Positions 1-50,626 of a DNA stretch of 50,626 nucleotides are shown piece after piece. The translations under genes and the position numbers were made by a program. The stretch's first letter is position 1; the number at the start of each line of letters is the position of its first letter. Origin of the DNA: Thiogranum sp. (GTDB lineage: Bacteria; Pseudomonadota; Gammaproteobacteria; DSM-19610); assembly GCA_024636585.1 (NCBI GenBank), contig JAGXGS010000057.1, positions 1 through 50,626 on the forward strand, given 5' to 3'. The notes under the pieces were generated by a model that saw only the letters and a program-made list of their open reading frames with translations, ran no database searches and was not told the DNA's origin.

Positions 1-82
1 CGCACTGTCGCTGTTAGTCGACATTGCGCCCACCAGGCTCCTGTTGGACAATAGCCCGCTCTAGACAGCTTGCGGCGTCCCG

Positions 83-853
83 GTGAACCAGACGATTATT
101 TATGAACAGCCACTGAACGAGCGCATACGGACGTTTTTGCGCCTCGAGTTCCTGTTCGCCCAGGCTACTCACCATTTGCACCAGTCGAGTCAATGGGATA
201 GCCGCAGCACCCTGGCTGGAATGCTGGATATATTGAGCATTTTCGGGCGCACGGACCTGAAGACTGAAGTATTGAAGGAACTCGAGCGCAGTGCCGCGAT
301 TCTGACGCGCCTCAAAGCGAATCAGGGTATCGATCAGGCCCACCTGCAGAGCATCCTTTCCGATCTCGAGACAGTCTCCGCCAAACTTCATAAAACAAGT
401 GGTCCAGTCGGCGCCGATCTCAAGAAGCACGAATTTCTCTCCAGTATTCAACAGCGCTCGGCAATCCCGGGCGGGACCTGCGACTTTGATCTGCCCGCCT
501 ACCACTTCTGGTTGCAACAACCCGCACAGGAGCGGACACGCGATCTGGCCAGCTGGCTCGGCCGCTTCGAAGCAATTGCCGAAGCTATTCAGTTAATTTT
601 GAAGCTGATACGGCAGAGTGCCACGCTCAAGGCGGTGACCGCACAAAATGGCTTTTTCCAGAAAACACTGGATCCCAGCCATCCATGCCAGCTGGTGAGG
701 GTCGCCGTGGACCGGGCTGTTCCATACTATGCTGAGATCAGTGGCGGTCGTCATCGCTTTACGGTGCGGTTTATGGAATCAGGCAAGGTAGATGGTCATA
801 CCAGACAGGCAACCTGTGACATTGCGTTCGAGCTGGGCTGTTGTGCGCTTTGA
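83..853 (+). CDS. zapD: Cell division protein ZapD (YacF family)
   Basis: The protein (256 aa) is a cytoplasmic FtsZ-associated factor; in E. coli ZapD binds the FtsZ C-terminal tail and bundles filaments. The N-terminus (YEQPLNERIRTFLRLEFLF, about residues 7-25) matches the ZapD family start, and length agrees with the roughly 250 aa of known members. The start is a GTG: an in-frame stop lies at 62-64 and no other start codon follows it. No clear Shine-Dalgarno is visible. Bases 1-82 probably hold the end of an upstream gene, but too little is present to name it (coaE is the usual neighbour). yacG follows 33 bp downstream on the same strand, the enterobacterial zapD-yacG order. Family assignment is firm; function is inferred from E. 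coli. Confidence 0.93.
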   Translation: MNQTIIYEQPLNERIRTFLRLEFLFAQATHHLHQSSQWDSRSTLAGMLDILSIFGRTDLKTEVLKELERSAAILTRLKANQGIDQAHLQSILSDLETVSAKLHKTSGPVGADLKKHEFLSSIQQRSAIPGGTCDFDLPAYHFWLQQPAQERTRDLASWLGRFEAIAEAIQLILKLIRQSATLKAVTAQNGFFQKTLDPSHPCQLVRVAVDRAVPYYAEISGGRHRFTVRFMESGKVDGHTRQATCDIAFELGCCAL

Positions 854-886
854 GGGTCCAGCGACGGCTGATCAGGCAATTATCAG

Positions 887-1075
887 ATGAACAGTGATGA
901 GCACCCGGAAAAAATCGTCAACTGCCCGACCTGTCGGAAACCGGTAGTGTGGAGTCCGGATAATCCCTGGCGCCCATTCTGCTGCGAACGCTGCAAATTG
1001 ATCGATCTTGGTGAATGGTTTGAAGAACGCCACCGGATTCCCGATCAGGAACCTCCAGAAGAAGATCCGCACTGA
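887..1075 (+). CDS. yacG: DNA gyrase inhibitor YacG, zinc-binding
   Basis: A 62 aa zinc protein of the YacG family. Four zinc ligands are visible as C13-x2-C16 and C32-x3-C36, followed by the conserved stretch [10 protein letters not shown]. In E. coli YacG binds GyrB and inhibits DNA binding by gyrase; that role is known for the family and inferred here. The acidic, proline-rich C-terminus is normal for the family. It lies 33 bp after zapD, probably co-transcribed, and converges on the lipoprotein gene with only 12 bp between stops, with no obvious terminator between them. Confidence 0.93.
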
Positions 1076-1087
1076 ACCCTGACGCAG

Positions 1088-1528
1088 CTACTTTTCCAGG
1101 CTGAACGGTATATCCACGCGCGTTCGGGCCTCACGAGACACCAGTTCAAATTGCGCTATCCAGTCGGAGCGTCCTGACATACAGACCGGCAGCGTCACAT
1201 CCGCTCGCCAGCTGCGATCATTCTGCGACACCAGACCATAACGGCTCATCCCCATATCCATATCCGCCATCACGAACTCGACAGCAATGGCTGTGAGTGC
1301 CGCATCATCAGAAATACTGACCCGCACAGGGAAAGGCCGCAGCGCACGCGGCTCCGGCCCGATTAGAAAATCGACTGAAAAATCGTTTATAGCGACACTA
1401 CATCCCGGCGCCACATCACAGGACGTATCCACTGGCAACGATATTGACGCCGCCTGTTGATCGGGCTGCCGATCACAGGCCGTCAGCAGCCACAGCGCCA
1501 TCAGAAAACTAGCTGCGATACTCCGCAT
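1088..1528 (-). CDS. Putative small lipoprotein, function unknown
   Basis: A 146 aa protein starting MRSIAASF with a short hydrophobic signal and a lipobox LLTAC, lipidated Cys at residue 18. Asp follows the Cys, which in E. coli retains lipoproteins in the inner membrane. The mature part has two nearby cysteines (SCDVAPGC), a Met-rich stretch MADMDMGMSRYGL and beta-type composition; the MDMGMxR pattern recalls YtkA/FixH-like domains, but I do not claim homology. The ATG at 1528 is preferred over an upstream start at 1582 because it places the signal peptide at the N-terminus. It overlaps the end of argJ by 20 bp in another frame, so it is likely translated from the argJ message. Function unknown. 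Confidence 0.75.
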   Translation of the reverse strand: MRSIAASFLMALWLLTACDRQPDQQAASISLPVDTSCDVAPGCSVAINDFSVDFLIGPEPRALRPFPVRVSISDDAALTAIAVEFVMADMDMGMSRYGLVSQNDRSWRADVTLPVCMSGRSDWIAQFELVSREARTRVDIPFSLEK

Positions 1529-2726
1529 TGATCTTGACGTATTCGTGAGACAAATCGCAGGTCCACACAGTTTCACAGGCACTGCCCCGGCCCAACCTCA
1601 CCCGAATCAGGATTTCTTCCTGGCTCATCACCCGCTGCCCCGCTTCTTCCCGGTAGTCTGGATCACGACCGCCCCCGCGCACGATCCAGACATCGTCGAG
1701 CGCGATATCTACACAATGTGTATCCAGATCCTTTATACCGGCTCGGCCAATGGCGGCGAGAATGCGCCCCCAGTTCGGATCGCTGGCAAACAAGGCTGTC
1801 TTTATCAACGGAGAATGTGCGATCGTATAGCCGACGCGCAGACATTCCTCGCTATCGACCCCGTCTTCGATTCGAATCGTCACGAACTTGGTCGCCCCTT
1901 CGGCATCGCGCACAATCAGCTGGGCAAGCTCTCGGCAAACCTCGTTCACCGCTGCACTGAATAACTTGAAAGCCGGCTGGTCAAGCGACAACATTGGCAT
2001 TTGCGCAGCACCGGACGCCATGAGCACGCATGCGTCATTGGTCGAGGTGTCGCCATCGACGGTAATGCGATTAAATGACTGCTCTACCGCTTCATCGAGA
2101 CAAACTTGCAGAGATTCTGGATCGACGTTCGCGTCAGTGGCGATATAGGCGAGCATGGTCGCCATATCAGGCCTGATCATACCTGAGCCTTTGGCGATCC
2201 CCGTTATAACAACCTGCTGCCCCGCCAGATCTATTACCCGTGAAACTCCTTTTGGGACAGTGTCGGTCGTCATAATGGTCCGCGCTGCTGTCGCCCAGCC
2301 ATCTTCAGATAAGCCGTTGATCGCTTTTTCCAGCACCGCCTCAATCCGCTCGACCGGCAGAGGCTCGCCGATAACACCAGTTGAAAATGGCAGCACCTGT
2401 TCCGTCGCACAGCCGGCTTTCTGCGCAAGCTCTCCACAGCTGTGTCTGGCCGCCGCAACGCCCGGATCTCCGGTACCCGCGTTAGCATTCCCGCTGTTGA
2501 TCAAAAGGTAGCGAGGTCTGGAGATGGCCAGATGCTGCTTTGCCACTATCACAGGCGCTGCACAAAAAGCGTTGCGAGTGAATACCGCGGCACACTGGCT
2601 GCCTTCGGCCAACTCGACGAGCAACAGGTCATCACGCCCTTTATAGCGGATGCCTGCTGCAGCCGAGGCGAGCTTTACGCCTGGCACGGGCACCAGATCC
2701 GGTAGCTCGGGACAGGCTACTGGCAT
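1509..2726 (-). CDS. argJ: Bifunctional ornithine acetyltransferase / N-acetylglutamate synthase
   Basis: ArgJ (405 aa) transfers the acetyl group of N-acetylornithine to glutamate, and in bifunctional forms also acetylates glutamate from acetyl-CoA, in cytoplasmic arginine synthesis. The family self-cleaves before a Thr nucleophile in an A-T-M-L motif; here KGSGMIRPDMATML places it at Ala189-Thr190. The N-terminus (VPGVKLASAAAGIRYKG) and the length are normal. The secA-argJ adjacency is also seen in Pseudomonas. It starts 49 bp downstream of the secA stop on the same strand. Whether it is mono- or bifunctional cannot be told from sequence alone. Confidence 0.96.
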   Translation of the reverse strand: MPVACPELPDLVPVPGVKLASAAAGIRYKGRDDLLLVELAEGSQCAAVFTRNAFCAAPVIVAKQHLAISRPRYLLINSGNANAGTGDPGVAAARHSCGELAQKAGCATEQVLPFSTGVIGEPLPVERIEAVLEKAINGLSEDGWATAARTIMTTDTVPKGVSRVIDLAGQQVVITGIAKGSGMIRPDMATMLAYIATDANVDPESLQVCLDEAVEQSFNRITVDGDTSTNDACVLMASGAAQMPMLSLDQPAFKLFSAAVNEVCRELAQLIVRDAEGATKFVTIRIEDGVDSEECLRVGYTIAHSPLIKTALFASDPNWGRILAAIGRAGIKDLDTHCVDIALDDVWIVRGGGRDPDYREEAGQRVMSQEEILIRVRLGRGSACETVWTCDLSHEYVKINAEYRS

Positions 2727-2775
2727 TGTTTGCCTGCGGAAAACAGAATCCAGCGACTGCTCATAAACCCGCCGA

Positions 2776-5484
2776 TCAAGTCAGCTTGCCATGACATTGC
2801 TTGAATTTCTTACCCGATCCACAGGGACAAGGCTCATTGCGGCCTACTTTTCGGCCATCCCTTACGAAAGGCTGGGCATGTTCGGCATTCTCATCTTCAG
2901 CTTGCGCAGACTCACTTTGTAGCGGATCGACCTGGTCGTGCCGGTACTCTACTTTCGCATTGCTGCGGCGCTGCTCTTCGACTGCTGCGACGTCGGATTC
3001 AGCGCGTATCTGCACCCTGGAAAGGATATTCACCACTTCCAGCTTGACCCGATCCAGAAGACTGGTGAACATTTCGAAAGCTTCACGCTTGTACTCCTGC
3101 TTGGGATTCTTCTGGGCATAGCCGCGCAGATGGATGCCCTTACGCAGATAATCCATTGCCGCCAGATGCTCTTTCCAGGTCTGGTCCAGCACCTGCAACA
3201 TGATCGCCTTTTCAAAATGGCGCATGGTTTCGGGGCCTGTCTGCTGCTCTTTCTGATCGTAGGCTTTTTCTATTTCTTCAAGAATTCGCTCACGCAAGGT
3301 CTCTTCATGCAGGTTGTCATCTGCATCCAGCCAGCCCTGGATATCCAGCTTGCACGCGAACTCGGTTTCGATGGCATCCGTCAGCTCCGGTACCCGCCAC
3401 TGCTCTTCGAGGCTTCCCGGCGGAATGAAATCGGTAATGACATTATCGACAATATCCGCACGTATGGCTTTAACGGTGTCGGACACATCGTCTGTGGCCA
3501 TCAACTCATTACGCTGCTCATAGATGACCTTGCGCTGATCGTTAGCCACATCGTCAAACTCGAGCAGGGTTTTGCGGATATTGAAGTTGTGCCCTTCCAC
3601 CTTGCGCTGCGCATTTTCAATTGCTTTGCTCACCCAGGGATGCTCGATCGCTTCACCTTCCTGCATGCCGAGTTTCTGCATCAGACCGGAGACGCGCTCA
3701 GAGGCGAAAATGCGCATCAGGCTGTCTTCGAGGGACAGATAGAACCTGCTGGATCCAGGATCACCCTGGCGTCCCGCGCGTCCGCGCAACTGGTTATCGA
3801 CGCGCCGCGACTCGTGACGCTCGGTACCGACAATGTGCAGGCCGCCTGCATCCAGAACTTCCTGATGCCGCTTTTGCCACTCTTTGGTCAAGCGCGCCAC
3901 GGTGTGTTCGTCAGGATCGTCCAGCGTCGCCAACTCTGCTTCCAGACTCCCGCCAAGCACGATATCCGTACCGCGGCCTGCCATATTGGTAGCGATGGTC
4001 ACGGCGCCCGGACTTCCCGCCTGCGCAATAATATGCGCCTCGCGCTCGTGCTGCTTGGCGTTGAGCACTTCATGATCAACCTTGTTTTCGCGCAGCTTCT
4101 TTGCCAGGTATTCCGATGTTTCAATCGACGTGGTGCCGACCAGCACCGGCTGCCCACGCTTTTTACAGTCGCGAATATCTTCAATGACGGCGTCGAACTT
4201 TTCCGGCACCGTGAGGAAGACGAGGTCTCCGAAGTCTTTCCTGATGGTTGGCTGGTTGGGTGGAATAACAACCACTTCAAGTCCATAAATCTGCTGAAAT
4301 TCAGCGGCCTCGGTATCTGCGGTACCGGTCATGCCGGACAGCTTGCTGTAGAGTCTGAAATAGTTCTGGAAGGTGATCGACGCAAGGGTCTGATTCTCAT
4401 TCTGGATGCTGACGCCTTCCTTGGCTTCGATCGCCTGGTGCAGGCCTTCGGACCAGCGCCGCCCCGGCATGGTACGACCGGTAAACTCATCGACGATAAC
4501 GATCTGGTTATCCTGAACGATATATTCGACGTCTTTGTGGTACAGCACATGCGCCCGTAGCGCCGCGTTCAGATGGTGAATCAGCGGCAAATTAGCTGCG
4601 TCATACAGACTCTGGCCCTTTTGCAACAGACCCTCTTTTTCCAGCAGGTCCTCAATGTGCTGGTGACCCTGTTCAGTGAGATGAATCTGCTTTTGCTTTT
4701 CATCGATACTGTAGTCGCCCGGCCCTTCTTCCTCTTCCTGCCTGGCAAGCGTAGGAATCAATTTGTTCATCACCTGATACAGATCGGTATTGTCGTCAGT
4801 GGAACCGGAAATGATCAGCGGTGTGCGCGCTTCGTCGATCAGGATGGAGTCGACTTCGTCGACCACTGCGGCATTCAGTTCCCGCTGAACCTTGTCTTCC
4901 TTGCGGAAGGCCATGTTGTCGCGCAGATAATCAAACCCGAACTCGTTGTTGGTGCCGTAGGTGATATCAGCGTTGTACGCCTGTTTCTTTTCGTCGGCAC
5001 TCATGCCGGCCACCACAACTCCGGTGGAAAGCCCCAGGAATTCATATAACTTACCCATCCAGGCAGCATCGCGCCTCGCCAGGTAATCATTGACAGTGAC
5101 GACATGGACGCCATTGCCGGAAAGCGCATTCAGGTAACAGAACAAGGTGGCTACCAGGGTTTTTCCTTCACCGGTGCGCATCTCGGCGATTTTCCCCTCG
5201 TGCAGCACCATGCCGCCGACCAGCTGCACGTCGAAGTGCCGCATCCCAAGAGATCGCCGTGCACCTTCACGCACGACCGCGAAAGCTTCGGGAAGCAGTT
5301 GATCAAGCGTCTCACCCTGCTCATAACGGCTACGGAGGTCGCCTGTCTTCGCGCGCAGCTGGGCGTCGCTGAGCGGTTCCAGGTCCGGCTCCAGGGCATT
5401 TATCTTGTTAACGATTTTGGAAAGGCGTTTGAGGGTCCGGTCGTTTCGGCTACCGAAAACCCTGCGAATCAGTGAAGTAACCAT
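2776..5484 (-). CDS. secA: Preprotein translocase ATPase SecA
   Basis: SecA (902 aa, E. coli 901) is the ATPase that drives unfolded preproteins through SecYEG; secY is also in this window. Visible features are Walker A GEGKT at 105-109, the DEVDS helicase-type Walker B ([19 protein letters not shown]), the GTGTAD- and [10 protein letters not shown]-type motifs, and a C-terminal zinc/SecB-binding motif C-x-C-x8-C-H ([14 protein letters not shown]). The ATG at 5484 matches the family N-terminus. The M23 peptidase gene lies 132 bp upstream; that gap carries a weak TATCAT -10-like element but no convincing -35. No SecM-type arrest peptide gene is seen upstream. Confidence 0.98.
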
Positions 5485-5616
5485 AATTTATCTAGGTAAC
5501 GCTCGAATTCGGTTCGGGAGGATGAATGCAAAATGATACCGCATAACGGCGGCGCCGGCAGAGTTTATCTGTCGCTTAAGGCGACATTGTTTTTCTTGCG
5601 GATTCTGGAAGAGGCT

Positions 5617-6549
5617 CTAGCGACTGGCACTGACAAATTTGGTCGGATTCATCTGCTTTCCGGACTTCAGCACTTCATAATGGACATGCGGTCCGGTCGA
5701 CCGTCCGCTGGAGCCCATAAGCGCGATAACATGCCCCGGCTCCACTTTGTCACCCTGCTTGACGAGAATCTCGTCGCAATGACCGTAGCGGGTGGAATAC
5801 CCATTTCCGTGGTTGATTTCCACCAGATTCCCATAGCCGTACCGGGATCCGGCCCAGGTCACCAGCCCGGCTGCAGTAGCGATGACGTTGTCACCAGATT
5901 TTCCAGCAAAATCAACCCCTTTATGCATCGCTCTGCGCCCATTGAACGGGTCGGCACGCATCCCGTAGTAAGATGACAGCCAGCCTTTTTCGACCGGTCT
6001 GCCGGCCGGCGAGCCTGCGTCGCTCAGCTTGCGCTCGCTGATAATCTGTCCCAGCAGTTCCAGCTGCTGCGAGCGATCCTCAAGCTGGGCGGCCAGATCG
6101 TCCAGCGCCTTGATGAAATCAGCCGCATTGAGCTGTTCGCCCTCGACCGGATCAGACGGACCACCCTGTGCAGGTATCTGGTCGAAATTGAATTCGGATT
6201 TTTCCAGTTGCCCCATCTCTGTCAACCGCTGGCCCAGCGCTTCCACCCTAAGCATCTGCGCCTGCATCTGACCCAGCCGCACCGCCAGCGCATCCAGGTG
6301 GTTCTGCGCCTGCCCCCGCGCCAGCTCCAGTTCCTGTTTCTGTTCCTGCACTGCGCGCTGCCACTCGGGCTTTACCGTCTCCGGCGGCGCTGCCCCGACG
6401 GCCATAAGCGGAGCGAAGTAATAACCCGCGGCCACCGCACCTGCTAGTATGCCGAACAAAATCGCAAAGGCTGGTATCCAGACAATGGGCCGGTTCAGCG
6501 GAATACTGCCGGATTTGCCATAGCTCGTGGTATAGAGTAAAAATTTCAT
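5617..6549 (-). CDS. Membrane-anchored M23 (LytM-type) metallopeptidase
   Basis: A 310 aa envelope protein: short cytoplasmic N-terminus, one membrane segment at about 23-48, a coiled-coil-prone region at about 60-170, and a C-terminal M23 domain at about 195-305. Zinc and catalytic residues are intact: H209-x3-D213, H257 in YGH, and H288-x-H290 in the HVHYE motif. This predicts an active peptidoglycan endopeptidase or a divisome/amidase activator of the MepM/EnvC class; intact ligands favour activity. It sits between dciA and secA, as in Pseudomonas-type gene order. Its start is only 25 bp from the divergent dciA start, so the two promoters must overlap each other or the genes. Confidence 0.92.
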   Translation of the reverse strand: MKFLLYTTSYGKSGSIPLNRPIVWIPAFAILFGILAGAVAAGYYFAPLMAVGAAPPETVKPEWQRAVQEQKQELELARGQAQNHLDALAVRLGQMQAQMLRVEALGQRLTEMGQLEKSEFNFDQIPAQGGPSDPVEGEQLNAADFIKALDDLAAQLEDRSQQLELLGQIISERKLSDAGSPAGRPVEKGWLSSYYGMRADPFNGRRAMHKGVDFAGKSGDNVIATAAGLVTWAGSRYGYGNLVEINHGNGYSTRYGHCDEILVKQGDKVEPGHVIALMGSSGRSTGPHVHYEVLKSGKQMNPTKFVSASR

Positions 6550-6574
6550 ATCATTTACTTATCGGTTCGATAGT

Positions 6575-7024
6575 TTGAAACATGTGCCCCATAATAAAAC
6601 GGCCACCTGCGCCCAGCTCCTGAAAAATGCAGCGGTCCCGTTACTTGAACGGGCGCGGAAGCTGTCGCGCCTGGAACAGGCTGTGTTGCAACTATTACCT
6701 GAAAACCTCGCGGTCCATTGTAGAGTTCTCAACCTGAAAAATGAAACCTTGATCCTTAGTGCTGACTCTTCGGCATGGGCGGCACGCCTTCGATTTGCCG
6801 AGCCCGCCCTTATAAAGCAATTACAGTGCCAGTTTCCGGGGCTGGTGCGATCAACGCAGGTTCGCATTCAACCAGTATCCATTGAAGCGCCGCCAAAAAA
6901 ACGGCAGGAATTCACACTTTCCATGAAAAGCGGTGACCTTCTTGCCGGTACCGCCCAGGACATTGATCATCCGGAGCTTCAGGAAGCGCTGTACCGTTTA
7001 GCGGCGAAGGCGCGGGATATCTAA
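6575..7024 (+). CDS. dciA: DciA (DUF721) replicative helicase operator
   Basis: A 149 aa DUF721 protein. DciA proteins load the replicative DnaB helicase in bacteria lacking DnaC/DnaI; here the role is inferred from family and synteny. The N-terminal region has the family's KH-like character (CRVLNLKNETLILSADSSAWAARLRF, about 49-75: beta strands followed by the W-A-x-x-L-R motif). The C-terminal third is basic and looks disordered. The start is TTG at 6575 or GTG at 6584 (preferred codon uncertain; neither has a clear ribosome binding site). It converges with lpxC with 16 bp between stops. It is the only plus-strand gene between yacG and uvrA. Confidence 0.85.
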   Translation: MKHVPHNKTATCAQLLKNAAVPLLERARKLSRLEQAVLQLLPENLAVHCRVLNLKNETLILSADSSAWAARLRFAEPALIKQLQCQFPGLVRSTQVRIQPVSIEAPPKKRQEFTLSMKSGDLLAGTAQDIDHPELQEALYRLAAKARDI

Positions 7025-7040
7025 AGGTTTGACTGGATTA

Positions 7041-7955
7041 TCAGGCAGATGCGAACTGCGGGCGCCTCAGCCACTGAGGCGTATCAACGGGATCCTGGAA
7101 GGTCACGATTTCCCAGGCATCCTGATGGGCAACCAGCTCGCATAGCAGCCGGTTATTCAATGAGTGGCCGGATTTATGTCCGGTAAATGCGCCGATCAGA
7201 CTGTAGCCGAGCAAGTACAGGTCTCCGACTGCATCGAGCACCTTGTGTTTTACGAACTCATTTTCGTAGCGCAAACCATCTTCGTTGACCACCCGGTAAT
7301 CATCGAGCACCACCGCATTGTCCAGGCTACCGCCCAGCGCCAGGTTGCGCTCCCGCAGCTTCTCGATATCGCGCATGAATCCAAAAGTTCTGGCACGACT
7401 GATTTCACGGACGAACGATGTTTTGCCAAAGTCGATTTCCGATTGACCGCAGCTGCCCCGGAACAGGGGGTGATTAAACTCGATAGTGAAGCCGACTTTG
7501 AAACCCTGGAAGGGTGTGAAGCGCGCCCATTTATCCTCGTCCTTAACCTCTACGGGACGCAATATTCGCAAGAACCGTTTCGCAACCGGCTGTGTTTCGA
7601 TACCGGCGGACTGAATGAGAAACACGAACGGCCCCGCACTTCCATCCATGATAGGCACCTCTGCCGCACTCAGTTCGACGATGGCGTTATCGATGCCCAG
7701 ACCTGAGAAAGCGGAAAGCAGGTGCTCCACCGTTGCAATCCGCACATTGCCGCTGATGAGGCTGGTGGATAGCTGGGTATCACCGACATTATCGAGTGAA
7801 GCCGCTATATCGACCGGCGGCTCAAGGTCGGTGCGTCGAAACAGGATGCCGGTATTCGCAGGCGCCGGTCGCATGGTCAGGCTGACCTGCTCGCCGCTGT
7901 GCAGTCCGACGCCTTTGGCGCGGATCACGTTCCTTAACGTTGTTTGACAAATCAT
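7041..7955 (-). CDS. lpxC: UDP-3-O-acyl-N-acetylglucosamine deacetylase
   Basis: LpxC (304 aa, E. coli 305) is the zinc deacetylase that commits UDP-3-O-acyl-GlcNAc to lipid A. The zinc ligands H78, H237 and D241 and the catalytic H264 are all present, each one residue before its E. coli counterpart. The N-terminus ([20 protein letters not shown]) fixes the ATG at 7955. It follows ftsZ with a 244 bp spacer that contains a plausible promoter of its own. Its presence implies an LPS outer membrane. The C-terminal tail differs from the E. coli FtsH degron, so turnover control may differ. Confidence 0.98.
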
Positions 7956-8038
7956 TGTGTCAGCAGACTCGTGGAAGATCGACTCGATGGTTCAGACTCA
8001 TGTCGATCGGGTCATTTTCTGGTTTTGGCCTCGATCCG

Positions 8039-8068
8039 ATTATGCCAGCCACGACAAGCAATCAGCAA
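8039..8068 (-). promoter_or_regulatory. Candidate lpxC promoter
   Basis: In the ftsZ-lpxC spacer, reading the minus strand: TTGCTG at 8063-8068, an 18 bp spacer, then CATAAT at 8039-8044, preceded by TGG as in an extended -10. The predicted start is about 75 bp before lpxC. In E. coli lpxC also has its own promoter downstream of ftsZ. Matched by eye only. Confidence 0.4.
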
Positions 8069-8171
8069 CGCTGTTGCCGCTTTATTCAGCCGCAACGCCG
8101 CCGCCTCCGGCTATGTGCCAGAGTTCCGTCGCTTGATCGCTTCCTGCAAACGCCAGGAAATGCTGATCTTG

Positions 8172-8193
8172 CTGCCGCCCTGTCGGGCGGCAG
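8172..8193 (-). repeat. Perfect stem-loop just after ftsZ
   Basis: CTGCCGCCC and GGGCGGCAG form a 9 bp GC-rich stem with a 4 nt loop, starting 6 bases past the ftsZ stop. No U-tract follows on the minus strand, so it is more likely an mRNA 3'-end stabiliser or pause site than a full terminator at the end of the dcw transcript. Confidence 0.6.
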
Positions 8194-8199
8194 GAGTCA

Positions 8200-9351
8200 T
8201 CAGTCAGCCTGCCGACGCAAGAATGCCGGGATATCAAGGTAATCAAGATCATCGGTCGGCGCAGGCACCGGCCTCGAATCTCCCGCTGCACGCTGCTTGC
8301 GAATGACCGCCGGCCGGTCCAGTTCCGCATAATTCACTTCGCCGCTGCGCTTGCGTTGCACCAGCTGCACTGGCTTTTCCTCGACCTTTTCAACGTGTCC
8401 GCCGAGACCCGTCGCAACCACAGTCACACGCAGTTCGTCCTTCATATCCGGATCAATTACAGTTCCCACTACCACCGTTGCATCCTTGGACGCGAACTCT
8501 TTGATGGTATTACCGACTTCCTCGAACTCACCAATGGACAGATCCATGCCGGCGGTGACGTTGACCAGAATACCGCGCGCGCCCATCAGATCGATATCTT
8601 CCAGCAACGGACTGTGCACTGCCGCTTCGGCCGCTTCACGTGCACGATCTTCGCCGGAAGCCGAACCTGAACCCATCATCGCCATGCCCATTTCCGACAT
8701 AACTGTACGCACGTCAGCGAAATCGACGTTGATCAGGCCTGGCCGTGTAATCAGTTCCGCAATACCCTGTACCGCACCCTGCAACACGTTATTGGCTGCC
8801 TTGAACGCACTCAGCAGGCTCATGTCCTTGCCGAGCACCGACAGCAGCTTGCCGTTCGGAATGGTGATCAACGAGTCGACATACTGACCCAGTTCGGCAA
8901 GTCCTCGCTCCGCCACCGCCAGACGCTTCGCACCCTCGAAAGGAAACGGTTTGGTGACAACCGCAACAGTGAGGATGCCCAGCTCCTTGGCCACCTGTGC
9001 GACAACTGGCGCACCACCGGTACCGGTACCGCCGCCCATACCGGCAGTGATGAACAACATATCGGAACCTTCGATAACTTCACAGATACGGTCACGATCT
9101 TCCATGGCAGCCTGGCGACCGATATCCGGATTGGCGCCCGCGCCAAGCCCTTTGGTCACGCTGTTACCGAGTTGCAACGTCGTGCGCGAGTGCATGCTCT
9201 GCAAAGCCTGCGCATCGGTATTTGCGCAGATGAATTCCACGCCCTCGATCTGCGCGTCCACCATGTGCTGCACTGCGTTACCGCCACCGCCACCGACGCC
9301 GATGACTTTGATGACCGCGTTCTGACTGTATGAGTCCATTAATTCAAACAT
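8200..9351 (-). CDS. ftsZ: Cell division GTPase FtsZ
   Basis: FtsZ (383 aa) is the tubulin-like GTPase that forms the Z ring. The tubulin signature GGGTGTG is at 106-112, the T7 synergy loop [11 protein letters not shown] has D210 and D213, and the C-terminal peptide [15 protein letters not shown] that recruits FtsA, ZipA and ZapD is intact. A good Shine-Dalgarno (GAGGAG) precedes the ATG at 9351. It is the last division gene of the cluster, 35 bp after ftsA, and is followed by a stable stem-loop and lpxC. Confidence 0.99.
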
Positions 9352-9386
9352 GCAATTTCTCCTCTCTCTAATTCAATGATCAACGA

Positions 9387-10622
9387 TCAAAAATTTCCCT
9401 GAAACCAACCTTTCATCCGCTCCCACACACCGCGCGCGCCACGTCCCGTGGTGGGATCGAACGGGCGCTGGGCACGATTCTGGTGCCCGAACAACAACAG
9501 ACCTACACCTGTCGCATAAATAGGATTACGCACTACATCCACCAGACCGATGACATTCTGGGGAACACCCAGCCGCACCGGCATATGAAACACCTCCTCC
9601 GCCAGATCGATGAGCCCCTCTATCTTTGAACTACCACCTGTCAGCACAATGCCCGCCGCCACCAGGTCTTCAAAACCGCTACGCCGCAATTCTGCCTGCA
9701 CCAGCGTCAGCAGTTCCTCGTAACGTGGTTCGATAACTTCCGCCAGTGTCTGCCGCGCCAGACGCCGCGGCGGCCGTTCGCCAACACTCGGCACTTCGAT
9801 GCTTTCATCGCTGGCGGCAAGCTGTGTCAGAGCACAGGCGTACTTTATTTTTATTTCATCTGCATATTGAGTAGGCGTGCGCAAGGCAACCGCAATGTCG
9901 TTCGTAACCTGATCGCCGGCGATCGGTATTACTGCCGTGTGGCGAATCGATCCCTCCGTGAAAATTGCGATATCCGTGGTGCCTCCGCCGATATCCACCA
10001 GACAGACACCAAGATCTTTTTCATCTTCGGTCAGCACCGAATAACTGGACGCCAGCTGTTCAAGGATGATGTCGTCAACCTCAAGACCACAGCGCCGCAC
10101 ACACTTGATAATGTTCTGGGCAGCACTGACGGCACCGGTCACCATATGCACCTTGGCTTCCAGACGCACGCCGCACATACCGACCGGTTCGCGGATGCCG
10201 TCCTGATCATCGATAACGAATTCCTGCGGCAGGATATGCAGCATTTTCTGGTCAGCAGGTATGGCTACCGCGCGCGCCGCGTCGATTACCCGCTCCACGT
10301 CGCCGGGCGTTACTTCACGATCCCGAATGGCGACGATTCCATGCGAATTCAGGCTGCGAATGTGACTTCCTGCAATACCGGCATATACCGAATGGATCTG
10401 ACACCCGGCCATCAGCTCCGCTTCTTCCACAGCCCGCTGAATCGAATGCACCGTAGATTCAATATTGACGACCACGCCTTTTTTCAGGCCTCTGGATGGA
10501 TGCGAGCCCAGGCCGATGATTTCGATTTCGCCGCTGGGTGAAATTTCTCCCACGATAGCTACGACCTTGGATGTGCCAATGTCGAGACCGACGATCATGT
10601 TTTTTTCCGATTTTCTGGTCAT
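9387..10622 (-). CDS. ftsA: Cell division protein FtsA
   Basis: FtsA (411 aa) is the actin-like membrane tether of FtsZ. The phosphate-1 motif GLDIGTSKVVAIVGE lies at about 12-26, the phosphate-2 type motif CLVDIGGGTTDIAIF follows, and the C-terminal amphipathic helix (WERMKGWFQGNF) that binds the membrane is present. It starts 6 bp after ftsQ and is followed by ftsZ, the canonical order. A second possible start at residue 9 (MIVGLDIG) would remove only a polar tail. Confidence 0.98.
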   Translation of the reverse strand: MTRKSEKNMIVGLDIGTSKVVAIVGEISPSGEIEIIGLGSHPSRGLKKGVVVNIESTVHSIQRAVEEAELMAGCQIHSVYAGIAGSHIRSLNSHGIVAIRDREVTPGDVERVIDAARAVAIPADQKMLHILPQEFVIDDQDGIREPVGMCGVRLEAKVHMVTGAVSAAQNIIKCVRRCGLEVDDIILEQLASSYSVLTEDEKDLGVCLVDIGGGTTDIAIFTEGSIRHTAVIPIAGDQVTNDIAVALRTPTQYADEIKIKYACALTQLAASDESIEVPSVGERPPRRLARQTLAEVIEPRYEELLTLVQAELRRSGFEDLVAAGIVLTGGSSKIEGLIDLAEEVFHMPVRLGVPQNVIGLVDVVRNPIYATGVGLLLFGHQNRAQRPFDPTTGRGARGVWERMKGWFQGNF

Positions 10623-10628
10623 AACGTC

Positions 10629-11402
10629 TTAGCCGGTGCTCCGGGTTGCCTCATCTGTTGGTTGCCGGCGAACTGTGAACCCGTTGCTGTAACGAAGATC
10701 CACTGCTATCACCTGCCCGTTGCCTGTCGCCAGTATTGCCGGGTAAACGCGCACAAAGCGCGCGATTCGCTGCTCCGGATCATTCCTGCCCATCTGAATC
10801 TTCAGTCCGTTACTCAGCTGCACCTGCCAGGTACGCCGCGCATCGAGATGCAGCGTATCGATATCAAGCTGGAGCGGATCCACCATCGCCAGCAACCGCT
10901 GATACATCTGCAGCACTCGCTCTTCGTGGCCCTCCGGACCCTGCAACTGAGGAAGGGCTGCCAACTCAACCGGGCGCTCGGGCGCAAAAAACTCCGCCCG
11001 TGCGTTGAGAAATCCTGTGTCGCCCCAACGAGCCACCGGCTTCTGTTCCAGCACCGTCACGGTCAGCTGATCGGGCCACACCCGGCGCACCCAGACCTGG
11101 TCGATCCAGGGCATCTGCTGAACACGTTGTTGTATGACGCCAACATCGATGTTAAAAAAGCCGTTCGCTGCCAGCGGCATGATTTCCTGTTGCAACGCTT
11201 CGCGATCCAGGTTCAACAGCTGTCCTTCAACCCGCACCGTGTGCACCGGCCAGTGACCTGCGTCCTGCATCCAGTCCATCATCAGCACCAGCCCTGCCGC
11301 ACTGCAGATCAGTGTCAATGCCGCCAGCGTCGGCTTCAGCCATACGCCGACCGGCTGCCGGACTTTCTGTGCGCGTCGCGCCTGTGCCCGCTTATCTTTC
11401 AT
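10629..11402 (-). CDS. ftsQ: Cell division protein FtsQ (DivIB)
   Basis: FtsQ (257 aa) is a bitopic divisome protein that recruits the FtsB-FtsL complex. It has a basic cytoplasmic N-terminus, one membrane segment at about 24-46, then a periplasmic POTRA domain (WPVHTVRVEGQLLNLDREAL onward) and a beta domain. Its start lies one base after the ddlB stop. The low sequence conservation is usual; position between ddlB and ftsA and domain layout make the call secure. Confidence 0.96.
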   Translation of the reverse strand: MKDKRAQARRAQKVRQPVGVWLKPTLAALTLICSAAGLVLMMDWMQDAGHWPVHTVRVEGQLLNLDREALQQEIMPLAANGFFNIDVGVIQQRVQQMPWIDQVWVRRVWPDQLTVTVLEQKPVARWGDTGFLNARAEFFAPERPVELAALPQLQGPEGHEERVLQMYQRLLAMVDPLQLDIDTLHLDARRTWQVQLSNGLKIQMGRNDPEQRIARFVRVYPAILATGNGQVIAVDLRYSNGFTVRRQPTDEATRSTG

Positions 11403-11403
11403 A

Positions 11404-12345
11404 TCAGTCGCTCACACCGACACTGGTTTCAAGAATGCGCCACACCAGCTCCGGCATGCCCCAGCCGAATTCACGTGCCGCCATCGGCACCAGGCTATGG
11501 TCAGTCATCCCGGGTACTGTGTTGGCTTCGATCAACCAGGGATTGCCTGCTTCATCGAGGAAAAAATCCAGCCGCCCCCAACCCGCGCCATCCAGTGCGG
11601 CGAAGGCACGCAGCGCCAGCTGCTGGAGTCCCGCCTCCTGTTCAGCAGGCAATCCACAAGGGCAGTGATAGCGCGTGCTGTCAGCCTGATACTTCGCCTC
11701 GTAGTCATAAAATTCACGCGGTGTCTCGAGACGTATCAGCGGGAGCGCAGTATCACCGACGATGGCTGCCGTAAACTCAGTACCGCGCACCCAGCGCTCC
11801 GCCAGCACTTCCCGATCGTACTGACCCGCCAGCTGCCAGGCTGCATACAGATCCGTATCCGAATTCACCTTGGCCATGCCGATGCTCGAACCTTCGTGCA
11901 CCGGCTTCAGGATCATCGGGAATCCGAGTTGCTGCACGGCAGCCTGCAGATCGGCATCGCCTCTCAGCGCAACAAAAGCCGGTGTCGGAAGATTCACGCC
12001 CTCCCACAGCTGCTTGGTGCGCAGCTTGTCCATGGCTAGCGCCGAGCCAAGCACACCGCTGCCGGTGCAGGGAATACCGATGCTGGCCAGCAAGCCCTGC
12101 ACCACCCCGTCCTCACCACCGCGACCGTGCATTGCATTAAAGGCACGCGCGAATCCGCCGGCCAGCAACTGCTGAACGAAATCTTCACTGCCGGCGTCGA
12201 GCGCATGCGCATCCACGCCGCGCTGCTGCAGTGCATTGAGCACGGCCGCGCCGCTGCGCAGCGAAATCTCACGTTCCGCAGAACGGCCGCCCATCAGCAC
12301 CACGACTTTCCCGAAGGCTTCCGGATTCTCGATTCGTTCGGTCAT
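11404..12345 (-). CDS. ddlB: D-alanine--D-alanine ligase, DdlB type
   Basis: Ddl (313 aa) is an ATP-grasp enzyme that joins two D-Ala for addition by MurF. The N-terminal GGRSAEREISLRSG loop, the central EGSSIGM motif, and the C-terminal metal and D-Ala2 site (LIEANTVPGMTDHSLVPMAA) are intact. It overlaps murB by four bases (ATGA) and abuts ftsQ, so translation is probably coupled. Position in dcw makes it the DdlB paralogue. Confidence 0.97.
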   Translation of the reverse strand: MTERIENPEAFGKVVVLMGGRSAEREISLRSGAAVLNALQQRGVDAHALDAGSEDFVQQLLAGGFARAFNAMHGRGGEDGVVQGLLASIGIPCTGSGVLGSALAMDKLRTKQLWEGVNLPTPAFVALRGDADLQAAVQQLGFPMILKPVHEGSSIGMAKVNSDTDLYAAWQLAGQYDREVLAERWVRGTEFTAAIVGDTALPLIRLETPREFYDYEAKYQADSTRYHCPCGLPAEQEAGLQQLALRAFAALDGAGWGRLDFFLDEAGNPWLIEANTVPGMTDHSLVPMAAREFGWGMPELVWRILETSVGVSD

Positions 12346-13241
12346 TCGAACTCCCCGACGATGCGCACTTCCGTCTCCAGGTAAACGCCGCGCTGCGCCT
12401 GCACCTGCTGCTGTACGTAATGAATCAATGCTTCGATGTCGGCCGCCTTCGCCTGCCCAAGGTTAACGATGAAGTTGGCGTGCAGTTCCGAAACCTGGGC
12501 GTTGCCGATGCGTTCGCCCTTCAAGCCGCAGCTCTCGATCAGACGCGCAGAAAAATCATTGGCTGGATTACGGAACACTGAACCGCAACTCGGCTGGCGG
12601 GTCGGCTGAGTCGCATTGCGCCGCTCCAGCAACACCTTGATGCGCTCCTGGGCCGCGGCAACGTCGCCGGCCTTCAGCTGCAGGTCGACAGACACAAACC
12701 ATTCATCGCGCGGTCCGTTGACGGTGCGATAGGACACCTGATAATCAGTGGCCGCGCGCCGGTGCAATTCGCCCCGGTGATCGAGCGTCTGCAGCTTGCA
12801 CACCAGCGGCCAGGTTTCACCGCCGAATGCGCCGGCGTTCATTGCCAGCGCGCCGCCCATGGTGCCGGGAATACCGGCGAGAAATTCGGCCCCGGTCAAG
12901 CCGGCGCGTGCGGCGAAACGTGCGACTTTGGCGCAGGCGACACCGGCACCGGCGCGCAGCTGATTTTCATCCAGCAATTGCAGCGTATCGAGACCGGAAA
13001 ACGGCAGGATCACGATGCCGCGGATACCGCCGTCACGCACCAGCAGATTACTGCCGAGTCCCACCCACAACACCGGCTCATCGATCGGCAGGCTGGCAAG
13101 AAAGGCCTGCAGGTCCTGCAGATCGGCGGGCTTGTAACAACGATCGGCCGGGCCGCCCACACGCCAGCTGGTGTGTGCCGACATGGGCTCATTGAAGAAC
13201 AGTTCACCGCGCAATTCGGACATGGATTCAGCCGCCATCAT
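12342..13241 (-). CDS. murB: UDP-N-acetylenolpyruvoylglucosamine reductase
   Basis: MurB (299 aa from the ATG at 13241) is the FAD/NADPH enzyme that forms UDP-MurNAc. The FAD-binding part has LWVGLGSNLLVRDGG and EFLAGIPGTMGGALAMNAGAFG, and the catalytic Ser is in RQPSCGSVFRNP. It looks like the short, non-enteric MurB subtype. Start choice: ATG at 13241 overlaps the stop of the small upstream ORF as ATGA; GTG at 13250 has a GGGGA ribosome site 4 nt away; ATG at 13223 is also possible. It is followed by ddlB with a 4 bp overlap. Confidence 0.95.
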   Translation of the reverse strand: MMAAESMSELRGELFFNEPMSAHTSWRVGGPADRCYKPADLQDLQAFLASLPIDEPVLWVGLGSNLLVRDGGIRGIVILPFSGLDTLQLLDENQLRAGAGVACAKVARFAARAGLTGAEFLAGIPGTMGGALAMNAGAFGGETWPLVCKLQTLDHRGELHRRAATDYQVSYRTVNGPRDEWFVSVDLQLKAGDVAAAQERIKVLLERRNATQPTRQPSCGSVFRNPANDFSARLIESCGLKGERIGNAQVSELHANFIVNLGQAKAADIEALIHYVQQQVQAQRGVYLETEVRIVGEFE

Positions 13242-13411
13242 GGTTTGCACTTGTCCCCGCGCACCGTTGGTGCCGCAGTGTCGCGCATCCGCCGACCTTC
13301 AGCGCTGCGCGCGTCTGCCAGCCGATTGCGTACTGTAGCCGCTACCCACGAGCGACAACATAAAGGCTCGCCGCAGCCCATGTGAAAACGGAACTTTTTA
13401 CCGCTATTCAC
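13238..13411 (-). CDS. Small ORF linking murC to murB, 57 aa, unknown
   Basis: Between murC and murB one reading frame fills the gap exactly. It starts at a GTG whose last bases are the murC stop (GTGA overlap). AGGAGG at 13418-13423 stands 6 nt before it, a near-ideal ribosome binding site. It ends in a TGA that overlaps the murB ATG (ATGA). The predicted peptide starts [16 protein letters not shown], has four cysteines (13, 18, 19, 55), is strongly basic with about 10 Arg, and has no membrane segment. I recognise no family. The flanking overlaps match the coupling style of the rest of the cluster, which is why I think it is translated; it could still be a chance frame or a decayed gene. Confidence 0.5.
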
Positions 13412-14856
13412 TCTTTACCTCCTGTCATTTTATTGCTGAGCGTTTCCGGCAAATGTGCGGCAACTGTGCCGATGGAACCGGCACCGAGCGTCAGCAGAAT
13501 ATCCCCCGGCTGCAACAGATCGCTCAGCACACCCGGCAGGTTCTCGATGTCTTCGACAAATACGGGATCAACGCGCCCACGAATACGAATTGCCCGACAG
13601 AGTGCGCGCCCGTCAGCGCCGGCGATCGGCGTTTCCCCGGCGCTGTATACTTCGCTCACCAACAGTACGTCCGGTTCAGTGAGCACCCGGGTAAAGTCGT
13701 CGAACAGGTCGTGGGTACGCGTATACCGATGAGGCTGAAAAGCCACCACCAGTCGCCGGTCCGGCCAGCCGCTGCGCGCCGCCGCCAGCGTGGCCGCCAC
13801 TTCGGTCGGGTGATGGCCGTAATCATCGACCAGCAGCACGGAACCACCCTCGACAGACACTTCGCCATACAGCTGGAAGCGGCGATCAATACCCGCGAAA
13901 GTCTCCAGTGCGTGCTGAATCGCCGTATCCGCGACGCCGAGTTCGCGCGCCACTGCCACTGCGGCCAGTGCATTCAGCACGTTGTGGCGTCCAGGCAGGT
14001 TCAGCACTACGTCCAGCGTGGCGTGGTCGGCCTGCTGAATCTCGAAGTGCATCTGCAAACCGTTCTGGCGCAGATTAACCGCACGCACATCGGCGGCTTC
14101 GGAATCGATACCGTAGGTACATACCTGTCGGGTCAGCTCCGGCAGCACATCGCGCACATTCGGATCGTCCAGACACATCACCGCCAATCCATAAAAAGGC
14201 AGGTGATGCAGAAATTCCACGAAGGTCTGGCGCAGCCTCTGGAAATCGTTCTCGTATGCAGACAGATGATCGGCATCGATATTGGTGACCACCGACAACA
14301 CCGGCTGCAGGTAAAGAAAAGACGCGTCGCTTTCGTCCGCTTCCGCAACCAGGTAGCGTCCGCTGCCAAGACGCGCATGACTGTCGGCGCTGTTCAAACG
14401 GCCGCCGATCACAAAGGTCGGATCGAGTCCGCCTTCCGCGAGCAAACTCGCCACCAGGCTGGTGGTAGTGGTCTTGCCATGCGTACCGGCAACTGCAATG
14501 CCTTGCCGAAACCGCATGATCTCCGCGAGCATTTCCGCGCGCGGCACCACCGGTATGCGCCGCTCGCGCGCAGCAATCACCTCGGGATTCGACTCATTCA
14601 CTGCGCTGGATACCACCACTACGTCACTTTCAGCGACATGCGCGGCTTCATGGCCCAACCAGATTTGGGCGCCCATGTGGCGAAGACGCCGCGTGACTGC
14701 GTTGTCGCGCAGATCAGAACCGGTAATTTCATAACCCAGGTTGAGCAGTACTTCGGCGATGCCGCCCATGCCAGCGCCGCCGATACCAACGAAGTGTGCA
14801 CAACGGATACGTCGCATGCTGTCCGGCTGAGCGACTGGCTGCTTTAATTCTGCCAT
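13408..14856 (-). CDS. murC: UDP-N-acetylmuramate--L-alanine ligase
   Basis: MurC (482 aa) adds L-Ala to UDP-MurNAc. Features: N-terminal nucleotide-binding [20 protein letters not shown] loop GTHGKTTT at 124-131, the central [10 protein letters not shown] motif, and the C-terminal [14 protein letters not shown] motif. The ATG at 14856 is chosen because it overlaps the murG stop (TAATG) and has a GGGAGG ribosome site; the frame stays open to 14892, but that would run into murG. Its last codons carry the AGGAGG that appears to serve the next small ORF. Confidence 0.97.
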
Positions 14857-15944
14857 TACGCCGCCTCCCGCCAGCCGGTGGCCGCCACGCACTGTTCCGC
14901 CACCTCGCGCGCGGCGCGGGGCATCGCCAGCGCACGAGCCTTGCGTGCCATCTCGCGCAGTTTTTCGGGCTGGTCCAGCAACTGCAAATGCTCGCGAAGC
15001 TTCTGCGGCGTCATCTGCGTCTGCGGCAACAGCAGCGCCGCACCCGCATCCACCAGAAAATGCGCGTTAACGGTCTGATGATCGTCCACGGCGTAGGGAT
15101 AGGGAACCAGGATCGAGCCCACACCGACGGCGGCGAGCTCTGCCACGGTCAATGCACCGGCGCGGCATAACACGAGGTCAGCCCACTGGTAAGCCGCCGC
15201 CATGTCATCGATGAAAGCGTCCAGGCGTACCTGCACGTCAGCTCGCGCATAGGCTTCACGTGCAGCGTCGATATGCCTGAGCCCGGTCTGATGCCAGACC
15301 TCGGGACGCCGGGCGGTGTCCAGCACCGCCAGTGCTTCCGGCACCTGTTCATTGAATGCGGCGGCACCGAGGCTCCCGCCAACCACCAGCAGGCGCGGCC
15401 GGCGCGATGAAGGATCGGGTTCATTCATTTCAGCAGCAGCGATAGTTTCGCGAACCGGATTACCCGTATGCAAGGCGCGCGGCAGACTTCCGGGGAAGCC
15501 TTCCAGCACCGGATCAGCGATCCGGGCCAGCAAGCGATTGGTCAGACCGGCCACTGCGTTCTGTTCATGAATCAGCAGCGGGCGCCGGAGCAGCCATGCC
15601 ATGGCGCCACCGGGCCCGGTCGTGAAACCGCCCATTCCCAGCACCGCGGCCGGTCGCACACGCAGCAATACCCAGCCTGACTGCAACAGCGCCCATACGA
15701 GCATGAAGGGCGCGATCAGCAGGCGCAGCGCGCCTTTACCGCGCAGACCGCTGACGCGGATCCAGTGGATCGGAATTCCGGTTGGCGGCACCACGCGCGC
15801 TTCCAGACCGGCGCGCGTGCCCAGCCAGGCCACTGGCCATCCCTGCGCCTGTAACTGCTCAGCCACAGCCAGCGCGGGAAACACATGCCCACCGGTGCCA
15901 CCGGCCATGATCAGAATCGGCCTGCGTTCCTGCCCGCGCATCAT
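14856..15944 (-). CDS. murG: Lipid II synthase, GlcNAc transferase MurG
   Basis: MurG (362 aa) is the membrane-associated GT28 enzyme that adds GlcNAc to lipid I at the inner face of the cytoplasmic membrane. The N-terminal motif [19 protein letters not shown] and the C-domain glycine-rich loop [17 protein letters not shown] are present, with the donor-site region [18 protein letters not shown]. It overlaps ftsW by 4 bp (ATGA) and murC by 1 bp. Confidence 0.97.
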
Positions 15945-17149
15945 GCAGCACTCCTGCGTCGCCTGGCCGGCTGCGTCCCGGAAGCGGGCATACTCTTGAC
16001 GCTGCAGCGGGTTTCATAATCGATACGCAACAACATGGCGATCGCCATGCAGGTCACCAGCATGCTGCTGCCACCATAGCTCATCAGCGGCAGAGTCAGT
16101 CCTTTGGTCGGTAGCAGCCCGGTATTCACGCCGATATTGATAAACGCCTGCAAACCCAGCCAGGTACCGACACCGTAGGCAAGATAGGCGGAAAACAGAT
16201 TGCCATCGTGCTCGGCTGCGTTGGCGATGGCATAAGCGCGCAACACCAGAAATGTGTACAACCCGAGCAGCACCAGGATACCCACCAACCCAAGCTCTTC
16301 GGCCAGCACCGCGAACAGGAAGTCGGTATGCGCCTCCGGCAGATAGAACAGTTTCTGAATACTGGCGCCGAGCCCTACGCCCAACCACTCGCCGCGGCCG
16401 ATGGCGATCAACGACTGGGTCAACTGAAAACCGCTGTTGAACGGATCCGCCCAGGGATTAAGGAAAGTGGTCAGACGTTCCAGCCGGTAAGGGGAAGAGA
16501 TGGCCAGGGCCGCGAAACCGGCACCGGCGAGTGCGATCAGTGCACCGAACTTCCACAGGCTCACGCCGGCGATGAACATCATCACCAGCACGGTCGCCAT
16601 CAACACCACCGTAGCTCCGAAATCCGGCTCCATCAACAACAGCACCGAAACCACCATTAATAACAGCAGTGGTTTAGCGAAACCGATGCGCGTATGCCGC
16701 ACGCTCTCTCCATGCCTGACCAGATAGCCTGCCATGTAGATCAATGCCAACAGCTTGGCCGGCTCCGACACCTGCAGACGCAGGAAACCGAAGTTCATCC
16801 AGCGGGTACTTCCGTTCACTTCAACGCCAATACCCGGCACCAGCACCATGGCCAGCAGCAGTATCGCCAGCAGAATGCACAACTGGCTGCCGCGCTCCCA
16901 CCAGGCCATGCGCACCCGCAACACCAGCAGACCAAGCGCCAGCCCCATCAGCAGATAAACGCTCTGGCGTTCGGCAAAATAAAATGTACCCAGTTCGAGA
17001 CGATCGGCAACCGGCATGGACGCCGATGTGACCATGACCAGACCCAGCGAAAACAGCACCGCAACCGCACTTAGCAGTGCGAAATCCAGCTGCGGGCAAT
17101 GCCCGCCGCGGCGTACCGGCATATCCGGCAACAGCACCGAGAGGTTCAC
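15941..17149 (-). CDS. ftsW: Septal peptidoglycan glycosyltransferase FtsW
   Basis: FtsW (402 aa) is a SEDS polymerase with about ten membrane segments that works with FtsI at the septum. The conserved C-terminal signature GLTLPLMSYGGSSML is intact. The start is taken as the GTG at 17149, which forms a GTGA overlap with the murD stop and has AGGAG 8 nt upstream; a TTG at 17155 would sit only 2 nt from that site. The order murD-ftsW-murG is canonical. Confidence 0.96.
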   Translation of the reverse strand: MNLSVLLPDMPVRRGGHCPQLDFALLSAVAVLFSLGLVMVTSASMPVADRLELGTFYFAERQSVYLLMGLALGLLVLRVRMAWWERGSQLCILLAILLLAMVLVPGIGVEVNGSTRWMNFGFLRLQVSEPAKLLALIYMAGYLVRHGESVRHTRIGFAKPLLLLMVVSVLLLMEPDFGATVVLMATVLVMMFIAGVSLWKFGALIALAGAGFAALAISSPYRLERLTTFLNPWADPFNSGFQLTQSLIAIGRGEWLGVGLGASIQKLFYLPEAHTDFLFAVLAEELGLVGILVLLGLYTFLVLRAYAIANAAEHDGNLFSAYLAYGVGTWLGLQAFINIGVNTGLLPTKGLTLPLMSYGGSSMLVTCMAIAMLLRIDYETRCSVKSMPASGTQPARRRRSAA

Positions 17150-18510
17150 GTGCAATGCTCCTGCACAGCCTGCATGAACAGTTCTCCGCGGTGTGCGTAG
17201 CCACTGAACATATCGAAACTGGCACAGGCCGGTGACAGCAGTACTGTATCTCCGGCGTCAGCCACCAATGCACATTGTTTCACCGCTTCGGTCATGCTCC
17301 GTGCACGTTGTACGGGAAAACGTCCCTGCAACGCCTGCTCGATTTCCGCCGCCGCCTCGCCCAGTAACACCAGCGCCTTGACGCGACTGTCCAGCCCGGC
17401 AGCAAGCTGGCTAAAGTCGGCACCTTTACCCTGGCCCCCGGCGATCAGAATCAGCGGCCCATCGAAACCGTTGATGGCAGCCAGCGCGGCGCCGACATTG
17501 GTCGCCTTGGAATCATTGAACCAGCTGACACCATGACACTGGGCGACCCATTGGGTGCGATGCGGCAGGCCCTGGAATTCGCGCAATGTTTGCAGCATGG
17601 CCGAACGTTCGATGCCCGCGGCTTCACCCAGCGCCAGTGCTGCCAGTGAATTGGCCAGATTATGCAGACCCGGCATCCGAATCTGCATCACCGGTAGCCA
17701 GCGTTCCTCACCCTTGACCACCCAGCGCTGTCCGTCCAGTTCGCGCACCCCGAAATTCTCTCCGTCCGGAGCATCGAGGCCGAAGCTCACCACAGCGTTA
17801 CCGGGCTGGATCATAGTCGCGACTGCTGCATCATCCCGATTGATAACCTGCAATTCGGTATGTGTGAAAATCTGCCGCTTGGCCTGTGCATAGTCTTCCA
17901 GTGAAGCGTAGCGATCCAGGTGATCGGGGCTCACATTCAGCACCGTCGCCGCCCGGCAGAACAGGCTCTGCACCAGGTCCAGCTGGAAACTCGACAGTTC
18001 CAGCACATACAGATCGGGCTCGTGGTCCTGCAAAAGAGCCAACGCCGGGGTTCCGAGATTTCCGCCCACGCGCACGTCCATACCACCACGCCGCGCCATG
18101 GCACCGACCAGTGTCGTAACGGTGCTTTTGCCGTTGGAGCCGGTGATTGCAATTACCGGGGCAATCGCGGCGCGCGCAAACAATTCAATATCGCCGATGA
18201 CCTCGACGCCACGGCGGCGCGCCTCTACCAGCACCGGTTCGCGCAAGTCCACACCCGGACTCACCACAATACGTTCCGCACGCGCGAACACCTGGGGATC
18301 GAAACCGCCGAGAAACAGCGCCACATCCGGTAACTCTGTCTGGATGTCTGCAAGCCCGGGCGGCTGCGCACGGCTGTCTGTTACCGCAACTTCTATACCC
18401 TGTCGCACCAGGTAGCGCGCACAGGACAAACCCGTGGCTCCAAGGCCCACGATCAGGGTACGTGTCGCATGTGATGAGTCCATTTCCATTGTGTCAGCCG
18501 CAGCCAGCAT
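17146..18510 (-). CDS. murD: UDP-N-acetylmuramoylalanine--D-glutamate ligase
   Basis: MurD (454 aa from this start) adds D-Glu to UDP-MurNAc-L-Ala. The N-terminal LIVGLGATGLSCARYL, the ATP loop GSNGKST at 124-130 and the HRTQWVAQCHGVSWFNDSKA region are typical. The ATG at 18510 is preferred because GGA lies 7 nt upstream and it begins 10 nt after the stop of the 24-codon ORF; ATGs at 18489 and 18483 would give a more usual N-terminal length but lack a ribosome site. The frame is open upstream to 18555, inside the small ORF. Confidence 0.95.
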   Translation of the reverse strand: MLAAADTMEMDSSHATRTLIVGLGATGLSCARYLVRQGIEVAVTDSRAQPPGLADIQTELPDVALFLGGFDPQVFARAERIVVSPGVDLREPVLVEARRRGVEVIGDIELFARAAIAPVIAITGSNGKSTVTTLVGAMARRGGMDVRVGGNLGTPALALLQDHEPDLYVLELSSFQLDLVQSLFCRAATVLNVSPDHLDRYASLEDYAQAKRQIFTHTELQVINRDDAAVATMIQPGNAVVSFGLDAPDGENFGVRELDGQRWVVKGEERWLPVMQIRMPGLHNLANSLAALALGEAAGIERSAMLQTLREFQGLPHRTQWVAQCHGVSWFNDSKATNVGAALAAINGFDGPLILIAGGQGKGADFSQLAAGLDSRVKALVLLGEAAAEIEQALQGRFPVQRARSMTEAVKQCALVADAGDTVLLSPACASFDMFSGYAHRGELFMQAVQEHCT

Positions 18511-18520
18511 CACTTGTCCG

Positions 18521-18595
18521 TTAAATGAAAAACAACACCACGGCAATGACTGCAAACGTCACGCCGACCAAAGTTATTTGACTCTTTTCGTCCAT
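18521..18595 (-). CDS. 24-aa single-membrane-segment small protein (novel)
   Basis: This 25-codon ORF fills the space between mraY and murD. It starts at an ATG 13 nt past the mraY stop with a strong ribosome site (GAGAGGTGGCG before ATG), and its TAA is 10 nt before the murD start. The product is MDEKSQ followed by ITLVGVTFAVIAVVLFFI: a short charged N-terminus and one 18-residue hydrophobic helix reaching the C-terminus, as expected of a small inner-membrane protein. Gene spacing on both sides matches a normal operon gene, and the frame explains the otherwise empty gap. I know of no named family at this position. A role with MraY, MurG or FtsW at the membrane is only inferred from location. 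Confidence 0.62.
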   Translation of the reverse strand: MDEKSQITLVGVTFAVIAVVLFFI

Positions 18596-18608
18596 CGCCA
18601 CCTCTCAA

Positions 18609-19691
18609 TCAACGAATCTTCAATGTCGCGAGACCGAACAGCACCAGGATCAGCGTTACGATCCAGAAGCGCACGATCACGCGGGGTTCCGGCCAGCCTT
18701 TCAGCTCGAAATGATGATGCAGCGGTGCCATGCGAAAAATTCGCCGCCCCGTCAACTTGAATGAAGCAACCTGCAGAATGACCGACACCGTCTCCATGAC
18801 AAAAACGCCTGCCATCACAAAGAACACCAGCTCCTGGCGAGCCAGCACTGCAACGATACCGAGTGCCGCGCCCAGCGCCAGCGCACCGACATCGCCCATG
18901 AATACCTGGGCCGGATAGGCGTTGAACCAAAGAAAACCGAGACCGGCACCGACAATTGTTCCGCAGAAAATCGCGACCTCACCAATACCCGGTATATGTG
19001 GAATAGAGAGATAGGTTGCGTAATAGGCATGTCCCGCGGCATATACGAACACCACCAGCGCACCGGCGATCAGCACTGTCGGTAAAATTGCCAGGCCATC
19101 CAGACCGTCAGTCAGATTCACTGCATTACTGGAACCGACCACCACCAGGTAGACGACCGCGACATACCAGCCGCCGAGTGGAATGGCGACGTCTTTGAAA
19201 AACGGCACAATCAGTTCGGTCTCGGCCGGCGACTGGGCGAAGAAAAACAGGTACAGACCGGTTGCCAGTGCCGCCAGCGATTGCCAGAAATATTTACTGC
19301 GTGCGGACAGCCCCTTGCAGTTGCCCTTCACGAGTTTTTTATAATCATCGATCCAGCCGATCACACCGAAGGCCAGCGTGACCAGTAACACCACCCATAT
19401 ATAGCGATTCGTCAAATCTGCCCACAACAAGGTTGAAACTGCGATTGCCACCAGAATCATCGCGCCGCCCATGGTCGGCGTGCCGGCTTTCGAGAAATGC
19501 GATTCCGGACCGTCCTTGCGCACCTGCTGCCCGATCTGGTGAAAAGTGAGACGGCGGATCATGGTGGGTCCGACAACAAAGGAAATCAGCAACGCGGTCA
19601 GCACGCCGAGGATAGTCCGCAGAGTCAGGTACTGGAACACATTGAACCCGGTGTGATACTGGCTCAGGTAGTCCGCGAGATACATCAACAC
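18609..19691 (-). CDS. mraY: Phospho-MurNAc-pentapeptide translocase MraY
   Basis: MraY (360 aa, as in E. coli) transfers phospho-MurNAc-pentapeptide to undecaprenyl phosphate, making lipid I. About ten membrane segments; the Mg-binding D115-D116 (GWIDDYKK), the [10 protein letters not shown] motif and the HHHFELKG loop are intact. The start is GTG at 19691, directly after the murF TAG and 8 nt after GGAGG; an ATG two codons later is further from the site. It ends just before the 24-aa small ORF. Confidence 0.98.
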
Positions 19692-21047
19692 CTAGACATC
19701 CTCCGCAGCGTCGTAACGCAGCGCCTCGATCACACGTTCCATACGCATGCTGCGCGAGCCTTTCACCAGCATGACCACATCCGGCTGCGCAGCATTACGC
19801 AGTCGGCTTATCAAATCATCCATATCACTGCACACTTCGGCGCCGGTGCCGAACTGCTGCGCCGCGTGTTCCGCCAGCGTCCCCAGCGCGAACAGCCGAC
19901 GCACGCCCAGCTGTGCAGCAGCGGCACCGACCTCGCGGTGCAGCGCTGCGGCGCTGGCACCGAGTTCGCCCATGTCACCGAGCACCAGCCAGGTCTCGGC
20001 ACCGGCGCCCGAGAGCAATTGCAATGCCGCGTGCAGGGATCCGGGATTAGCGTTATAGGTATCATCGATCAGCTGCATGCCATTGACGCCGGAACAGGTT
20101 TCCCAGCGGCCATGCACCGGCTGCACGCTGGCGAGGCCGGTGACGATCGCCTGCAGCGGAACATTCAGCGCCAGCGCTGCAGCGGTTGCGGCCAGCGCAT
20201 TCATCACGTTGTGTCGTCCCGGGAGCGCCAGATGCACATTCGCAGTGCCGGCAGGTGTGCACAGCTCGATGTCGCTACCGTTGATATCACCGCGCCAGTC
20301 GGCACTGACATCAGCCGGCGCCTCCAGTCCGAAGCTCATGACCGGGCGCGCGCCGGCAAGTTCCCGCCAACGCATCGCAAACTGATCGTCAGCATTGATC
20401 ACACACACCGAATCTGCGTGCATGCTGGAGAACAATTCACCCTTGGCTTCCGCCACGCCGGCCAGATCGCCAAAACCCTCAAGGTGCGCGGGGCCAGCGT
20501 TGTTCACCACGCCGACCTGCGGTTGCGCCAGACCGGTCAGATAGGCGATTTCACCGGCATGATTGGCACCCATTTCGATCACTGCATAACGGTGTTCGGA
20601 CCCCAGGCGGAACAACGTCAGCGGTACACCAATATCGTTATTCAGGTTGCTGCGGGTCACCAGCGTTTCACCGCAACCGCTCAGAATCGATGCCACCATT
20701 TCCTTCACCGAGGTTTTGCCATTGCTGCCGGTGATGCCAATACAGGGCGTGGAGAATCGACTCCGCCACCAGGCAGCCAGCTGCCCCAGCGCAATGCGGG
20801 TGTCGGGCACTTCGAGCACCGGCAAATCGAGATCAGGCGCCTGCCTCACGACAGCAGCCGCCGCGCCGCACCCCTGCGCCTGTTGCAGATAATCGTGACC
20901 GTCGAAGTTCGGCCCCTGCAGTGCCACGAACAGATTGCCTTCCGACAGCGTGCGCGTATCGGTGCTGACACCGTGGAAGGTGACGTCGTTACCCCGCTGG
21001 AAGGCGCCCAGCACCTGTGCGGCCTGGCTTAGCGACAGCGCCATCAT
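19692..21047 (-). CDS. murF: UDP-MurNAc-tripeptide D-Ala-D-Ala ligase
   Basis: MurF (451 aa) adds the D-Ala-D-Ala dipeptide made by DdlB. The ATP loop GSNGKTS is at 107-113, and VIEMGANHAGEIAYL and the C-domain DDTYNANPGSLHAAL are family motifs. It overlaps murE by four bases (ATGA) and directly abuts mraY. Confidence 0.97.
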   Translation of the reverse strand: MMALSLSQAAQVLGAFQRGNDVTFHGVSTDTRTLSEGNLFVALQGPNFDGHDYLQQAQGCGAAAAVVRQAPDLDLPVLEVPDTRIALGQLAAWWRSRFSTPCIGITGSNGKTSVKEMVASILSGCGETLVTRSNLNNDIGVPLTLFRLGSEHRYAVIEMGANHAGEIAYLTGLAQPQVGVVNNAGPAHLEGFGDLAGVAEAKGELFSSMHADSVCVINADDQFAMRWRELAGARPVMSFGLEAPADVSADWRGDINGSDIELCTPAGTANVHLALPGRHNVMNALAATAAALALNVPLQAIVTGLASVQPVHGRWETCSGVNGMQLIDDTYNANPGSLHAALQLLSGAGAETWLVLGDMGELGASAAALHREVGAAAAQLGVRRLFALGTLAEHAAQQFGTGAEVCSDMDDLISRLRNAAQPDVVMLVKGSRSMRMERVIEALRYDAAEDV

Positions 21048-22570
21048 GCCACCGGCTTCCGCAGCATCTGCTGCACCTGCATGCGATCGCTGAACGGGCG
21101 TTTTTCGGTGCCCGTCTGCTGGTAATCTTCATGCCCCTTGCCGGCCACCAGCACCAGGTCGTCCGGCGCGGCGTTACGAATTGCAGTTTCGATAGCGAGT
21201 GCGCGATCGGCAATGCGCAGGGCGCGTTGCGGCGCGTTGAAACCCGCCAGAATCTGATCAAGTATGGCGTCGGGATTTTCGTTGCGAGGATTGTCGCTGG
21301 TGAGGTAGACACGATCGGCATACTTTTCAGCGGCAGCACCCATCGGCGCGCGCTTGCCGGTATCGCGATCACCGCCAGCTCCAAATACGCAAATCAGTTC
21401 GCCGACACAGTGTGACCGCAAAGCCTGCAGCGCCGACTCCAGCGCATGAGGCGTGTGCGCATAATCCACCACCACGCGCGGCTGGCCGGGCTGCGTAAAC
21501 AGTTCCATCCGTCCGGGCACGGTTTTCACAGCGGACAGGTTCCGGACCGCAACATCCAGCGGCAGGCCTGATGCCAGCAGGGCCCCCAGTGCGGCCAGCA
21601 GATTTTCGGCATTGAAGCCGCCGAGTAACGCGGCCTGGAACTGCGCCTCGCCGTGACTGGAGTCGATCCGCAGCGCCAGCCCTTCGGGCAGATGCCGCAA
21701 TTCGCTCAGCGCCAGCCAGTCATTAAACTCGTGCAGCGGCTCCGGCCGCGCATGGTAGGCGATCACGCGCAACCGATGTTTCAGGCTTTGCGCCAGCTGA
21801 CGGCCGAAATCATCGTTCAGGTTCAACACTGCGCACTCGAGATCCGGCGAAAAGAACAGCCGCCGCTTGGCCTCGGCATAGGCCTCGACACTGCCATGGT
21901 AGTCGAGATGGTCGCGACTCAGGTGTGTGAGCACTGCGGTGTTGAAGGCAACGCCGGCAGTCCGGTGCTGGTGCAATGCATGCGAGGAGACTTCCATGGC
22001 GACATGTTCGACGCGCTGATCGCGCAGAATCGCCAGCTCTTCCTGCAATCGCAGCGGATCGGGCGTGGTATGGGTCGGCGGCTGCAGCTGACCGTAGACG
22101 CCATAACCGAGCGTCCCCAGCAGGCCGCAGGCCTGACCGGAATTCACCAGCGCCTGAGCGATGAAATGTGTAACCGAGGTTTTACCGTCAGTACCGGTGA
22201 CGCCCGTCACGTGCAGCTGCCGGGACGGCGAGGCATAAAAATGATCGGCGATAAAACCGAGTTGCCGGCCAAGCCCCGGAACCGCAATCGCCGGTACCGT
22301 CAGTCGGTCGGCAATCTGCATTACAACCGCGTCTTCAGTCGGCTCCCATAACACCGCTACCGCACCCTTCTCAATCGCTACGGCCGCGTGCTGCAGGCCG
22401 TGACCCTGCAAACCCTGGCGCGCCAGAAACAGGTAACCCGGCCGCACTTCACGGCTGTCGGTCGCGATGCCGACAATGCCGATATCCGGGAATACGGGCG
22501 CGTCCGTGACCAGCCCGTCCAGCAGGTGCGTAAGGGACAGTCCGGAATCGCTCGACAGCACGGTCATCAT
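21044..22570 (-). CDS. murE: UDP-MurNAc-tripeptide synthetase, meso-DAP type
   Basis: MurE (508 aa) adds meso-diaminopimelate to UDP-MurNAc-dipeptide. The ATP loop GTDGKTS is at 126-132. The substrate motif DNPR at 425-428 is diagnostic of meso-diaminopimelate rather than L-Lys enzymes, so the cell wall is the Gram-negative A1-gamma type. Four-base overlaps with ftsI upstream and murF downstream suggest coupled translation. Confidence 0.98.
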   Translation of the reverse strand: MMTVLSSDSGLSLTHLLDGLVTDAPVFPDIGIVGIATDSREVRPGYLFLARQGLQGHGLQHAAVAIEKGAVAVLWEPTEDAVVMQIADRLTVPAIAVPGLGRQLGFIADHFYASPSRQLHVTGVTGTDGKTSVTHFIAQALVNSGQACGLLGTLGYGVYGQLQPPTHTTPDPLRLQEELAILRDQRVEHVAMEVSSHALHQHRTAGVAFNTAVLTHLSRDHLDYHGSVEAYAEAKRRLFFSPDLECAVLNLNDDFGRQLAQSLKHRLRVIAYHARPEPLHEFNDWLALSELRHLPEGLALRIDSSHGEAQFQAALLGGFNAENLLAALGALLASGLPLDVAVRNLSAVKTVPGRMELFTQPGQPRVVVDYAHTPHALESALQALRSHCVGELICVFGAGGDRDTGKRAPMGAAAEKYADRVYLTSDNPRNENPDAILDQILAGFNAPQRALRIADRALAIETAIRNAAPDDLVLVAGKGHEDYQQTGTEKRPFSDRMQVQQMLRKPVA

Positions 22571-24273
22571 GCCGGTCCTCCCGATTCGGATTTCTGGGTT
22601 TGCAACAGCGGCACATCGTCGGGCGTGACGTTCAGGAGACGCAGCGCGCCTGACATCACATGGGAAAACACCGGGCCAGCCACCTTGCCGCCGAAGTGAT
22701 CGTCGCCACGAGGTTCATTGATCACCACCACGGTCACCAGGTGAGGATCACTGGCCGGGGCCATGCCAGCGAAGATCGATAGATAACGGTCTTCTGCGTA
22801 ACCGCCGGCGATCGACTTGTGCACCGTGCCGGTCTTGCCGGCGACCCGATACCCGGGCACTTTTGCCAGCGGCGCAGTGCCGCCTTCCAGTACCACGGAT
22901 TCCATCATGCGCCGCACTGCACGCGCCACGTGCGGAGCAAAGACTTTTTGTTGCTGCGCGGGATCTTCACGGCGCAGCAGTGTCACCGGCACCCGATAAC
23001 CATCGTTGGCTAAAACGCTGTAGGCCTGGGCCAGCTGCAGGCTGGTAGTGGATAGCCCGTATCCGTAGGCCAGCGTGGCAACCTCGATGTCGCGCCAGCG
23101 ATGGAAGTCAGCCAGGTAACCATCCGCCTCACCGGGAAAACTGCTGGCGGTAGCGGTGCCGAAACCGGCCGCGGACAGCAGGCTCCAGAGGCGCTCCGGC
23201 TTCAGCGCCAGCGCAATTTTGCTGGCTGCCACGTTGCTCGATTTACGGATAACGCCGGTCATATCGAGGGTGCCGTAATCGTGCATATCACGGATGGTAT
23301 GCCGGCCCACCCGGAACGTGCCCGGTGATGTATGGATCTGGGTTTCGGAGCTATAGAGGCCGGTTTCCAGCGCTGCCGCAATCACAAACGGCTTCATGGT
23401 GGAGCCCGGCTCGAAGAGGTCGATCGCGGCACGATTGCGCAGCTCATTGGTGCGCAGGCGCTTGCGATTATTGGGATTGAAGGACGGCTGATTAACCAGT
23501 GCCAGCACCTCGCCGGTGCGATTATTCAGGACCACCACGGAACCGGAGCGCGCCCGGTGATCGCGCACCGCCGCTTTCAGTTCCCGATAGGCCAGATACT
23601 GGATGCGCCGGTCGATGCTCAGCGTCAGATCCTTTCCAGGACGGGCTGATCTGATGTTCTCGACGTTTTCGACAATGCTCCGGCGCCCGTCCTTGATAAC
23701 GCGCTTGGCGCCGGATTCACCGGTCAGCCACTCATCGAACGCCAGCTCCAGACCTTCCTGACCGCGGTCATCCACATCACTGAAACCGATCACATGTCCG
23801 GCAACTTCGCCGGCCGGGTAATAACGCCGGTATTCGCGCTGAAGATATACGCCCGGCACTTGCAGTGCCATGACCTGCTCCGCCAGGTCCGGAGCAATGT
23901 GACGTTGCAGGTATACGAATTCGCGGTCCTGGCGTTCACCGATCAGGCCACGCAGGTAATCGCCATCAAGGCCAAGCAGGCGCGAAACCCGCGACAGATC
24001 GGCGCGCGCCGGCAACAGTTCGCGCGGGTTTGCCCACACCGACTGCACCGGCGTACTGATAGCCAGCGGTTCTCCATTGCGATCCGTAATCATGCCGCGA
24101 TGCGCCGGCACCGGCACCACTCGCAGGTGGCGCGCCTGGCCCTGGCTTTGCAAAAACTCATGATCGACCAGCTGCAGCTGGGCACTGCGCGCTGCCAGCG
24201 CCGCAAAGGCGGCCAACATAAGCCCGACCAGGAGCAGACGACGACCGCGACTGATGCTGACTCGTGCAATCAT
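22567..24273 (-). CDS. ftsI: Septal transpeptidase FtsI (PBP3)
   Basis: FtsI (568 aa) is the class B penicillin-binding protein that crosslinks septal peptidoglycan with FtsW. It has a basic N-terminus, a membrane anchor at about 12-32, a dimerisation domain, and an intact transpeptidase domain: active-site STMK at 291-294, SSN at 345-347, KTGT at 480-483. Four-base overlaps with ftsL and murE. Confidence 0.98.
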   Translation of the reverse strand: MIARVSISRGRRLLLVGLMLAAFAALAARSAQLQLVDHEFLQSQGQARHLRVVPVPAHRGMITDRNGEPLAISTPVQSVWANPRELLPARADLSRVSRLLGLDGDYLRGLIGERQDREFVYLQRHIAPDLAEQVMALQVPGVYLQREYRRYYPAGEVAGHVIGFSDVDDRGQEGLELAFDEWLTGESGAKRVIKDGRRSIVENVENIRSARPGKDLTLSIDRRIQYLAYRELKAAVRDHRARSGSVVVLNNRTGEVLALVNQPSFNPNNRKRLRTNELRNRAAIDLFEPGSTMKPFVIAAALETGLYSSETQIHTSPGTFRVGRHTIRDMHDYGTLDMTGVIRKSSNVAASKIALALKPERLWSLLSAAGFGTATASSFPGEADGYLADFHRWRDIEVATLAYGYGLSTTSLQLAQAYSVLANDGYRVPVTLLRREDPAQQQKVFAPHVARAVRRMMESVVLEGGTAPLAKVPGYRVAGKTGTVHKSIAGGYAEDRYLSIFAGMAPASDPHLVTVVVINEPRGDDHFGGKVAGPVFSHVMSGALRLLNVTPDDVPLLQTQKSESGGPA

Positions 24274-24533
24274 GGGCGCAATATCACCATTTGATCGGGC
24301 CGTGGACTGTGCATATCGAGACGCTCGCGCGCCACCGTTTCAACGTTGCCGTGACGCGTGTAAGTACTCTGCTCAAGCTGCAACTGCCCCCACTCCACGT
24401 TCATCTCGTCACGCGCGGCTTCAAGGCGTTGCAGATCGAGGAACAGCTTGCGACTTTCATGGCGAGCATAGGCGGCGCCCATCGCCGTAGCGACGGTCAC
24501 CAGCAACAGCAAAGGCAGCAACAGGCCCTTCAT
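24270..24533 (-). CDS. ftsL: Cell division protein FtsL
   Basis: FtsL (87 aa) is a bitopic divisome protein that pairs with FtsB and activates FtsWI. One membrane segment at about 3-21, then a periplasmic coiled coil (HESRKLFLDLQRLEAARDEM), then a conserved end (ARERLDMHSPRPDQMVIL). Sequence is variable in this family; position between rsmH and ftsI settles the call. Overlaps both neighbours by 4 bp. Confidence 0.95.
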   Translation of the reverse strand: MKGLLLPLLLLVTVATAMGAAYARHESRKLFLDLQRLEAARDEMNVEWGQLQLEQSTYTRHGNVETVARERLDMHSPRPDQMVILRP

Positions 24534-25462
24534 GCCGCCCGCTCCGCAACTCGCAGCACTGCACTGCGGGCACGCGGGTTCGCGCGCACCTCGTCAGCTT
24601 CGGCGCGAATCTGCTTGCCCACGGCTGTCAATCTCGGTCGGTATTCCGGCGGGATGATCGGGAGATCCGGCGGCAGCTGCGGGCCGCGCTGCTCGTCGCG
24701 AATGAAGCGTTTGACGATGCGATCCTCCAGCGAGTGAAAACTGATCACGGCCAGGCGCCCACCCGGGGCCAGTACGTCGATGGTCTGTGGCAAAACCGCT
24801 TCGACGTCTTCCAGTTCCCGGTTGATGAATATCCGGATCGCCTGAAAACTGCGCGTGGCGGGATGCTTGTTGGGATCACGACGGCCGGGCACGGCTTTTT
24901 CGATCAGCGCCGCCAGTTGTTCAGTGCGCACGATCGGCTGCTCCTGTCGCTCAGCCACCAGCACCCGCGCAATGCGCCGCGAATGCCGCTCTTCTCCGTA
25001 CTTCCACAACACATCAGCGATCTCGCGTTCGTCCGCCACCGCCAGCCAGTCGCTGGCGCTGAGGCCGGCCTGTGGATTCATGCGCATGTCCAGCGGGCCG
25101 GGCCGGAGGAAGCTGAACCCGCGTTCCGCGTCATCGAGCTGCGGCGAAGACACACCAAGATCAAACAGGATCCCATTCACTTTCCCTCGCCAGCCCAGTT
25201 CAGACACCACAGCTTCCAGGTTGATAAAACTACCCTGCCGCATCAGCAACTGCGGCCTGTCGCCAAAACGTTCGGCAGCGTATTCCACTGCCTCGGGATC
25301 CTTGTCAAAAGCCAGCAGACGGCCATCGTCACCGAGGCGGTCGAGCAGTTCCGCGGCATGGCCGCCGCGCCCGAACGTCGCGTCGATATATAAGCCATCC
25401 GGCTTGATCTGGAGAGCATCCAGCGCCTGTTTCAACAGGACTGGACGATGCAGGGCGTCCAT
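24530..25462 (-). CDS. rsmH: 16S rRNA m4C1402 methyltransferase RsmH
   Basis: RsmH (MraW, 310 aa) N4-methylates C1402 of 16S rRNA. N-terminal PVLLKQALDAL and the SAM-binding IDATFGRGGHAAELL are clear, as is FHSLEDRIVKRFI near the C-terminus. ATG at 25462 is chosen over TTG at 25465. It begins 5 bp after the mraZ stop and overlaps ftsL by 4 bp. Confidence 0.98.
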   Translation of the reverse strand: MDALHRPVLLKQALDALQIKPDGLYIDATFGRGGHAAELLDRLGDDGRLLAFDKDPEAVEYAAERFGDRPQLLMRQGSFINLEAVVSELGWRGKVNGILFDLGVSSPQLDDAERGFSFLRPGPLDMRMNPQAGLSASDWLAVADEREIADVLWKYGEERHSRRIARVLVAERQEQPIVRTEQLAALIEKAVPGRRDPNKHPATRSFQAIRIFINRELEDVEAVLPQTIDVLAPGGRLAVISFHSLEDRIVKRFIRDEQRGPQLPPDLPIIPPEYRPRLTAVGKQIRAEADEVRANPRARSAVLRVAERAA

Positions 25463-25467
25463 CAAAG

Positions 25468-25920
25468 CTAGAGCGTCAAGGATTCTAGCGGATTCGGCAG
25501 TTCGCCCTGTTCTGCACGGCCGCCCATCCAGCCATTACAGATTTGCTCCCAAACCTCCTCATTCCATATTTCAAACTTCTTGCCCACCCCGACCAGCGAA
25601 ACGCTTTTATCGAGCTTGGCGAATTCGCGCAGCCGCGGCGCCAGCAGAATGCGCCCGCTGCCGTCCATGTCCACCTCGGTGGCATAGCCGACCAGCATGC
25701 GCTGCATGTCGCGAGTGCGGCGGTCCTGGTTAGGGGTGCGGATCAAACGGTGCTCGATTTCTTCCCATTCGGGTTGTGGATAAAGCAGCAGGCAGCCGTC
25801 GTCGTGTACGGTCACCACCAGGCGACCCTCATAACGCTCGGAAACAAGCGCCCGAAAGCGGGTTGGCAAAGCCAATCGCCCCTTGGCATCGAGCTTGACG
25901 GTACTACCACCTCGAAACAC
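25468..25920 (-). CDS. mraZ: Transcriptional regulator MraZ
   Basis: MraZ (150 aa; E. coli 152) is a ring-forming DNA-binding protein that represses its own dcw promoter. Two SpoVT/AbrB-like repeats each carry a D-x3-R-type motif: LDAKGRLALPTRFR at 10-23 and VDMDGSGRILLAPRLREF at 83-100. The frame is open up to 25971, but the GTG at 25920 is the right start: it gives the family N-terminus FRGG and has GAGGGG 6 nt upstream. The upstream region carries the expected GTGGG repeats. Confidence 0.96.
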   Translation of the reverse strand: MFRGGSTVKLDAKGRLALPTRFRALVSERYEGRLVVTVHDDGCLLLYPQPEWEEIEHRLIRTPNQDRRTRDMQRMLVGYATEVDMDGSGRILLAPRLREFAKLDKSVSLVGVGKKFEIWNEEVWEQICNGWMGGRAEQGELPNPLESLTL

Positions 25921-25936
25921 TTTTTTCCCCTCGACC

Positions 25937-26001
25937 TCCCTTGTTTTCCACTTCTGCCCACTAACCCCCACTTTTTGACACTATAGGTAGCGAATCCCCA
26001 C
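25937..26001 (-). promoter_or_regulatory. MraZ operator: GTGGG repeats at 10-bp period
   Basis: On the minus strand, GTGGG-type boxes lie at 25997-26001 (GTGGG), 25967-25971 (GTGGG), 25957-25961 (GTGGG), 25947-25951 (GTGGA) and 25937-25941 (AGGGA). All share one 10 bp phase; the two intervening phases read GTGTC (25977-25981) and GCTAC (25987-25991). E. coli MraZ is known to bind TGGGN direct repeats separated by 5 nt, exactly this geometry. The boxes flank and enter the promoter, fitting autorepression. Confidence 0.8.
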
Positions 26002-26009
26002 CTTGTCAA
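25980..26009 (-). promoter_or_regulatory. Pmra, sigma70 promoter of the dcw cluster
   Basis: TTGACA at 26004-26009, an 18 bp spacer, and TATAGT at 25980-25985 on the minus strand. The -35 is a perfect consensus. Predicted transcription start is about 25973, giving a 5' leader of roughly 50 nt before the mraZ GTG. An MraZ-type box lies inside the spacer. Confidence 0.75.
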
Positions 26010-26164
26010 GGTGACGGAACATAAATCCTTCTTTAGTGACAGAGACTTAGCGCGCTTCGCGGCAGATGGGGCCGGATCGAGCTGAATGCTCAACATGCGT
26101 TTAAATTAGAAATCAGGGAGTTGCTGAAGGTTGCTGTGACAATGGGTGAGATGAGCGCGAAGAT

Positions 26165-26190
26165 TAAAAAAACGCCCGCTGCAGCGGGCG
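26165..26190 (-). terminator. Intrinsic terminator after ssb
   Basis: CGCCCGCTG and CAGCGGGCG (26173-26190) form a perfect GC-rich palindrome followed on the minus strand by seven T (26166-26172). It begins 28 bp after the ssb stop and insulates ssb from the dcw promoter region. Between it and Pmra (26010-26160) I see no gene or clear signal. Confidence 0.9.
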
Positions 26191-26218
26191 CTTTCGGGGC
26201 TGACGTCCGGGGCGGCGC

Positions 26219-26680
26219 CTAGAAGGGGATATCGTCGTCAAAACCAGTGTCAGCGGGCTCGCGGGACGGCGGTGCCGAGCTGCCGCGGGATTCGCCACGC
26301 GATTCGCTACCACCAAAGTCGGCGCTGCCACCGCCACCGCCGCCACGTCCGCCGAGCATCTGCATTTCGCTGGCAATGACTTCAGTCGTGTAACGGTCGT
26401 TGCCGGTCTTATCCTGCCACTTGCGTGTCTGCAGGCGGCCTTCCACATAAATCTGGGAGCCTTTCTTCAGGTATTCCCCGGCAATTTCCGCCAGCCGGCT
26501 GTAGAAAACCACGGTGTGCCATTCGGTACGGTCCTTCTGTTCACCGGATGTTTTGTCCTTCCAGGAGTCGCTGGTAGCCAGCGTCACGTTACACACCGCA
26601 TTGCCGCTGGGCATGTAGCGCACTTCAGGATCCTTGCCCAGGTTCCCGACCAGAATTACCTTATTGATGCCTCGTGCCAT
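26219..26680 (-). CDS. ssb: Single-stranded DNA-binding protein
   Basis: SSB (153 aa) coats single-stranded DNA. OB fold at about 1-108 ([19 protein letters not shown] start), a Gly-rich linker, and the acidic tip DDDIPF that recruits partner proteins. A GGGAG site precedes the ATG. The 5' untranslated region has a hairpin at 26698-26722 (ACACA / TGTGT core). No LexA box was found by eye. Confidence 0.98.
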
Positions 26681-26800
26681 AGTTCACTCCCGTGGTTCGG
26701 ACACACATTCCCTGTGTGCCCGGTTTATCATTCAGTTGCTGAAACGCGCATCATAACGGCTCGGGCGGTCTCTTGAACAGAGCCCGAAGGCCTTCCGGGA

Positions 26801-28159
26801 TCAGGCGTGCGCCGCCACCAGCGCATTCAGCGCCTCTTCGTCGAGCACCCGCGGATCGACTTTCAGATACGCGACCCGATCCTCGGCAATAACCACCGCC
26901 TCGGCAACGCCTGCCACCCCGGCCATGCGCCCGGCCAGCAGCCGCGCGCCCTCTTCGTCCAGGGAGCCGAGCCGCATCAGGCGGGTGGTGAGATGACGCG
27001 GACTGCGCATGCCGGCTGCTACCACCAGCCACAGCAGCGCCACTGCCGCACAAAACAGGTGCACGGCTCCCAGGCCGAACCGGCCGTGCAGCCAGCCGCC
27101 CACCACACCGCCAATGAAGGCGCCGAAGAACTGCGAGCTGGAGTAAAAGCCCATGGCCGTGCCCTTGCTGTCCGGCGGCGCCATTTTCGCAATCAGCGAT
27201 GGCAGCACCGCTTCCAGCACATTGAATGCCGCATAGAAGACGAACAGCAATGCGACTATACCCATTACGTCGCTATGGAATTGATACAGCGCCAGTTGCG
27301 CCAGCCCTACCACCGCAATCGCGCCGACGAATACCGCTTTCATGCGCTGATGTTTCTCAGCCTGGATAATGAATGGAATCACCAGCAGCAGGGATAACAG
27401 CAGCGCCGGCAGATAGACCTGCCAGTGACGATCGGCGGGCAGACCGGCGACATCGCGCAATGCCAGCGGCAGCACCACGAAGGTTGCGGTCAGGATCAGG
27501 TGCAGCGCGAAGATTCCGAAATCCAGCCGCAGCAACTGCACATCGCGCAGCACTCCGGCAAACTGGGCCGGCACCGGCTCGGCGTCCCGATGCACACGTG
27601 AAATTACCGGCGTCGGCACGATCAGCAGGATGACCGCAATGCCGCCCAGCGCCAGCAGTGCAGTCAGCCAGAAAATACCCGGCACCCCGATCCAGCCGTA
27701 CAGCAGCGGTCCCAGCACCATGGCCAGCGCAAAGGAAGCGCCGATGCTCATGCCGATGATGCCCATGGCCTTGACGCGATGCTCTTCGCGGATCAGATCA
27801 GCCGTGAGCGCCATGACTGCGGCGGCGATGGCGCCGGCGCCCTGCAATGCGCGGCCGAGGATCACCATATAGATCGAATCCGCCAGCGCCGCAACGACAC
27901 TGCCCGCCGCAAACACCAGCAGCCCGAATACGATCACCCGTTTGCGCCCGATGCGATCCGACACCAGTCCGAAAGGAATCTGCAACAGCGCCTGGGTCAT
28001 GCCATAGATGCCGATAGCCAGGCCTGTCAGCGCCGGCGTCACCCCTTCGAGGTGCTCGGCATACAGCGCGAAGACCGGCAGAATCATAAATAGACCCAGC
28101 ATGCGCAGGGCATATATTCCTGCCATCGATGCAGCCGAGCGCACTTCCGTACGGGTCAT
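26801..28159 (-). CDS. MFS transporter with C-terminal YAM domain (YajR-like)
   Basis: A 452 aa major facilitator transporter. Twelve membrane segments are expected; motif A is GLVSDRIGRKRVIV after segment 2, and the LGRALQGAGAIAAAVMAL segment closely matches E. coli YajR. After the last membrane segment a 65-residue soluble domain (about 388-452: RMAGVAGVAEAVVIAEDRVAYLKV) corresponds to the ferredoxin-like YAM domain of YajR. The substrate is unknown for the family. The frame is open far upstream over uvrA, but the ATG at 28159 gives the correct N-terminus. Gene order uvrA-MFS-ssb is also seen in Pseudomonas. It is divergent from uvrA. Confidence 0.9.
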   Translation of the reverse strand: MTRTEVRSAASMAGIYALRMLGLFMILPVFALYAEHLEGVTPALTGLAIGIYGMTQALLQIPFGLVSDRIGRKRVIVFGLLVFAAGSVVAALADSIYMVILGRALQGAGAIAAAVMALTADLIREEHRVKAMGIIGMSIGASFALAMVLGPLLYGWIGVPGIFWLTALLALGGIAVILLIVPTPVISRVHRDAEPVPAQFAGVLRDVQLLRLDFGIFALHLILTATFVVLPLALRDVAGLPADRHWQVYLPALLLSLLLVIPFIIQAEKHQRMKAVFVGAIAVVGLAQLALYQFHSDVMGIVALLFVFYAAFNVLEAVLPSLIAKMAPPDSKGTAMGFYSSSQFFGAFIGGVVGGWLHGRFGLGAVHLFCAAVALLWLVVAAGMRSPRHLTTRLMRLGSLDEEGARLLAGRMAGVAGVAEAVVIAEDRVAYLKVDPRVLDEEALNALVAAHA

Positions 28160-28319
28160 GTTCGCGCTTGCATCACTTATCGGTTTCAAATTGACAACAT
28201 CCTTTCCTGCGGATCTCCTGACCCGGCCTGCAACGCATTGATGCAAAAGCTTAATGAGATAGCGCTGGAATTGCGTTGATTGCTTGTTCTGTTGCGCCGT
28301 GTCCGACGTGATTATCCGG

Positions 28320-28325
28320 TATAAT
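28320..28325 (+). promoter_or_regulatory. Candidate -10 element for uvrA
   Basis: A perfect TATAAT lies 26 bp upstream of the uvrA ATG. No good -35 stands 16-18 bp upstream, and I see no CTGT-N8-ACAG LexA box in 28160-28351, so SOS control as in E. coli is not evident here. Confidence 0.4.
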
Positions 28326-28351
28326 ATCAGGTTCGCCAAATTGGATTGAAC

Positions 28352-31219
<2,868 letters not shown>

Positions 31220-31232
31220 TGGACGGATGCAC

Positions 31233-31246
31233 AGCCTGATCAGGCT
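31233..31246 (+). terminator. Weak terminator-like palindrome after uvrA
   Basis: AGCCTGATCAGGCT is a perfect 14 bp palindrome (5 bp stem, 4 nt loop) 13 bp after the uvrA stop, followed by TGTTC. The U-tract is poor, so termination efficiency is doubtful. A second small hairpin (CATCCG/CGGATG) lies at 31264-31284. Confidence 0.3.
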
Positions 31247-31342
31247 TGTTCATCAGGTAATGCCATCCGACAGCGCGACGGATGTCCGCGTCAATTATGA
31301 CCACAGTGCTCCTGGTAAAGTCGTTCCTGTCCGTGCCGTTTG

Positions 31343-32422
31343 TCAGGGCCTTGCTTCCAGCACCATATTGGTGTCTGTTTCGGTAGCGCGCTTTACGTGG
31401 CGAAAACCCGCTTCTTTCAACACGGCGGTCAGGCGTCGCTCTCCCGCCTGAGCTCCCAGCGCAAGACCAACCTCCTGCGCGCGTGACGCCGGGGTGCAGA
31501 TCAATGTGGAAGCCGAATAGAAGATCTGGCCGAGCAGGTGGAGGTTGTCCGCGAGACTGTCAGCGGCCAATGGCTCGACCAGCATCAGGGTCCCATCAGC
31601 AGCGAGACACTGGCGCAGATGACGTGCTGCGCCGACCGGATCGCCCATGTCGTGCAGTGAATCGAACATGCAGATCAGATCGAAATCACCATCCGGAATA
31701 GCGCTGGCGCTGGCATTCACAAAGCAGGCGTTACCTTGCACGCTCGCTGCTTTGGCTTTTTCCGTTGCAACGCTGATGGAAGGGGTGTGAAAATCATAGC
31801 CGTAAAACGCGGATGCCGGGAACGCCTCGGCCATCAGTACCGTTGAGGACCCATGTCCGCAGCCGACATCGGCGACCTTGCCGCCAGTGCTCAACTTCTG
31901 CACGACACCGTCCAGCGCCGGTAACCAGGCATTCACCAGGTTCGCTGCGTAGCCGGGACGGAAGAAACGATCGGTGCCGCAAAAGCAGCAACCGTGATGC
32001 TCGCCCCAGGGACGTCCGGCACCCGTGCGGAACACCTCGATCGCTTTTTCATGAGTCGTGAACTGCGAAACCAGTTGCTGGAACAGCCCCTGCAAACATG
32101 CAGGATGGCCCTCCTGTGCCAGCACCACGGCCTGCGCCGGGGTGAGCGAAAAATAATCGTTTGTCCCGTCATAAATCAGATAACCGGCGGCTGCCTGGGC
32201 ACTCAGCCACTCGCGCAGATAACGCTCGTCGACCTGGCTGGCACTGGCGAGTTCAGCGGTACTGCAAGGGCCGATATCGCGCAAGGTGCGATAGACGCCG
32301 GTCTGGTCACCTATAAAAGACAGCAGCACAGCGAACGCGCCACCGATATCTTCCATAACCTTTCCGGCAAACTCACTGAGCTGTTCCTCACTGACTTCGG
32401 TCATGCATGTTGATCCGTCCAT
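31343..32422 (-). CDS. SAM-dependent methyltransferase with N-terminal winged helix
   Basis: A 359 aa class I methyltransferase of the Rv2258c-like type. A winged-helix-like domain lies at about 30-95 (TAELASASQVDERYLREWL), then the Rossmann fold with SAM motif VADVGCGHGSST at 183-194 and the acidic ribose-binding residue in YGYD (D210). The linker RFFRPGYAANLVNAWLPALDGVV is characteristic of this family. Residues 142-148 (HHGCCFC) form a Cys/His cluster that could bind metal. The ATG at 32422 has AGAGGAG upstream. It is divergent from an AraC regulator, its likely controller. Substrate unknown. Confidence 0.85.
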   Translation of the reverse strand: MDGSTCMTEVSEEQLSEFAGKVMEDIGGAFAVLLSFIGDQTGVYRTLRDIGPCSTAELASASQVDERYLREWLSAQAAAGYLIYDGTNDYFSLTPAQAVVLAQEGHPACLQGLFQQLVSQFTTHEKAIEVFRTGAGRPWGEHHGCCFCGTDRFFRPGYAANLVNAWLPALDGVVQKLSTGGKVADVGCGHGSSTVLMAEAFPASAFYGYDFHTPSISVATEKAKAASVQGNACFVNASASAIPDGDFDLICMFDSLHDMGDPVGAARHLRQCLAADGTLMLVEPLAADSLADNLHLLGQIFYSASTLICTPASRAQEVGLALGAQAGERRLTAVLKEAGFRHVKRATETDTNMVLEARP

Positions 32423-32489
32423 TTTGTGCGCTCCTCTGTTGGTGTGGTCTTCAGGACATACTTTAGGGGATGGTGTAGGCTCGGGATAT

Positions 32490-32536
32490 GACCGGTCCGC
32501 CGTTGTTTATGCCCGATCGTACGAATCTTCACCGGT
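32490..32536. promoter_or_regulatory. Paired ACCGGT palindromes between divergent genes
   Basis: The 137 bp between the methyltransferase and AraC genes holds GACCGGTC at 32490-32497 and a second ACCGGT at 32531-32536, with core centres exactly 40 bp apart, about four helical turns. This is a plausible operator pair for the adjacent AraC protein. No strong promoter match was found by eye. Confidence 0.3.
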
Positions 32537-32559
32537 ACATCTGATCAGGGAGGCCGTAT

Positions 32560-33537
32560 ATGCGCGAAGACATTCTGTCCGATGTATTGCAAACGGTAAG
32601 GCTTTCCGGCGCAGTCTTTTTCGACGTCGCAGCCTCTTCACCCTGGACAGCTGAAGCACCATCGGCTGCCACGCTCGCACCCCTGGTGATGCCGCACGCC
32701 CAGCATGTGATTGAATATCACGTGATTACCAGCGGCTTTGGTTGGGCGACGTTAATCGATGCCGGCGAAGAACCCGTTCGGCTCGCACCCGGGAGCATTA
32801 TCATGTTTCCGCAAGGCGATCCGCACGTTCTATCCAGCACTCCCGGCACGCGGGCGGCGCCGAATCTGGCGATTTTCGATCAGCCGGCGCATCTGTCGCC
32901 ACCTTTCTATGTGCAGCATTTCGGAGACGGACCGGAGGAAACCCGGATGATCTGTGGATTCATCGGATGCGACATGCTGCCGTTCAATCCGATCATTCAC
33001 ACGCTGCCGCGAATGATCCATGTGCCCGACGGCTACACCAGGGGCGATGGCTGGCTTAGCAATTTGATCAGGACGATCATGAAGGAAAGTCGCAAGCACA
33101 GGGTCGGCGCACAGAGTGTTCTGTCAAAGCTCAGCGAACTGTTATTCATTGAAGTGGTGCGCTGCTATATGGAGTCGTTGCCGGATGGCGCCACGGGCTG
33201 GCTCGCAGCGCTGGCTGATCCACGCGTCGGGCGCGCTGTCCAGCTGCTGCATGATGATCCGAAGCGCGCCTGGACGCTGGAGATTCTGGCTCGCGATGTC
33301 GGCGTGTCACGTACTGTGCTGGTCAACAGCTTTGCAGAACACCTGGGAGTGGCGCGGATGACTTACCTGATCAACTGGCGTATGCAACTGGCTGCCCGCA
33401 TGCTGACGGACGGCGGCATGACCATCGCCAGAATTGCTGCAGCTGTGGGTTATGAATCGGAAGCCGCTTTCAGTCGCACCTTCAAGCGCTGCACCACGCT
33501 GTCACCAGGAGCCTGGCGTACCCGGCATGTCACCTGA
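32560..33537 (+). CDS. AraC-family regulator with cupin sensor domain
   Basis: A 325 aa regulator. The N-terminal cupin-type domain (about 40-125) has His-rich strands (H46, H49, H54, H89) and PGSIIMFPQGDPHVL; the C-terminal double helix-turn-helix (about 225-320) has SRTVLVNSFAEHLGV and IARIAAAVGYESEAAFSRTF. It resembles the cupin_6/AraC group of small-molecule sensors. GGGAGG precedes the ATG. Divergent orientation suggests it controls the methyltransferase; the ligand is unknown. Two Cys in CGFIGCD (132, 137) could be redox- or metal-related. Confidence 0.88.
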   Translation: MREDILSDVLQTVRLSGAVFFDVAASSPWTAEAPSAATLAPLVMPHAQHVIEYHVITSGFGWATLIDAGEEPVRLAPGSIIMFPQGDPHVLSSTPGTRAAPNLAIFDQPAHLSPPFYVQHFGDGPEETRMICGFIGCDMLPFNPIIHTLPRMIHVPDGYTRGDGWLSNLIRTIMKESRKHRVGAQSVLSKLSELLFIEVVRCYMESLPDGATGWLAALADPRVGRAVQLLHDDPKRAWTLEILARDVGVSRTVLVNSFAEHLGVARMTYLINWRMQLAARMLTDGGMTIARIAAAVGYESEAAFSRTFKRCTTLSPGAWRTRHVT

Positions 33538-33540
33538 AAA

Positions 33541-33574
33541 GAGACGGAGGGAATGAAAATTATCCCTCCGTCTC
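33541..33574. terminator. Bidirectional terminator, 12 bp perfect stem
   Basis: GAGACGGAGGGA and TCCCTCCGTCTC form a perfect 12 bp stem with a 10 nt A/T-rich loop. On plus it is followed by GTTTATGCGTTTTTT, and on minus by TTTTCAGG. It separates the convergent AraC and radical SAM genes and can serve both. Confidence 0.85.
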
Positions 33575-33587
33575 GTTTATGCGTTTT

Positions 33588-35261
33588 TTACATTGGGTCA
33601 ACTAACACTGGCGGCATGGCGGCACAGCGACGATCTTCCTGTTTCTGCCGCCGGTCTGCGGCCCGCCTGCGCTCCTTTTCCGAAGCTATTGCCGTTGTCT
33701 GACAGCGACGCTCAGCATGCCACCTGCGGTCCGAGAGCATGCGCCGCTCGATGGTGGTGGTAATCCGCGCCCTGGTATTAATGACCACCGGTGCCGACTG
33801 GGTGTGACCGACTCTGGTGAGAATGTACGGCACCGGGAACTCTTCAATGTATTCTTCCGGCAGTCCGAGCAGTTCCTGTTTAAAACTGTCGGGCGAGAAC
33901 AGCATGGGAATAATATTATTGTAGTAGGCTGATTTTTCCGTCATCTTGAGAACGTCACCCTTGCAGCTGATGAAGTCCATGTCACCCAGCACGTTGATCA
34001 GATCACGAAACACCACATCAACATCGACACCATACTTGTCGCGCATGCCGCTCATACTGATCTGGGTGAAGCGCAGTTTACTGGTGAGTTCCCGACATAA
34101 CTCCATCTCGGGGCTGAGATGATCTACAGTGCTGACGGGCAGGCGTCCCAGGTCAATCGCTTCATAGTAGGACTTGATACTGGCGATATTTTGGTAAGGC
34201 CGCTGCGGAGCATAACCCTGTGATGCGATGCCGAGCGACAACAGCGGCAGGTTGTCCCAACGCCGTATCTGGTGGCGATAGCTCGCTTTGCCAGGAATGG
34301 CGAACACGTTCTGCAATACCGGACGATAGCCCCGCTCGCCCAGGAAGGTCTTCGCAGCGCTGAAGTGCTGTATCTTTTTTTCGTAAGCATCATCTTTCGG
34401 TGGAACAAAGCTGTTCTTGTGCTCGCTGCGCTGCCGGTCCAGGGCATAAATCGACAGGCTCGGCACGTCGATCTGATGAAAAGCCTCCAGCGTCTTCAGC
34501 AGTGCATGGTCGGGCTCGCCCTCGAACCCATACATGGTATCTACGTTCACATTGCCGATCAGATCAATGGCGCCATCCAGCTCATGAATGGCCTCCGGCA
34601 CGGAATAATGGCGGTTCATGGTCGCCAGCAGTTGTTCATCCAGCGTCTGAATCCCATAGCTCAACCGCGTCACTCCCAGCGTCTTCAAGAGCTTGACCTT
34701 TTCACGCGGCAGTGTTCCAGGCGAGGCTTCGATGGAAATTTCCGCGTCCTCGGCGAGGACGAAATGTTTGCGCAGGCCTTCGAACACTTTCACCAGCAGC
34801 GCATCGTCCAGGTAAGTCGGTGTACCACCGCCGAAGTAAACGGACTCGCAGATCTGACCGGCCATGGCGTCTGCGTACAACGCCATTTCGCGCACCAGAT
34901 AGTCGATATAGGTTGCTGACTGGTCGATGCCGCGGCCCGGAATAACCGAGTAATAGCAAAAACTGCACAGCGTCTTGCAGAATGGACTGTGGAGATACAG
35001 GCTGTATCTTCCGGGAACTACCGAGGCTTCCGAAAACAGCTCAGCGGCAGTCGCCGGTGCGCTTGACGGGCTTAGCAAGGGCGGTGGAAACGACCAGTCG
35101 AAACAGGGATAGAAGTCATTCTGGATTTTCAGCAGTCCCTGGAGCCTGGATTCCAGCTCCGCAGGATTCAGACTGTCCAGCGTGGCGGCACTTTTTCCCA
35201 TCAATTCGGGTGTTTTCAGAAAACGCGATTTTTTATTGAAATACTGGCTGTATTTTTTCAC
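33588..35261 (-). CDS. HemN-like radical SAM enzyme with Arg-rich tail
   Basis: A 557 aa radical SAM protein related to oxygen-independent coproporphyrinogen oxidase and HemW. From the GTG at 35261, the cluster motif C95-x3-C99-x2-C102 (SPFCKTLCSFCYY) is followed by the SAM motif YFGGGTPTYL, RLSYGIQTLDEQLL and a HemN_C-like region (LTSKLRFTQISM). It has an N-terminal extension of about 85 residues and a C-terminal tail of about 55 residues with repeated Arg pairs (ERRMLSDRRWHAERR). The GTG is chosen because GGAGG lies 5 nt upstream; an ATG at 35318 has no ribosome site. It could be a heme-related or peptide/cofactor-modifying enzyme; the substrate cannot be read from sequence. Confidence 0.85.
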   Translation of the reverse strand: MKKYSQYFNKKSRFLKTPELMGKSAATLDSLNPAELESRLQGLLKIQNDFYPCFDWSFPPPLLSPSSAPATAAELFSEASVVPGRYSLYLHSPFCKTLCSFCYYSVIPGRGIDQSATYIDYLVREMALYADAMAGQICESVYFGGGTPTYLDDALLVKVFEGLRKHFVLAEDAEISIEASPGTLPREKVKLLKTLGVTRLSYGIQTLDEQLLATMNRHYSVPEAIHELDGAIDLIGNVNVDTMYGFEGEPDHALLKTLEAFHQIDVPSLSIYALDRQRSEHKNSFVPPKDDAYEKKIQHFSAAKTFLGERGYRPVLQNVFAIPGKASYRHQIRRWDNLPLLSLGIASQGYAPQRPYQNIASIKSYYEAIDLGRLPVSTVDHLSPEMELCRELTSKLRFTQISMSGMRDKYGVDVDVVFRDLINVLGDMDFISCKGDVLKMTEKSAYYNNIIPMLFSPDSFKQELLGLPEEYIEEFPVPYILTRVGHTQSAPVVINTRARITTTIERRMLSDRRWHAERRCQTTAIASEKERRRAADRRQKQEDRRCAAMPPVLVDPM

Positions 35262-35283
35262 ACGATCCTCCGGTGGTGCTTGA

Positions 35284-35343
35284 TTATTGTTGTTCTCCCT
35301 CGTTACCTGCCAGAGCATAAGACACTGGTTTTGTTAAATCCAT
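35284..35343 (-). CDS. Possible 19-aa ORF upstream of radical SAM gene
   Basis: A 20-codon frame (MDLTKPVSYALAGNEGEQQ) ends 22 nt before the GTG of the radical SAM gene, and the GGAGG site of that gene lies between them. Its own ribosome site is weak (AGGAG is 19 nt away), and the frame is open further upstream. It could be a precursor or leader peptide, or chance. Confidence 0.25.
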   Translation of the reverse strand: MDLTKPVSYALAGNEGEQQ

Positions 35344-35411
35344 GCTCTTGTTACCGTTTAGCTCCTGCGGCGCGTTTCGAATAAGGTCATCATCAAAAGA
35401 AAGGCCTAGAC

Positions 35412-35454
35412 TATAAATCGGAGCGCAGGAAGAGCCGGTTATCCCTGTAGCCGG
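35412..35454 (+). promoter_or_regulatory. -10-like element and 5' hairpin before cytochrome gene
   Basis: TATAAA at 35412-35417 is a possible -10 without a good -35. Downstream, CCGGTTA (35435-35441) and TAGCCGG (35448-35454) form a 7 bp stem with one G-U pair and a 6 nt loop, placed in the predicted leader ahead of the GAAGGAGG ribosome site. Confidence 0.3.
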
Positions 35455-35479
35455 ACATTCGTTTGAAGGAGGCAGAGCC

Positions 35480-35977
35480 ATGAAAGGTCAAATTGCAGCT
35501 GTCCTGCTGGTGCTTGGCGCCACGCCGGCCCTCGCAGAACAATCAGTCGCAGCAGCGCCAAACGGTATAGAGCTGCCCGATGATTACAAAGACTGGCGGG
35601 TGATCGCATCCTCGCATCGGGAAGATAATCAGACGTTGCGCGTGATTCTGGGTAATGACGCGGCTGTCGAGGCAGCACGTGCGGGTAACACCAATCCCTG
35701 GCCCGATGGTGCGATTCTCGGCAAGCTGGTGTGGAAAGACAGCAGTCATCCCGAGTGGGACAAAGCGACGGTGCCGGGCGAATTTGTACACGCCGAGTTC
35801 ATGTTGAAGGATGCGGAAAAATACCCGGCCACCGGAGGCTGGGGCTTCGCGCGCTGGACCGGCATGGATCAACAGCCCTACGGCGAAAACGCTGAGTTCG
35901 TTCAGGAGTGCTTCGGTTGTCATATACCGGTAAAGGACAATGATTATGTCTTTACCCGCCCGGCGCCGCTTCCCTAG
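35480..35977 (+). CDS. Cytochrome P460 family c-type heme protein
   Basis: A 165 aa exported protein: signal peptide (MKGQIAAVLLVLGATPALA, cleavage near 19), a P460-type domain (YKDWRVIASSHREDNQTLRV, PWPDGAILGKLVWK) and one heme c site C144-F-G-C147-H148 near the C-terminus. Family members include hydroxylamine- and NO-oxidising cytochrome P460, whose heme is crosslinked to a Lys, and cytochrome c'-beta without the crosslink. Candidate Lys residues exist (K82, K86), but which subtype this is cannot be judged by eye. A strong site GAAGGAGG precedes the ATG. Its stop shares CTAG with the convergent DUF62 gene. Confidence 0.85.
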   Translation: MKGQIAAVLLVLGATPALAEQSVAAAPNGIELPDDYKDWRVIASSHREDNQTLRVILGNDAAVEAARAGNTNPWPDGAILGKLVWKDSSHPEWDKATVPGEFVHAEFMLKDAEKYPATGGWGFARWTGMDQQPYGENAEFVQECFGCHIPVKDNDYVFTRPAPLP

Positions 35978-36702
35978 GTTCTGATACCTACCGGCTGTCC
36001 GACAGACAGCGCCAGGCGGGCCGCCGCGCTGGATTCCGGGATAGCGATTTCAACCAGACCGTTGGAGTTTGCATACCAGAATGGCAGGCCAGCGGGTGCG
36101 GTGCCGAACACCTGCTGATATCTGCAGCCGCAGCCCGCAATGTCGAGCACCACATCGGCGTTGAGGCTGGCTGCACGCAAGCCGGTGACTGCGTTCCCGT
36201 ATGCATCGATGTAAACAATTTCGGCCAATTCATCCGGCCAGCCCACCTGCTGCAGGGAGATCGGTGCTACCTCGATCCCGGGATCGCCATCACCACAGGC
36301 CAGCTGCGCGGCAACCGGAGCGAAGAGATCGCGACCGTGGAAGCTGTCCGACAACTGCGCCGGTCGCCAGTTGATTTCGAACGCGCGACTGCTGCCGGCA
36401 CGCCGCAACAATAGCGTGAAAAGTCCGTTATCGGGGCCCACATACCAGCGCCCATCGGCCTGCACCGCCAGCGCACGACGCGCTGTCCCGACGCCGGGAT
36501 CAACTACGCACAGGCATACGGTATCCTGCGGCAGGTACTGGCTGTAGGCCGGCAACAGGTAGGCTGCAGCGCGGACATTGAAGGCAGGCAAATCGGGAAA
36601 GATATTAGCCACCGGAATGCCAGGCGCATGCTGATAGAGGACGGCCTGCATCTGGCCCAGATAAGGGCCGCTGATGCCGAAGTCGGTGAATATAGCGAGC
36701 AT
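35974..36702 (-). CDS. SAM hydroxide adenosyltransferase (DUF62)
   Basis: A 242 aa member of the DUF62 family, relatives of fluorinase and chlorinase that hydrolyse SAM to adenosine and methionine. The N-terminal TDFG, VVDPGVGT, SFHGRDLFAP and YIDAYGNAVTGL motifs are present, with the family's Asp-Arg-His water-activating triad at D68, R75 and H122. The triad argues for hydrolase rather than halogenase activity. It converges with the P460 gene: both TAG stops share one CTAG, so the two genes overlap by 4 bp. Physiological role unknown for the family. Confidence 0.92.
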   Translation of the reverse strand: MLAIFTDFGISGPYLGQMQAVLYQHAPGIPVANIFPDLPAFNVRAAAYLLPAYSQYLPQDTVCLCVVDPGVGTARRALAVQADGRWYVGPDNGLFTLLLRRAGSSRAFEINWRPAQLSDSFHGRDLFAPVAAQLACGDGDPGIEVAPISLQQVGWPDELAEIVYIDAYGNAVTGLRAASLNADVVLDIAGCGCRYQQVFGTAPAGLPFWYANSNGLVEIAIPESSAAARLALSVGQPVGIRT

Positions 36703-36726
36703 TCTGCAATCTTACCGCTTCCACAT

Positions 36727-36751
36727 AAAAAAAGCCGGGCAATGCCCGGCT
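36727..36751 (-). terminator. Intrinsic terminator of the alpha operon
   Basis: AGCCGGGCA and TGCCCGGCT (36733-36751) form a GC-rich hairpin followed on the minus strand by a run of T (36727-36733). It lies 26 bp after the rplQ stop, ending the S10-spc-alpha transcription unit before DUF62. Confidence 0.9.
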
Positions 36752-36777
36752 CTTCAGTTTACTGCTCGCGCTTTGCG

Positions 36778-37164
36778 CTACTCGGCTTCGACCACATCGC
36801 CGCCTTCGGGGCGATCCACCAGCTCGACCAGCGCCATCGGTGCTTTGTCACCGGCGCGGAAACCCATCTTCAGTATCCGCAGGTAACCGCCGGGGCGGTC
36901 CTTGTAACGCGGACCAAGTTCATTAAACAACTTGGTCACGATTTCACGGTCGCCCAGGCGCGCAAATGCCAGACGGCGACGGTGCACGCTGTCGCTCTTG
37001 GCCATGGTGATCAAGGGCTCCGCAACGCGGCGCAGTTCCTTGGCCTTGGGCAAGGTAGTCTTGATGACCTCATGGTTCAGCAGCGACGAGGCCATGTTAC
37101 TGAACATGGCTTTGCGGTGACTGCTGTTACGATTCAGTTTTCGTCCACTTTGACGGTGACGCAT
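36778..37164 (-). CDS. rplQ: 50S ribosomal protein L17
   Basis: L17 (128 aa; E. coli 127). The N-terminus [20 protein letters not shown] is the family hallmark. It is the last gene of the alpha operon, 54 bp after rpoA and followed by a strong terminator. Confidence 0.99.
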
Positions 37165-37218
37165 CGTTCTCTACTCACATCGTTCGGTTCGCGGCAACGC
37201 GATCCAGGTTATGCCAAA

Positions 37219-38220
37219 TCAGGCGGTTTGCTTATCGCTTTCCTTGAGTCCGGCCGGCGGCCAGTTCTCCAGGCGCATGCCCAGGGACAGGCCACGCGAC
37301 GCCAGCACGTCCTTGATCTCGGTCAGCGACTTCTTGCCGAGGTTCGGCGTTTTCAGCAGCTCGACTTCGGTGCGCTGGATCAGGTCACCAATAAAATAAA
37401 TGCTCTCTGCTTTCAGACAGTTCGCTGAACGTACAGTCAGTTCCAGATCGTCAACCGGGCGCAGCAGGATGGGATCAATATCCGCTTCCGGTGCCAACGA
37501 CTTGATCTCTTCCTTACCCTGCAAATCGACAAACACTGACAGCTGATCCTGCAGAATACCGGCCGCACGGCGGATGGCTTCCTCCGGATCGATGGTGCCA
37601 TTGGTTTCAATGTCAATTATCAGCTTGTCGAGGTCAGTACGTTGTTCAACACGCGCCGAATCGACGGTGTAGGCAACGCGCTGCACCGGCGTATAGCTGG
37701 CATCGAGTCGCAGCGAGCCGATCGGCCGGCTCTCTTCTTCCTGCTCGCCGCGCACGGTGGCGGGCACATAGCCGCGTCCCATTTGCACCTTCAGGGTCAT
37801 GTTCAGCTCGCCTTCCTTGGTCAGGTTGGCAATTACGTAGTCCGGGTTAATCACTTCAATGTCATGATCGAGCGTGATATCACCGGCAGTCACGGGACCG
37901 GGCCCCTTCTTGCTTAAACGCAACGTAGCTTCCGAACGATTGTGCATCAGCAATGCGACACCTTTCAGGTTCAGCAGGATTTCCATGACATCCTCCTGCA
38001 CACCTTCAATCGCGGAGTACTCGTGAAGCACCCCTTCTATTTCGGCGCTGCTGATAGCGCAACCCGGCATGGACGACAGCAGGATCCGACGCAGCGCATT
38101 GCCCAGCGTGTGACCAAAACCGCGTTCCAGGGGCTCCAGCACCACCTTCGCGGTACGTTCGTTGATCGTCTGAACATCTACGATACGTGGTTTCAGGAAT
38201 TCGTTGACCTTGCCCGGCAT
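37219..38220 (-). CDS. rpoA: RNA polymerase alpha subunit
   Basis: RpoA (333 aa; E. coli 329). The N-terminal domain (about 1-235) carries the assembly motif [19 protein letters not shown]; the C-terminal domain has [20 protein letters not shown], including the Arg equivalent to E. coli R265 that contacts UP elements, and [20 protein letters not shown]. Starts 23 bp after rpsD in the usual alpha operon order. Confidence 0.99.
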
Positions 38221-38243
38221 GTAAAGACCTCTTACCTGTTCAC

Positions 38244-38870
38244 TTACTTGGAGTACAACTCGACGACGAGATGCTCATTGATTTCAGCCGGCATTTCCGC
38301 ACGTTCGGGACGCGCCTTGTATACACCGGCCAGGTTCTTCGCATCAACATCGATCCAGTCGACGAAGCCACGCTGCTCAGCCAGCTGCATAGCCGCCTTC
38401 ACACGCAACTGATTGCCTGATTTTTCCGCAACTTCGACATTGTCGTTCGGCTGCACCTGGTACGACGGGATGGTGACGCGCTTACCATTCACCTTGATCC
38501 CGTTGTGGCGAACCAGCTGACGAGCTTCGCTCCGGGAGGCTGAAAAGCCCATCCGGTAGACGACATTGTCGAGACGGCCTTCCAGCAACTGCAAAAGAAT
38601 TTCGCCGGTAGACCCTTTACTGCCTGCAGCGCTTTTGTAGTAGTTGAGGAACTGGCGTTCCAGCACACCGTAAATACGGCGCATTTTCTGTTTTTCACGC
38701 AGCTGGGTCGCATAGTCGGAAAGGCGGCCACGACGCTGGCCATGCTGGCCTGGCGGGAACGGGCGGCTTTCCACAGCGCACTTGCTGGTGAAACATTTTT
38801 CGCCTTTCAGGAATAACTTGGTGCCTTCGCGACGGCACTGACGACATTTTGGTCCAACGTACTTAGCCAT
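38244..38870 (-). CDS. rpsD: 30S ribosomal protein S4, zinc-binding (C+) type
   Basis: S4 (208 aa; E. coli 206), a primary 16S rRNA binder and, in E. coli, the alpha operon repressor. Unlike the E. coli protein, this one keeps four cysteines as C9-x2-C12-x13-C26-x4-C31, followed by [19 protein letters not shown]. That zinc-finger form and the PFPPGQHG segment are typical of deltaproteobacterial and other bacterial S4 proteins. The S4 RNA-binding domain ([20 protein letters not shown]) and the C-terminus [11 protein letters not shown] are normal. Confidence 0.98.
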
Positions 38871-38886
38871 AGTCTCTCCTCCGCCC

Positions 38887-39282
38887 TTACACGCGCCGCT
38901 TCTTGGGCGGACGGCAACCGTTGTGCGGAATCGGGGTCACATCGGTGATATTGGTGATCTTGAAGCCCGCATTATTGAGGGCGCGTACGGCCGACTCGCG
39001 ACCTGGACCAGGACCCTTGACCTCAACCTCGAGGTTCTTCAGACCATACTCCTTGACCATCTCGCCAGCCCGATCGGCAGCGACCTGGGCAGCGAACGGC
39101 GTGCTCTTGCGCGAACCGCGAAAACCGGAACCGCCGGAAGTCGCCCACGCCAGCGCATTGCCCTGACGGTCGGTAATGGTGATGATCGTGTTGTTGAACG
39201 ACGCGTGAACGTGAGCGATACCATCGACCACATTCTTTTTAACTTTCTTGCGCGTACGGCTGCCTGTTGGTGCTTTAGCCAT
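38887..39282 (-). CDS. rpsK: 30S ribosomal protein S11
   Basis: S11 (131 aa; E. coli 129), platform protein near the mRNA exit. [19 protein letters not shown] and the C-terminal [12 protein letters not shown] are conserved. It follows rpsM by 16 bp and precedes rpsD by 16 bp. Confidence 0.99.
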
Positions 39283-39298
39283 GATTGATACCTAGCAA

Positions 39299-39655
39299 CT
39301 ATTTACGAATGGGGCGACGGGGGCCCTTACGGGTGCGCGCATTGGTGCGGGTACGTTGACCGCGCATGGGCAAACCGCGCCGGTGACGCATACCGCGGTA
39401 GCAGCCCAGATCCATGAGGCGTTTAATGTTCATGGACAGGGTGCGACGCAGATCACCCTCGATGGTGTATTTCGCAACCTCGCTACGCAAGGTTTCGACT
39501 TCGCCCTCGGACAGATCCTTGATCTTGATGTCCTGACGAATTCCGCTGGCGTCACAAATTTTTTGCGCCGTCTTACGACCGACGCCATAAATGGCGGTCA
39601 GCGCAATAACTGCATGTTTTTGTGGCGGAACGTTAATTCCGGCTATACGAGCCAT
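39299..39655 (-). CDS. rpsM: 30S ribosomal protein S13
   Basis: S13 (118 aa, as in E. coli). The ATG at 39655 gives the family start [10 protein letters not shown] and has GAGGAG 9 nt upstream; an in-frame start two codons earlier is less likely. [20 protein letters not shown] near the C-terminus is diagnostic. First gene of the alpha operon, 117 bp after rpmJ, with its own promoter-like sequence in that gap. Confidence 0.98.
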
Positions 39656-39705
39656 GAACAAATCTCCTCAACGGGGCGCCCGGTTGCGAGTCGGGAAAAC
39701 GCGCA

Positions 39706-39734
39706 AGCATACCGGATGGTGCCCCTGATTTCAA
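39706..39734 (-). promoter_or_regulatory. Candidate alpha-operon promoter upstream of rpsM
   Basis: TTGAAA (39729-39734), a 17 bp spacer, and TATGCT (39706-39711) on the minus strand, ending about 50 bp before the rpsM start. A 14 bp palindrome GCAGCAATTGCTGC (39752-39765) lies just upstream, between rpmJ and this promoter. The predicted leader (about 45 nt) is short for an E. coli-like S4-binding pseudoknot. Confidence 0.5.
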
Positions 39735-39772
39735 TCTTAATACCAGCCAAATAGCAGCAATTGCTGCCAGTT

Positions 39773-39886
39773 TCAGCCCTGCCGTTGCTTGTGACGACCA
39801 TCTTTGCAGATAACCCGGACCACACCCTTGCGGCGGACAATTTTACAGTTGCGGCAAATGCGCTTTACAGAAGCACGAACTTTCAT
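39773..39886 (-). CDS. rpmJ: 50S ribosomal protein L36, zinc type
   Basis: L36 (37 aa), last gene of the spc operon, 23 bp after secY. The zinc ligands C11, C14, C27 and H32 are present, so it is the C+ form. The ATG at 39886 gives the standard [15 protein letters not shown] start. Confidence 0.97.
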
Positions 39887-39909
39887 CATTTCACCTATAT
39901 TTTGGCAAT

Positions 39910-41262
39910 CTAGCGGAGCAGACCGGAGCGGCCGTGTCCCTTTAGATTCGCCTTTTTCATCAGACTCTCGTACTGATGCGACATCATGTGCGACTGAATC
40001 TGGGCCATAAAATCCATTACCACGATCACGATAATCAGCAGAGAGGTGCCGCCGAAGTAAAACGGCACGTTCCAGTACAGAATCAGGAACTCGGGCAACA
40101 GGCACACTGCCGTAATGTAGATCGCGCCGGCCAGCGTCAGCCGCGTCATAACCCCGTCAATGTAGCGCGCGGTCTGCTCCCCGGGCCGAATGCCTGGAAT
40201 AAAGGCACCCGACTTCTTCAGATTATCCGCCGTCTCCTTGGCATTGAAGACGATCGCGGTATAGAAGAAGCAGAAAAATATGATTGCAATCGCGTACATC
40301 AGAATGTACAGCGGTTGACCTGGCGACAGCGTCGTCGAAATATCCTTCAGCCAGCCCATACCCGGATTGGTGCCGAACCACTGACCCGCAGTCGCCGGAA
40401 ACAGAATGATGCTGGACGCGAAAATCGGTGGAATAACGCCCGCCATATTCAGCTTCAGCGGCAGATGCGTGCTCTGTGCCGCGTACATCTTGCGCCCCTG
40501 CTGACGCTTGGCGTAGTTCACGGTGATACGACGTTGGCCGCGTTCCACAAAAACCACGAAAGCGGTGACGGCGATTGCCACGGCAAACAGGAACAGCAGG
40601 CTCAACACGTTCATTTCACCGGTTCGCACCAGCTCCAGGGAGCCGCCGACAGCTGAAGGCAGGCCGGCAACGATACCCGAGAAAATGATAATCGATATGC
40701 CGTTGCCTATGCCGCGCTCGGTTACCTGCTCGCCAAGCCACATCAGGAACAAGGTTCCGGTCACCAGACAGGCGACTGCCGAAATCACGAACGGCATACC
40801 CTGTAATACAACCAGCGGCTGCCCGCCCACTACCTGGCCCTGCAACGCCGTGGAAATTCCGATCGCCTGGAATGTCGCTAACACCACCGTGCCGTACCGC
40901 GTGTACTGGGTGATCTTGCGACGACCAGACTCGCCTTCCTTCTTCAGCTGTTCCAGTGTCGGCACTGTATAGGACAGCAGCTGCATGATAATCGATGCCG
41001 ATATGTACGGCATGATACCGAGCGCGAACAGTGACAGGCGCGAAAGGGCGCCGCCCGAAAACATGTTGAACATGTCCAGGATGGTGCCGCGTTGCTGCTC
41101 CGCCAGGGTTTCCAGAACGTGCGGGTCGATGCCGGGCAGCGGAATAAACGAGCCCATGCGGAACACCAGGATCGCCCCGAGAACGAAAAAGATACGCCGA
41201 CGCAGTTCCGTCAACTTACCCGCGTCGGCGAGACCGCCGGCGACTGCCCCGGGACCTGCCAT
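39910..41262 (-). CDS. secY: Preprotein translocase subunit SecY
   Basis: SecY (450 aa; E. coli 443), the ten-segment channel used by SecA and SRP. The cytoplasmic loop region [20 protein letters not shown] and the C-terminal [15 protein letters not shown] are diagnostic. The start [20 protein letters not shown] is a few residues longer than in E. coli. It begins 3 bp after rplO. Confidence 0.99.
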
Positions 41263-41265
41263 GGA

Positions 41266-41700
41266 CTATTCCTCGACCTTGCCGCCGGCCGCTTCGATTG
41301 CTGCGCGAGCACCCTTGGTGACCCCGACGCCGCGAACCGTAACCGCACGACCGATTTCGCCCGAGGCGATAATCTTCGCTGTCAAAGTGTTCTGGCGGAT
41401 CACACCCGCCGCTTTCAGGCTTGCCAGATCGACCGTGTCACCCTCGACCTTACCGATCTCGGGCAAACGTACTTCCTCGCGCTTCAGCGACTTGCGGGAG
41501 ACGAAACCGATCTTCGGCAGGCGCCGCTGCAACGGCATCTGACCGCCTTCAAAACCGACCTTATGGAAGCCGCCGGAGCGGGACTTCTGGCCCTTATGGC
41601 CACGTCCACAGGTTTTGCCGAGACCGGAACCGATACCGCGTCCGACGCGCTTGGCGCTGGGACGGCTGCCGGCCGCTGGCTTCAAATCATTCAATCGCAT
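41266..41700 (-). CDS. rplO: 50S ribosomal protein L15
   Basis: L15 (144 aa, as in E. coli). [12 protein letters not shown] at the N-terminus and the Gly-rich [20 protein letters not shown] are conserved. Lies 1 bp after rpmD and 3 bp before secY. Confidence 0.99.
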
Positions 41701-41701
41701 G

Positions 41702-41887
41702 TTAGGCTTCCTCTACCTGAACCATGTAGGACACCTGGTTGATCATGCCGCGATTCTCGGGCGTGTCGATGACCTCGACCGAGTGACGGATGCGACGCAG
41801 GCCCAGACCACGCAGACAGGCCTGATGAGACTTCAAACGTCCGCTCGAGCTTTTGAGCTGCGTTACCTTGATCTTTTTGTCGGCCAT
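41702..41887 (-). CDS. rpmD: 50S ribosomal protein L30
   Basis: L30 (61 aa; E. coli 59). [19 protein letters not shown] and the [20 protein letters not shown] region are typical. The ATG at 41887 is used; the frame continues upstream into rpsE but that is not part of the gene. It begins 4 bp after the rpsE stop. Confidence 0.97.
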
Positions 41888-41891
41888 GTCT

Positions 41892-42398
41892 TTACCCCAG
41901 AATCTCTTCAATCTTCTTGCCGCGCTTGGCCGCAACCTGCTCCGGCGAGCGCATTTCCGCCAGACCTTTCATGGTAGCGCGCACCACGTTGATCGGGTTG
42001 TTGGTACCGATGCACTTGGCCAGCACGTCACGCACACCAACCACTTCAAACACGGCGCGCATGGCGCCTCCGGCGATAATGCCGGTACCTTCAGAAGCGG
42101 GTTGCATGAACACCTTGGCGGCGCCGAAAGTCGCCATGATCGGGTACTGCAGGGTACCGTCCTTGATGGCGATGCGCTTCATGTTCTTGCGCGCATTTTC
42201 CATCGCTTTCTGAATGGCGACCGGCACTTCGCGAGCCTTGCCGCGACCGAAGCCGACACGGCCTTCGCCGTCACCCACGACAGTCAGGGCTGCGAAACCG
42301 AACTGACGGCCGCCCTTGACTACCTTGGCGACACGGTTGATACCGATCAGCTTTTCCTGCAGACCGTCCGAATTCGCTTGTACTTCCACATTCGCCAT
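41892..42398 (-). CDS. rpsE: 30S ribosomal protein S5
   Basis: S5 (168 aa; E. coli 167). The dsRBD-like N-terminal half has [16 protein letters not shown] and [14 protein letters not shown]; the C-terminal part has [20 protein letters not shown]. Accuracy-related protein near the mRNA entry site. 15 bp after rplR. Confidence 0.99.
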
Positions 42399-42413
42399 TA
42401 GTGCAACCCTTCG

Positions 42414-42767
42414 TTAAAATTCCAGCCCGCTTTCGCGGGCGGCATCAGCCAGCGCCTTCACGCGGCCATGATACTTAAAACCGGAGCGGTCAAACGCTAC
42501 GGTGGAGATACCCGCCGCCCTGGCCCGTTCCGCCACGGCCTTGCCGATCGCCGCAGCAGCCGATGCATTCCCGGTACCGCTGAGTTCGGTGCGCAGCGCC
42601 CGATCAAGCGTGGATGCACTGGCCAGCACCGTATCGCCGGAGCCTCCAATGATCTGCGCATAGATATGACGCGGCGTGCGGTGGATACACAGACGCGGTG
42701 TACCTTTTTCACGAATTCTGGCGCGGGTCTTGCGAGCGCGCCGCTGTCTTGATGCCTTCTTTTCCAT
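42414..42767 (-). CDS. rplR: 50S ribosomal protein L18
   Basis: L18 (117 aa, as in E. coli), a 5S rRNA binder. The ATG at 42767 gives the usual [18 protein letters not shown] start; the open frame up to 42857 is spurious. C-terminal [20 protein letters not shown] is conserved. 52 bp after rplF. Confidence 0.98.
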
Positions 42768-42819
42768 ACCGATACCTTGATATTTAATCCGGAGACGAAT
42801 CTGTAACCCGTCCCTGCAA

Positions 42820-43353
42820 TTACTTCTTCTTGGCTTCCTTACGCACGACGACTTCATCGGCGTATTTCACACCCTTGCCCTTGTAGGGCTCCGGCGGCCG
42901 GTAGCTGCGGATTTCCGCCGCCACTTGTCCAACCACCTGCTTGTCCACGCCGCGTATGACGATTTCAGTCTGGACCGGCGTTTCAACCGTAATACCTTCC
43001 GGCACGGTGTACTCGACAGGATGTGAAAAGCCAAGCGTGAGATTCAGTTTGTTGCCCTGTGCCTGTGCGCGATAACCAACACCGACCAGTTGCAGCTTCT
43101 TCTCAAAGCCCTGGCTCACGCCCGTGACCATATTACCGATCAGGGCCCGGGTGGTGCCGGCCAGCGCATTCGCGACCTTGGAACCGTCCTTCGGCGCAAA
43201 TGTGAGGATTTTGTCATCCTGCATCATCTTCACTGAGCTGTGAATATTATGGCCGAGCGTGCCCTTGGTGCCTTTTATCGTCACCGACTGGCCGCTGACG
43301 TTGATCTCAACGCCTGACGGCAATTCGATCGGGTTTTTAGCGATTCTTGACAT
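42820..43353 (-). CDS. rplF: 50S ribosomal protein L6
   Basis: L6 (177 aa, as in E. coli). The ATG at 43353 gives [16 protein letters not shown]; a TTG two codons earlier is unlikely. The C-terminal [17 protein letters not shown] is diagnostic. 12 bp after rpsH. Confidence 0.98.
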
Positions 43354-43365
43354 GGTCAATACTCA

Positions 43366-43758
43366 TTAAGATACGTAGCACAAAACTTCGCCACCTTCGC
43401 CGGCGGCGCGCGCGGCACGTTCCGTCATAACCCCCTTGGAGGTCGAGACGATGGCGATACCCAGCCCACCCTGAACCCGGGGCAGATCATCGGAGCCTTT
43501 ATAGATCCGCAAGCCTGGCGTGCTCACCCGCTTGATGGCCTCAATGACCGGCCGGTCTTCGTAGTACTTCAATTCGACGCTCAAGGTAGGCTTGCTACCC
43601 TCGTCGCGAATTTCGAAACCGGCAACAAAACCTTCTTCTTTCAACACGCTCGCGATCGAAGCTTTCAGCTTCGAGGATGGCATGGAAACCGAAACCTTGC
43701 CGGCGCTCTGTCCATTACGAATGCGGGTCAGCATATCGGCGATCGGATCAGTCATCAT
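43366..43758 (-). CDS. rpsH: 30S ribosomal protein S8
   Basis: S8 (130 aa, as in E. coli), which in E. coli also represses spc translation at rpl[19 protein letters not shown] at the start and [20 protein letters not shown] near the end are conserved. 32 bp after rpsN. Confidence 0.99.
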
Positions 43759-43790
43759 AGCTTGCTTACCTCTGTCTCAATTCTCTGCTG

Positions 43791-44096
43791 TTACCAGCTG
43801 GCCTTGACCAGACCGGGGACATCACCTTGCATCGCGTGCTCACGCAGTTTGTTGCGGGCCAGGCCGAACTTGCGATAGTAGCCATGCGGACGACCGGTGA
43901 TACGGCAACGATTACGCAGTCTACTGGAGCTGGCGTTCCGCGGCTGCAACTGCAGCTTGCGCTGGGCCTCCATACGCTCTTCGTCAGACTTGTTCACGTC
44001 ACCGATTACTGCCTTCAGTTCAGCACGCTTTTTGGCGTATTTCTTTACCATCTTGTTGCGCTTGATTTCGCGCTGAATCATGCAGGTCTTTGCCAT
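43791..44096 (-). CDS. rpsN: 30S ribosomal protein S14, zinc-free (C-) type
   Basis: S14 (101 aa, as in E. coli). It is the long form without the zinc Cys motif; the core [20 protein letters not shown] is typical. 12 bp after rplE. The zinc-free S14 contrasts with the zinc-type S4 and L36 in the same window. Confidence 0.99.
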
Positions 44097-44108
44097 GTCT
44101 CCAAATCC

Positions 44109-44648
44109 TCAGTTTCTGAACGGGAAGTTAAACGCCGCGAGCAGCGCACGTCCTTCCGCGTCGGTTTTGGCGGTGGTGGTAATGTTGATATCCAGACCGC
44201 GCAGTGTATCGATTTTGTCGTAGTCCACTTCCGGAAAAATGATCTGTTCCTTGACGCCCATATTGTAGTTGCCCTGGCCGTCAAACGACTTGGCACTCAT
44301 CCCGCGAAAATCGCGGATTCGCGGTATCGCGATATTGATCAGGCGATCGAGGAATTCGAACATGCGTTCGCGGCGCAGTGTTACCTTGCAGCCAATAGGC
44401 CAGCCTTCACGGACCTTGAATCCGGCGACCGATTTGCGGGCATTACGCACGAGCCCCTTCTGGCCGGCGATCTTTTCCATATCGCTGAGTGCATGGTCCA
44501 TCACCTTGCGGTCGCCAATGGCTTCGCCGACACCCATATTCAGGGTGATCTTGGTAATGCGCGGTATTTCCATCACGTTCTTGTAGGCGAATTGCTCCAT
44601 GAGCTTTGCGACTACTTCTTCGCGATAGAGATCTTGTAATCTGGACAT
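44109..44648 (-). CDS. rplE: 50S ribosomal protein L5
   Basis: L5 (179 aa, as in E. coli), contacts 5S rRNA and P-site t[23 protein letters not shown] and the [20 protein letters not shown] segment are diagnostic. 16 bp after rplX. Confidence 0.99.
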
Positions 44649-44664
44649 CTTCAGCTACTCACTC

Positions 44665-44985
44665 TCAAACGTCCACGACTTCTTTCGTAGACTTGAAAAC
44701 ACGTACTTTGCGACCGTCTTCCAGTGTCCGGAAACCAACCCGGTCGCCCTTCTTCGTCTGCGGATTGAAGAGCATGACATTCGATACATCGATTGCCATC
44801 TCTTTCTCAACGATCCCCCCGGCTATCCCGCGCTGGGGATTCGGCTTGGTGTGCTTTTTCACCAGGTTGATGTTTTCCACTATCAGCTTGTCGGCATCGG
44901 GCATTACCCGCAGCACGGTACCGCGCTTGCCGTTATCTTTGCCGTTTATGACAACGACGTCGTCACCTTTTTTAATCTTACGCAT
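44665..44985 (-). CDS. rplX: 50S ribosomal protein L24
   Basis: L24 (106 aa; E. coli 104), an early assembly initiator. The KOW motif [20 protein letters not shown] is at the N-terminus. 15 bp after rplN. Confidence 0.99.
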
Positions 44986-45000
44986 AATCCTGACTCCCGC

Positions 45001-45369
45001 TTACAGCACTTCTGGGGCAAGCGAAATTATCTTCATGAACCGTTCGCTGCGCAGCTCGCGCGTTACCGGGCCAAAAATACGGGTCCCGATTGGCTCAAGT
45101 TTCGCATTGAGCAACACTGCGGCATTGCCGTCGAAACGGATCAATGAACCGTCCGGCCGACGCACGCCTTTGGCGGTACGCACCACAACAGCGTTATAGA
45201 CTTCACCCTTTTTCACCTTACCGCGGGGAATGGCCTCTTTAACACTGACCTTGATGATGTCACCGATGTTCGCGTACCGGCGATGCGATCCGCCCAATAC
45301 CTTTATACACTGCAGCCTGCGAGCGCCGCTGTTATCCGCAACATCCAATCTGGATTGCATCTGGATCAT
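45001..45369 (-). CDS. rplN: 50S ribosomal protein L14
   Basis: L14 (122 aa; E. coli 123). [20 protein letters not shown] and the [18 protein letters not shown] end are typical. First spc gene; the 31 bp after rpsQ show no clear promoter, so S10 and spc may be read together. Confidence 0.99.
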
Positions 45370-45400
45370 GATTTATCCCCGTTCACCATCTCTGGCTGAA

Positions 45401-45664
45401 TTAAACCGTGGCCCGTTCGACCACTTCGACCAGTTTCCAGGTCTTGGTCTTCGAGATCGGACGACATTCCTGAATCGTCACCGTATCACCCGGCTTGCAC
45501 TCATTATTCTGATCATGAATATGCAGCTTGGTGGAGCGGCGAATGTACTTGCCGTACAGCGGATGCCGCACGCGGCGCTCGACCATGACGACGGCACTCT
45601 TGTCCATCTTGTCACTGACGACCTCAGCGATGACGGTACGTACTACTTTTTTCTCTTCGCTCAT
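45401..45664 (-). CDS. rpsQ: 30S ribosomal protein S17
   Basis: S17 (87 aa; E. coli 84). The OB-fold core [20 protein letters not shown] and [20 protein letters not shown] are conserved. Overlaps rpmC by 4 bp; last gene of the S10 group. Confidence 0.99.
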
Positions 45665-45864
45665 GCCGCTTCACCCGCTTTGGCTTTCTCGGTCAGTATT
45701 GTCTTCACGCGCGCGATATTGCGGCGCACTTTTTTCATCTGGTCAGGACGGCTAAGCTGACCTGTTCCCTGCTGCATGCGCAGGTTGAACTGTTCACGCA
45801 ACAGGCCGTCCAGCTCCTTCTTGAGCTCGTCGCCTGACTTCTGACGAAGGTCGGTCGCTTTCAT
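45661..45864 (-). CDS. rpmC: 50S ribosomal protein L29
   Basis: L29 (67 aa; E. coli 63), at the peptide exit. Helical hairpin with [20 protein letters not shown] and [14 protein letters not shown]. It starts directly after the rplP stop (TAGATG) and overlaps rpsQ. Confidence 0.98.
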
Positions 45865-46278
45865 CTACATCACCGTCCGGTTAATAAAGGTGGTCCGCAC
45901 CGGGAGTTTCGCCGCAGCAAGTTTGAATGCTTCGCGCGCCATCTCTTCCGAAACGCCTTCCATTTCATACAGAACGCGGCCTGGCTGAATCTTCGCCACC
46001 CAGAACTCGACGTTGCCCTTACCCTTGCCCTGACGAACTTCAATCGGCTTTTTGGTGATTGGCACGTCCGGAAAAATACGTATCCATAATTTACCGCCAC
46101 GTTTCACATGGCGGGAGATGGCACGACGTGCCGCCTCGATCTGGCGTGCGGTAAGCTGGCCACGAGTGGTCGCTTTCAACGCATATTCGCCGAAACTGCA
46201 TTTGTTACCGCTGGTTGCCAGACCGCGATTGCGGCCTTTGAACTGCTTGCGGAACTTGGTTCTTTTGGGCTGTAACAT
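45865..46278 (-). CDS. rplP: 50S ribosomal protein L16
   Basis: L16 (137 aa; E. coli 136). [19 protein letters not shown] at the start and [20 protein letters not shown] are diagnostic. 14 bp after rpsC. Confidence 0.99.
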
Positions 46279-46292
46279 CTTTCGCGCTTCCC

Positions 46293-46976
46293 TTATTTAC
46301 CGGCGGCGGCTTTCTTGCCAGCCTCAGGCTCTACGGTCTGTTCGTCGCGACCCAGGATTTCACCCTTGAAGACCCACACCTTGACGCCGATCACGCCATA
46401 GGTGGTATTGGCTTCGGTCACGCCATAGTCGATGTCGGCTCGTAATGTGTGCAGCGGCACACGGCCTTCACGATACCATTCGCTACGAGCGATTTCGGCG
46501 CCGTTCAGGCGACCGCCCACCATGATCTTGATGCCTTCCGCACCCAGACGCATGGCATTGCCGACCGCACGCTTCATAGCGCGGCGGAACATAATACGCC
46601 TTTCGAGCTGCTGGGCAACGCTTTCCGCCACCAGTTGCGCATCAATTTCCGGCTTGCGGATTTCTTCGATATTGACATGCACCGGCATGCCCATCTTCTT
46701 CGCAATCTGCGCCCGAAGCTGCTCGATATCCTCGCCCTTCTTGCCGATCACGATACCCGGCCGCGCCGTATGAATGGTGATCACGGCGTTACTCGCCGGA
46801 CGCGAAATCTGGATGCGGCTTACCGACGCGCCTTTCAGGCGCTTCTTGATAAAGTCGCGCACCTGCAGATCGAGATTCAGGTAGTCCGCGTAGTCCTGCG
46901 AATTCGCATACCACGTTGACGTCCAGTCTTTCACGATACCGAGGCGTATGCCTATTGGATGTACTTTCTGGCCCAT
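46293..46976 (-). CDS. rpsC: 30S ribosomal protein S3
   Basis: S3 (227 aa; E. coli 233). The KH domain has [18 protein letters not shown]; the C-terminal domain has [20 protein letters not shown]. Lines the mRNA entry channel. 24 bp after rplV. Confidence 0.99.
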
Positions 46977-47000
46977 ACTCTCTCTGCTCTTTGTCCGTGA

Positions 47001-47333
47001 TTACCGTTCAGCGACGGTGATCTTGATGTGACTCGTGCGTTTCAAAATCTGGTTGGCACGACCTTTGGCGCGGGGGCGCCAACGTTTCATGGTCGGCCCC
47101 TCGTCAACGCAGATGGTGGCGACCTTGAGCTCGTCAACGTCGGCACCTTCATTATGCTCTGCATTGGCGATCGCAGACTCCAGCACCTTGCGAACGATTT
47201 TCGCCGCCTTGCGCTGGCTGAAGGTCAGCAGTTCCAGGGCGCGTTCCACCGGCATGCCACGAACCTGGTCAGCAACCAGGCGGCACTTCTGCGCGGATAC
47301 GCGAGCTTGACTTAATTTGGCGGTCGATTGCAT
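47001..47333 (-). CDS. rplV: 50S ribosomal protein L22
   Basis: L22 (110 aa, as in E. coli), lines the exit tunnel. [20 protein letters not shown] and the loop [20 protein letters not shown] are conserved. 12 bp after rpsS. Confidence 0.99.
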
Positions 47334-47345
47334 TCGTCGATACCC

Positions 47346-47618
47346 TTACTTGGATTTCCGGTCCGCAGCGTGACCCTTGAACGTACGGGTCACGGCGAAT
47401 TCACCCAACTTGTGTCCAACCATGTTCTCATTGATAAGAACTGGAACGTGTTGACGCCCGTTGTGAATAGCGATGGTCAAACCCACCATATCCGGCAGCA
47501 CCATGGAACGGCGAGACCAGGTTTTGATCGGCTTGCGACTGTTGGTGCTGACTGCTTCATCGACCTTCTTTGCGAGATGCAGGTCGATGAATGGTCCTTT
47601 TTTTACGGAACGCGGCAC
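47346..47618 (-). CDS. rpsS: 30S ribosomal protein S19
   Basis: S19 (90 aa; E. coli 92). Starts with GTG ([19 protein letters not shown]) after an AGAGG site. [20 protein letters not shown] and [16 protein letters not shown] are typical. 18 bp after rplB. Confidence 0.99.
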
Positions 47619-47636
47619 GGTAGTTAACCTCTATCG

Positions 47637-48464
47637 TTACTTCTGATTGCGACGACGCACAATCATGTTATCGGTGCGTTTGTTTTTGCGGGTCTTGTAA
47701 CCCTTGGTCGGCATTCCCCAGGGACTCACCGGATGACGTCCTCCCGAGGTACGGCCTTCACCACCACCATGCGGGTGGTCGACCGGGTTCATGGCAACAC
47801 CACGCACGGTCGGGCGAACACCGCGCCAGCGTGTAGCGCCGGCCTTGCCCAGTGAACGCAGGCTGTGTTCTGCATTACCCACTTCACCGATGGTCGCGCG
47901 GCATTCGACCGGCACCTTGCGCATCTCACCGGAGCGCAGGCGCAGCGTCGCATGACCGGCTTCGCGGGCTACCAGCTGCACGCCGGCGCCAGCGCTGCGG
48001 GCGATCTGACCACCCTTGCCCGGGCGCATTTCCACGTTATGAACCACGGTACCCAACGGGATATTGCGCAAGGGCAGTGCGTTGCCGGATTTGATTGGCG
48101 CATCCGCACCACTCTGGATCTCGGACCCGGCACTGATGCCGCGCGGCGCCAGAATATAACGGCGCTCGCCATCGACGTACAGCAGCAATGCAATGTGCGC
48201 ACTGCGGTTCGGGTCGTATTCAAGCCGTTCGACGCGAGCCGGCACGGAATCCTTGTTGCGCTTGAAATCGATAATGCGATAGCGCTGGCGATGTCCGCCG
48301 CCACGATGACGCGTGGTAATCCGGCCGGCATTGTTACGGCCACCCGTCTTGTTCTTACTCTCGACGAGGGGGCCATGCGGCTCACCCTTGTGCAGCTGGC
48401 TTTCCACGATCCGAACGACAAAACGGCGTCCGGGTGAAGTCGGTTTGGATTTTACAATGGCCAT
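47637..48464 (-). CDS. rplB: 50S ribosomal protein L2
   Basis: L2 (275 aa; E. coli 273), near the peptidyl transferase centre. [20 protein letters not shown] and the universal [20 protein letters not shown] are intact. Overlaps the rplW stop by one base (TAATG). Confidence 0.99.
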
Positions 48465-48760
48465 TATTCTGCGCCCGCGAAATCGATATCAGAACCTTCC
48501 GCCAGTGTCACATACGCCTTTTTCCAATCGGAACGGCGACCAACAGACTGGCCGAAACGCTTAATCTTACCCTTGACGTTCATCAGCTGTACGCTGCTGA
48601 CTGTCACATCAAACATCTTCTCTACCGCCTTGCGCACTTCCGGCTTACTGGCATCACGCAGAACCTTGAATACCATCTGCTTGTTGCTTTCCGCCATGCG
48701 CGTGCTCTTTTCAGAGACCACCGGCGCCAGTAGAATTTTGCTCAAACGCTCGTTGTTCAT
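48464..48760 (-). CDS. rplW: 50S ribosomal protein L23
   Basis: L23 (98 aa; E. coli 100), docking site for SRP and trigger factor. [20 protein letters not shown] and the basic loop [20 protein letters not shown] are characteristic. Overlaps rplD by 4 bp. Confidence 0.99.
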
Positions 48761-49359
48761 GCGAGCTTCTCCTCAAGCTGCCGCAGCGCATTCGCTGTGA
48801 TCAGCACTTTCTCAAAGCCGACCAGGCTTACTGGATCGGCGATGGTCGTATCCACCACGTCGATGCGCGACAGGTTCCGCGCAGCCAGGTACAAATTTTC
48901 GTCCGGCTCATGGTGCACGATCAGCACCCGGTCAAGATCCATTTCCCTGAGCTTGGCAAGCAGCTCTTTGGTGCTCGGCGCGGTAACTGCAAAATCGTCT
49001 ACCACCACCAGGCGTTCCTGACGCACCAACTCGGAAAGAATCGAGCGAATCGCTACGCGATAAGCCTTTTTGTTAACCTTCTGCGAGTAGTCACGAGTCG
49101 TTGCCGCAAAGGTTTTACCGCCCCCACGCCACAGCGGGCTGCGGATTGTACCAGAACGCGCGCGTCCAGTCCCCTTCTGACGCCATGGCTTTATACCGCC
49201 GCCTCTGACGTCCGATCGACTCTTCTGCGAATGCGTGCCGGCACGCGCTCCCGCCATATACGCCACCACCACCTGGTGGATCAGCGTTTCATTGAATTCC
49301 TGGCCAAATACCGCTTCCGCGACATCCATGCTTGCGCCACCGTGCATAGTGATATTCAT
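48757..49359 (-). CDS. rplD: 50S ribosomal protein L4
   Basis: L4 (200 aa; E. coli 201), tunnel protein and, in E. coli, S10 operon regulator. [20 protein letters not shown] and [19 protein letters not shown] are conserved. ATG at 49359 (with AAGGGG upstream) is preferred over a TTG at 49365. 11 bp after rplC. Confidence 0.98.
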
Positions 49360-49370
49360 GTTCAAGCCCC

Positions 49371-50012
49371 TTATCGCGCTTTAACCGCCGGAGTGACAAT
49401 GACGTCGCCGCCACGTGCACCGGGAACCGCACCTTTGATCAACAGCAGATTACGCTCGCTGTCGACCCGCACGATTTCGAGGTTTTGGGTAGTGCGCTGC
49501 GCATTACCCAGATGTCCGGCCATTTTCTTGCCTTTGAACACACGCCCAGGTGTCTGGCACTGCCCGATGGAACCGGGCGCGCGATGCGACAGCGAGTTAC
49601 CGTGCGTTGCATCCTGCATGTGGAAATGGTGACGCTTTACGCCACCGGCAAAGCCTTTACCAATTGTGGTTCCAGCAACATCGACTATCTGACCGGATGC
49701 GAAAATATCCACACCAATCTTTTTGCCAACCTCGATATCGCTACCTTCACCGTCCTGCAGGCGGAACTCCCAGAGTCCGCGTCCCGCCTCGACACCCGCC
49801 TTGGCGAAATGTCCGGCGGCCGCACTGGTCACTCGACTCGCCCGGCGCACACCGGTAGTCACCTGGAATGCGCGGTATCCGTCACTGCCCAGATCCTTGA
49901 CCTGCGTGACCCGGTTCGGGTCAACCTCAACCACGGTAACCGGCACGGAAGCGCCATCTTCGGTGAAGATGCGCGTCATGCCTGCCTTTCTGCCTATTAA
50001 TCCGATCGCCAT
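49371..50012 (-). CDS. rplC: 50S ribosomal protein L3
   Basis: L3 (213 aa; E. coli 209). ATG at 50012 gives [16 protein letters not shown]; the open frame up to 50075 runs through a hairpin element and is spurious. The [20 protein letters not shown] motif contains Q151, the position methylated by PrmB in E. coli. AGAGGC precedes the start. Confidence 0.98.
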
Positions 50013-50027
50013 TTCATCAGCCTCTTT

Positions 50028-50081
50028 GTAGGGGCGGCCCGCGTGTGGCCACCAGTCAGTGCCGGAAACCGGCACTCCTAC
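50028..50081 (-). repeat. REP/BIME-like double hairpin between rpsJ and rplC
   Basis: A 54 bp element with GTAGG...CCTAC ends. Inside are two back-to-back hairpins: AGTGCCGG/CCGGCACT (50058-50076; 8 bp, 3 nt loop) and GGTGGCC/GGCCGCC (50033-50053; 7 bp with one U-G pair, 7 nt loop). The GTAGGAG start and paired inverted layout resemble REP/BIME elements of Gammaproteobacteria. It ends a few bases before the rplC ribosome site. No second copy was noticed in this window. Confidence 0.6.
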
Positions 50082-50087
50082 GGTTTA

Positions 50088-50399
50088 TCAGTTCAGTTTA
50101 ATCTGCACGTCAACGCCGGCAGCCAGATCGAGGCGCATCAGCGCATCAACCGTCTTGTCAGTGGGATCTACAATGTCCATGAGACGCTTGTGAGTGCGGA
50201 TTTCGTACTGATCGCGCGCGTCTTTATTGACGTGCGGCGAAATCAGGATAGTGAACCGCTCTTTCTTGGTGGGCAGCGGAATCGGGCCGCGCACCTGGGC
50301 ACCGGTCCGGCGTGCCGTTTCAACAATTTCTCGAGCCGATTGATCGATCAAACGATGATCAAACGCCTTAAGACGGATACGAATTCTTTGATTTGCCAT
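50088..50399 (-). CDS. rpsJ: 30S ribosomal protein S10
   Basis: S10 (103 aa, as in E. coli), also the NusE antitermination factor. [20 protein letters not shown] and [20 protein letters not shown] are diagnostic. GAGG lies 5 nt before the ATG. It follows tuf by 92 bp of hairpin-rich sequence, and precedes rplC by 75 bp. Confidence 0.99.
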
Positions 50400-50417
50400 G
50401 TCAACCTCAAAAGAACC

Positions 50418-50483
50418 GGGATAGCACGTTATCTATCCCACTGATTTCAGTCCCCGCGAAGCGGCCACCCGGCCGTCCGCGGG
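50418..50483 (-). repeat. Hairpin cluster in the tuf-rpsJ spacer
   Basis: Three adjacent inverted repeats: GGGATAG/CTATCCC (50418-50439), ACTGA/TCAGT (50440-50451), and a two-part stem CCCGCG/CGCGGG enclosing CGGCC/GGCCG (50453-50483). None is followed by a U-tract, so RNA processing, stabilisation or S10-leader-type control is more likely than termination. Confidence 0.5.
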
Positions 50484-50491
50484 CACAACAC

Positions 50492-50626
50492 TTACTCCAG
50501 GATCTTGGCTACCACGCCGGCGCCAACGGTACGGCCACCTTCGCGGATCGCAAATCGCAGACCCTCTTCCATCGCGATCGGGGCAATCAACGTCACCGTC
50601 ATCTTCACGTTGTCGCCCGGCATCAC
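50492..50626 (-). CDS. tuf: Elongation factor Tu, C-terminal fragment (window edge)
   Basis: The last 44 codons of EF-Tu, cut by the window end. The translated tail contains [20 protein letters not shown] and [14 protein letters not shown] before TAA, the conserved end of domain 3. Its position just before rpsJ is the normal end of the str operon (rpsL-rpsG-fusA-tuf), which should continue beyond the window. Confidence 0.97.

Follow-up and report, generated by a model that had tools for sequence, protein, structure and literature searches.

Small accessory proteins that consist of a single membrane helix, including CydX, AcrZ and KdpF, constitute a functional grouping rather than one homologous family. 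Few bacterial gene clusters have been studied as thoroughly or are as strongly conserved as the dcw cluster, and its product MraY, an essential antibiotic target, is acted upon through a membrane helix by protein E of phage phiX174. CydX, a small protein of cytochrome bd oxidase that is 37 amino acids in length, is described in PMC4325964 as having few highly conserved residues and as often being unannotated, and is replaced in some operons by CydY or CydZ. AcrZ is portrayed in PMC7267776 as a small one-helix protein lying in a groove of AcrB, where it takes part in allosteric modulation together with lipid.

The action of protein E on MraY has been placed near Phe-288 of helix 9 (PMC10914600, PMC11812184), and in P. 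aeruginosa MraY a dimer-interface cavity that binds lipid has been proposed to sense externalised lipid II and regulate the enzyme (PMC10914600). Both cases indicate that influences on MraY can be exerted at its membrane surface. The feedback on P. aeruginosa MraY is reported in PMC10914600 to be intrinsic to the enzyme, with no other protein needed, hence any peptide acting on MraY in the clade described below would be an addition. A short open reading frame (sORF) has also been reported from the dcw region of R. sphaeroides, situated in the 5' leader before mraZ and put forward in PMC5089854 as a possible leader peptide.

Location of the sORF within the dcw cluster

The sORF described here is encoded on the minus strand of the whole 50,626-nucleotide stretch of DNA that was analysed (the window), which comes from an uncultured Thiogranum sp. 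and in which the gene order murE-murF-mraY-[sORF]-murD-ftsW-murG-murC was confirmed. Its coordinates, spacing and peptide sequence, read on that strand, agree with those of a preliminary description of this DNA. The window's order is referred to as order 1, and two related orders as orders 2 and 3. The relevant features are:

14856..15944, minus strand: murG, encoding a peripheral membrane enzyme; rival candidate partner
15941..17155, minus strand: ftsW, the next downstream membrane-protein gene; rival candidate partner
17146..18510, minus strand: murD, with its likely start 10 nt past the sORF stop
18521..18595, minus strand: sORF, 24 sense codons, ATG to TAA; one-helix membrane peptide MDEKSQITLVGVTFAVIAVVLFFI, with homologues in 31 genomes
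18598..18606, minus strand: Shine-Dalgarno-like sequence GAGAGGTGG, close 5' of the sORF ATG
18609..19691, minus strand: mraY, directly upstream of the sORF; proposed partner

The mraY stop codon TGA (18611-18609) is followed by a 13-nt gap, TTGAGAGGTGGCG, and then by the sORF ATG at 18595, from which a frame of 75 nt runs to the TAA ending at 18521, with 10 nt remaining before the murD ATG at 18510. An alternative murD start in the list of open reading frames, a TTG at 18555, lies inside the sORF and is not regarded as the likely one. Approximately 19 residues precede the VGLG-like motif in the MurD proteins of order 1, mostly with at least two in-frame ATGs (18510-18454 in the window; loci L007-L026), so the true murD start is ambiguous.

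The Shine-Dalgarno-like sequence of the window forms a duplex of -10.3 kcal/mol with the anti-Shine-Dalgarno sequence, and a duplex of -4 kcal/mol or below was found in 29 of 30 members (the exception being L010), whereas 14% of 14-mers drawn from locus L007 came as low. That level is, however, also attained by 83% of shuffles matched in composition, and the strength of this site is for that reason weak evidence when taken alone.

Occurrence and evolutionary history

Homologous frames of 24 to 27 codons were identified in the mraY-murD gap of 31 genomes from the three orders, directly behind mraY in all 31, with carriers amounting to 20 of 20 genomes in order 1, 10 of 11 in order 2 and one of 18 readable spacers in order 3. 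The order-1 sample comprised 20 genomes of one family and three genera, searches at the family and order levels having returned the same 20, and in each of these the frame begins 7 to 17 nt past the mraY stop. A profile built from 18 order-1 rows (A1), when searched against 369 genomes of the class, retrieved two genomes beyond the window's family (E 9e-7 and 2.5e-4), both of which belong to order 2 and carry the match between mraY and murD.

Among the 11 genomes of order 2, profile A2 detected eight carriers, and reading of all 11 spacers added two strongly diverged members, MDLRWQFGVVAILFLGMGLVFWVM and MDFRWQFGVVAILFLGMGLVFWVI; the remaining genome, G389, has no sORF in its mraY-murD spacer. 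When 2712 translated frames from 26 loci were searched with a profile of order-1 sequences only, the order-3 member was recovered at E 4.5e-6, along with six of the eight order-2 loci given (E 6.6e-9 to 0.042). The diverged order-2 members G385 and G386 were missed in that search, and once other order-2 rows were added to the profile, one diverged member appeared, only at E 0.84; as both fall below profile detection, their membership rests on place, length and the MD...Q start. The FtsW protein of G385 (locus L249) was observed to depart at 17 of 131 otherwise invariant columns, the next highest count among 20 taxa being three.

The order-3 sample consisted of 23 genomes, 20 of which had an mraY match and 18 a readable spacer. 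The single carrier, G398, uses a GTG start and reads MDIKSQIAIVSAALLIISLVLSLM (M being written for the start), and the other 17 readable spacers held no sORF. A search for copies elsewhere in order 3 with profile A5 matched one of the 23 genomes, a member that is itself included in A5.

A further 142 spacers were examined, of which 135 were parsed, these being 74 of 79 named gammaproteobacterial loci and 61 of 63 further spacers of the class, chosen by MraY closeness. Three of the 135 (L181, L189 and L203) belong to order 3, and the 132 parsed mraY-murD spacers outside the three orders contained neither a homologue nor a clear membrane frame among frames of at least 15 codons, the only frames listed. 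Any gap frame of that length was present in just three of the 74 named loci, none of them hydrophobic, and the most hydrophobic frame of the 61 class spacers (24 amino acids, in L214) scored 1.12 over its best 15 residues, as compared with 1.86 to 3.31 for residues 7-24 of the members. Searches of the 369 class genomes with A1 (E <= 0.01) and A3 (E <= 0.05) likewise found no intact sORF outside orders 1 and 2; eight other profile matches (E 3.5e-4 to 0.049) fell in longer frames (115-941 residues) and were attributed to chance. Across 398 genomes of the phylum, no genome but that of the window was matched by A5 at E <= 0.001. The profiles used are short and of limited sensitivity, A1 having missed the carrier G350 and A2 two of the 10 order-2 carriers, so absence elsewhere rests mainly on the spacers that were read. 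The named loci and the G-numbered genomes may overlap in species, and the gammaproteobacterial MAG CSMAG_2845 was counted together with G017 rather than as a separate genome.

Two observations were made on individual loci. In L082, L098 and L115 the frame past mraY resembles, by eye, the start of ftsW and not that of murD, and murD may have moved from its place behind mraY in these loci. The murD start of L054 (CAMAXW010000009.1), titled as a Klebsiella pneumoniae MAG, looks non-enterobacterial, and the species label may be wrong.

A tree was inferred from concatenated proteins, namely MraY, MurD (139 loci) and, if available, MurF. The three orders formed one clade with support of 0.995, the nearest outsider being the non-carrier G101. 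G398 was the first branch of order 3 (0.993), G389 was placed inside order 2 on the longest branch of that order, and order 1 was not monophyletic, with order 3 grouping with it at 0.877. Given this single clade, the simplest history would be one gain before the three orders split, followed by two losses. Relatives with the same gene order that lack the frame, which the preliminary description had named as evidence against its proposal, do exist (G389 and the 17 order-3 spacers), yet their placement in the tree resembles that of losses within the clade. They show that some members can do without the gene, which has apparently been lost twice and would thus be dispensable there. The gap from mraY to the murD motif is 97-228 nt in 14 of the 17 order-3 non-carriers (L181, L189, L260, L263-L269 and L271-L274), as opposed to 23-84 nt in 70 of the 74 named loci, and these long gaps would fit space left by a decayed copy of the sORF.

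Selection on the frame and character of the peptide

The pN/pS ratio of the order-1 frame was 0.28 (16 non-redundant of 20 rows, with a mean nucleotide identity of 69%), whilst column shuffles gave 0.86 +- 0.19 with a minimum of 0.48, none of 300 being as low as the observed value. In order 2 the ratio was 0.64 (nine of 10 rows), a value reached by one of 300 shuffles. In order 1, stops interrupted the +1 frame in 14 of 16 rows (ratio 0.81) and the +2 frame in five of 16 (ratio 2.64); in order 2, the +1 frame was interrupted in nine of nine rows and the +2 frame was stop-free in all nine. Third codon positions were the most variable in both orders. The amino acid sequence of the peptide is thus under purifying selection, and since the last 200 codons of mraY gave lower ratios (0.12 in order 1 and 0.31 in order 2), the peptide is the faster-evolving of the two. 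RNAalifold gave no consensus structure for 15 order-1 members (-1.03 kcal/mol), and an RNA element was rejected on this account.

The proposal of a small membrane-protein gene within the dcw cluster, made originally from the window alone, is borne out by the conservation of the hydrophobic 24-codon frame in relatives of the same gene order, the spacers of which display the membrane helix and synonymous-site bias that had been suggested as a check. We regard it as almost certain that the sORF is a coding gene for a membrane peptide.

The peptide of the window is composed of a polar MDEKSQ segment and 18 hydrophobic residues with a Kyte-Doolittle mean of 2.91. Across all 31 members the mean for residues 7-24 ranged from 1.86 to 3.31, as judged on the hydropathy scale only, and no charged residue occurs after position 8. 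The length is 24 residues in 25 members, 25 in five and 27 in one, that of L023 being taken from its second ATG. The most conserved residues are Q6 (31/31), V10 (30/31), F14 (28/31) and T13 (27/31), and the order-1 consensus from 18 rows is MDEKSQIAxVGVTFAVIAVLLVLL. Polar or charged residues occupy most of the first six positions in order 1 and fewer of them in order 2.

The positive-inside rule relates positive residues to the cytoplasmic side of the membrane. Arginine or lysine is present at position 4 or 8 in 26 of the 31 members, which suggests a cytoplasmic N-terminus, though acidic residues in second and third place make this reading tentative. In order 1 and in the merged set, conservation tends to be concentrated on one side of the helix: depending on which of four spans was taken, the helical moment of conservation (100 degrees) gave p values of 0.002 to 0.018 for the merged set (23 sequences out of 30) and of 0.009-0.028 for order 1 alone, under a null that ignores relatedness. 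The pattern was not significant in order 2 alone (p 0.09-0.51). Residues Q6, V10, T13, F14, I17 and L21 all fall within approximately 100 degrees on the helix.

Searches of family libraries with the window peptide returned DUF7396 as the best Pfam-A match, at 14.6 bits against a cut-off of 27, and no NCBIfam match at all. For 24 members, the best E values were 0.022 in PHROGs and 0.021 in Pfam, where a curated cut-off or an E value below 0.001 was required, and no PDB sequence matched at E <= 10. Literature searches combining mraY, murD or dcw with small proteins found no such gene among the matches listed, which consisted of titles and the starts of abstracts and included few subscription journals. 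The gene family therefore appears to be undescribed, whereas small one-helix proteins whose genes lie next to those of their partners are a known kind.

Candidate partners and comparison with described systems

The sORF product has several features of a small accessory protein, namely a length of 24-27 amino acids, where proteins of this kind have fewer than 50, one hydrophobic helix, a place beside the gene of a membrane enzyme and selection on its amino acids. For a one-sided helix of just membrane length whose gene is fixed behind that of an enzyme with ten helices, the best reading is that it packs on a larger membrane protein, and we consider it likely that the peptide serves as an accessory of a membrane protein of the dcw cluster. 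Transcription would proceed with the operon; upon translation, the short polar N-terminus (MD..xQ) would probably remain in the cytoplasm, residues 7-24 would cross the membrane as a single helix, leaving hardly any tail on the opposite side, and the conserved face (Q6, V10, T13, F14, I17 and L21) would probably pack on the larger protein in the manner of CydX and AcrZ. The likeliest partner is MraY, as suggested by the position of its gene directly upstream in every carrier, and the peptide might stabilise MraY, tune its activity or hold it to MurF or MurG. We assign a probability of roughly one half to this reading of a one-helix accessory peptide with MraY specifically as its partner.

Sequence signatures of a partnership were sought in 19 carriers, 12 order-3 non-carriers and G389, with the window row dropped. 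Of the columns that carriers conserve, those altered in both loss lineages numbered none of 229 in MraY, none in FtsW, MurG or MurC, and two in MurD. The unique departures of G389 were seven of 199 columns in MraY, five of 131 in MurD, three of 117 in FtsW, three of 128 in MurG and three of 207 in MurC (MurF and MurE, cut by the G389 contig end, were left out); its MraY count is the highest of 20 taxa, and G389 also has the longest branch in order 2. Of the three partners named in the preliminary description, MraY, MurG and FtsW, position favours MraY, whilst these residue-tracking searches yielded nothing convincing for any of them. Because murD invariably flanks the sORF at its other end, position by itself does not discriminate between MraY and other partners in the dcw cluster.

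A chance open frame without function would be consistent with how common 24-codon frames are by chance, but such a frame would hardly be conserved across three orders under purifying selection, and few column shuffles stay stop-free (two of 300 in order 1 and 11 of 300 in order 2); we deem this explanation extremely unlikely. A leader peptide, by definition, keeps its frame and a fixed short distance to the next start, with amino acids free to vary. The sORF fills the mraY-murD gap, and the first murD-frame ATG lies no more than 20 nt from its stop in 27 of 30 members, as might be expected if it were a translational device, a leader that maintains ribosomes on the message and provides coupling between mraY and murD, with little function for its peptide as such. 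Nonetheless, that distance ranges from 2 to 55 nt in the 30 members, the amino acids are conserved (Q6 without exception) while silent changes vary, RNA structure is not conserved, and the 135 parsed control spacers do without an sORF, all of which renders the device improbable. We are similarly disinclined to favour a peptide that acts alone or as a homo-oligomer, such as a small channel or stress peptide, with only its expression tied to wall synthesis: one conserved helix face would also fit self-association, but the place in the dcw cluster is fixed in every carrier and no known family was matched.

More weight is due to the possibility that the peptide is real and that its partner is another dcw membrane protein (FtsW, FtsI/FtsL or membrane-bound MurG), with mraY merely a neighbour. 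The ftsW and murG genes follow in the same cluster, neither of the two loss-signature tests returned a signature specific to MraY, and Gp11 of phage phiNM1, a small membrane protein, is described in PMC11237401 as binding MurG and DivIC, not MraY. Set against this are the location of the sORF directly behind mraY in all 31 carriers and the precedent of CydX, which PMC4325964 places downstream of its partner genes cydAB, and on balance we hold a partner other than MraY to be rather doubtful. The accessory reading with MraY as partner may be taken further, to a dedicated, clade-specific one-helix subunit of MraY, perhaps located near the dimer-interface cavity, that sets the rate of lipid I synthesis; this extension is speculative and, in our estimation, unlikely.

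A conserved sORF behind mraY that was apparently gained once and lost twice offers a natural experiment on the tuning of the first membrane step of wall synthesis. It also illustrates that a conserved 24-codon gene can escape family libraries, yet emerge when the short spacers of relatives are compared.

Among described systems, CydX resembles the sORF peptide in having one helix, few highly conserved residues and a gene downstream of those of its partner. It differs in that its partner is a respiratory oxidase, in its greater length and in a C-terminus proposed to touch the CydA Q-loop (PMC4325964); the sORF peptide, by comparison, ends almost where its helix ends. The Q-loop goes along with the presence of CydX, a link that proteins of this kind need not strictly show, and the tests above revealed no corresponding partner feature for the sORF peptide. 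AcrZ is likewise a small single helix on a large membrane protein, as is proposed here, but the N-terminus of AcrZ is periplasmic, opposite to the orientation suggested for the sORF peptide, and its partner is a drug pump (PMC7267776). The R. sphaeroides sORF is also a small dcw-linked frame, although it lies before mraZ and not between mraY and murD. Protein E of phiX174 is a bacteriolytic phage inhibitor, whereas the sORF is a chromosomal gene under purifying selection, and the two are likened by description only; if the peptide were indeed a subunit of MraY, it would represent a cellular, non-lethal counterpart of the phage strategy.
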